Shown here: positions 1 through 37,788 of the stretch, piece by piece
How the letters are laid out: the number at the start of each line of letters is the position of its first letter
How positions within the stretch are numbered: position 1 is the stretch's first letter
Assembly: GCA_012035135.1 (NCBI GenBank)
Contig: JAAUPI010000024.1
Location: 1 to 37,788 of the forward strand
DNA from: Microcoleus sp. CSU_2_2
GTDB taxonomy: Bacteria; Cyanobacteriota; Cyanobacteriia; Cyanobacteriales; Microcoleaceae
Reading direction: 5' to 3'
Length of the DNA stretch: 37,788 nt
Notes under the pieces: generated by a model
Databases searched by the model: none
What the model was told of the DNA's origin: nothing
Seen by the model: only the letters and a program-made list of their open reading frames with translations
Translations under genes and position numbers: made by a program

Positions 1-13
1 TCATCTTAAGTAT

Positions 14-32
14 AAGGGCGAAAGCCCTTTTT
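14..32 (+). terminator. Rho-independent terminator-like hairpin
   Basis: AAGGGC, a GAAA tetraloop and GCCCTT form a perfect 6-bp stem that runs directly into TTTTT. It would end a plus-strand transcript from a gene that lies before the window. No gene for it is visible here. Confidence 0.6.
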
Positions 33-65
33 ACACCGCTAAAAATGTTAAGATTCAAGAAAGAT

Positions 66-121
66 TGACGGCGGTTAAAACCGCTCGTGTCGCTTACATC
101 TCATAGCTAAAGCTGATGAGT
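66..121. repeat. Two short palindromes upstream of the protease gene
   Basis: GCGGTTAAAACCGC (71-84) is a perfect inverted repeat of the short dispersed type common in cyanobacterial intergenic DNA. A second hairpin, CTCATAGCT/AGCTGATGAG, lies at 101-121. Both sit in the leader of the following gene. No function is assigned. Confidence 0.45.
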
Positions 122-187
122 TTTCCGCTTTCCGTCCTTGTTTTATAATAGAAACTCTCCCTTATTCTCCTTTTCCAGGACAACTTC

Positions 188-1384
188 ATGCAGACAGGTT
201 GGCGAATCGGCTCTTTATTTGGCATCCCACTACTGATAGATTACTCGTGGTTTGTAATTTTAGCCCTAGCAACCAGCGAATATGCTAGCAACTACCGCTT
301 GTGGGGGCCTGCGCTCTCGTGGAGTGCGGGATTGGCAATAGCTTTGCTGCTGTTTGGTTCTGTACTGCTGCACGAATTGGGACACAGTTTAGCGGCAATG
401 TCCCAAGGGATTAAAGTCAATTCTATTACCTTATTTTTATTTGGCGGCATAGCTTCGATCGAATCAGAATCAAAAACTCCCGGCCAAGCTTTTCAAGTAG
501 CGATCGCCGGCCCTCTTGTCAGCTTGGGGATATTTTTCATCCTCGGTTTAGGCTCTCAAGTTCTACCTCCAACCAACTTACTAAAAATTGTAGCAGAAAG
601 AGTAGCAGAAATTAATCTAATTTTGGGATTATTTAACTTAATTCCCGGTCTGCCTTTGGACGGAGGACAAGTTTTAAAAGCAGCTATTTGGAAAATCACC
701 GGCTCTCGATTTGTCGGTGTTCAGTGGGCGGCAAAAATCGGACAAGTTTTAGGTTGGCTAGCTATTGCTTTTGGCTTAATTTTATGCTTATTGGCGGGTG
801 AGTACAGCGGTCTATGGATTGCACTAATAGGCTGGTTTGCCATTCGTAATGCCACTGCTTACAGCCAATTTACTTCGCTGCAAGAAGCATTGCTCAAAAC
901 TAAAGCTGGTGATGCGATGAGTCGCGAATTTAGACTTGTAGATGCAGATTCCACGTTCCGGGAATTTGCCGATCGATACTTGTTAGAAGTAAATCCATTT
1001 CCATTTTATGTAGCCTCATCTAACGGGCGGGATTTAGGTTTAGTGTCGATCGACGATATCCGCTTCACAGAACGCAGTCAGTGGGAAATTCAGACTTTGC
1101 ACAACATTTTGCAACCGTTGGAAAAAATTGCGACAGTTTCAGAAAAAGCATCTTTAGCGGAAGTTATTAACAGCATGGAATCGCGCCAACTGCCACGAAT
1201 AATTGTACTTTCGCCCATTGGTTCAGTCGCAGGGACGATCGATCGGGGTGATGTTGTGAAAGCTTTAGCAAAATATCTCAAACCCAGAATTTCCGATGCA
1301 GATATCAAGCGGAGTAAAGAAGAAAATAGCTATCCGCAGGGGTTACAATTGGGGGCGATCGCCAAAACTGCACAAGATAATTAA
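188..1384 (+). CDS. Site-2 protease family (M50) zinc metalloprotease with C-terminal CBS domains
   Basis: Integral-membrane metalloprotease of the rhomboid-unrelated S2P/M50B type. The zinc motif HELGH is at residues 62-66 inside a membrane helix, and the third-ligand motif NLIPGLPLDGG is at about 150-160 (Asp158). Several further hydrophobic helices fill residues 12-220. The C-terminal half (about 225-375) is soluble and reads as a pair of CBS domains, which usually bind adenylates and gate activity. The family cleaves substrates within the membrane, for example anti-sigma factors; the substrate here is unknown. The ATG start is supported by AGGA eight bases upstream. The length (398 aa) is typical of cyanobacterial S2P-CBS proteins. 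Confidence 0.9.
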   Translation: MQTGWRIGSLFGIPLLIDYSWFVILALATSEYASNYRLWGPALSWSAGLAIALLLFGSVLLHELGHSLAAMSQGIKVNSITLFLFGGIASIESESKTPGQAFQVAIAGPLVSLGIFFILGLGSQVLPPTNLLKIVAERVAEINLILGLFNLIPGLPLDGGQVLKAAIWKITGSRFVGVQWAAKIGQVLGWLAIAFGLILCLLAGEYSGLWIALIGWFAIRNATAYSQFTSLQEALLKTKAGDAMSREFRLVDADSTFREFADRYLLEVNPFPFYVASSNGRDLGLVSIDDIRFTERSQWEIQTLHNILQPLEKIATVSEKASLAEVINSMESRQLPRIIVLSPIGSVAGTIDRGDVVKALAKYLKPRISDADIKRSKEENSYPQGLQLGAIAKTAQDN

Positions 1385-1555
1385 AAATGGTAAATTAATT
1401 GTATTGTACGCCGTTCTGCGATATGGTAAGAGACGATCGGGGTTTTCTCCCATCACGCACCCTACTTTAGGTGACAGATCGATTTTTAAATTGCCAGAAT
1501 CGTTGCCTCCGCAGTTTAGAATAGACACAGATGGAGCCTAAATAGGACAACCTTC

Positions 1556-1984
1556 ATGCCCGCCAAAGACCTCTATCACGATACCGTCCGCACCGCCCTC
1601 ATCAAAGACGGTTGGACAATTACTAATGACCCGCTGATCCTCAAGATAGGAAAACGATCCACCTTTGTCGATTTGGGGGCTGAAAAACTCATTGCTGCTG
1701 AACGAGATTCGGAAAAAATTGCCGTCGAAATCAAAAGCTTTCTTAGCCCTTCGACCATCAATGACCTCGAAAATGCTTGGGGACAGTTCTTTCTGTACGC
1801 TAGAGCACTCCGAAAAAGAGATCCAGATCGTCGTCTCTATCTAGCCGTCAATCGCAACATCTTTGAGACCTTATTCCAAGAGGAAGCCGGACAACTTCTG
1901 TTAGAAGAACCTGATTTTCGCATGATAGTTTTTGACTCAAACAGTGAGGAAATAATTCAATGGCAACCGCAAATCATCCCCTAG
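1556..1984 (+). CDS. xisH: XisH family protein (fdxN element excision controlling factor)
   Basis: 142 aa, full length for the XisH family. It was named from genes needed for excision of the fdxN element in heterocyst-forming Anabaena, but it is widespread in cyanobacteria that lack that element. The segment FVDLGAEKLIAAE...VEIKSF (Asp39, Glu58, Lys60) has the pattern of a PD-(D/E)XK nuclease core, which is a family inference. The start has an AGGA Shine-Dalgarno sequence. Its last 25 bases overlap xisI, so the two are co-translated. No integrase or fdxN-like element is nearby, so a stand-alone toxin/antitoxin-like or regulatory role is more likely than developmental excision. Confidence 0.9.
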   Translation: MPAKDLYHDTVRTALIKDGWTITNDPLILKIGKRSTFVDLGAEKLIAAERDSEKIAVEIKSFLSPSTINDLENAWGQFFLYARALRKRDPDRRLYLAVNRNIFETLFQEEAGQLLLEEPDFRMIVFDSNSEEIIQWQPQIIP

Positions 1985-2307
1985 ACGAATGGCGTGAAAT
2001 ATTGGAGAAAATTCTCCAATATTATGCAGATCTTCCTTATAGTTATGGTGAAGTGAATACTTATGTTATTGTCAGCCGCGATCGCAACCATTTTATGCTG
2101 GTAGATGAAGGCTGGGAAAATAACCTCCGAGTGCATGGCTGTATCGTCCATGCCCAAATTCGCAACGATAAAATCTGGATTCACTATGACGGAATTGAAG
2201 ATGGGATTACGGATGAACTTGTTGCTGCTGGAGTACCTAAAGATTGCATTGTCCTCGCTTTTCATCCTCCAGAAGTACGAGTGCATACTGGATACGCGAT
2301 CGCATAG
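1960..2307 (+). CDS. xisI: XisI family protein (fdxN element excision controlling factor)
   Basis: 115 aa, the usual partner of XisH. Family features are the N-terminal helix ending in YYADLPYSYGEVNTYVI, the strand-rich core FMLVDEGWENNLRVHGCIVHAQI, and the C-terminal segment DELVAAGVPKDCIVLAFHPPEVR. The ATG lies inside the end of xisH and has GAGGA nine bases upstream, so translation is probably coupled. The XisI mechanism is not established; it is assumed to bind XisH. Immediately downstream lies decayed small-gene debris, as expected for an accessory patch. Confidence 0.9.
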   Translation: MATANHPLDEWREILEKILQYYADLPYSYGEVNTYVIVSRDRNHFMLVDEGWENNLRVHGCIVHAQIRNDKIWIHYDGIEDGITDELVAAGVPKDCIVLAFHPPEVRVHTGYAIA

Positions 2308-2347
2308 CTCTTGCAAAGCGAGCATTTCTGTGCCAACACTTTATTAA

Positions 2348-2596
2348 ATCAGATGCAAAGCAGTGTTGAAAGACTGAGAATGCCTTACTCGCGCTTGCAT
2401 ACTCTGGCGCTAGGAATAGCGAATACCAGCCGATAGCTCCTGATGCTATAAATGGTAGATACAAATATCAAGCCACCTTTCAGTATAATAATGATTGGCA
2501 GTGTAAGTTCTACTCTCTCAAGAAGGTAGCACCAATTGTTGCCGAGACTGATACTGAGTTAGTCGTGATTACGGTCTATACTTTTTATTTTTGAGG
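2348..2596 (+). pseudogene. Decayed small gene, possibly the toxin half of a DUF4258/DUF2283-type pair
   Basis: From an ATG at 2353 the frame reads MQSSVER, then is lost by an apparent one-base deletion. The next frame runs ENALLALAYSGARNSEYQPI, continues through NGRYKYQATF, and ends ELVVITVYTFYF with TGA at 2594-2596. That ending and the immediately following DUF2283-like start make a small toxin-antitoxin remnant the best reading, but the family name is from memory. The piece is about 80 codons, close to a complete small protein with one frameshift. Confidence 0.4.
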
Positions 2597-2605
2597 TAAA
2601 AGTTG

Positions 2606-2638
2606 ATGAAAATTAGTTATGATTCAGAAATAGAGGTT
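2606..2638 (+). pseudogene. Truncated DUF2283-like antitoxin start
   Basis: Ten bases after the broken gene the sequence encodes MKISYDSEIEV, the characteristic N-terminus of DUF2283 proteins (usually MKISYD.E.DALYI). The similarity then stops abruptly and the frame runs into the antisense of the lipoate-ligase-like gene. This looks like the 5' stub left after a deletion that joined a small gene pair to the neighbouring gene's 3' end. Confidence 0.4.
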
Positions 2639-3372
2639 TGTCTACTAAATTCCCCAATATTCTCCCATTCCTCCTCCGAAAGCGGCTGCACCTCCAAATC
2701 AATCCCAAAACAACCACAAGCCGCCGCACTCAAAGCCTCGATCGCACTTTCAATAACCTCATTTTTCCCTCCCAAAAAAGGCAACTGCACCGGAACTAAT
2801 TCCTCCCCAAAAACCTCATAAAACAAACCAATATCCGATCGCAAACGCATCGAACCGTGCTGCAAAATAGCATCGCCCCGGCGCAATTGTGCGCTGCCAA
2901 TAAACTTACACCCATCAGGTGCCACCAAATCCGCACCCGTCGCAGTACCAAAACAATTAGGATTGCGAATGTAACTCCTTCCCGCTTCCCCGTAGTGCAA
3001 TTCCAAGCCCAAAGCCCTCCAACCCTGAATCAAAAACTCGCAAATAGTCTGATAAACAGCAATGCGATTCCCCACAAATCCCGACGCCACAACAGCATAA
3101 GTTAAATCCCCTTGGTGCAAAACTGCCCGCCCGCCACTGGGGCGCCGCACCAACTCCACAGGCATTCCCCCAAAAGATAACTGCTGCCAAAAGTCCGGCC
3201 AGCGGCGCTGGTGATAGCCCAAAGAAATTGCCACCGGCTGCCAAGTGTAAAATCGCAGAGTTGGCGGATGTTTCCCGGCTAGATGCTTCTCTAGCAGCCA
3301 CTCATCAATCGCCATCTGTACGCTGCCAGACGCTTGCAGCAGCGGAATTAGACGCCAAATAGAATTAGCCAT
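2617..3372 (-). CDS. Lipoate-protein ligase / octanoyltransferase family protein (LipM-like)
   Basis: 251 aa from the ATG at 3372, which has AGGAG eight bases upstream; a longer TTG-initiated frame to 3438 lacks support. Family motifs are RRPSGGRAVLHQGDLTYAVV (about 76-95), the lysine motif CKFIGSAQ (Lys156) and LQHGSMRL. Cys140 in NPNCFGTATGADLV sits where LipM-type octanoyltransferases keep their catalytic cysteine, so transfer of octanoyl from acyl carrier protein to lipoyl domains (pyruvate dehydrogenase, glycine cleavage H protein) is at least as likely as ATP-dependent lipoate ligation. The 3' end abuts the toxin-antitoxin debris and may have been reshaped by that deletion. It is divergent from the thioredoxin gene. 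Confidence 0.8.
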   Translation of the reverse strand: MANSIWRLIPLLQASGSVQMAIDEWLLEKHLAGKHPPTLRFYTWQPVAISLGYHQRRWPDFWQQLSFGGMPVELVRRPSGGRAVLHQGDLTYAVVASGFVGNRIAVYQTICEFLIQGWRALGLELHYGEAGRSYIRNPNCFGTATGADLVAPDGCKFIGSAQLRRGDAILQHGSMRLRSDIGLFYEVFGEELVPVQLPFLGGKNEVIESAIEALSAAACGCFGIDLEVQPLSEEEWENIGEFSRQTSISES

Positions 3373-3624
3373 TAGACATCTCCTAGAAAGAATCTCAAGC
3401 CGTTGGATAGATGTAGGGGGTACGCCGAGGGGCGACAATTTATACCGAAAACCCTCAATCTTATGTCCAAATGCTTCATCCTCTCCCGAACTCCTGAGTT
3501 TGCGATCGATAGTTGGCAGGATGTTTTAGAATTAATAACAGTCTTTTGAATCCGTCTTGTAAGTTCGTGTAATTCTTGCAGAGCCGCTGCTGTAGAAATA
3601 ATTAGGAAAAATAATTGTAGAATC

Positions 3625-3951
3625 ATGAGCAACAGTGTAATTGTCATTAACGACGAAAAATTTGAAACAGAAGTCTTGCACGCAGAGCAACCAGTGCTTG
3701 CTTATTTTTGGGCTAGTTGGTGCGGCCCTTGCAAGCTAATCGCACCTTCGGTAGACTGGGTAGCGACAAACTACAGCGATCGCCTGAAAGTAGTTAAAAT
3801 GGAAATTGACCCCAATCCCACTACTGTCAAGCAGTATAAAGTAGAAGGAGTGCCAGCACTCAGGTTGTTTAAAAATGCCGAAGTAGTGCTTTCCCACGAA
3901 GGAGCGATTACCAAACAAACTTTAATCGGTTTGTTAGACGCTCACTTATAA
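3625..3951 (+). CDS. Thioredoxin family protein
   Basis: 108 aa, one complete thioredoxin fold. The active site is WASWCGPCK (about residues 29-37), with the cis-proline loop VEGVPALRLF near residue 75. It reduces disulfides in target proteins in the cytoplasm, using electrons from a thioredoxin reductase. The sequence around the active site departs from canonical m-type TrxA (LIAPSVDWVATNY), so it is probably one of the additional cyanobacterial thioredoxins rather than the main one. It is transcribed away from the lipoate-ligase-like gene and precedes an aminotransferase by 232 bp of repeat-rich DNA, so an operon is unlikely. Confidence 0.9.
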   Translation: MSNSVIVINDEKFETEVLHAEQPVLAYFWASWCGPCKLIAPSVDWVATNYSDRLKVVKMEIDPNPTTVKQYKVEGVPALRLFKNAEVVLSHEGAITKQTLIGLLDAHL

Positions 3952-3976
3952 AGTTTTGAAATGATTCGGGAGTTTC

Positions 3977-4018
3977 CAACTCCCAACTCCCAGCTTACAA
4001 CTCACAACTTACAACTAT
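3977..4018 (+). repeat. Short heptamer tandem array (6 units, CAACTNN type)
   Basis: Six in-phase heptamers: CAACTCC twice, CAGCTTA, CAACTCA, CAACTTA, CAACTAT. They belong to the same short tandem repeat class as the arrays at 6393-6434, 6949-7095, 12036-12063 and 37698-37788. Confidence 0.7.
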
Positions 4019-4071
4019 AGCAATCGCAAATATTTTTTGAACATCTCTCTTTTCCCCTCAAGATTCCTATC

Positions 4072-4110
4072 TTTCTCTGCGCTCTCTGCGCTCTCTGCGG
4101 TTAAAAAATC
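4072..4110. repeat. Dispersed CTCTGCG-rich repeat
   Basis: Overlapping CTCTCTGCG units end in CTCTGCGGTT. The same repeat type occurs in frame inside the hydantoinase gene at 28236-28279. It lies between the thioredoxin and aminotransferase genes. Confidence 0.5.
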
Positions 4111-4183
4111 TTTCACAAATCAAAGAAAAATAATTCACCAATTATAAAAAGATTCATTAACATTCCAAAAGCCGACAAAAAAT

Positions 4184-5419
4184 ATGGAATTTTCACAACG
4201 TTTAAAACGACTGCAATTTAATGTATTTGCCGATATGGATCGAGCGAAATCTCTCGCTCGAACCGCCGGAAAAAATGTAATTGATTTGTCTCTCGGTTCT
4301 TCAGATTTGCCGACAGCGGGTCACATTACAGATACGATCGCCCTTTCTCTAACTGACCCCAAAACCCACGGCTATTTGCTGTTTAACGGCACGAAATCTT
4401 TCCGGGAAGCAGCAGCTATTTGGTACGAACAAAAATTTGGCATTTCAGTCAATCCCGAAACAGAAGTGCTGCCTTTAATTGGTTCCCAAGAAGGTACGGC
4501 GCATTTGCCTTTAGCTATACTCAACCCCGGAGATTTTGCTTTATTGCTCGATCCGGGTTATCCCTCCCACGCAGGCGGTGTTTATTTGGCTGGGGGGCAA
4601 ATTTATCCGATGCCACTGTTAGCGGAAAATGCTTTTTTGCCTGTATTTGATGATATTCCCCAACCCGTGTTAGCTCAGTCAAAGATGATGGTTTTGAGCT
4701 ATCCTCATAATCCGACAACTGCGATCGCACCTATTGCTTTTTTTGAGAAAGCCGTAGCTTTTTGTCGGGAAAACGAACTCGTTTTAGTTCACGATTTCCC
4801 CTATGTGGATTTGGTATTTGAGGATTCCGTAGGGGCAGTGTCCCCGTGCCCGTCCTCCGAGGAACAGCGAAAATTGATGGCGCCGTCTATTTTTCAAACC
4901 GATCGCGATAAAAGCGTGTCGATCGAGTTTTTTACACTCTCCAAGTCATATAATATGGGAGGTTTTCGAGTCGGATATGCGATCGGCAATTCTCAAATCA
5001 TAGAAGCACTGCGACAGGTAAAAGCCGTCGTTGATTTCAATCAATACCAAGGAATTTTAAATGGAGCGATCGCAGCTTTAACAGGCCCCCAAGACACGGT
5101 TAAAACCAGTGTAGAAACCTTCAGAAAACGGCGAGATGCCTTTGTCCATGCCCTGCAAGACATTGGCTGGCAAGTACCAATACCACCCGCCACAATGTAC
5201 GTTTGGGCGAAACTCCCGGAACCTTGGGCTTTAGATTCAGTAAAATTTTGCACTCACTTAGTACAAAGTACAGGAGTTGCAGCTTCCCCCGGTGCCGGTT
5301 TCGGGAAATCAGGAGAAGGTTATGTGCGATTTGCCTTAGTTGAGTCGCCAGAAATCTTGGCCGAAGCTGTGAGGAGAATTGCTGAATTTCAAGTCGCCTC
5401 TATCTCGAAAAGTGCATGA
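4184..5419 (+). CDS. Class I/II PLP-dependent aminotransferase (LL-diaminopimelate aminotransferase-like)
   Basis: 411 aa, complete fold type I aminotransferase. Motifs: GSQEGTAHLPLAILNPGD (about 100), LDPGYPSH, SYPHNPTTA (about 170), HDFPYVDLVF (about 203) and the PLP-lysine motif LSKSYNMGGFRVG (about 256). It most resembles the aspartate/LL-DAP/succinyl-DAP aminotransferase group; the substrate cannot be fixed from sequence. Between DLVFEDS and PSIFQTDRDKS it carries about 18 extra residues beginning VGAVSPCPSS, encoded by a GTAGGGGCAGTGTCCCCGTGCCCG repeat-type sequence at 4829-4858, an apparent in-frame repeat insertion. No clear Shine-Dalgarno is seen; the ATG was chosen because MEFSQRLKRLQFNVFADMDRAK is the usual start. 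Confidence 0.88.
   Translation: MEFSQRLKRLQFNVFADMDRAKSLARTAGKNVIDLSLGSSDLPTAGHITDTIALSLTDPKTHGYLLFNGTKSFREAAAIWYEQKFGISVNPETEVLPLIGSQEGTAHLPLAILNPGDFALLLDPGYPSHAGGVYLAGGQIYPMPLLAENAFLPVFDDIPQPVLAQSKMMVLSYPHNPTTAIAPIAFFEKAVAFCRENELVLVHDFPYVDLVFEDSVGAVSPCPSSEEQRKLMAPSIFQTDRDKSVSIEFFTLSKSYNMGGFRVGYAIGNSQIIEALRQVKAVVDFNQYQGILNGAIAALTGPQDTVKTSVETFRKRRDAFVHALQDIGWQVPIPPATMYVWAKLPEPWALDSVKFCTHLVQSTGVAASPGAGFGKSGEGYVRFALVESPEILAEAVRRIAEFQVASISKSA
4829..4858 (+). repeat. In-frame dispersed repeat encoding VGAVSPCPSS
   Basis: A GTAGGGGC(A/G)GTG(T/C)CCCCGTGCCC-type repeat inside the aminotransferase gene. The same repeat is read in the same phase inside the hydantoinase gene (29165-29194, minus strand), where it gives [10 protein letters not shown]. 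Confidence 0.65.
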
Positions 5420-5549
5420 TATCATGTCCGGTGAATTAACCTTAATTAGGGCTTGCTGAATAACTCCCAAACATGAGTTATCTAAGAATTCTAGCGAAGC
5501 GATTCCCGAAGGGAATCGCCCGTCAAGTTCGATCGACCTTCTGATACAA
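5420..5549. repeat. Repeat-bearing intergenic gap between convergent genes
   Basis: The gap between the aminotransferase and cysH contains AGGGCTTGCTGAATAA at about 5448-5463, a sequence of the sort seen at ends of cyanobacterial insertion sequences. It also contains a hairpin GCGATTCCC/GGGAATCGC near 5498-5519 that could end transcription from either side. No transposase is present. Confidence 0.35.
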
Positions 5550-6290
5550 TTAAGACTGATTTTGGACATTACCAGCGTGCAAACCACACTCTTTTAAAGT
5601 CGCTTCTTCCCACCACCAACGGCCTTCGCGTTCGTGTTGGTTGGGCAATACAGCCCTGGTACAGGGTTCGCAACCAATGCTGACAAAGCCACGTTCATGT
5701 AATTTGTTGTAAGGCACTTCTAAAGCACGAATATATTCCCAAACCTCTGCCGAAGACCAATTTGCTAAGGGGTTGAATTTGATTAATTGATGGTCTTCAG
5801 TTGAGAAAGCGCTGTCAATTTCAATCACAGGAATATGGTTGCGGGTGCTGGGACTTTGGTCTTTGCGCTGACCAGTAATCCAAGCATCGAGGGTATTCAG
5901 TTTGCTGCGTAGTGGTCTGACTTTTCTGACACCGCAACATTCTTTGTGGCCGTCTTGATAGAAACTAAAAAATCCCTTGGCTTCGACTAGGGATTGTACT
6001 TCCACCGGATCGGGGAACATCACTTCTATTTTGATGCCGTAATGTTCTCTGACTCGATCCAAAAACTGATAAGTTTCTGGGTGCAATCGTGCGGTATCAA
6101 GAGTGAAAACACGAAAGTCTTTGGTAATTTTTGAAGCAATATCAATCAGGACAACATCTTCAGCACCGCTGAAAGAAATTGAGATGTTGTCAAAGGTTTC
6201 TAAGGCAAATTTGAGAATTTCTCGTGGCGTTGTTTGACTGTACTTGGCTTCGAGGTCGGCAATATTTAAGTTGTTCTGGGTGGCGACCAT
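5550..6290 (-). CDS. cysH: Phosphoadenylyl/adenylyl-sulfate reductase, iron-sulfur type
   Basis: 246 aa from the ATG at 6290; a GTG-initiated frame to 6392 adds 34 residues unlike the family. It reduces activated sulfate to sulfite in assimilatory sulfur metabolism with thioredoxin as donor. Visible features are the nucleotide-binding [12 protein letters not shown] (about 39-50), DTARLHPET, the cysteine pairs ECCGVRK (118-119) and CEPC (207, 210), and the C-terminal catalytic ECGLH (Cys235). The two cysteine pairs are the ligands of a 4Fe-4S cluster, so this is the plant/bacterial APS-reductase-like form rather than the cluster-free E. coli type; whether APS or PAPS is preferred cannot be read directly. 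A heptamer array lies just upstream. Confidence 0.92.
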
Positions 6291-6392
6291 ATCTTCGTGT
6301 TCTCCGTGTTCTCGATCGTTGTTACATTTATAGGACTTATGCAACAGGTTCTGCGTCAGTCCCGCTTTAATTGTACTCGATCGAGGAGTCAC

Positions 6393-6434
6393 GTTGACAG
6401 TTGATAGTTGATAGTTGATAGTTGATAGTTGACC
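6393..6434 (+). repeat. Heptamer tandem array (6 units, GTTGATA)
   Basis: GTTGACA, four copies of GTTGATA, then GTTGACC, all in heptamer phase, between the cysH start and the aroH stop. Confidence 0.85.
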
Positions 6435-6531
6435 CTTCTACCTCAAAAAAAAGAATACCCAGATGCGAATTCTTAAAGAAGTCGGGCATCTAAAGTGCGA
6501 GATAGTTTAAGTCAAGTCAAAAGTGATTTTA

Positions 6532-6939
6532 TTATTTCTCCGCAGCCACGGCAACTGCTAAATTCCAATCCGGCCGCAAATTTTGAGCTCCCCGCAAATA
6601 AGGGTGATAAATATCAGTATGTGCTGGCCAATTGACATGAATTAAAAAGCGGATGCAACGTTCTAAAGCACCTTTGACGTGCATTTGCTGGACATCCAAC
6701 AGAGGAACATTGCACCAGTGCGGGCGTTCGCGAGCGATAGCAGCCGGAAAGACAGCATCTAAATCGCGAGTGGCAGAAAACGTAGCACTAATAATTAATT
6801 CTGGATTTAAATCATTTCTTGCTTCTAATTCATCTAATAATTCTTTCACCGCTTCTCGAATTGCTTCCACCGAATTATCGCTAGCAGTAGTTGCCCCACG
6901 AATACCCCGCACTTGCCACTCCACGCAAATTTCCTCCAT
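6532..6939 (-). CDS. aroH: Chorismate mutase, AroH type
   Basis: 135 aa, the size of the monofunctional trimeric AroH chorismate mutase. It converts chorismate to prephenate for phenylalanine and tyrosine synthesis. Family marks are WQVRGIRGATTASDNS (about 8-23), ATREELLDELEARN-like helix text, SATFSATRDLDAVFPAAIAR (about 51-70), the core PLLDVQQMHVKGALERCIRFL, and the C-terminal strand YLRGAQNLRPDW. The start ATG is followed at once by this family start, so it is well placed. It lies 160 bp downstream of sppA on the same strand, with a 21-unit heptamer array between the two genes. Confidence 0.92.
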   Translation of the reverse strand: MEEICVEWQVRGIRGATTASDNSVEAIREAVKELLDELEARNDLNPELIISATFSATRDLDAVFPAAIARERPHWCNVPLLDVQQMHVKGALERCIRFLIHVNWPAHTDIYHPYLRGAQNLRPDWNLAVAVAAEK

Positions 6940-6948
6940 TTTTTGTCG

Positions 6949-7095
6949 GTTGCTAGTTGTCAGTTGCTAGTTGTCAGTTGCTAGTTGTCAGTTGCAATTA
7001 CCGATTACCAATTACCGATTACCGATTACCGATTACCGATTACCGATTACCAATTACCACTGCCAACTGACTACTGCCAACTGCCAACTGACTAT
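6949..7095. repeat. Heptamer tandem array of 21 units filling the sppA-aroH gap
   Basis: Every base of 6949-7095 fits heptamer phase: alternating GTTGCTA/GTTGTCA (7 units), then TTACCGA/TTACCAA (9 units), then TGCCAAC/TGACTAC (5 units). The array starts 10 bases from the aroH start and ends 4 bases before the sppA stop. Short tandemly repeated heptamers are a known class in filamentous cyanobacteria. Confidence 0.9.
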
Positions 7096-7099
7096 TTAA

Positions 7100-7918
7100 T
7101 CACGGGCGATACATCCACAGCGGCAAGCCGCTGCTAGATAGCTCGAATTCCAGCCAATTCTTGTAAGCTGAAAGTCCCGATGTATCCAGACTACTCCCCA
7201 ATACCCGATTTAGGAAAGGTTTTGGTTTTTCGAGAGTGTAACATTCGGTTTTTTCCGGGTCCAGGCCTGCGAGTTCGGCTGTCCAGCGGCGGGCATCCTC
7301 TTCTGTTCCGAGTCTATCGACTACGCCCAATTCTAAGGCTTGCTGGCCGGTAAAAATACGGCCGTCAGCAAAACTTTTCACGTTTTCAACTGCCAATTTC
7401 CGGGCTTCAGCGACGGTTTCTACGAATTGCTGGTAGCTGGTGTCGATCAACTCTTGCAGAATTTGCTGTTCTGGTGTGGTCAATTCTCGATCGAACGCCA
7501 AGATATCTTTATACGGGCCAGATTTAATCACCTGAAAAGAAACGCCTACCTTTTCTAATAGCCGTTCTATATTGTTTCCCCGGATAATTACGCCGATGCT
7601 ACCGGTAATTGTACCCGGATTGGCAACGATATATTCGGCTCCCATACCGATGTAAACTCCCCCAGAAGCCGAGATATTCCCAAAACTGGCAACAATTTTG
7701 ATTTTTTCGCGCAAACGCTTGAGCGCGCTATAAATTTCTTGGGAATCGCCCACAGTGCCGCCGGGGCTGTCTATCCGCAGCAGCAAAGCGGGAAATTTAC
7801 GTTCTTCAACGGTTTTGAGGTCTTCTAGAACTCGTTTGCGGGTATCTCCGGCTATGGCACCGGTGATTGCGATGCGAGCAATTTGTTTGCGGTAGCGGGG
7901 CTTGAATGGCCAAATCAT
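7100..7918 (-). CDS. sppA: Signal peptide peptidase SppA (S49 family)
   Basis: 272 aa, the short single-domain form. Serine protease with a Ser/Lys dyad that degrades cleaved signal peptides at the membrane. The catalytic Ser85 lies in NISASGGVYIGMGAEYIVA, and the general base is Lys137 in KSGPYKDI. LLRIDSPGGTVGDS (about 46-59) and GSIGVI are also typical. No strong transmembrane helix is seen at the N-terminus, unlike E. coli SppA; cyanobacterial short forms often lack it. The start ATG and the initial MIWPF are usual for this group. A homologue in cyanobacteria has been linked to light-harvesting complex turnover, but that role is not shown by this sequence. Confidence 0.92.
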   Translation of the reverse strand: MIWPFKPRYRKQIARIAITGAIAGDTRKRVLEDLKTVEERKFPALLLRIDSPGGTVGDSQEIYSALKRLREKIKIVASFGNISASGGVYIGMGAEYIVANPGTITGSIGVIIRGNNIERLLEKVGVSFQVIKSGPYKDILAFDRELTTPEQQILQELIDTSYQQFVETVAEARKLAVENVKSFADGRIFTGQQALELGVVDRLGTEEDARRWTAELAGLDPEKTECYTLEKPKPFLNRVLGSSLDTSGLSAYKNWLEFELSSSGLPLWMYRP

Positions 7919-8320
7919 GGGCAGTTTACGGGCAATGTTACGAAATTTTGTAGCTAACTTCTAGTTTGCCTTATTTATCTCGGTAGATGTTGTTAATTCG
8001 CGTCGATCAGAACCGAGATGTTACACCTGAAGTAGAATGACTACAAACTTCGACCGCGAAAGTGCTGCTGGTGGGACAACTAATCGCTTTATCGCCCAAG
8101 AGGGTGAGAGGGGGAGAAGGGAGAAATTAGCGATCGAGTTCATAAACGGTTATATAGGAGTTACGCACTCCGACAAAGAAACCGGGTTTTTTACCGAATC
8201 TGCGGGCTGGAACGAAGTATTTTTCGTAAAAAAAACTGGTTTCTCGGACCCCATGCGTCAGTCCTAATTTATTACCCGATCGCACGTCTTGACACTCAAA
8301 AATATTACCTGCAACCATTC
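7919..8320. other. Gene-free gap holding a dispersed palindromic repeat
   Basis: 402 bp between divergent sppA and the VanZ-like gene. Most of it is unremarkable. At 8157-8265 it holds a copy of the dispersed element bounded by TTACGCAC/TGCGTMAGTCC ends with AGAAACCGGGTTTTTT and AAAAAACTGGTTTCT as internal inverted arms. No coding sequence is credible here. Confidence 0.6.
8157..8265. repeat. Dispersed element with AAACCGGGTTT arms (copy 1)
   Basis: Outer ends are AGGAGTTACGCACTCC and CCATGCGTCAGTCCT; inner arms are AAAGAAACCGGGTTTTTT and AAAAAAACTGGTTTCT. Related copies are at 21806-21898 and 30978-31163. Confidence 0.65.
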
Positions 8321-8716
8321 ATGAAACCATCAAACAAACCCTGGATTATCGCTTCCGTTGTCTATCTGTTATTTATTCTCAGCGTCATGCTCGTAGCAGA
8401 TCTGGGACTATTAGTCAACTTTTCTCTCGCTCGTCCGCCTTATGACAAACTCGGACACTTTATTTTGTATGGAATTGCATCGTTTTTGTTCCATAGAGCG
8501 AGTGGCAAGAAAACCATCAAACTATTTAATTATAAAATGCCGATCGGTCCTGCAATTTTTACTGTTTTCACTGCGGCAGAAGAACTACTGCAAGCAATTT
8601 TACCAAATCGTAGCGCTAGTATAGAAGATTTTCTATTTAGTTTTGCTGGTATTGTCATATTCTATGGAATTGGAGAAATTTGGGATAGAAAAAAAGCTAA
8701 AAAATCGGTAGGTTAA
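8321..8716 (+). CDS. VanZ-like family membrane protein
   Basis: 131 aa with about four hydrophobic segments (8-28, 44-57, 73-85, 102-118). The VanZ-family signature is DKLGHFILYGIASFL (Asp42, Lys43, His46), followed by EELLQAILPNRSASIEDFLFSFAGI, where the conserved Glu/Gln and the Asp in the R-x-x-S-x-x-D segment are kept. The family takes its name from a teicoplanin resistance gene, but the biochemical function of the cyanobacterial members is unknown. It stands alone between repeat-rich gaps. Confidence 0.8.
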   Translation: MKPSNKPWIIASVVYLLFILSVMLVADLGLLVNFSLARPPYDKLGHFILYGIASFLFHRASGKKTIKLFNYKMPIGPAIFTVFTAAEELLQAILPNRSASIEDFLFSFAGIVIFYGIGEIWDRKKAKKSVG

Positions 8717-8728
8717 CCTTAATAGCTG

Positions 8729-8790
8729 TAGGGTGCGTCGCCATCTACAATCTTAAATAAGATCGACTATCTCGCAGCGAGTGCACCTAC
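8729..8790. repeat. Degenerate GGGTGCGTCGC palindromic repeat
   Basis: TAGGGTGCGTCGCC at the left and CGCAGCGAGTGCACCTA at the right form an imperfect inverted pair. The family is also seen at 11972-12033 and in the 72-bp tandem unit at 34979-35165. Confidence 0.5.
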
Positions 8791-8820
8791 AAACAGAGTT
8801 CGGCAAACAAATATAACATG

Positions 8821-8878
8821 GTTTGTACTGAGGACTTTAGTCCTTCTTTTGTCAAGGACTAAAGTCCTCACTACAAAC
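8821..8878. repeat. Near-perfect 25-bp stem-loop (AGGACTTTAGTCCT family)
   Basis: Arms 8821-8845 and 8854-8878 are complementary over 25 bases with a single mismatch and an 8-base loop. Each arm itself contains the palindromic AGGACTTTAGTCCT. It lies between the VanZ-like gene and the convergent 612-codon gene and could act as a bidirectional terminator or be a small mobile palindrome. Confidence 0.8.
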
Positions 8879-8941
8879 ATTATCGATCGCTGGTAATTGA
8901 CTGGACATGATATGATGTCAGGTCGATTACCCCATGACTTT

Positions 8942-10723
8942 TTAATTCGATCGCACTGACGGCACAAACTGCTGCAAATAACTCTTTTGCCACATACTAG
9001 AGAAATTGCTGGCTATTTGGCTTAAATTATCAAACTTAGGAATTAACTTAGATTCTTTATGCTTTTCTAATGCAGATATCGTAGAAAAGAATATAGCTAA
9101 TATTAACAATATTAACACCATCACGATCAAGAAAACAGTCCAATAGATCAGAAACTCCGTCTGATAGCTTTCGGTGAATATCGAGTTAATTACGGAGTCC
9201 GATAAATATAAGAACAGCCCTACTGAAAACCACACCCCCAACAATACCCACGTCCACTTAAACATATCTGTTGCGGTCTTGTTATTTTTGGAAGCAGAAA
9301 GTTCTAATTCTCTAATCTTACTGTTGATTTTAGATGTGACTTCGTATAAAGTATACTGCAAAGAATCTCTAATAGAATTCAGATCGCTATCGAGGTTGAT
9401 GCACTGTTCGCAAGTGCTGCTATCGACACCTAGACTTTGGAGTTTCTTCTGGTGCGCAGCCAGTTTGTGGTCTAAGGTGTAATCCCATGTTTGCAGCCTC
9501 TCTACAGTCAAATACAAAAGTTCTCTGTTAGCATCCAGCAAACCCTGGCAATCTATTATTGATTTAATTAGCTTGCTGAGATTGTTGATCTGCTCCTCTA
9601 CAGTATTTTGGTATTCTAGGTGTTTAGCTGACAAGAAATTTGCCATCTCTGCATCGCGATCGCCACATACAGACAAAGCCTTAGAATACACGCCATCAAT
9701 TTCTATTTTACACCGCTCAAATAACGCTTGACACTCCTCAATTTCAGGAATTGTCAGAGATTCTAACCGCTGGCTTTCTAAGTTAAATCTGTACGCCAGT
9801 GCTTTCATAATCAGTGCTGATTTTTGATCTAACCTGTCCTTGTAAGGCTCTAAAAGAGTAGCAGCTTCATCCTTTACTCTTGATTCTGGATGCTGGATAA
9901 ACTCAAAAATCTTGGCAAGTATTTTAGAAAAATCAGCTTCGTTAAAATTATTTGCGATCGACTCTAAAAAGTTTTTGACTGTGGCATCATTTTCTACATT
10001 ATTCAATCCGTACTGAACCTCCGTAACTGCGATCGGAGCAAATAGTAGATCGAGCCAAAATAGATATTCCTCGCAATCCATTTGCAAGCTAAACAACAGC
10101 CAACTAGGGCCGTACACCCAGAAATCCAAGAAATTTTCAAATTGCTTAGCGCTACCATTGTCAGTGTTACTGTCACGATATATTCTGTAGTCCAGCAACA
10201 ATTTAACTTGTTCTTCCGCAATCTTAATCTCAATTTCCGGTGCATTTATATCTATCTTGACGGCACTGTCATTACTGTGTCTTTCCCCTTCTTCATCCCG
10301 CCAAATTGACTGAATAATAACAGCAGCAGACCACCGAATTAACGGAGTTTCTCCCGATCGCGCTTCCTGTTCTAACACTGTCAGCAGATTTTTGCTAAAA
10401 TCACTTATTCTGACCGCGAACTCGCTTTCTAACTGCACATCTGGAATCTTACCCAATGCCTGAATTGCCAACGCACGAAACAGCAAATTGGGATGTGGTT
10501 TTCTGGCTGATTCCGGTATATCTTCCCCTAAAATTCCACTTTTAGGTATGTCTAAAACTTCTCCAAAAGGATCTAACCCGCACTGGTGTAGAATTTCTTC
10601 AACTGCCTTTATTCTTTGCCAAGGCTGAGTACATTTAGCGAGAGTGAAGATTAGCGCTGTGCCGCTGCACTCCATTGACTCAGGAATATTGCTGCGTTCG
10701 AGATTCCACTGATTGCTCACCAT
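8942..10723 (-). CDS. Unknown large helical protein with coiled coil and two C-terminal membrane helices
   Basis: Not recognised. From the ATG at 10723 it has 593 aa; a TTG start at 10780 would add 19 polar residues, and neither start has a clear ribosome site. The N-terminal half is all-helical with HEAT-like stretches (ALIFTLAKCTQPWQRIKAVEE, LLFRALAIQALGKIPD, LLTVLEQEARSGETPLIRW). Residues around 340-480 are strongly heptad-like (coiled coil) with clustered cysteines (CEQC). Two membrane helices follow, around 487-508 and 522-548, then a basic tail. The likely topology is a large cytoplasmic domain tethered to a membrane. It is convergent with the VanZ-like gene. No enzyme motif was found. 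Confidence 0.7.
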   Translation of the reverse strand: MVSNQWNLERSNIPESMECSGTALIFTLAKCTQPWQRIKAVEEILHQCGLDPFGEVLDIPKSGILGEDIPESARKPHPNLLFRALAIQALGKIPDVQLESEFAVRISDFSKNLLTVLEQEARSGETPLIRWSAAVIIQSIWRDEEGERHSNDSAVKIDINAPEIEIKIAEEQVKLLLDYRIYRDSNTDNGSAKQFENFLDFWVYGPSWLLFSLQMDCEEYLFWLDLLFAPIAVTEVQYGLNNVENDATVKNFLESIANNFNEADFSKILAKIFEFIQHPESRVKDEAATLLEPYKDRLDQKSALIMKALAYRFNLESQRLESLTIPEIEECQALFERCKIEIDGVYSKALSVCGDRDAEMANFLSAKHLEYQNTVEEQINNLSKLIKSIIDCQGLLDANRELLYLTVERLQTWDYTLDHKLAAHQKKLQSLGVDSSTCEQCINLDSDLNSIRDSLQYTLYEVTSKINSKIRELELSASKNNKTATDMFKWTWVLLGVWFSVGLFLYLSDSVINSIFTESYQTEFLIYWTVFLIVMVLILLILAIFFSTISALEKHKESKLIPKFDNLSQIASNFSSMWQKSYLQQFVPSVRSN

Positions 10724-10865
10724 AATCGCTCGCTCTGACAATTGCTGGACATTGAGGCTGTTGTCTGATGCTGACTGCAACTTTACATCTACTGTTGATA
10801 TTTGTCAATAGTAACTTACGCGGTAATTTCTAAAATGTCAACCCTACTTCGAGATCGTACCCACA

Positions 10866-10892
10866 AACTCAGTTTCTTGCAGAAACCGAGTT
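10866..10892. repeat. Short palindrome AACTCAGTTTCT/AGAAACCGAGTT
   Basis: A 12-bp inverted pair with one mismatch around TGC, between the SGNH gene and the 612-codon gene. Its arms resemble the AGAAACCGGGTT arms of the dispersed elements elsewhere in the window. It may also act as a terminator for the SGNH gene's neighbour. Confidence 0.45.
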
Positions 10893-10908
10893 GCTCAAAA
10901 CCTCGTGT

Positions 10909-11880
10909 TTAGGGTTTCTTTTGGGGAGATTTGGGAGATTTTAATATTTTGTCTGCTGCCATTTTGTCAGCAATTAAATCGCCGATAATTTTAGCTCCGT
11001 GGGAAGTAAAGTGTACGCCATCATTAACTTTTACATATCCTCGCTTACCAGATTTATCAGCAACTACTGGAGCAAATTTACCTGCTTCCGAAAAAGTATC
11101 CCAAGTAGAAATAAATTCGATTTTAGCAGAAGACTTACTGGCATTTTCATAGATTTCGTTCATCACGGGAAAATATTTAGCGTACCAAAATTTGTTGGAG
11201 AACGATTGACCGATCCAATATACCTTTCTCACCGAAGATGAATCAAGTAATTTCGCATACTTATCTACTCTTTCTTGATAAGCTTTTTGCCATTCCTTGG
11301 TTGCGATCGCCCGGTATTTTCCTTGAAAATCTGTGATATCTTGAGTGTCATTTCCTCCGAACAAAATCACCACTACGTCCGGTTGGTAATCCTTGATAAT
11401 TTCTTTGGTTCTGGCATACCAGTCATAATAATCTATGCGATTTAATCCGCTAGATACTTTGTACTCAAGTTTAGTATCAGCGATATTATATTTTTGCTTC
11501 ATCGTGTACTGAAGTTGAATCCCTAAATCAAACATTACTGAATCTCCAACAAACAAAAATCTGCGATAAGGTCGGGTGAGTTTTGGTTTGACTGCGACTG
11601 GCTTTTTTGTTGGTTTTTTCGGCGGAACAATTGGTGTTTTTGCTGTCTTAGCAGTTTCGGTTTTGGGGGGAGTGCGATCGAAATCAATATCTTTGATTTT
11701 GCTCCAAAAATCTGGTTCGGATTTTCGCGAACTTTGATTTTCTAATTGTCGTGCTGCTTGTTTGATTTCGGGAGTTGCGAAAGGAGTTGAGGAGAAACTC
11801 TTAAGAAATGAAGATAAGTTGGAAAAAATTAAAGTGAGAATTACAGAAGTAACAATTAGTAAAAATTCTCGATCTCTCAT
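10909..11880 (-). CDS. SGNH/GDSL hydrolase, DUF459-like, membrane anchored
   Basis: 323 aa. Residues 7-25 form one membrane anchor, followed by a Lys/Pro-rich spacer (about 70-100) and an SGNH domain. Block I is FVGDSVMFDLG (nucleophile Ser114); the GGND block with the oxyanion Asn is in VVILFGGNDTQ; the catalytic Asp/His block is DGVHFTSHG near residue 288. The domain would face the periplasm. Such proteins work as O-acetyl transferases or esterases on polysaccharides, commonly with an MBOAT membrane partner, and one lies 272 bp upstream on the same strand. The GDSL assignment is firm; the acetyltransferase role is inferred from context. Confidence 0.85.
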   Translation of the reverse strand: MRDREFLLIVTSVILTLIFSNLSSFLKSFSSTPFATPEIKQAARQLENQSSRKSEPDFWSKIKDIDFDRTPPKTETAKTAKTPIVPPKKPTKKPVAVKPKLTRPYRRFLFVGDSVMFDLGIQLQYTMKQKYNIADTKLEYKVSSGLNRIDYYDWYARTKEIIKDYQPDVVVILFGGNDTQDITDFQGKYRAIATKEWQKAYQERVDKYAKLLDSSSVRKVYWIGQSFSNKFWYAKYFPVMNEIYENASKSSAKIEFISTWDTFSEAGKFAPVVADKSGKRGYVKVNDGVHFTSHGAKIIGDLIADKMAADKILKSPKSPQKKP

Positions 11881-11971
11881 ATAGCAGAAGGAAGTTCGGC
11901 AACGGATTTTATAACGGATGTAACGGATATCAGGAAGAAGGAAGTGCCAAGAGTGCGGGCCCTGTTAGTTG

Positions 11972-12063
11972 TAGGGTGCGTCGCCACCAACCATCCCAAA
12001 CTAAAATCGACCATCAATGAGCGACGCACCTTACTGTTGAGTGTTGACAGTTGAGAGTTGAGA
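11972..12063. repeat. GGGTGCGTCGC palindrome plus 4-unit heptamer array
   Basis: TAGGGTGCGTCGCC (11972-11985) and GCGACGCACCTTA (12021-12033) form an inverted pair. Four in-phase GTTGANN heptamers follow at 12036-12063. Both lie in the 272-bp gap between the MBOAT and SGNH genes, so those two are probably not one simple transcript. Confidence 0.6.
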
Positions 12064-12152
12064 CAAGAAAAAGGAAGAAGGAAGATGCAACCATAGCAAT
12101 AGTTTCAGTAATTAAGAACGTTTTGCGCCGTCAGCAGCGGTTGCTATATTTC

Positions 12153-13568
12153 TTAAAAATTAAAGTAAATAAAAGGCGGAACGGTGCTCGGCCCTAGCTT
12201 CAAAATAGCATACACGAACAGCGAAACTAAGACAACCCGAAAAAATATGTTTTTTAAGGAAAATACGATTTGTAATAGTTGGGATATCCGATCGCCCCAC
12301 AAGTTGATAGCGCCAATTACTCCAATTACTAAGTATAATTGCCCAAAGTTAAATTGAAATGTTGCAAATGAAAAACGAAAAATTCCCTGAAAAAACATCA
12401 CCGCAGTTTCCCAGTTGGGAGTGCCGAAAAATACCCAGCTACAAGTGACAAAACTGAAGGTTAACAACCAACTCAAAAATCTGGCTGTTCTGGGATAATA
12501 ATAGTCTAATTTAAAGTGGATAGCTTGGGGTATATCCCTGCATAAATGGGTGACAACTAATCCGCAACCGTGAATTGCACCCCACACAATAAAGTTTAAA
12601 CCGGCACCGTGCCAAAATCCGCCGATCGCCATTGTTAAAAATAAATTTATGTACTTTCTCAACTTGCCATATTTGTTGCCACCTAAGGGAATGTAAAGGT
12701 AGTCTCTCAGCCATTCGGACAGACTGATGTGCCACCTTTTCCAAAACTCTGGCAAGCTGAGCGATCGATAAGGCATATTAAAGTTGGGAATGGGTTTGAA
12801 ACCCAGCAAGCAGGAGATACCGTTGGCTAAATCTGAGTAGCCGCTGAAATCTACGTAAATTAAACAGGAATAGGAAATTGCTGCAAGGATTAAATCGATG
12901 CTGCTGTATTGCTGTGGAACTTTGAAGGGCAGTTGAGTAAAGTTAAATAAAAAGCTGGACAAAGTATACTTTTTGAACAAGCCCGACAAAATCAAAACTA
13001 TAACTTCTTCGATTTGATATTCGTACTTTTTCGGGGAATTTAGCTGCGAGTAAAATTCGCGCGATCGAGAGATTGGGCCGGAAGCAATTTGGGGAAAGTA
13101 GGTGATGTAGGTGGCGTAGTCTATAAATTTAGGGCAGGGAATTTTTTGTTGGTAGCAGTCGATTAAATGGGAAATCATTCTAAAAGTGTAGAATGACACG
13201 CCGACGGGGGCGATAATTTGCAAAACTTGAAAACTGGCGGGGATTTGTAGCTGGTTCAGTACCTCAAATAAAGAAGTTACAAAAAAGTTGCAATATTTAA
13301 AGATGCCGAGATTGGCTATGTTGAAAATTAGTCCTGATATTAAAGCAAGTTTTTGATATTTTCCGTTGCAGACAGATCGAAGAATGATATAATTGTAGGC
13401 AGTAGCTAAAATCAGAAGCAGGAGAAAGTCCCAACTCCAAAAGGAATAAAATAATAAGCTGGAAAGTAGTAAAACAATTTTATACAGATCGACTTTTGGT
13501 TTCAAAGAGACGATCGCACTAAAAACAATTAGAAAGAAAATTAAAAATTGGTAAGTGGGAAATAGCAT
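12153..13568 (-). CDS. MBOAT family O-acyltransferase (AlgI-like)
   Basis: 471 aa from the ATG at 13568; MLFPTYQFLIFFL matches the usual AlgI-type start, while the longer frame to 13595 begins with TTG and has no ribosome site. Polytopic membrane protein with about ten or more hydrophobic helices. The MBOAT signatures are VDFSGYSDLANGISCLLGF, PYRSLSLPEFWKRWHISLS, and the catalytic-histidine segment GGFWHGAGLNFIVWGAIHG. It passes acetyl groups across the membrane for O-acetylation of exopolysaccharide or another envelope glycan. The downstream SGNH protein is the natural periplasmic partner. The glycan is unknown. Confidence 0.9.
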   Translation of the reverse strand: MLFPTYQFLIFFLIVFSAIVSLKPKVDLYKIVLLLSSLLFYSFWSWDFLLLLILATAYNYIILRSVCNGKYQKLALISGLIFNIANLGIFKYCNFFVTSLFEVLNQLQIPASFQVLQIIAPVGVSFYTFRMISHLIDCYQQKIPCPKFIDYATYITYFPQIASGPISRSREFYSQLNSPKKYEYQIEEVIVLILSGLFKKYTLSSFLFNFTQLPFKVPQQYSSIDLILAAISYSCLIYVDFSGYSDLANGISCLLGFKPIPNFNMPYRSLSLPEFWKRWHISLSEWLRDYLYIPLGGNKYGKLRKYINLFLTMAIGGFWHGAGLNFIVWGAIHGCGLVVTHLCRDIPQAIHFKLDYYYPRTARFLSWLLTFSFVTCSWVFFGTPNWETAVMFFQGIFRFSFATFQFNFGQLYLVIGVIGAINLWGDRISQLLQIVFSLKNIFFRVVLVSLFVYAILKLGPSTVPPFIYFNF

Positions 13569-13636
13569 AAATGTCAGCAGATAAAAAATTGGCAACTGGC
13601 AAGATAAATATTTTGTAAGGACACCACACCGTACTC

Positions 13637-13766
13637 ATTGGTGTCAACTTAAGCTTAAACCTATTCAGAGACTGCTGTTTAACTATTAAACTTAGATCCC
13701 CTAACCCCCCCTTAAGAAGGGGGGGAAAGGGGGGGGTGAAAGTCCCCCTCTTAAGTTGACACCTAT
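13637..13766. mobile_element. MITE-like element with 17-bp terminal inverted repeats
   Basis: The ends AT(T/A)GGTGTCAACTTAAG at 13637-13653 and its complement at 13750-13766 match at 16 of 17 positions. The 130-bp interior has no ORF but contains a C7/G7-G8 hairpin (about 13696-13738). It lies in the 364-bp gap between the divergent MBOAT and clpB genes. It is probably a non-autonomous derivative of a transposon not present here. Confidence 0.65.
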
Positions 13767-13932
13767 AGGCATTGCCGTGTCTTGGAGGTTTTGGCAAAAA
13801 GTCAATTATGTAACAAGTTCAATGAATTAACCGCACTCAGAAGTTCACAATCTCGTTTAAAGATTAAGATGGTTATGAGATTATATATTCAGGGAGCAAA
13901 GCAGCATTCCCTAATGATTGCGAGGAACCAAA

Positions 13933-16863
13933 GTGCAGCCAACAGACCCTAGCAAATTTACCGATGAAGCCTGGGAAGGCATTGTCAAATCCCAGGATGT
14001 AGCCCGCCGCTTTGCCAATCAGCAGCTAGAGGTTGAACATTTAGCGATCGCCATTCTCGAACAGCTTGGTTTGGCAAACACCATTCTCAGCTTGGCTGGA
14101 GTAGATGTCACCCGCTTAGCCCAACAGTTAGAAGCCTTTGCCAAACGACAGCCTAGAGTTACCAACGCCGACCAACTATACCTGGGTCGTGGCTTAGACG
14201 TGATGTTAGATGTTGCTGAGGCCACTAGAGCGACTTGGCAAGATAATTTTATCGCCATTGAACATTTATTAATAGGCTTAGTAGAAGATGAACGAGTTGG
14301 TCGGCGTTTGTTGACCAGGGGCGATGGCCCACCTGGTCGCCCCGGTTACGATCGCAAACCTCCCGCCGGTACGATCGATCGCCCAAAACTTGAAGAAGCA
14401 ATTAAATCCGTCCGCAGCACCGCCAAAGTTCCCGATCAAAATTCCCAAGCTAGCAAGACTCGTAATCCTAGCAAAGTTCCCGACCAAAATGCCGAAGCTA
14501 ACAGCGATGCGCTAGGTAAATACGGCCGCGATTTGACGGAAGCGGCCAAAGCAGGCAAACTCGACCCAGTAATCGGCCGCGACGAGGAAATTCGCCGTGT
14601 GGTGCAAGTTCTGTCCCGCCGTCAGAAAAATAATCCGGTGTTAATTGGCGATCCCGGAGTGGGAAAAACTGCGATTGCCGAAGGTTTGGCCCAGCGAATT
14701 GTCAACGGCGACGTACCCGAATCTTTGAAAAATCGCCAACTATTTAGCCTTGACATGGGCAGTTTAATTGCTGGGGCAAAATTCCGGGGCGAATTTGAAG
14801 AACGGTTGCGATCGGTATTGCGAGAAGTCATCGATTCGGACGGGCAAATTGTCCTATTTATCGACGAATTACACACCGTTGTCGGAACAGGTGGCGGCGG
14901 TAGTTCCGGTTCGGGAATGGATGCGGGCAATTTGTTGAAACCGATGTTGGCCAGAGGCGAATTGCGCTGCATCGGCGCCACAACTCTTGACGAATTTCGC
15001 AAGAATATTGAAAAAGATGCTGCTTTAGAACGTCGGTTTCAACAAGTATTTGTCGGCGAACCCAGTGTTGAAGATACTATTTCAATTTTGCGTGGATTGA
15101 AAGATCGTTATGAACGCCACCACGGGGTAAAAATTACTGATTCTGCCTTGGTAGCTGCTGCGACTCTTTCTTTTCGCTATATTTCCGATCGATTTTTGCC
15201 AGACAAGGCGATCGACCTCGTAGATGAAGCGGCCGCCCACTTAAAAATGGAGATTACTTCCAAGCCCGTGGAATTGGAGGCGATCGACCGCCGGGTGATG
15301 CAGTTGGAAATGGAAAAACTGTCGATCGAAGGCGAAGGAAAAGGTCCTCAAGCCCCAGGCATCAGCCCCCGCATAGAACGCATCAAAACTGAGATTGATA
15401 TTTTAAAAGTCAAGCAGGAAAAATTGTCGTCTCAGTGGTTGGGTGAAAAGCAGTTGTTGGATGCGATCAATAAATTGAAAGCCGAAGAAGATCAATTGCG
15501 AGTCCAAATCGAACAGGCAGAAAGGGCTTACGATCTGAATAAAGCTGCGCAGTTGAAGTACGGTAGATTAGAAACAGCGGTGCGCGATCGCGAAGCCAAG
15601 GAAGCCGAACTTTTGAAACAACAAGCTCAAGGTTCTTCCCTACTGCGGGAAAAAGTTACGGAGGGCGACATTGCGGAAATTGTTGCCAAATGGACGGGCA
15701 TTCCTGTCAACCGGTTGTTAGAATCAGAACGCCAAAAATTGCTGCAATTAGAGAAGCATTTGCACCAGCGGGTCATCGGTCAACAGGAAGCCGTAACCGC
15801 TGTTGCTGCCGCCATTCGGCGAGCTCGTGCGGGCATGAAAGATCTCGCAAAGCCGATCGGTTCTTTCTTATTCATGGGCCCGACAGGCGTCGGCAAAACT
15901 GAATTAGCCCGCGCTTTAGCTGAGTTTTTATTTGATAGCGACGACGCCATTGTTCGCATCGATATGTCCGAATATATGGAGAAGCACAGCGTCTCCCGGT
16001 TAGTAGGAGCTCCCCCCGGATATGTCGGTTACGATGAAGGGGGACAACTTTCGGAAGCAGTGCGCAGACATCCTTATTCGGTGGTGCTATTTGACGAAGT
16101 GGAAAAAGCGCACCCGGATGTATTTAACATTTTGCTGCAAGTGTTGGATGATGGCAGAATTACCGATTCTCAGGGTCGAGTTGTTGACTTTAGAAATACC
16201 GTAATTGTGATGACCAGCAATATCGGCAGCGACCACATTTTAGAGGTGTTTGGCAAGAAAGAAAAAACAGTCAAAAAACCGGGAAACAGAAAGCAGGAAA
16301 CGAAAGATTTGTCAAGTCAAAAGACAGATTATAAAGTTGATGCTGACGGTACTGTCGAGATATCTGCCTCGCGAGTTTCTGATGCTGTAAGTTCTGAAAA
16401 ATCTCAGGAAACTGAAAGTGTATTGACTCAAGAACGGGAGACTGACGCAGAGTACGAACAAATGTTAAAACGGGTGATGACTGCGCTGCGATCGCATTTC
16501 CGGCCGGAATTCCTCAATCGAGTGGACGAGACAATTTTGTTCCACACTTTGAGCAAGACGGAACTGCGGCAAATAGTCAGCATTCAAGTCAAGCGAATCG
16601 AGCGGTTGTTGGCAGAGCAAAAAATTACTTTGGAACTGTCAGATGCTGCGAAAAATCATATCACAGATGTCGGTTACGATCCAGTTTACGGTGCTCGTCC
16701 CTTGAAACGGGCAATTCAACGGGAGTTAGAAAACCCGCTGGCAAATAAGATTCTGGAAAATGCGTTTATAGAGGGCGATACAATTGCGATCGACTGCGAA
16801 AATAACACTTTACAATTTCGCAAAAAAGAGTCTCGCCCAGCGCTGACAGGTAAAAGTTTGTAG
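13933..16863 (+). CDS. clpB: ATP-dependent chaperone ClpB, long form
   Basis: Hsp100 disaggregase that resolubilises protein aggregates with DnaK. The best start is the GTG at 13933 (protein [20 protein letters not shown] eight bases upstream), giving 976 aa; a TTG at 13918 is less likely. Order: Clp-N repeats (1-145), AAA1 with Walker A GDPGVGKT and Walker B LFIDELH, coiled-coil M domain (about 400-530), AAA2 with GPTGVGKT and [10 protein letters not shown], and the D2 small domain. Compared with the usual length of about 870, it has a linker with a duplicated KVPDQN (about 170-195) and a roughly 64-residue polar insert (about 776-839) between [11 protein letters not shown] and the [12 protein letters not shown] motif. 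No CIRCE operator is seen. Confidence 0.95.
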
Positions 16864-16874
16864 TCTACTCGTTA

Positions 16875-17012
16875 CTAGGCTCTGCCTGGTAACGCAGATC
16901 CGGAGGCTCTGCCTCCGGGAGAAGACAAGGGAGGCAGAGCCTCTAGATATCGGTTAAGAGGCAGAGCCTAGGAACCAGTTAATTGTCGGGAAACGGCACT
17001 GCCGTGTCCTGA
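16875..17012. repeat. AGGCTCTGCCT repeat cluster and GGCACTGCCGTGTCC palindrome
   Basis: Four copies of the AGGCTCTGCCT / AGGCAGAGCCT unit alternate in orientation between 16880 and 16970, followed by ACGGCACTGCCGTGTCC at 16994-17010. Both types recur: the first in frame in the hydantoinase gene (29201-29249), the second at 21196-21215. It lies between convergent clpB and the small membrane protein gene. Confidence 0.65.
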
Positions 17013-17025
17013 CTGCTTGAAATTA

Positions 17026-17253
17026 CTAATTAGACATGGTGCTGCTACCATAAGCATCCAGGCTGTAGGCGGGAACGCGAACGCTGTAATCAATCTCTTT
17101 TCCCGTTACCGATTTGGACAGTTGTTCAAAAGATTCGGAGTCCCAATTGCGATCGTGAATGGGCTTGGACTGTTCGCCGAGGAAATATGCTTGAGTGCCA
17201 ATTACTGAGGCTGCTACCCAACCGACGATTAACAGGGCGATTACGATAGTCAT
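17026..17253 (-). CDS. Small single-helix membrane protein conserved in cyanobacteria
   Basis: 75 aa from the ATG at 17253, with AAGGA eight bases upstream; the longer open frame to 17370 runs through the structured RNA and is not a gene. One N-terminal membrane helix (TIVIALLIVGWVAASVIGTQAYF, residues 2-24) is followed by a polar tail with the conserved-looking segments KPIHDRNWDSESFEQL and GKEIDYSVRVPAYSLDAYGSS. The pattern fits small thylakoid proteins; a photosystem II assembly factor such as Psb35 is a guess from memory only. A GTTTTGTT/AACAAAAC inverted repeat (17271-17305) spans its leader. Confidence 0.75.
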   Translation of the reverse strand: MTIVIALLIVGWVAASVIGTQAYFLGEQSKPIHDRNWDSESFEQLSKSVTGKEIDYSVRVPAYSLDAYGSSTMSN

Positions 17254-17293
17254 GGCTGCTTGTTCCTTAAGTTTTGTTGCTTTATGTAAATAA

Positions 17294-17322
17294 ATGTAAC
17301 AAAACTTATCGAAGAGCGTCAA
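17294..17322 (-). promoter_or_regulatory. Possible sigma70-type promoter for the small membrane protein gene
   Basis: On the minus strand TTGACG (17322-17317) is followed after 17 bases by TTACAT (17299-17294), about 45 bases before the ATG at 17253. The -35-like hexamer lies at the very edge of the structured RNA element. Hexamer matches are moderate. Confidence 0.35.
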
Positions 17323-17567
17323 GGTGGTGTGTTGCCGTGGCAGCCGTCCGTCAGGTAGTGAATACCGCACCTCAGATCGTTTCCGGTGGCATCGGAATTA
17401 TATATTTGGAAGATCTACGTTAGTAAGGTCACGACACCTACCGGGTGCTTTCCAGCCTGTAGCTCTGTAGCCGGAGTATTAAGACCGCAATGTCTTAAGA
17501 ATCTCAGTCGATAAGAGCGCTGAGAGTGTCAACCCCAAGAAACGCCCCATTGAGGCGGGTCTTCACA
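17317..17567 (+). ncRNA. HEARO / omega-RNA-like structured RNA without an intact iscB
   Basis: About 250 bases are packed with consecutive helices: TGCC/GGCA, GGTA/TACC, TTCCG/CGGAA (17381-17397), CACC/GGTG (17435-17446), TTAAGAC/GTCTTAA (17479-17497), CTCAG/CTGAG (17504-17525) and CGCC/GGCG (17543-17557). The segments GTCACGACACCTACCGGGTG, TTTCCAGCCTGTAGC and GTCAACCCCAAGAAACGCCC are, as far as I recall, those of HEARO RNAs, the guide RNAs of IscB nucleases. HEARO copies lacking the ORF are common in cyanobacteria. Downstream only a short open stretch ending at 17650 exists, not an iscB gene. No group II intron domain V or riboswitch core was found. Confidence 0.55.
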
Positions 17568-17731
17568 GAACAATATCAATAGCCTCTGTCCTGTCATGCC
17601 AGCAGGTATGCCAAAAAGAATGACCACTTTTGAGGCGCCAAGGTTTTCTTAAGTTAGAATTGTTGAGTTTAAAAATCACAATTTTTATTCATAGCTCATC
17701 ACGACCGCCAGCAAATTACAAATTACCAATC

Positions 17732-20700
17732 ATGCCAAGCTCAATCTTAAACGACGATCCTTTGTGGTTCAAAGACGCCATCATTTACGAAGTGCCAATT
17801 CGCGCTTTCGCAGACAGTAATGCTGACGGTATCGGCGACTTTCGGGGGCTGACAGAAAAACTGGATTACCTGCAAAACTTGGGAGTAACAGCAATTTGGG
17901 TGCTGCCCTTTTTTCCCTCCCCGCTCCGAGACGATGGCTACGATACTTCGCATTATACCACAGTCAACCCGATTTACGGCACTTTAGAAGATTTCAAACA
18001 TCTTTTAGAACAAGCGCATCTGCGGGGAATTAGAGTCATTATTGAGTTAATTGTTAACCACACTTCCGACCAGCACGCTTGGTTTCAGAAAGCGCGTCGC
18101 GCTCCCAAAGGCAGTAAAGAAAGAGATTTTTATGTGTGGAGCGATACGCCGGAAAAATATCAAGATGCCCGGATTATTTTTCAAGACTTTGAAACTTCTA
18201 ATTGGGCTTGGGATGCGGTAGCAAAAGCTTATTACTGGCATCGTTTTTATTCCCACCAGCCAGACTTGAATTATGACAATCCCGCCGTGCGCCAAGCTAT
18301 TTTAGATGTGGTCGATTTCTGGTTGGAAATGGGGGTGGACGGACTGCGAATGGATGCCGTGCCTTACCTATACGAGCGCGAGGGGACTAACTGCGAAAAC
18401 TTGCCAGAAACTCACGTATTCCTCAAGCATTTGCGGAAGCACGTAGATGAGAAATTCCCGAATCGGATGCTGCTAGCCGAGGCAAATCAGTGGCCTGAGG
18501 ATGCAGTTGAATATTATGCTGCTGGGGATGAATGTCACATGAACTTTCATTTCCCATTGATGCCGCGGTTATTTATGGCTTTGCACATGGAAGATAGCTT
18601 TCCATTGAGCGATATTCTCCAGCAAACTCCGCACATTCCTAATAACTGTCAGTGGGCATTATTTTGCGCAATCACGATGAACTGACACTGGAAATGGTGA
18701 GCGATGAAGACCGAGATTATATGTATCGAGTCTACGCTCAAGACACTCAGGCGAGGATTAATTTGGGTATCCGCCGCCGCTTGGCTCCGCTGATGGGAAA
18801 TAACCGTCGCCGGATCGAGTTGATGAATGCTTTGCTGCTTTCTCTTCCCGGTACGCCGGTGCTTTATTACGGCGATGAAATTGGCATGGGAGACAACATT
18901 TATTTGGGCGATCGCAATGGGGTGAGAACTCCGATGCAGTGGAGTGGCGATCGCAATGCCGGCTTCAGTCGCGCTAACCCGCAACGGCTGTATGCACCGC
19001 CAATTGTTGACCCTGAATATCACTACGAATCTGTTAACGTGGAAGCGCAGCGAGCTAATCCAAGTTCTCTTTGGTGGTGGATGAAACGCCTCATAGCAAT
19101 TCGTCAGCGCTTCCAAGCATTCGGCCGCGGTACTTGCGAATTTCTTTACCCGGAAAACCGCAAAGTTTTAGCTTTTGTGCGTACTTATCAAGACGAACAC
19201 ATTTTAGTAGTGGCGAATTTGTCGCGCTTCGTGCAGACGGCAGAATTAGACCTTTCACCATTCAAAGGTGCTGTGCCGATCGAGATTTTTGGTCGTGCAG
19301 AGTTTCCGGCTGTGGGCGATGCTGCTTACTTTTTGAGCTTGAGTCCTCACTCGTTTTACTGGTTTACCCTCACTGTCAAACAAGAGGATTTCTCGCTGCA
19401 CCTACCTCAAAATGAACTGCCGAAATTGGTGGTCAGCGGCAATTGGAAGGATGCTTTTTCTACAAGTAAATTAACCGATCGACTCATCTCTATTTTGCCC
19501 GATTACTTGCGCTCCAACCGCTGGTTCACCGGCACTGACAGAAAAATTCAATCTTTGCAAATCATTGAACGCGTGCCAGTTGAATGTAAACAGTCTGTCG
19601 GTACGGAATCAATAGTTTATATTCTGTTTGTGGAGTTAAATTATACTGAAGGGATGCCCGAAACTTACATTGTGCCTGTAGGTTTGGAAGAGCTTAAAGG
19701 CGATGTGGACGAGCGGGCGATCGCGCGGATTGAATTCTCAGAAACCAAGGAAGTCTGGGTACTGTTTGATGCTGCTGAAGACAAAGGTTTTCTGATGGCG
19801 CTGTTGGAGGGAATCTCGAATTCTTGCAATTACACGGGTGCAGCAGGTCAACTGCTAGGAATTACCGAAAATATATTGGCATCAGAACAAGATTTATCGC
19901 AGCTCGAACCTCACCTGTTCAAAAGAGAACATAGCAATACATCCGCAGGTTATGGCGATCGTTTCGTCCTGAAAATATTGCGAAAAATTGAGGAAGGTAT
20001 CAACCCCGAATTAGAAATCGGACGCTTTTTAATCGATCGCAACTTGATTCAACACTATGCTCCAATTACCGGAGCATTAGAATACCGCACTGAAGGAAAA
20101 CAAGTAATTACAGTCGGAATACTGCAAAAATTAATCCCCGACAGCAGGGATGCTTGGTCTTATACCTTGGACACATTGCGCGACTATTTCGAGCAAGTAA
20201 TGGCAGTAGAAGCAAAGTATTCTGGGGAAAATTTATCTACTGCCCCCGAAAATTATTTGCCGAACGCGATCCCCCCACAAATGCAGCAGCATTCCAACTC
20301 GCTAGTATCCGATTTATCCCTAGAGATTCCCGCATTAGCTCGCGAACTCATCGGCTCTTATTTCGCATCAGCAACACTTTTAGGTCAGCGGACAGCGGAA
20401 CTTCACCTAGCTTTGGCTTCCGATCCGCAAAATCCCGATTTTGCTCCAGAAAACTTTACCTCATTTTACCAGCGTTCCATCTATCAACACATGAGAAATG
20501 TGGGTGGCAGGACTTTTCTGCTGCTAAAAAAGCGGCTGTCCAAGCTGCCACCAGCAACGCAAAAAATGGCACAAAATCTGCTCAACCGCGAAGAGTTGCT
20601 CATGGAACGTTTCAAGTCTATTTTGAACTTGAGAATCACGGCAGAGCGAATTCGCTGTCACGGTGACTTTCATTTCGGACAAATTCTTTATACAGGTAAA

Positions 20701-21111
20701 GACTTCGTGATTATTGATTTTGGAGGAGAACGCAATCGACCTTTAAGCGAGCAGCGAATGAAGAGGTCGCCTCTGCGAGATGTTGCGGGAATGATCCAAT
20801 CTTTCCATTATGCTGTGACTTTTGGACTGCGCAAAGAAGTAGAAAGCGGTATCATTCGCCCTGAAAATTTAGCTGAGATGCAACAGTGGTCAAATGTTTG
20901 GCATCGTTGGGTTAGCTTGACTTTTCTCAACAGCTATTTGCAAACAGCAGCCAATGCAACTTTCTTGCCAAAATCTACGCCGGAACTGGAAGTTTTGCTG
21001 AATGCTTACATCTTGGAAAAAGCAGTTTACGAGTTGGCATACGAACTCAATTACCGTTTGGATTGGGTAGAAATTCCGCTCCAGCGAATCCTGCAATTGT
21101 TGCGGTGGTAA
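17732..21111 (+). pseudogene. treS: Trehalose synthase-maltokinase fusion, interrupted by one frameshift
   Basis: The GH13 half starts at ATG 17732 ([21 protein letters not shown]). It interconverts maltose and trehalose; nucleophile Asp208 is in [10 protein letters not shown] and the acid/base Glu is in LLAEANQWP. The frame reads QWALF, then slips to CAITMN and stops at 18685. The next frame continues exactly as [16 protein letters not shown], through LPGTPVLYYGDEIGMG, to a C-terminal maltokinase (HGDFHFGQIL, VIIDFGGERNRPL) ending at 21111. Adding one T to the TTTT at 18662-18665 restores [15 protein letters not shown] and about 1127 codons, the normal size of the fusion. Both halves are otherwise intact. 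It may be a sequencing error, a recent mutation, or recoding. GTG at 18652 is not a genuine start. Confidence 0.9.
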
Positions 21112-21408
21112 GTAGATAAGTAGGGTGCACCGAATCGCACCTTATTTTGATATTATCAATCAATATACAGCATTTTTCAGGTAAGCAAAGATAGAGGACA
21201 CGGCAGTGCCGTGTCCCCACGGATCGGGTGCATCTCACTTTTGAAGAGGGCGAAGCATTCCGGCCGATAAGTTATTAGTTAGAAGCTCATATTTACTGCC
21301 GGAATGCTTCGCCCCTACAGATATATTTGCAAAAATGAGATGCACCCTACGGATCGATCTCGCTTGGGGGTGTACTTCATCAACGTGGAATCTGCTGTAT
21401 CTCCCAAA
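21112..21408. other. Repeat-filled gap between treS and the ferredoxin gene
   Basis: 297 bp with no gene. It holds a GTAGGGTGCACC...GCACCTTA remnant (about 21120-21144), a GACACGGCAGTGCCGTGTCC palindrome (21196-21215) and the MITE-like element at 21226-21347. It serves as the meeting point of two convergent transcripts. Confidence 0.6.
21226..21347. mobile_element. MITE-like nested palindrome flanked by a 7-bp direct repeat
   Basis: The terminal inverted repeats GGGTGCATCTCA (21226-21237) and TGAGATGCACCC (21336-21347) are perfect. Inside lies a second perfect 17-bp inverted pair, GGGCGAAGCATTCCGGC (21248-21264) and its complement (21298-21314). ACGGATC occurs at 21219-21225 and again at 21349-21355, like a target-site duplication. 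No ORF is present. Confidence 0.7.
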
Positions 21409-21744
21409 TTAATTACTTGCATCCGACTTAAAATAAAGAGATGTTTGATACAAAACTTGTTCTTGATGCGTTAACAAAGTGCAGTCAGAAAGTGGGTAAG
21501 CTACACAAGTAACAGTGTAGCCAGCTTGCAATTCTGACGGTTTCAAAAACTTTTGTTCGCTTTGATCGATTTTGCCACTAACCAGTTTGGCAACGCAAGC
21601 AGAACACTCGCCTTGCTTGCATCCAGAAGGTAAGCGGATGCCGGCATCTTCTGCGATATCTAAGATATACTGGTCGTCTGGTATGGGAATTGTGCGATCG
21701 AGGGCGATCGACTCATTCACCAATCGAACTTGATAAACTGCCAT
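21409..21744 (-). CDS. 2Fe-2S ferredoxin, plant type
   Basis: 111 aa from the ATG at 21744 (MAVYQVRLVNES), with AGAGGTGG just upstream; the GTG two codons earlier is less likely. The cluster ligands are Cys42, Cys47 and Cys50 in SGCKQGECSACVAKL and Cys80 in TVTCVAYP, the C-X4-C-X2-C...C pattern of photosynthetic ferredoxins. It shuttles single electrons at low potential in the cytoplasm. Divergence around the cluster (KQGEC instead of RAGAC) and a C-terminal extension suggest a specialised ferredoxin rather than PetF. It is convergent with treS, across the repeat gap. Confidence 0.9.
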   Translation of the reverse strand: MAVYQVRLVNESIALDRTIPIPDDQYILDIAEDAGIRLPSGCKQGECSACVAKLVSGKIDQSEQKFLKPSELQAGYTVTCVAYPLSDCTLLTHQEQVLYQTSLYFKSDASN

Positions 21745-21805
21745 TTCCACCTCTGATATTATGTTCGAGTCCGGGTGCGGTTGAAACCGGTTTTTGTCAA
21801 AGACA

Positions 21806-21898
21806 GGACTTACGCACCAATATCAAAGAAACCGGGAATAGGGCCGAATCTCGTAGTTCCAGCGCCTAATTTTCGCAAAAAACCCGGTTTCTGCCCAC
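21806..21898. repeat. Dispersed element with AAACCGGGTTT arms (copy 2)
   Basis: GGACTTACGCACC at the left end, AAAGAAACCGGGAAT and AAAAAACCCGGTTTCT as internal arms. It lies in the 195-bp gap between the ferredoxin and sigma-like genes and may separate their transcripts. Confidence 0.6.
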
Positions 21899-21939
21899 CC
21901 AATAATTGTGATTGGGGGAATAATTATTGCCTACTATAT

Positions 21940-22587
21940 CTAGACAAGTGCTTGTTGATAATCGAGATTTTCATCTAGATAAATAGCGCGAATATCCTCC
22001 GGCAAATTCGACTCTAAAGTTTGATATCCTTTTTGCAGCAAAGCCTTGACTTGAGCGGGAGAAATTGCTTCACCTTCAGCTTGCAAATAAGCTGCAATTC
22101 GAGTTTCGCTCCAGCGGAAAGTCTGGGCCATCAACACTACTAAACGCGGTAGTGGTGCTAACAGTTCTAATGCTTGTCTAACGTAACACCACAGGGGAGG
22201 CGAAGCAGATTGCAAAGAATAATGAATCGTCTCAACTGGAGGCAATTCGGCTTGATTAATGCAGATAGCTGTCACATTAATGAGCCAGTTTTGGAGACTG
22301 AGATTTCCGCCATCAGATTCTTGCATTTCACGGCGCAAATCGAGGGCTCGGAGTTCGTGATAGATGTGCTGCCAAGTTTGAGCGAATAGATAATCTGCTT
22401 GTACGGGCGATCGTACCGAATGGCGGATCAGAGAGTATACAATTTGAGCATAGCGGCAAAAAATTGCGGTGAAGAAGCGACCCTGATCGGGGTGGTTTTG
22501 AAACATCGTCAATAATTCCTGGTCGCTGTGATGGAACAGGGATTTGACAACAGGGTGGTTGAGTTCGGAAAAATTAGGTGCTTGCAC
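21940..22587 (-). CDS. Divergent sigma-70 family (ECF-like) protein
   Basis: 215 aa from a GTG start with no clear ribosome site; an internal ATG at residue 28 is possible. Residues 24-75 (ELLTMFQNHPDQGRFFTAIF, then ADYLFAQTWQHIYHEL) resemble sigma region 2. Residues 140-205 (ALELLAPLPRLVVLMAQTFRW, SPAQVKALLQKGYQTLESNL) resemble region 4 with its helix-turn-helix. Both are far from the consensus of canonical ECF factors, and the -35 recognition helix is unusually acidic. No anti-sigma gene is adjacent. It is transcribed divergently from the methyltransferase, so it could influence that gene. It could also be a helical regulator with no sigma activity. Confidence 0.65.
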   Translation of the reverse strand: MQAPNFSELNHPVVKSLFHHSDQELLTMFQNHPDQGRFFTAIFCRYAQIVYSLIRHSVRSPVQADYLFAQTWQHIYHELRALDLRREMQESDGGNLSLQNWLINVTAICINQAELPPVETIHYSLQSASPPLWCYVRQALELLAPLPRLVVLMAQTFRWSETRIAAYLQAEGEAISPAQVKALLQKGYQTLESNLPEDIRAIYLDENLDYQQALV

Positions 22588-22693
22588 AATTGTTTTGGTA
22601 ATATATGCTGGTGCAGCACGATTCTACACTATCTGTGTAAACTGGACAGAAGACACAGTAAAGGCGAGGTTCGCCATCAGTAGAGAAAACGCA

Positions 22694-24031
22694 GTGAAAC
22701 AGTTAAGTTTATTCCCAGAAGCAGACATTATAGCGAGTCCGGGCGAAACTGCCAATTGTGCGGAACGCGATCGTATTGAAGCAAAATTTGCGCCGTACAT
22801 GAATGAAGAACTGCGACTGGGACAACTCGTATCCTACGCAGGCAACAAAAGCTTGCCAGTTCTCCGCCTCTTCCGCTACAAAGAAGCATTTTCCTTTGCT
22901 TTAGTCAAGCAATTTATGCACCGTTTTGGATTAACAGAAAAGGATTATTTATTTGAGCCTTTCTGCGGCATGGGGACAACTTTATTTACAGCCATGCAGC
23001 ACAATATCCCTGCGTTGGGAATAGACAGACTGCCAATAGCTACTTTTATTGCCCAAACCCTGCCTCTTTTCTGTTCCATAGAACCTCAAATTATGCGAAA
23101 AACTTTTGCAGAACTCAAAGCTAAGGCGGACAAAGCAGAACCTGCTGAGGTGGCAATGGATGTTAAGATTATGCAAGTCGCTTTTCCCGAAACAACGCTG
23201 CTAAAATTGTGTCAGTGGAAAAGTACCATTGAAAGTTTATCTTCACCATTGCGCGATATTTTTCAACTGCTGTTTTTGTCTATTTTAGAGCCTTGCAGCT
23301 ACACAGCCAAAGATGGTCAATTTTTACGAATGAAACAGGATAAGTTAATTCCCGATCCCGGAGAAATGCTACAACAGAAAGTATATGAAGCTGAAGAAGA
23401 CATTCTATCATTAAGGTGTTTGTGGGGATCAAAGAAATCGGTGCAATTTCCCACAGTTCAGTTAGGTGATACTCGGAATTTGAGCAATGTGAATTTTGCA
23501 AGAAAACCCACAGCTTTGATGACATCTCCACCCTATCCCAACCGTTACGACTACACCCGCACCTACTCGCTGGAACTGTGCTTTAACTTTGTTAAGAACT
23601 TTGAGGAATTAAAGGAGTTGAGGTTTGGGATTTTGCGATCGCACATCGAATCAAAAATTGATGCTGCTGACAAACCGCCCAATCCTGTAATCGCCGAAGT
23701 TGCAGACATACTCCGACAGCAAGGGAAAGCATTAAATAATCCCCGCATTCCCGATATGTTGATAGCCTATTTTGTGGATATGCAAAAAGCTATTTTGGAA
23801 TGGGCAAAAATTCTAGCTCCCGGTGCAAAAGTAGCAGTAGTTGTAGATAACGTGCGTTTTGCCAGCGAGATCGTTCCAGTCGATTTAGTGCTTTCGGAAA
23901 TAGCCCAAGAGCTGGGTTTTCGAGTTGAGCAAGTAATTGTCGCTCGCTACAAAGGCAACAGTTCCCAGCAGATGGGTAAATACGGTCGAGTTCCTGTTCG
24001 CGAGAGCGTGCTCATTTGGCATAAAGAATAG
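22694..24031 (+). CDS. Site-specific DNA methyltransferase (TSPPY motif), solitary
   Basis: 445 aa from the GTG at 22694, chosen because the protein then begins MKQLSLFPEAD; a TTG-initiated frame to 22544 adds 50 residues unlike the family. The SAM-binding motif EPFCGMGTT (88-96) comes first and the catalytic TSPPYPNRYDYTR (277-289) later. Catalytic SPPY points to an amino-methyltransferase making N4-cytosine or N6-adenine. Motif I before IV with a long central region is opposite to the beta-class order. No restriction gene is adjacent, so it is an orphan or regulatory methylase. The N-terminal QLSLF is a textbook sliding-clamp-binding pentapeptide. Confidence 0.82.
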   Translation: MKQLSLFPEADIIASPGETANCAERDRIEAKFAPYMNEELRLGQLVSYAGNKSLPVLRLFRYKEAFSFALVKQFMHRFGLTEKDYLFEPFCGMGTTLFTAMQHNIPALGIDRLPIATFIAQTLPLFCSIEPQIMRKTFAELKAKADKAEPAEVAMDVKIMQVAFPETTLLKLCQWKSTIESLSSPLRDIFQLLFLSILEPCSYTAKDGQFLRMKQDKLIPDPGEMLQQKVYEAEEDILSLRCLWGSKKSVQFPTVQLGDTRNLSNVNFARKPTALMTSPPYPNRYDYTRTYSLELCFNFVKNFEELKELRFGILRSHIESKIDAADKPPNPVIAEVADILRQQGKALNNPRIPDMLIAYFVDMQKAILEWAKILAPGAKVAVVVDNVRFASEIVPVDLVLSEIAQELGFRVEQVIVARYKGNSSQQMGKYGRVPVRESVLIWHKE

Positions 24032-24144
24032 GTGACAGCAATGACATCGACGTGCGATCGAGCCTTTCACAGAGCCGCAAAGTTATGAAAAACTCTGGTC
24101 ATATTACTCCCAATCACAAAGCACCTTCGCCTGCTTAAAAAATG

Positions 24145-24174
24145 TTGATATTTACATCAAATTAATTGTATAAT
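24145..24174 (+). promoter_or_regulatory. Sigma70-type promoter upstream of the DUF5131 gene
   Basis: TTGATA (24145-24150) and a perfect TATAAT (24169-24174) are separated by 18 bases. Transcription would start near 24181, leaving a leader of about 95 bases before the ATG at 24276. The surrounding 24130-24200 is AT-rich compared with its flanks. Confidence 0.6.
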
Positions 24175-24275
24175 AGAGTTATAGGTGATGCTGCATTAAT
24201 TTCAAGTACATATAAACTCTATGTATTCAGCGAACCTAAAAAGATAATTAGTTGTTTCAAGGATCAAGTGTTTGT

Positions 24276-25070
24276 ATGTCTAGCATTAATACTGGTATCG
24301 AATGGTGCGATCGCACATGGAATCCAACAACTGGCTGCGATAAAGTCAGTCCGGGCTGCACGCATTGTTATGCCGAAGCTTTAACAAAACGATTCCATAC
24401 TAATTTTCCTAACGGCTTTGATTTAACACTCCATAGGAATCGTTTGGAAGAACCAAAACACTGGAAAAAGCCTAGCCGTATTTTTGTGAATTCGATGAGC
24501 GATTTATTTCATGAAGAAGTACCATTAGAATTTCTCAAAGAAGTTTTTGATGTAATGCGTGAAACTCCCTGGCATATATATCAAATTCTGACCAAAAGAC
24601 ACGAACGCCTGCGAGAACTAGCTGACAAATTAGACTGGCATGATAATATTTGGATGGGAGTTTCAGTCGAGAATCAAAACTACGTTAACAGGATTAACTG
24701 TTTGCGACAAGTGCCTGCCCAAGTCAGATTCCTATCATGCGAACCGCTTTTAGGTAATTTAGAACTAGATTTAACAGGCATTAGCTGGGTAATTGTTGGA
24801 GGAGAATCTGGCGTGAAACATCGTCCCATCCAACCTGAATGGGTTCAGAATATTAAGCAGCAATGTCAAGATGCTAAAGTAGCATTTTTCTTCAAGCAAT
24901 GGGGAGGTAGAACACCTAAAGCTGCTGGGAGACTTCTGGATGATAAAATTTGGGATGAGATGCCGGAAGCATGGGAAAAACATCAAAGGCAATTCAATGG
25001 CTACACTTTCAGGATGAGTCGTAACTCAAATAAAGTAGTAGCACCTACTTTGGTGGAAATGAAACTATGA
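24276..25070 (+). CDS. DUF5131 family (phage Gp37/Gp68-like) three-Cys-motif protein
   Basis: 264 aa from the ATG at 24276 (MSSINTGIEWCDRTWNPTTG). The cysteine motif Cys21-X6-Cys28-X2-Cys31 lies in GCDKVSPGCTHCYAEALTKR, the family's radical-SAM-like three-cysteine motif, presumably a 4Fe-4S site. Other family blocks are SMSDLFHEEVP (about 76), QILTKRHERLRELA, NIWMGVSVENQNYVNRI, LSCEPLLG and WVIVGGESG. The substrate is not known. Family members are frequent in phages and genomic islands and commonly pair with TcmP. Here TcmP lies convergently and the two 3' ends overlap by 26 bases. AAGGA is about 12 bases before the start, a long spacing. Confidence 0.88.
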   Translation: MSSINTGIEWCDRTWNPTTGCDKVSPGCTHCYAEALTKRFHTNFPNGFDLTLHRNRLEEPKHWKKPSRIFVNSMSDLFHEEVPLEFLKEVFDVMRETPWHIYQILTKRHERLRELADKLDWHDNIWMGVSVENQNYVNRINCLRQVPAQVRFLSCEPLLGNLELDLTGISWVIVGGESGVKHRPIQPEWVQNIKQQCQDAKVAFFFKQWGGRTPKAAGRLLDDKIWDEMPEAWEKHQRQFNGYTFRMSRNSNKVVAPTLVEMKL

Positions 25071-26166
25071 CTTGCTCTCCAAATGTAATTTCTCCTTTTT
25101 GCTTCCTTCGTTGACTAGCTGGTGGATCTGCGATAATTTTACCTTGTTGTTCTAGTTTCTTAAGAGCTTCCTTGTAATTTTTACTAATGTAACGTTTGCC
25201 AACATGATGCTGATTGTAAATTTGTTCCATTGTCAGTGTTTGACCAGCAAATTCATGAAGTAGCATATTTTCAAGGTCATCGAGCGGTTGAGAATCAAAG
25301 AGTGAGAGCTGAATCGGCGCATGACTCTGATTGTATTCAAAAGAAGGTACTCCTTGAGTAAAAATAGAGCTTTTTTTAGCCATAATGTCTTTCATAATTG
25401 AGTGACCTAGTTTATCCTTAGATACAAAAATAAGATAATGGCTAGTACGGCTACCACTAACATTTTTGAAGCAGAAATCTTGAACGTGCGACCCTCCAAC
25501 ATCTTTTAAAGCTTGACAAATAGCATTAACAATGATTGACTCTCTTTGTTCGGGTGGCATTTTTAGTTCTGTCCGAAGGGAATCTACTCTATCCTGGCCA
25601 AAGAGAGAGTTCATATGTTCCTTTACTTTTGGGTTATTTAACCCCGGATTAATCCTGTTATAGTTAAAGAAAAATATACAATCACAACCCCAACCTTTAA
25701 GGAGAGATGCAATAAGTTTTAGGGACAAGCCTTTGTAACCCCAAGGATCAATAAAAAATAGTGTAGGAACATTATTGATTTTTTGAATTTCTTCGACAAT
25801 TTCCTCTCCAACCTCCTTGTTCAAGACTATGGGTGTATGCTTTAATTTTCCTATATCCGGAATTGATTCTATAGCCTGCTGAAGAGACTGAGTATTATTT
25901 AAGTCCTTATCATTAAATAAGGTTACTAGCATTTGTGACATATCTGGATTGGCAATAGCACGTTCCAATATCAATAATGGAGTAGACTTAGAACCGTCTT
26001 TATAAGAACCAGGGCCAGAAAATAAATCGACGTAGGCAATATTTGTTTTTCTTTTTTTGGCTTGATTAATCATTACCTTTGCCCAGGCCCAAAAGTATTT
26101 AGCAACTATTTCTGATTTTACTAAAGAATTCTCTCTGGACTCATCAAAGAAAGAACTGTCAGCCAT
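25045..26166 (-). CDS. tcmP: Three-Cys-motif partner protein TcmP
   Basis: 373 aa from the ATG at 26166, with GAGGTG eight bases upstream; the GTG three codons earlier is less likely. The family is defined as the partner of the three-Cys-motif protein encoded here on the opposite strand. YVDLFSGPG (45-53) and FFIDPWGYKG (138-146) look like motif I and a motif-IV-like loop of a SAM-dependent methyltransferase, so a nucleic-acid modification role is plausible but unproven. The C-terminal 70 residues look like a winged helix. QLSLF occurs at residues 286-290 (25297-25311), the same clamp-binding pentapeptide as in the neighbouring methyltransferase. Low GC and weak HIP1 content suggest recent acquisition. 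Confidence 0.88.
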   Translation of the reverse strand: MADSSFFDESRENSLVKSEIVAKYFWAWAKVMINQAKKRKTNIAYVDLFSGPGSYKDGSKSTPLLILERAIANPDMSQMLVTLFNDKDLNNTQSLQQAIESIPDIGKLKHTPIVLNKEVGEEIVEEIQKINNVPTLFFIDPWGYKGLSLKLIASLLKGWGCDCIFFFNYNRINPGLNNPKVKEHMNSLFGQDRVDSLRTELKMPPEQRESIIVNAICQALKDVGGSHVQDFCFKNVSGSRTSHYLIFVSKDKLGHSIMKDIMAKKSSIFTQGVPSFEYNQSHAPIQLSLFDSQPLDDLENMLLHEFAGQTLTMEQIYNQHHVGKRYISKNYKEALKKLEQQGKIIADPPASQRRKQKGEITFGEQVIVSFPPK

Positions 26167-26203
26167 CACAGTCACCTCTACACTTTAGTTGATTTTACTG
26201 CTG

Positions 26204-29200
26204 CTACACAATAGTACCATAACCTCCGCCCCCCGGAGTCTCAATAACAAACACATCCCCCGATCGCATTTGCACACTCGCCGTACTCCCCAACTCCTCA
26301 ACATTTCCATCAAATCTTTCAACATAATTACGCCCAACTTTCCCCGCTTCACCGCCGTGCAAACCGCAGGGAGAAATCACCCGCCGCCCCGATAGAATTC
26401 CCGCCGTCAGATTCTCCAAAAACCGCATCCGCCGCACCACTCCATTACCGCCCCGATGACATCCATTCCCGCCACTATTTTCGCGAATTGCAAAACTTTC
26501 CAACAACACCGGAAATCGCCATTCTAATACTTCAGGATCGGTTAAACGCGAATTAGTCATGTGAGTTTGCACCGCATCTGTGCCGTCGAAATCTGCACCA
26601 GCACCCGAACCGCCGCAAATTGTTTCATAATATTGATAGCGGTGATTTCCAAATGCGAAATTATTCATGGTTCCTTGGGAAGATGCGATCGCACCCAGAG
26701 CACAATACAAAGCATCCGTAATATTCTGCGACGTTTCCACATTTCCCGCAACCACCGCCGCCGGATAGCGCGGATTCAGCATACAGCCTGCGGGATTGAT
26801 GATTTCCAGAGGCTTCAAGCAGCCCGCATTCAGAGGAATATCGTCATCTACCAAGGTGCGGAAAACATACAACACAGCCGCTTTACACACCGCAGCCGGA
26901 GCATTAAAATTGTTGAATTGTTGGGGAGAAGTGCCAGTAAAATCAATTTTTGCACTGCGCGCCGACTTGTCAATTGTAATAGCTACCTTAATCTGTCCGC
27001 CGCTATCCATCGGATAAGTAAACTCGCCGTCAGTCAAAACCTCAATTACCCGCCGCACCGACTCCTCAGCATTGTCTTGCACAAAACCCATATAAGCTTG
27101 CACTGTTTCCAAGCCGTAATGTTCTACCATTTTTAGAAGTTCTGCTAAACCGCGATTGTTGGCAGCAATTTGGGCTTGCAAATCAGCGAGATTTTGTGCG
27201 GGATTGCGAACCGGGAAATCCCCTGCTGTGAGAATTTGCAGTAATTCTGGTTCTCGGAATTTCCCCTCGCTTACTAGCTGGAAATTGTCCAGCAATACGC
27301 CTTCTTCAGTGACTATTTTACTATTCGGAGGCATGGAACCGGGAGTGATGCCACCGATGTCGGCGTGGTGTCCCCGCGAGGCAACATAAAACAAAGGAAC
27401 CGAAGAAGTCTTATCAAATACTGGAGTAATTACAGTGATATCTGGTAAGTGCGTGCCGCCGTTGTAGGGATTGTTAGAAACATAAACATCGCCCGGTTGA
27501 ATTGTATTGCTTTGTGCTAAGATTAAAGCTGCAACACTTTCGCTCATCGAACCGAGATGCACGGGAATGTGCGGCGCGTTGGCAACTAATTGCCCGTTTT
27601 TGTCGAAGATTGCGCAGGAAAAATCGAGGCGTTCTTTGATGTTGACGGAGGAACTCGTATTTTGCAACGTGACGCCCATTTGTTCGGCGATCGCCCGAAA
27701 TAAATTATTAAATATTTCTAGCAAAACCGGATCTAATGCAACCGCAGATAAACGCGAATGAACGCGGATTTTATCAGCGTCCATCTGCGTGCATCTGCGG
27801 TTCAAAATTAGATCGTTCTTGGCAGTAATTTGCCCTTCCCAAACAGGCTCTATTATATTAGTCCCAGTTGCTTCAACAATTATCGCTGGGCCGCTGATGT
27901 AATCGTTCGATCGCAAATCGTCTCTTTGATAAACAGGCGTTTCCCGCCACTCACCAGCAACATACATTTGCACGGTGGAAATTGGCTGCACGGGCAAAAT
28001 TCTCCTGTCACTTGAATTGGAAATTATCGACTCATCCGGCACATCCATTGTCTCGACAACTTCCACCGAAACCGCTTCGACAATTAGCGCTTTGTCCGAC
28101 ATGATAAAACTGTACCGCTGTCGGTGCGCTGCTTCAAAATCAGCCTGTATCTCCTCAATACTGCCAACAAAACTCACCATCAAAACCGAATCGCTTCCCT
28201 GATATTTGAGATGCAGCTTCCTAACAACCAAAACCTCTTTCTCTCCCTCTGCGCCCTCTGCGCCTCTGCGGTTCAATTCCCTCTTTCCATCTACCTCTAA
28301 TTCGGCTAAAATAGAAGCCAAATCAGCGATTAATTCTGCATTTAATAATTGCTCGATCGCCCTTTCGCGCATAGCCCGCACATCAGCCAAACCCATACCG
28401 TAGGCAGATAACACGCCCGCGTAAGGATGAATAAACACCCGTTTCATGCCCAAACTATCGGCGATCGCACAAGCGTGTTGCCCGCCCGCACCGCCGAAAC
28501 AGCACAAGGTATACTCGGAAACGTCATAACCGCGCTGAAGCGAGATTTTTTTCACCGCATTAGCCATCTTCTCGACTGCGATCGCCAAAAAACCCTCCGC
28601 CACCTGTTCCGGCGTCTTGTCGCCTCCAATTTCCCGCGCTAATTGCACGAATTTTTGCTTTACTACCTCAGGTGCGATCGGCAAATCTCCCTGCAATCCA
28701 AACACCTTCGGGAAAAAATCCGGTTGAATTTTGCCCAACATCACATTACAATCAGTCACCGTCAAAGGCCCGCCTTTCCGATAGCAAGCGGGGCCTGGAT
28801 TTGCGCCCGCAGACTCCGGCCCGACGCGGTAGCGAGCACCGTCAAAAAAGACGATCGAACCGCCACCGGCTGCTACAGTGTGAATTGCCATCACGGGCGA
28901 TCGCAATCTCACCCCGGCAATTTCTGTCTCAAATTTGCGTTCGTATTCGCCGTTAAAATGAGCAACATCTGTCGAAGTTCCGCCCATATCAAAGGTAATA
29001 ATTTTATCGAAACCAGCTTTTTTACTGGTTTGAACTGCACCGACAATTCCCCCAGCCGGGCCGGACAAAATACTGTTTTTTCCTTGAAATTTGGCGGCAT
29101 CTACTAAGCCGCCGTTTGACTGCATAAACATTAATTTAGGGAATTGGGAATTGGGGGTTATCGAAGAGGGCGGGCACGGGGGCACCGCCCCTACATTGGC

Positions 29201-29980
29201 CTCGTTCCCAGGCTCTGCCGGGGAACGGATATCCAGAGGCTCTGCCTCGATTAATTCACTGGTTAGTTGTTCGACATAACGGCGTAAAATAGGAGATAAA
29301 TAAGCATCTACAACCGCAGTATCTCCCCGCGAAACTAATTTCATCAGCGGGCTGATTTCGTGAGATACTGAAATTTGAGTAAAGCCAATTTCTCTGGCTA
29401 TTTTAGCAACTTGTTTTTCGTGTTCCGAGTAGCGGTAGCCGTGCATGAATGCGATCGCACAACTGCGAATTCCCTCGTTATACGCTTGCTGCAAAGACGG
29501 GATAAAATCCAAATTAACAGCAGTTAACTCTTCGCCTGTAGCGCTGTAGCGTTCTGCAACTTCGATCGCTCGATCGTACAGCATCTCTGGTAAAATGATG
29601 TGGCGGGCAAAAATCTGCGGGCGGTTTTGATACCCAATTCTCAAAGCATCGCCAAAACCTTTAGTAATTAGCAAAACAGTTCGATCGCCCTTTCTTTCCA
29701 GTAAAGCATTTGTCGCTACCGTCGTCCCCATTTTAATCGCTTCAATTTGGGCGGATGGTATCGATTCCCCGGCCCGAATTCCTAAAATATCGTGAATTCC
29801 TTGAACTGCCGCATCTGTGTATCGATCGGGATTTTCTGACAGCAATTTGTGAATGATTAATTTACCATCGGGGCTTTTAGCAACAATATCCGTAAAAGTA
29901 CCACCGCGATCGATCCAGAATTGCCATTGAGTGCGATCGGCAAAAACAGCATTCATATCTTGATACTGGATTTTTTGCAT
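26204..29980 (-). CDS. 5-oxoprolinase / hydantoinase, fused A and B subunits
   Basis: 1258 aa, complete. The HyuA half (about 1-760) has [28 protein letters not shown] and [13 protein letters not shown], the ATPase signatures of the ASKHA fold. The HyuB half (about 770-1258) has [38 protein letters not shown] and HLGSMSESV, and ends in TPGGGGYGT. It hydrolyses 5-oxoproline to glutamate with ATP (glutathione turnover) or a related cyclic amide. Four stretches look like in-frame repeat insertions rather than protein sequence: [10 protein letters not shown] and [10 protein letters not shown] (29165-29249), [13 protein letters not shown] (28236-28279) and [21 protein letters not shown] (27740-27802). 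They fall between conserved blocks, so activity may survive. It is followed by nothing obvious, with the M28 peptidase gene 83 bp upstream. Confidence 0.92.
27740..27802. repeat. In-frame 63-bp palindromic repeat in the hydantoinase gene
   Basis: Perfect 10-bp ends AACCGCAGAT and ATCTGCGGTT bound a segment of exactly 21 codons. The interior has the ACGCGGATT/TCAGCG repeat type; a related sequence lies intergenically at 30001-30050. Confidence 0.75.
28236..28279. repeat. In-frame CTCTGCG-type repeat in the hydantoinase gene
   Basis: CTCTGCGCC units ending CTCTGCGGTTCAA, similar to the intergenic copy at 4072-4110. Read on the minus strand it encodes [13 protein letters not shown], a low-complexity segment between conserved blocks. 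Confidence 0.65.
29165..29249. repeat. Two adjacent in-frame repeats in the hydantoinase gene
   Basis: 29165-29194 is the GGGCACGGGGGCACCGCCCCTAC type, also found in the aminotransferase gene. 29201-29249 is the AGGCTCTGCC type, with a CGTTCCC/GGGAACG hairpin, also found after clpB. Together they encode about 30 residues between [12 protein letters not shown] and [12 protein letters not shown]. Confidence 0.7.
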
Positions 29981-30063
29981 AATTTTTTGATTGATATATC
30001 TACCGCAGATGAAAGGCAGATGGACACAGATTAACGCAGATAATTTTAAATTAAATAAAATTG

Positions 30064-30915
30064 CTACATAATATATCTAATCGCCTCAATTAAACCCCGA
30101 CAAACACCCGCTAGAAAATCTAAATCCAAAGTCTCAATTTTATCGCTCGCTTGATGATAGTGCGGATTCCGCATATTAGCCGTATCAGTCACCATAATCG
30201 CCGGATAACCATTATCCCAAAAAGGAACGTGATCGCTGCGGCGAGTATCCGGCACAATTAAACCTCGATTCGGCACCGGCAACCACTCGCAAGCTTGACC
30301 GGATTTGCGGATGTTTCTGCTCAAATTCATCATATCGCCAACAGTCCGCAAATTTCCAATTAAAGCAATGAAATCCCCGCAATTTGGATAAAAATATTTC
30401 AGTCGGGCCGGATAGCTTTGCGAGTTCGGAGTGCGATCGCAATAACCCAACATTTCCAAAGAAATCATCAACCGAATTGACTGTTTCTGTTGCTTGTATT
30501 TAGCTGCATGATGAGTGCTACCGAAATAACCGGATTCTTCCATATCGAAAGCAACTAATTGCACCGGATATTTCAGCGGTTGAGAGGCGAGCTCCCTTGC
30601 GAGTTCCAGCAAAACAGCAACACCCGTAGCATTATCATCAGCCCCAGGCGTCCCCGGTACAGTATCGTAATGAGCGCCAATTATAATGGGCGATAACCCC
30701 TGCTGACTCGCCTTTTCGGAGGGGGGTAAATCCAAGATAAAATTGTGATGAATTCGCCCGCGTACCGCAAAATCATTAATTTCGACAGTTCCCCATTCTG
30801 CTAACTGTTCGCGGATGTATTGCTGCACGTAAAAATGACCTGCCGATGCGAGGTATGGATTGCGATCGCGTACAATTTGAATGAGATGGCTGTGCAAGCG
30901 TTCTTTGAGATTCAT
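30064..30915 (-). CDS. M28 family zinc aminopeptidase
   Basis: 283 aa, one catalytic domain without signal peptide, so probably cytoplasmic. The co-catalytic zinc site is visible: His in [12 protein letters not shown] (about 88), Asp in GADDNATG (about 98), the Glu pair in [14 protein letters not shown] (about 131), Asp in [12 protein letters not shown], and His in NPHYHQASD near the C-terminus. It removes amino acids from peptide N-termini. The ATG start gives the usual family N-terminus with no strong Shine-Dalgarno. It lies upstream of the hydantoinase gene on the same strand with an 83-bp gap containing a CGCAGAT-type repeat, so the two may be co-transcribed in peptide/glutathione turnover, which is an inference. 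Confidence 0.88.
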
Positions 30916-30977
30916 GCAGTCTGCTACACAACGAGTACGATCGAATTATATTCTGTTTGACGCTTGAGAGCGATCGG

Positions 30978-31163
30978 CACTTACGCACGGGTGGCGAGAA
31001 ACCGGGTTTTTACGAAAATACTTCGTGACAGTACACAAACTCGGAAAAACCCGGTTTCTTTGACTGTGACGAGTGTCCAGAAACCGGGTTTCTCTGAAAA
31101 TATTCGTTGCGACGTGCAGATTCGCGAAAAAACCCGGTTTCTTTCGTCGGAGTGCGTAATTCC
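30978..31163. repeat. Compound AAACCGGGTTT element (copy 3, four arms)
   Basis: Bounded by CACTTACGCAC and AGTGCGTAATTCC. The arms alternate in orientation: AGAAACCGGGTTTTT, AAAAACCCGGTTTCTTT, AGAAACCGGGTTTCT and AAAAAACCCGGTTTCTTT. It reads as two elements of the type seen at 8157 and 21806, fused or nested. Confidence 0.7.
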
Positions 31164-31178
31164 TCTGTATGAGTACCT

Positions 31179-31275
31179 GTAGGGGCGAAGCATTTGCGAG
31201 ATAATCTGTAGGAAAAAACCGGGTTTTGTGACGCAAATGCTTCGCCCTTTGCGAGTACCTGTAGGGGCGAAGCAT
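31179..31275. repeat. GGGGCGAAGCATT inverted repeats with a nested AAACCGGGTTTT
   Basis: GTAGGGGCGAAGCATTTGC and GCAAATGCTTCGCCC flank an AAAAACCGGGTTTTG core, followed by a second GTAGGGGCGAAGCATC. The same GGGCGAAGCATT arms occur inside the MITE-like element at 21226-21347. Confidence 0.65.
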
Positions 31276-31354
31276 CTAGATTTTTCGTTGGGTTGGGCAT
31301 CTTGCCCGCCCCGAATAGATCGACTATTACTGGTATAATCATTGCAACGCGAGA

Positions 31355-32428
31355 CTAAACTTCCGATTCCAATTCGCTTACCCGCAACGGCATCGGCAAC
31401 TCTACAGAATTTAACTCCGACGATTCTAATAATCCTGTTGCTTCTCCGTCAGTAGTTGCTTCGCTATGTCGCACTTTTCGCAATTTCTCAGCCAAAGTAT
31501 CCCGCTGATTGATCAAATAAATACTCACCAAAGTCAGCCCAACTCCCATCGATTGCAGCGGATTCAAAATCTCGCCCAACAACAAATTGCCGAACAGCAA
31601 CGCAAAAACAGGGGTAAGAAAGGTAAGAGAACTTAAACTTGTGAGACTGCCACTAGAAGCAAAATAAAAGAACAAACCGTAGGCGATCGCACTTCCGAAT
31701 ACAGTAGAATAACCTAACGCCATCCAACCCGAAAAATCGATATTGACAAACTGTTCTGACTCAGTTAAAAACGAAAATCCCAACAGCGGCAAACCGCCCA
31801 AAATCATGTGCCAGCCAGTCGCTACTACCGGGTCAACATAACGGCAAACCCAGCGCACCAAAACCGTTCCCACAGCCATCGACAAAGCAGCCAATAGCAT
31901 CAACCATTGTCCACCCTGAAATAACTGTTCGATACCCGCAGCAACCTGCACATTTTCAGCATGAAACAGCCCCAAAATCCAGCCATCCGGCAACCCAATT
32001 AAACTGATACCAATAACACCAATAGCTAATCCCAACCAGCCCCAAAAACCAATTTTTTCTTGAAACAACCACAAACACAAAATCGCCACGGCTAGCGGTT
32101 GAGAATCAATCATCACCGAACCCAAACCCGCACCGGTTCTGGTCAAACCTTCTGCTAAAAAGCCTTGAAACAAAGTACCGTCTACTAGCGCAAACAGCGA
32201 AATCCACAGCCAAGCTTTCCCACCCTGCGGCTGCGATTTTCCCATGAATGCTGCCGCCAGGAGCACTAACACGCCCGCGGGCATCAAACGCACTGTGGCT
32301 ACAAACAGCGGTGTCGTGTGAGGCATTACTCCTTTCATGGCTACCATCGCGGTTCCCCAGAGGAAAAACGGCGCAATGAGCAACAGTGGCGCGAATGGTA
32401 ATCTCGAATCGGTAAGTTTTAGCTGCAT
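31355..32428 (-). CDS. EamA/DMT family exporter
   Basis: 357 aa from the ATG at 32428 (MQLKLTDSRLPFAPLLLIAP), with GGAG upstream; the longer frame to 32542 adds an unlikely N-terminus. About ten membrane helices are arranged as two EamA repeats (roughly 10-160 and 185-320). The repeats begin PFFLWGTAMVAMKGVMP and end near LTRTGAGLGSVMIDSQPLAVA, a typical DMT pattern. A hydrophilic C-terminal tail of about 35 residues follows. The family exports amino acids, amines or nucleobase-like metabolites; the substrate is not predictable. It stands alone between repeat-rich gaps. Confidence 0.9.
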   Translation of the reverse strand: MQLKLTDSRLPFAPLLLIAPFFLWGTAMVAMKGVMPHTTPLFVATVRLMPAGVLVLLAAAFMGKSQPQGGKAWLWISLFALVDGTLFQGFLAEGLTRTGAGLGSVMIDSQPLAVAILCLWLFQEKIGFWGWLGLAIGVIGISLIGLPDGWILGLFHAENVQVAAGIEQLFQGGQWLMLLAALSMAVGTVLVRWVCRYVDPVVATGWHMILGGLPLLGFSFLTESEQFVNIDFSGWMALGYSTVFGSAIAYGLFFYFASSGSLTSLSSLTFLTPVFALLFGNLLLGEILNPLQSMGVGLTLVSIYLINQRDTLAEKLRKVRHSEATTDGEATGLLESSELNSVELPMPLRVSELESEV

Positions 32429-33039
32429 GGCGGGGACTCCAGACGATCGATGAGAGTGACTCTCACAGTAATGATGTAGAATTGTTAAGCAATTTTTACA
32501 ATTATATACCCAATTTGGGTTAAGTGCGATCGCCCAAACCACGATTCCCCCTAACTTACCCAGGCCAGTTTCATTCTCTGGTGAAATAAATTATTAACAG
32601 AACTTAGATCCCACATTCCGTCCGCACCCCCAAAGGGCATCGTACACGCTTGCGCTCTCTGATTTCACAAATTCGGTTGATTCCGAGTCAGCGCACACTC
32701 ACTATCTTGAACAGTAATTTCTAGTTCAAATCCTAACGCTTCAATCAATAGTAAGGGCGATCGACACCGCGTTGAGCGGACAAATCATACTTAAGATAGA
32801 GGCGTTCGATCGACACAATAGTCAACCTTATTGCAGGAAACAACGTTTGATTAAAACAGGGAATTATGAATTTAAAATCGATCGTCAAAACCAATCTACT
32901 ATTTGGCAGCTAGTGCATTCAGCCAGCTATCACTGGTTTGCGCTTTCAATTATAATATAACGCCGAATTTCCCTCGGTTTTACTTCCATGATTTTTGTGA
33001 AATATACATATTAGCCTGTGTGGGTTTCAATCTGCTAAA
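32429..33039. other. Gene-poor gap with a possible antitoxin remnant
   Basis: 611 bp between the exporter and Rieske oxygenase genes. The first 150 bp carry the exporter's leader. At 32665-32784 there is a minus-strand fragment described separately. A 62-codon plus-strand frame at 32772-32960 has no family features and is not reported as a gene. The rest is AT-rich with nothing recognised. Confidence 0.5.
32665..32784 (-). pseudogene. Possible C-terminal remnant of an XRE-type antitoxin
   Basis: The minus-strand frame closed at 32665 reads PLLLIEALGFELEITVQDSE and then CALTRNQPNL. (L)xxxxxALGxELEI is the usual C-terminal ending of HigA/XRE-like antitoxins after their helix-turn-helix. No helix-turn-helix or start codon precedes it in frame, so it would be a fragment. 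Confidence 0.35.
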
Positions 33040-34110
33040 TTACTCTTTTTCCGCCTGACTTCTCATCAACCTTTGCACAGTCGCTAAAGCCCGATTTAAC
33101 TCGTAACTTTTTCTTTCAGAATTCTGCAAAAAAGCCTGCTGTTCTTCTTCAATCATTAACACGTCCTGTCGTACCAATCCCTCTAATAATTTTTGAGCCG
33201 CACCGAAACAGCTATCTTTGACAAACTTGCGAAACCAAACAGGCAATTTGTGCAGCCGCCAAAACGCATTTAACGAGGTAAAATGAATTAAATAAGCACG
33301 AGTTGTGGTCTCGCTGACGGGACAAACCAAGCAGTAAATTTTAAAATCTTTGCCCAAAGTTGAAACCCAGTGTGGGTAAACGTAACTCACCGCTAGCGGT
33401 TCCGGATGCAGTTGGCGCAGAGATTTAAAAAACAACTGAGAAATTGACCAGATTTTATCTATTTTGTAATAACTTTGTGCTTGATAGCGAGCTGTTACTT
33501 GATGCTCGTTTTCTTCTATAGTATCTAACACGGGATTTGCCCAAGCTTGCAAGTCTTCGTGCAAGTGTCCGTGATACATATCCATCAGGTTTTCAATCAA
33601 AAATGAGTAGTGAGCCTGACAGTCAATAACTGCAACTGAAGCGATATAATTGAGATTTTCCCATTCGGGTAAACCCAATAACTCAAATTTTTCGGCTTGG
33701 GTTTCTTCGCCGGGAAACAGCCAGATAAAACCGTCTTGTTCCTTGACTGGAAAAAAGTCAATTTTGCAGTTTGGCAACTTTTGATTTTTTGCCAAATAAT
33801 CAACTTCTGCGCATTCTCCCCTCGAATTTAACCGCCATCCGTGGTAGGCACATTCGATTAAATCGCCTTTGATTTGACCGTGACTGAGTTTGACTTGACG
33901 GTGCGGACATCTATCTTCTAAAGCGTTAATTTTGCCTGTACTGTCGCGGAACAGTACGATCGCCCGATGCCAAATTGTCACGGCTAGTGGCTGTGTTTGT
34001 ACTTCGGTGCTGCGAGCAACTGTATACCATCGATCGAGATTAATTCCCAACTGGCGAATGTGAGTTTTTTGTACGTTGGAAAATGCAGATTTTAGCGAGT
34101 TATTTTGCAT
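33040..34110 (-). CDS. Rieske-type non-heme iron oxygenase
   Basis: 356 aa from the ATG at 34110 (MQNNSLKSAF); its ATG overlaps the methyltransferase stop as TAATG, so the two are translationally coupled. The Rieske 2Fe-2S ligands are Cys68, His70, Cys87 and His90 in RCPHRQVKLSHG and ECAYHGW. The mononuclear iron site is Asp177/His180/His184 in ENLMDMYHGHLHED, spaced as in pheophorbide a oxygenase-like (PaO/CAO/TIC55) enzymes. With the neighbouring desaturase-Rieske fusion and methyltransferase, a carotenoid-modifying oxygenase such as CruH of synechoxanthin synthesis is a reasonable guess; I cannot confirm that family from sequence alone. No membrane helices near the C-terminus are obvious. 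Confidence 0.85.
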   Translation of the reverse strand: MQNNSLKSAFSNVQKTHIRQLGINLDRWYTVARSTEVQTQPLAVTIWHRAIVLFRDSTGKINALEDRCPHRQVKLSHGQIKGDLIECAYHGWRLNSRGECAEVDYLAKNQKLPNCKIDFFPVKEQDGFIWLFPGEETQAEKFELLGLPEWENLNYIASVAVIDCQAHYSFLIENLMDMYHGHLHEDLQAWANPVLDTIEENEHQVTARYQAQSYYKIDKIWSISQLFFKSLRQLHPEPLAVSYVYPHWVSTLGKDFKIYCLVCPVSETTTRAYLIHFTSLNAFWRLHKLPVWFRKFVKDSCFGAAQKLLEGLVRQDVLMIEEEQQAFLQNSERKSYELNRALATVQRLMRSQAEKE

Positions 34111-34799
34111 TATAAATATTCCCAAATTACACCCAAAAAACTATCTAATTTCACAAAATAACAGCCGGGAAAGTAACGACTGTATATTTTTTTAAATCGA
34201 CCTTCTGATAAATACCTGTGGCTGGCCAAATGTTTCAACCAGCTTGGAGACGTTCTAAATTTGAACAGTCTTGAGGCATTGCGAAATCCGTATTTGGAAC
34301 AGTCAGAAATAAACTCTCTACTTGCACCTGCTATGTAGCTGCTGATGCCAGGTGTTTCAACTTCCGATACATTATCTATAAAGACGACTTTTCCGTGGGG
34401 GTTTAACAATTTTTTAATTGCTTGGAGGGTGGTGGGTAGATGTTGCAGGTTGTGAAAAGTGGAGGCACTAACGATTAAATCAAATTTGCGATCGAGCGTT
34501 AATTGATTCGCATCCATTTGGATATATTCGATATTCAATGCAGAGCGTTTTTGACTAGCGATCGCGAGCATTTTCGCTGACAAATCTACTGCCACTACAT
34601 TAGTATAATATTTAGCCAATTCAAAAGCAAGAATGCCAGAACCGCAGCCGATATCGAGTGCTATACCTTTGTTAGTGGAGAGGTTTTTAGTAAAAAAATC
34701 GTTCTGGCTTTGCAAAGTAGCTGCAAAATCATATTCGGTTGCAAAAGCATCAAACGCTACATATCGATCGGAAAATTTTCGGTTATTAATTTTTAGCAT
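34110..34799 (-). CDS. Class I SAM-dependent methyltransferase
   Basis: 229 aa from the ATG at 34799 (MLKINNRKFSDRYVAFDAF), which has GGAG nine bases upstream; an ATG five codons earlier (34814) and a TTG at 34859 are alternatives. Motif I is ALDIGCGSGILAFELA (about 46-61), with the acidic residue after strand 2 in VVAVDLSAKML and motif IV-like FDLIVSASTFHNLQHL. This is the UbiE/Coq5-like small-molecule group; the acceptor is unknown. It is upstream of, and overlaps by one base, the Rieske oxygenase gene, so the two should act on the same product. Confidence 0.88.
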   Translation of the reverse strand: MLKINNRKFSDRYVAFDAFATEYDFAATLQSQNDFFTKNLSTNKGIALDIGCGSGILAFELAKYYTNVVAVDLSAKMLAIASQKRSALNIEYIQMDANQLTLDRKFDLIVSASTFHNLQHLPTTLQAIKKLLNPHGKVVFIDNVSEVETPGISSYIAGASREFISDCSKYGFRNASRLFKFRTSPSWLKHLASHRYLSEGRFKKIYSRYFPGCYFVKLDSFLGVIWEYL

Positions 34800-34892
34800 T
34801 TTTTCTGACTCCATCCTAATGAAATATTTTAACTCCAGATGCACGCAGAGCGACGCCAATAATTTTTGAGCTTCTGGGGTCTGCTTTTTGGA

Positions 34893-35162
34893 CTAGGGAA
34901 ACCATACCCACAAACCGTAACTCATCTGAATTGCTACCAATATTAGCAAAAAATTCAGTAGAGCGATCGCCCCTACTCCTCTCCAAATCAACTTGAAAAT
35001 TTCACAGCGACGCACCATACCAAATAGCGTAGGGTGCGTCGCCATCGATTCTCTCCAAATCAACTTGAAAATTTCACAGCGACGCACCATACCCAATAGC
35101 GTAGGGTGTGTCGCCATCGATTCTCTCCAAATCAACTTGAAAATTTCACAGCGACACACCAT
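34893..35162 (-). CDS. Doubtful small membrane protein with a triplicated N-terminus
   Basis: An 89-codon frame. The C-terminal 29 residues (GVGAIALLNFLLILVAIQMS, then YGLWVWFP) would make one good membrane helix, ending just before the methyltransferase leader. The N-terminal part is the 72-bp tandem repeat read three times as CEIFKLIWR...MATHPTL. If real, the original protein was probably about 35-40 residues and began within the last repeat copy. No ribosome site decides the start, and it may be only a repeat-derived open frame. Confidence 0.25.
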   Translation of the reverse strand: MVCRCEIFKLIWRESMATHPTLLGMVRRCEIFKLIWRESMATHPTLFGMVRRCEIFKLIWRGVGAIALLNFLLILVAIQMSYGLWVWFP

Positions 35163-35165
35163 ACC
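34979..35165. repeat. 72-bp tandem repeat, 2.6 copies, with a GGGTGCGTCGC palindrome
   Basis: Copies start at 34979, 35051 and 35123 (CTCTCCAAATCAACTTG) with an exact 72-base period and very few differences. Each contains GCGACGCACCATACC and AGGGTG(C/T)GTCGCC, the same inverted pair seen at 8729 and 11972. In copies 2 and 3 paired changes (TGTGTCGCC with GCGACACACC) keep the hairpin complementary. Confidence 0.9.
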
Positions 35166-35178
35166 AATACGACAAACC

Positions 35179-37131
35179 TTAGATTTTGAGCACGCCTTCA
35201 GGAGTCACGGTGAAGAGCGATCGCCTCTGCAAACCCTCCCGATATAAAATAGCATTAGCTGCCAATAAACCGCTGCTAACCGCCCTTTCCATTAAACCGC
35301 AAGGAAACGGCATTTTTACCCAATCTCCCGCAAACAAAAGATTGGGAACGCCGCAGCAAGTCTCCGGCCGTTCCGCATAACTACCGGGCGGATAACCGGA
35401 GAAATTCTTTTGATTTACGAGTTCCCGGTGCAGCATATTTGCCGACTTTAATTCCGGCACGATTTCGTACAATTCTTGCTCGAAAGTAGCAAGCAAAACC
35501 TGCTGGTTCGGGAATTCTTTCTCCTTGTAACAGTAAGCGTGTAATTCCACTACACTGCCACCAGTTTTCTGATTCCACTCGATAAATTGATCCTGAATCC
35601 GGTGGTAAAGCGTAATGCTGTCAGTGAGTTTGTAGCCGGAAAGCGAAGTGAAATTGCTGTGTTCCCAGGGAAATTCTCGATCAAACCAAAAACGGCCCAC
35701 CGCAAACGGATCGGCTATTTTCAAACTCTCGATCCGACTCTGTACTTGGGGATTCACCTCACCGCTTGCCAAACTAAACAAGTGCTGCATCCCCGGAACA
35801 TCGGCAGCAAAAACATAGTAATCTGCCTTCACCGTTTCCCCCAAAAGTTGGGGCTGCAATTTGCTAGTAGCGGCTGCCAACTGTACCTGATCTTCTTTTT
35901 TGGCAACCACATTAAATCGCGGCAAATCCCGCTGCGCTGGCCCGCTCACAACTTGACCCTCAGCATCAAAAACTGCTCCGTGACAAGGACAGTGAAATTG
36001 ACCGTCATTCTGCTTCTGAACCGTACAACCTTGGTGAGTACAAGTCAGAGAAATCGCCTCTTTTCCCTCCGGTACCGTGGCAAATACGCTATCCCCAGCG
36101 CCAAAATATTCTGTAGAGTTACTATCATTTAAAAGCGAGTTTCGCTTCACCCAAAAAGGTGCGTTACTTCGCACATCTCCCGATTGGTAACTCAGAGAAT
36201 CAATCTGACCGTTTTCCCAGTGAATGCCACTAACTGCGACATCTGTTAATACTTTTCCACCTTTACTTTCAATCGATCTGGCAATTGGCTGCACCAAACT
36301 AGTACCCATATCTTGCCGGGTACCGTTGAATGCCAAACCTTCGGGATTACCGAAAAAATAGAAGTGGAAGAATTGCATTAATTCTCCCACGCTCAATTCG
36401 TCAGGAGAGTTAAGACTGGACTTTGCAAAAGGCAGAAAATACAAGTCGTAAAGCCCGCGCGGAAATTCATCTTTTACCCAATCGGCAACTGATATATTGT
36501 CGAGTCGATCGAAACTTTTTTGAGTTTGAAAACCGCCGATTTCTCGAAACACTTGCCAGTGAGCGGGTTTAGTCAGATCTATTCCCCATTTCATCCAGTT
36601 GGGAGAAGCTATCCCCAAGTCCACGACATTCCAAGGAAAAGCTGAATGGTTGGGGCGGAAGACTTCTGGTTTGTACTTGCCATTTCTAAATACAACGGCA
36701 TAGGATTCTAAAGATACAAAATTCTCAGTAATTTCTAGTTCTTTTACCACACTTTTGAGGTTGTAGTATTGCGGAAAAAAACCATGGAAACCATGTTCCA
36801 TCATAAAGGTTTCGTTCCCCACTTGAATCGGCCAACTAGCAATTTTGCCACCGAGTTGGGGCGATTTTTCCAACAGCGTCACGGCAAAACCCCGCTGGCA
36901 CAGTTCGTAGGCACAAGCAAGCCCTGCCAAGCCACCTCCGACAACTGCAACGGTTTTGCGAGTGGAAAGCAGCCGCGGCAAGTCAAGGGAGTCTTGCTGA
37001 AAAACAGTTGGCTGTGGCTTAGAAAATCGAGAGTAGCCTAGCAGCCCGCCGGCGGCACCGACTCCGAGGAATTTGAGGGCTGTTCGTCGAGAAACTGGCA
37101 CAGGTAGCGGTGAATTGGTTGATTGACTCAT
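35179..37131 (-). CDS. cruE: Tat-exported carotenoid desaturase with internal Rieske domain (CruE/CrtU-like)
   Basis: 650 aa. A twin-arginine signal (SRRTALKFLGVGAAGGLLG, Arg15-Arg16) precedes the FAD-binding fold VAVVGGGLAGLACAYEL (61-77). The scaffold is that of phytoene/zeta-carotene desaturases (EHGFHGFFPQYYNL, AGDWVKMPFPCGLMERAVSSG). A Rieske domain is inserted: CTHQGC (Cys364, His366, Cys369) and CPCHG (Cys381, Cys383, His384), with the extra cysteines typical of high-potential Rieske clusters. CruE and CrtU convert beta- or gamma-carotene to aromatic-ring carotenoids by desaturation and methyl migration. From memory this fusion occurs there, so the symbol is tentative. The Rieske oxygenase and methyltransferase genes lie 1 kb downstream on the same strand. 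Confidence 0.75.
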   Translation of the reverse strand: MSQSTNSPLPVPVSRRTALKFLGVGAAGGLLGYSRFSKPQPTVFQQDSLDLPRLLSTRKTVAVVGGGLAGLACAYELCQRGFAVTLLEKSPQLGGKIASWPIQVGNETFMMEHGFHGFFPQYYNLKSVVKELEITENFVSLESYAVVFRNGKYKPEVFRPNHSAFPWNVVDLGIASPNWMKWGIDLTKPAHWQVFREIGGFQTQKSFDRLDNISVADWVKDEFPRGLYDLYFLPFAKSSLNSPDELSVGELMQFFHFYFFGNPEGLAFNGTRQDMGTSLVQPIARSIESKGGKVLTDVAVSGIHWENGQIDSLSYQSGDVRSNAPFWVKRNSLLNDSNSTEYFGAGDSVFATVPEGKEAISLTCTHQGCTVQKQNDGQFHCPCHGAVFDAEGQVVSGPAQRDLPRFNVVAKKEDQVQLAAATSKLQPQLLGETVKADYYVFAADVPGMQHLFSLASGEVNPQVQSRIESLKIADPFAVGRFWFDREFPWEHSNFTSLSGYKLTDSITLYHRIQDQFIEWNQKTGGSVVELHAYCYKEKEFPNQQVLLATFEQELYEIVPELKSANMLHRELVNQKNFSGYPPGSYAERPETCCGVPNLLFAGDWVKMPFPCGLMERAVSSGLLAANAILYREGLQRRSLFTVTPEGVLKI

Positions 37132-37697
37132 AAAGGGGGTTAAACAAAATAGGTCATCTGTTGGTTGAAGGCAGGCACAATTTAGAGACGCAGAAGGTAC
37201 GCCACAGAATCAAAAATTATGACGAATGCCTTCTGACGAATGGCTGCGGAAGGGGCAGACGCCATAAGCCATATATCATAGAGCTTAAAACATGATACGT
37301 GAAACTCCCCTGACATCAAGGGGAAGGGATTTTTGGTTCAAATCAGACTGGGGAGTGCCAACTCATCTGTCAATCCAGAAAGTAGTGGCTAGCCAATATT
37401 TTACTCTCCCTAAGCGATAAGTTCCCGTATGCCCTAACATACAGTTCACAATTATTCCCCTCCTGATTCAGTCCTTTTTTGCAATATTCAATTTCGCTCT
37501 ATGCCCGATCGATAGATTAGATCGATCGCAAATAATCTATCTTAGGTATGATCTTTTGTGACGCTGATGTAAAGTTATGTGTAGCCTCGATCGCACCCCG
37601 GCTCTAAAATCTCCCACCTAAAATCTAAAGTAATTGATCAAAGTGCCCCGATTGGCTGCTAGAAAAAACCGATTTTAAAAAGGGCGATAAGTTACTG
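37132..37697. other. Gene-free leader region of the carotenoid enzyme gene
   Basis: About 570 bp without a credible ORF. GATCGATCG/CGATCGATCG-type sequence occurs near 37508-37527. The first 200 bases contain AGCTTAAAACATGATACGTG and CTGACATCAAGGGGAAGGG stretches with no repeats or genes that I can name. A promoter for cruE presumably lies here but was not located. Confidence 0.4.
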
Positions 37698-37788
37698 ATT
37701 ACCCATTACCCATTACCCATGACCCATGACCCATGACCCATGACCCATTACCCATTACCCATGACCCATGACCCATTACCCATTACCC
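37698..37788 (+). repeat. Heptamer array of 13 units in two variants, cut by the window end
   Basis: Exactly 13 units fill 91 bases, each either ATTACCC (A) or ATGACCC (G), in the order A A A G G G G A A G G A A. No other variant or spacer occurs. The array continues past the end of the window. Confidence 0.9.

Follow-up and report, generated by a model that had tools for sequence, protein, structure and literature searches.

Small repeats that enter protein genes in frame have been described before. According to the available part of a survey of GTAG/CGTC REPs (PMC3733652), these elements lie mostly between genes, and some sit in frame in conserved genes, among them DNA repair genes, DNA ligase and tRNA synthetases, with double insertions and with different REPs at about the same site of recB in two Xanthomonas species. 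GTAG is the start of a known REP super-family, and REPs are reported from cyanobacteria with no in-gene copy named there, again as far as the available part goes (PMC3733652). Likewise, Rickettsia palindromic elements (RPEs) insert in frame into conserved protein genes, and at least one host enzyme (Gmk) is translated and active, as stated in the accessible portion of that work (PMC2229807). As REPs, including REPs in DNA repair genes, and RPEs within conserved genes are already in print, this kind of event is itself known. What is less familiar is that one gene hosts several families, that loops are re-used across lineages and that a composite is always read in one frame. A literature search, covering sources available in part, returned no account of repeats lying in frame within genes of cyanobacteria, which is a weak negative. 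Very small repeats of cyanobacteria, said to be possibly mobile, were reportedly treated by Elhai et al. in 2008 and would resemble the present ones in both respects.

The gene analysed here occupies 26204..29980 on the reverse strand of the window, by which we mean the whole 37,788-nt stretch of Microcoleus sp. CSU_2_2 DNA. It encodes a HyuA-HyuB fusion of 1258 aa, 5-oxoprolinase/N-methylhydantoinase-like on the basis of its Pfam domains (Hydant_A_N, Hydantoinase_A, Hydant_A_C and Hydantoinase_B; PF05378, PF01968, PF19278 and PF02538) and PDB relatives (7hk5 and 6yra), and is labeled OPLAH for short; no NCBIfam model matched it above cut-off. A preliminary description had placed four repeats in frame in this gene, and all four were found at their positions, open in the OPLAH frame; a fifth, the GGGAATT heptamer, had been overlooked. 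Loop A contains F2 (AGGCTCTGCC type; 29201..29248, reverse strand, 94% to the F2 consensus over 48 nt), coding for residues 245-260, beside F1 (GTAGGGGCGGTG type; 29168..29195, reverse strand, 100% to consensus over 28 nt), read as VGAVPPCPP, the two forming a composite that is followed by the heptamer (F5; 29139..29155, residues PNSQFP), which is longer in relatives. F3 (CTCTGCG type; 28243..28276, reverse strand, 91% over 35 nt) encodes 12 residues in loop B of HyuA, and F4 (27740..27802), an imperfect palindrome with 48 of 63 positions self-complementary, supplies 21 residues of the linker (C2) joining the HyuA and HyuB halves.

Each of the four stretches has copies elsewhere in its own genome beyond chance, so that they are dispersed repeats, as had been proposed. 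Self-matches included, the palindrome gave 19 matches at 17 places (best foreign E 3.9e-9), the CTCTGCG type 20 (best foreign E 2.0e-9) and site A (29138-29250) at least 68, with the best 40 of 279 candidate stretches scored (best foreign E 6.1e-23). The additional claim that the matches within the window lie outside genes held for three families: a window repeat search detected an F2 pair in opposite orientations outside genes (16868..16978, REPIN-like), an F3 copy lies outside genes at 4071..4105 on the reverse strand, and an F4-like copy lies just upstream of OPLAH at 30016..30041 on the forward strand. It failed for F1, whose sole other window copy found (4829..4855, forward strand) is in frame (VGAVSPCPS) within an LL-diaminopimelate-aminotransferase-like gene (4184-5416). 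The window also carries a 72-bp tandem repeat of 2.5 to 3 copies holding the GTAGGGTGCGTCGCC repeat (34979-35194), arrays of 7- and 14-base units such as ATTACCC, ATTACCG and TTGTCAGTTGC (6943-7080 and 37684-37781), and a dense cluster of the AAACCCGGTTT repeat (F8) outside genes (30987-31240).

Ten Y1_Tnp matches were detected in the genome, and F2 adjoins one of them only, with inverted copies 35 bp upstream and 27 bp downstream of the gene. Compared with NCBIfam, a search run for this Y1_Tnp locus alone, the flanked gene matched NF047646, the REP-associated tyrosine transposase (RAYT), with 110 bits against a cut-off of 80. This arrangement makes F2 a probable REP of the RAYT-mobilised kind, and this RAYT would be the enzyme that moves it. 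F2 is moreover a short palindromic repeat present at 40 or more places, mostly outside genes; its consensus contains no GTAG, and no GTAG/GTGG-type tag lies beside the hairpin. It is F1 that begins with GTAG. At the ten Y1_Tnp loci, no F1, F3, F4 or F5 copy was found beside a transposase, save weak F5 matches near two Y1_Tnp fragments. The flanking of a RAYT gene and the inverted partner no more than 200 bp away at 17 of the 40 F2 places among the matches listed are features shared with REPINs and their RAYTs, as described in the available part of PMC3116915, whereas none of the six in-gene F2 copies among those 40 places has such a partner (Fisher 0.03 for single versus paired copies, a value that includes the window picked for its repeats and is not relied on). 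The likeness to RPEs that had been suggested holds for the effect, since the repeats here also lie in frame in conserved genes; F2 itself is nearer to a RAYT-linked REP, and the units are shorter than the RPEs of PMC2229807, in its available part, and occur as several families in one loop. No insertion event was seen, and no target-site duplication was identified.

Repeat positions were compared with gene positions in a sample of 613,498 bases of the genome's own sequence (457 genes predicted with a simple gene caller, 79.8% coding). F1-F4 are rarer in genes: of their 62 places 8 fall in gene interiors, where the coding share would predict 49.5, the in-gene count being slightly low because an F3 copy in a histidine kinase was missed. 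F5 occupies gene interiors at 6 of 19 places (15.2 expected), F2 at 2 of 28, and F7 (0/24) and F8 (0/18) at none in this sample. OPLAH holds four of the eight in-gene F1-F4 places; the corresponding probability for clustering in one gene, 2.4e-7, derives from a sample that includes the window picked for its repeats and is not relied on. Among the 20 F3 matches, three have a coding context (the window, the histidine kinase at C15 and the alanyl-tRNA synthetase AlaS at C287), in two different frames. F4 shows coding signal on both sides at the window copy only, out of 17 places, and F1 lies within two further genes of the sample in another orientation or frame.

We put the probability at roughly 0.78 that REP-type repeats insert widely and that in-gene copies last only in tolerant loops. 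In such a scheme F2, probably through its RAYT transposase, F1 as a GTAG-tagged hairpin, and also F3, F4 and the heptamer, would insert genome-wide. Selection would remove most insertions within genes, leaving in-frame copies at a limited number of sites, in surface loops or linkers, where added residues are tolerated. Such loops being few, different families would strike the same ones repeatedly in one lineage and another, and the inserts would later be duplicated in tandem and trimmed; OPLAH would carry most repeats since it has several such loops. As the window was chosen for its repeats, independent support comes from the relatives.

The OPLAH gene is present, whole or in part, in 27 of 29 genomes of the genus, and an OPLAH match was obtained in 57 of 61 genomes of the family, which includes Planktothrix; G022 was dismissed as a carrier, its match being due only to a repeat in another gene. 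Across 53 aligned rows (leaving out the fragments of G012 and G058, G031 with stops, G038 with two frames and the genomes without the gene), length varies at fixed places, namely loop A, loop B, C1, the linker C2 and D; in relatives these loops hold other repeats or tandem expansions, or stay empty. PPL(x)KGG-type peptides are found in g10, the group of Planktothrix paucivesiculata, and tandem copies of GTGILPV in the C1 loop of several g1 genomes. Loop B of Nostoc sp. FACHB-280 holds an F3-type repeat and a heptamer of its own, both repeated in that genome (at least 28 own-genome matches, itself included, with the best 40 of 132 candidates scored). The Planktothrix-group linker, with six own-genome matches including itself and one in the same gene, is a weak case.

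Tandem growth of these loops was also observed. The C1 loops of L081 (G006) and L082 (G028) hold a GTGILPV-containing unit in tandem, with up to six copies in G006. The long OPLAH open frames of L072/G056 (2207 aa), L059/G040 (1872 aa), L062/G042 (1814 aa) and L068/G043 (1771 aa) have 468-751 residues of tandem repeats in loop D of the HyuB half; an intein was rejected as the cause of loop D in these four genomes, as the sequence consists of tandem repeats. At L132 (Kaiparowitsia implicata, 3001-8409) the OPLAH match spans 5.4 kb, with 17 stops when read straight through, so that something long interrupts it.

The preliminary description had framed the phenomenon around a single gene, a framing that the data do not support: the repeats also lie in LigA, RecJ, RqcH, AlaS, a histidine kinase, an aminotransferase and others. 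From the 29 genomes of the genus, 23 OPLAH, 27 RecJ, 27 RqcH and 28 LigA loci could be compared, the rest being missing or cut. Listed elements (F1-F6) occupy loop A of OPLAH at 18 of 23 loci, RecJ at 13/27, RqcH at 7/27 and the second loop of LigA at 6/28, and in the last three the congeners carry, at the corresponding position, F1, F2, reversed F1 or a short loop. When loop A was mapped on the OPLAH core tree of the genus, with labels assigned by hand and three genomes not counted, F1 needed four changes and F2 five, gain and loss not being distinguishable. In LigA (G001-G028) the matches also break near query residues 107-150, where a further variable loop may lie.

F2 and F1 each occur alone and also joined as a composite of about 84 bp. 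Consequently, they need not represent two separate insertions, and the claim of several unrelated families in a single gene stands for the families, with the qualification that these two also travel as one. Searching with the whole of loop A located the composite at seven places of the genome: the window, C155, C254, C353, C15, C264 and C318, the last with two weaker copies outside genes; the C15 copy overlaps the 3' end of a predicted 282-aa gene. Five of the seven places are in long open frames flanked on either side by coding signal, in OPLAH, LigA (C155), RqcH/NFACT (C353), RecJ (C264) and a 622-aa protein (C254) without Pfam match. In all five genes the F2-F1 order is the same and the composite is read in one same frame. 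By comparison, F2 alone was clearly within a gene at one of 24 further loci examined (C228), in the frame of the composite genes (Fisher 0.0007 for composite versus F2 alone in genes, which includes the window picked for repeats and is not relied on). A further in-gene F2 was found in the 765-aa frame of L114, in the 613-kb sample. The open frames of L204 (171 aa) and L221 (277 aa), which contain F2 in another frame, were set aside because upstream coding signal was absent or weak.

These observations bear on two related ideas, both of which we consider unlikely. One is that elements home to palindromes or loops, or that recombination copies loop DNA between genes and so spreads the same-frame composite. 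The other, held equally doubtful, is that the composite is a mobile unit adapted to genes, which in this one lineage spread into loops of at least five proteins (three of which serve DNA repair or ribosome rescue) with orientation and frame unchanged throughout, placed by phase-specific insertion or loop-to-loop copying and not by selection only. Targeting would account for the identical order and frame at each occurrence, for the restriction of the composite to the window's genome (1/23 OPLAH, 1/28 LigA, 1/27 RecJ and 1/27 RqcH loci) and for the presence of F4 at the same linker codon start in L118, from another family (93% over 30 nt). However, F2-F1 spacers vary between genes, the composite sites share no flanking gene sequence, and F1 appears in either orientation in the RecJ loop. 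We infer that loop tolerance, rather than targeting, causes the clustering.

F2 reads EAEPxx(L)xxQ/PAxPGNE in 7/7 of the genome's own genes found with F2 inside. This constancy in seven genes, together with an F3 loop recognisable in many congeners, would be expected if the added peptides tuned the enzymes and were kept by selection, a proposal we regard as improbable to a far greater degree than targeting: loop content and length vary widely in one genus, and many relatives whose genes are intact lack the inserts. Each of the six F2 frames is open. The frame of F1 in use (VGAVPPCPP) is the least hydrophilic one, and a simple hydrophilic filter thus does not explain it.

Outgroup homologues were aligned at 77 of 80 loci (57 non-cyanobacterial and 20 cyanobacterial rows; L132, L136 and L137 were left out for stops). 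The inserted residues, expected to be missing from repeat-free homologues if the preliminary description was right, are indeed missing, with 246-280, 578-581 and 734-740 absent in at least 80% of the 57 non-cyanobacterial rows. In these rows loop A has a median of 4 residues (range 4-51) against 39 here, loop B 17 against 21, and C2 16 against 23, the last being no longer than the cyanobacterial median (24.5, 20 rows). A large net gain is thus found at site A only, the F3 and F4 loops being just 4 and 7 residues above the non-cyanobacterial median. In AlphaFold models, insert A (247-277) and residues 573-578 and 737-746 have pLDDT below 50, and loops A, B and C2 are all modelled with low confidence (mean pLDDT 70.0 for the HyuA half and 84.5 for the HyuB half); as conserved stretches 88-98 and 111-133 are also below 50, low confidence constitutes weak evidence.

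Decay of the gene, or inserts arising as assembly errors, could be suspected from the state of the assembly (84% complete, 357 contigs) and from the stops in a few relatives. Nevertheless, dN/dS of the OPLAH core against 20 congeners ranges from 0.127 to 0.157 (median 0.144), so the core is under purifying selection, and open frames with in-loop repeats are also present in relatives assembled into one to six contigs (G003, G027 and G028). On these grounds a pseudogene or assembly error was rejected as extremely improbable. The repeat-encoded peptides presumably stay in the finished protein.

Compared with the intragenic REPs in the available part of PMC3733652, the present elements are alike in being small palindromes, mostly intergenic and in some cases in frame, with F1 sharing the GTAG start. 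They differ in the several unrelated families per gene, in loops refilled across genera, in the one-frame composite and in the cyanobacterial host. The loops constitute a natural insertion scan, revealing where the enzymes accommodate between 10 and several hundred additional residues as purifying selection acts on the core. Moreover, with filled, differently filled and empty sites in one genus, together with a candidate transposase, a clear test of REP-type entry into genes is possible.
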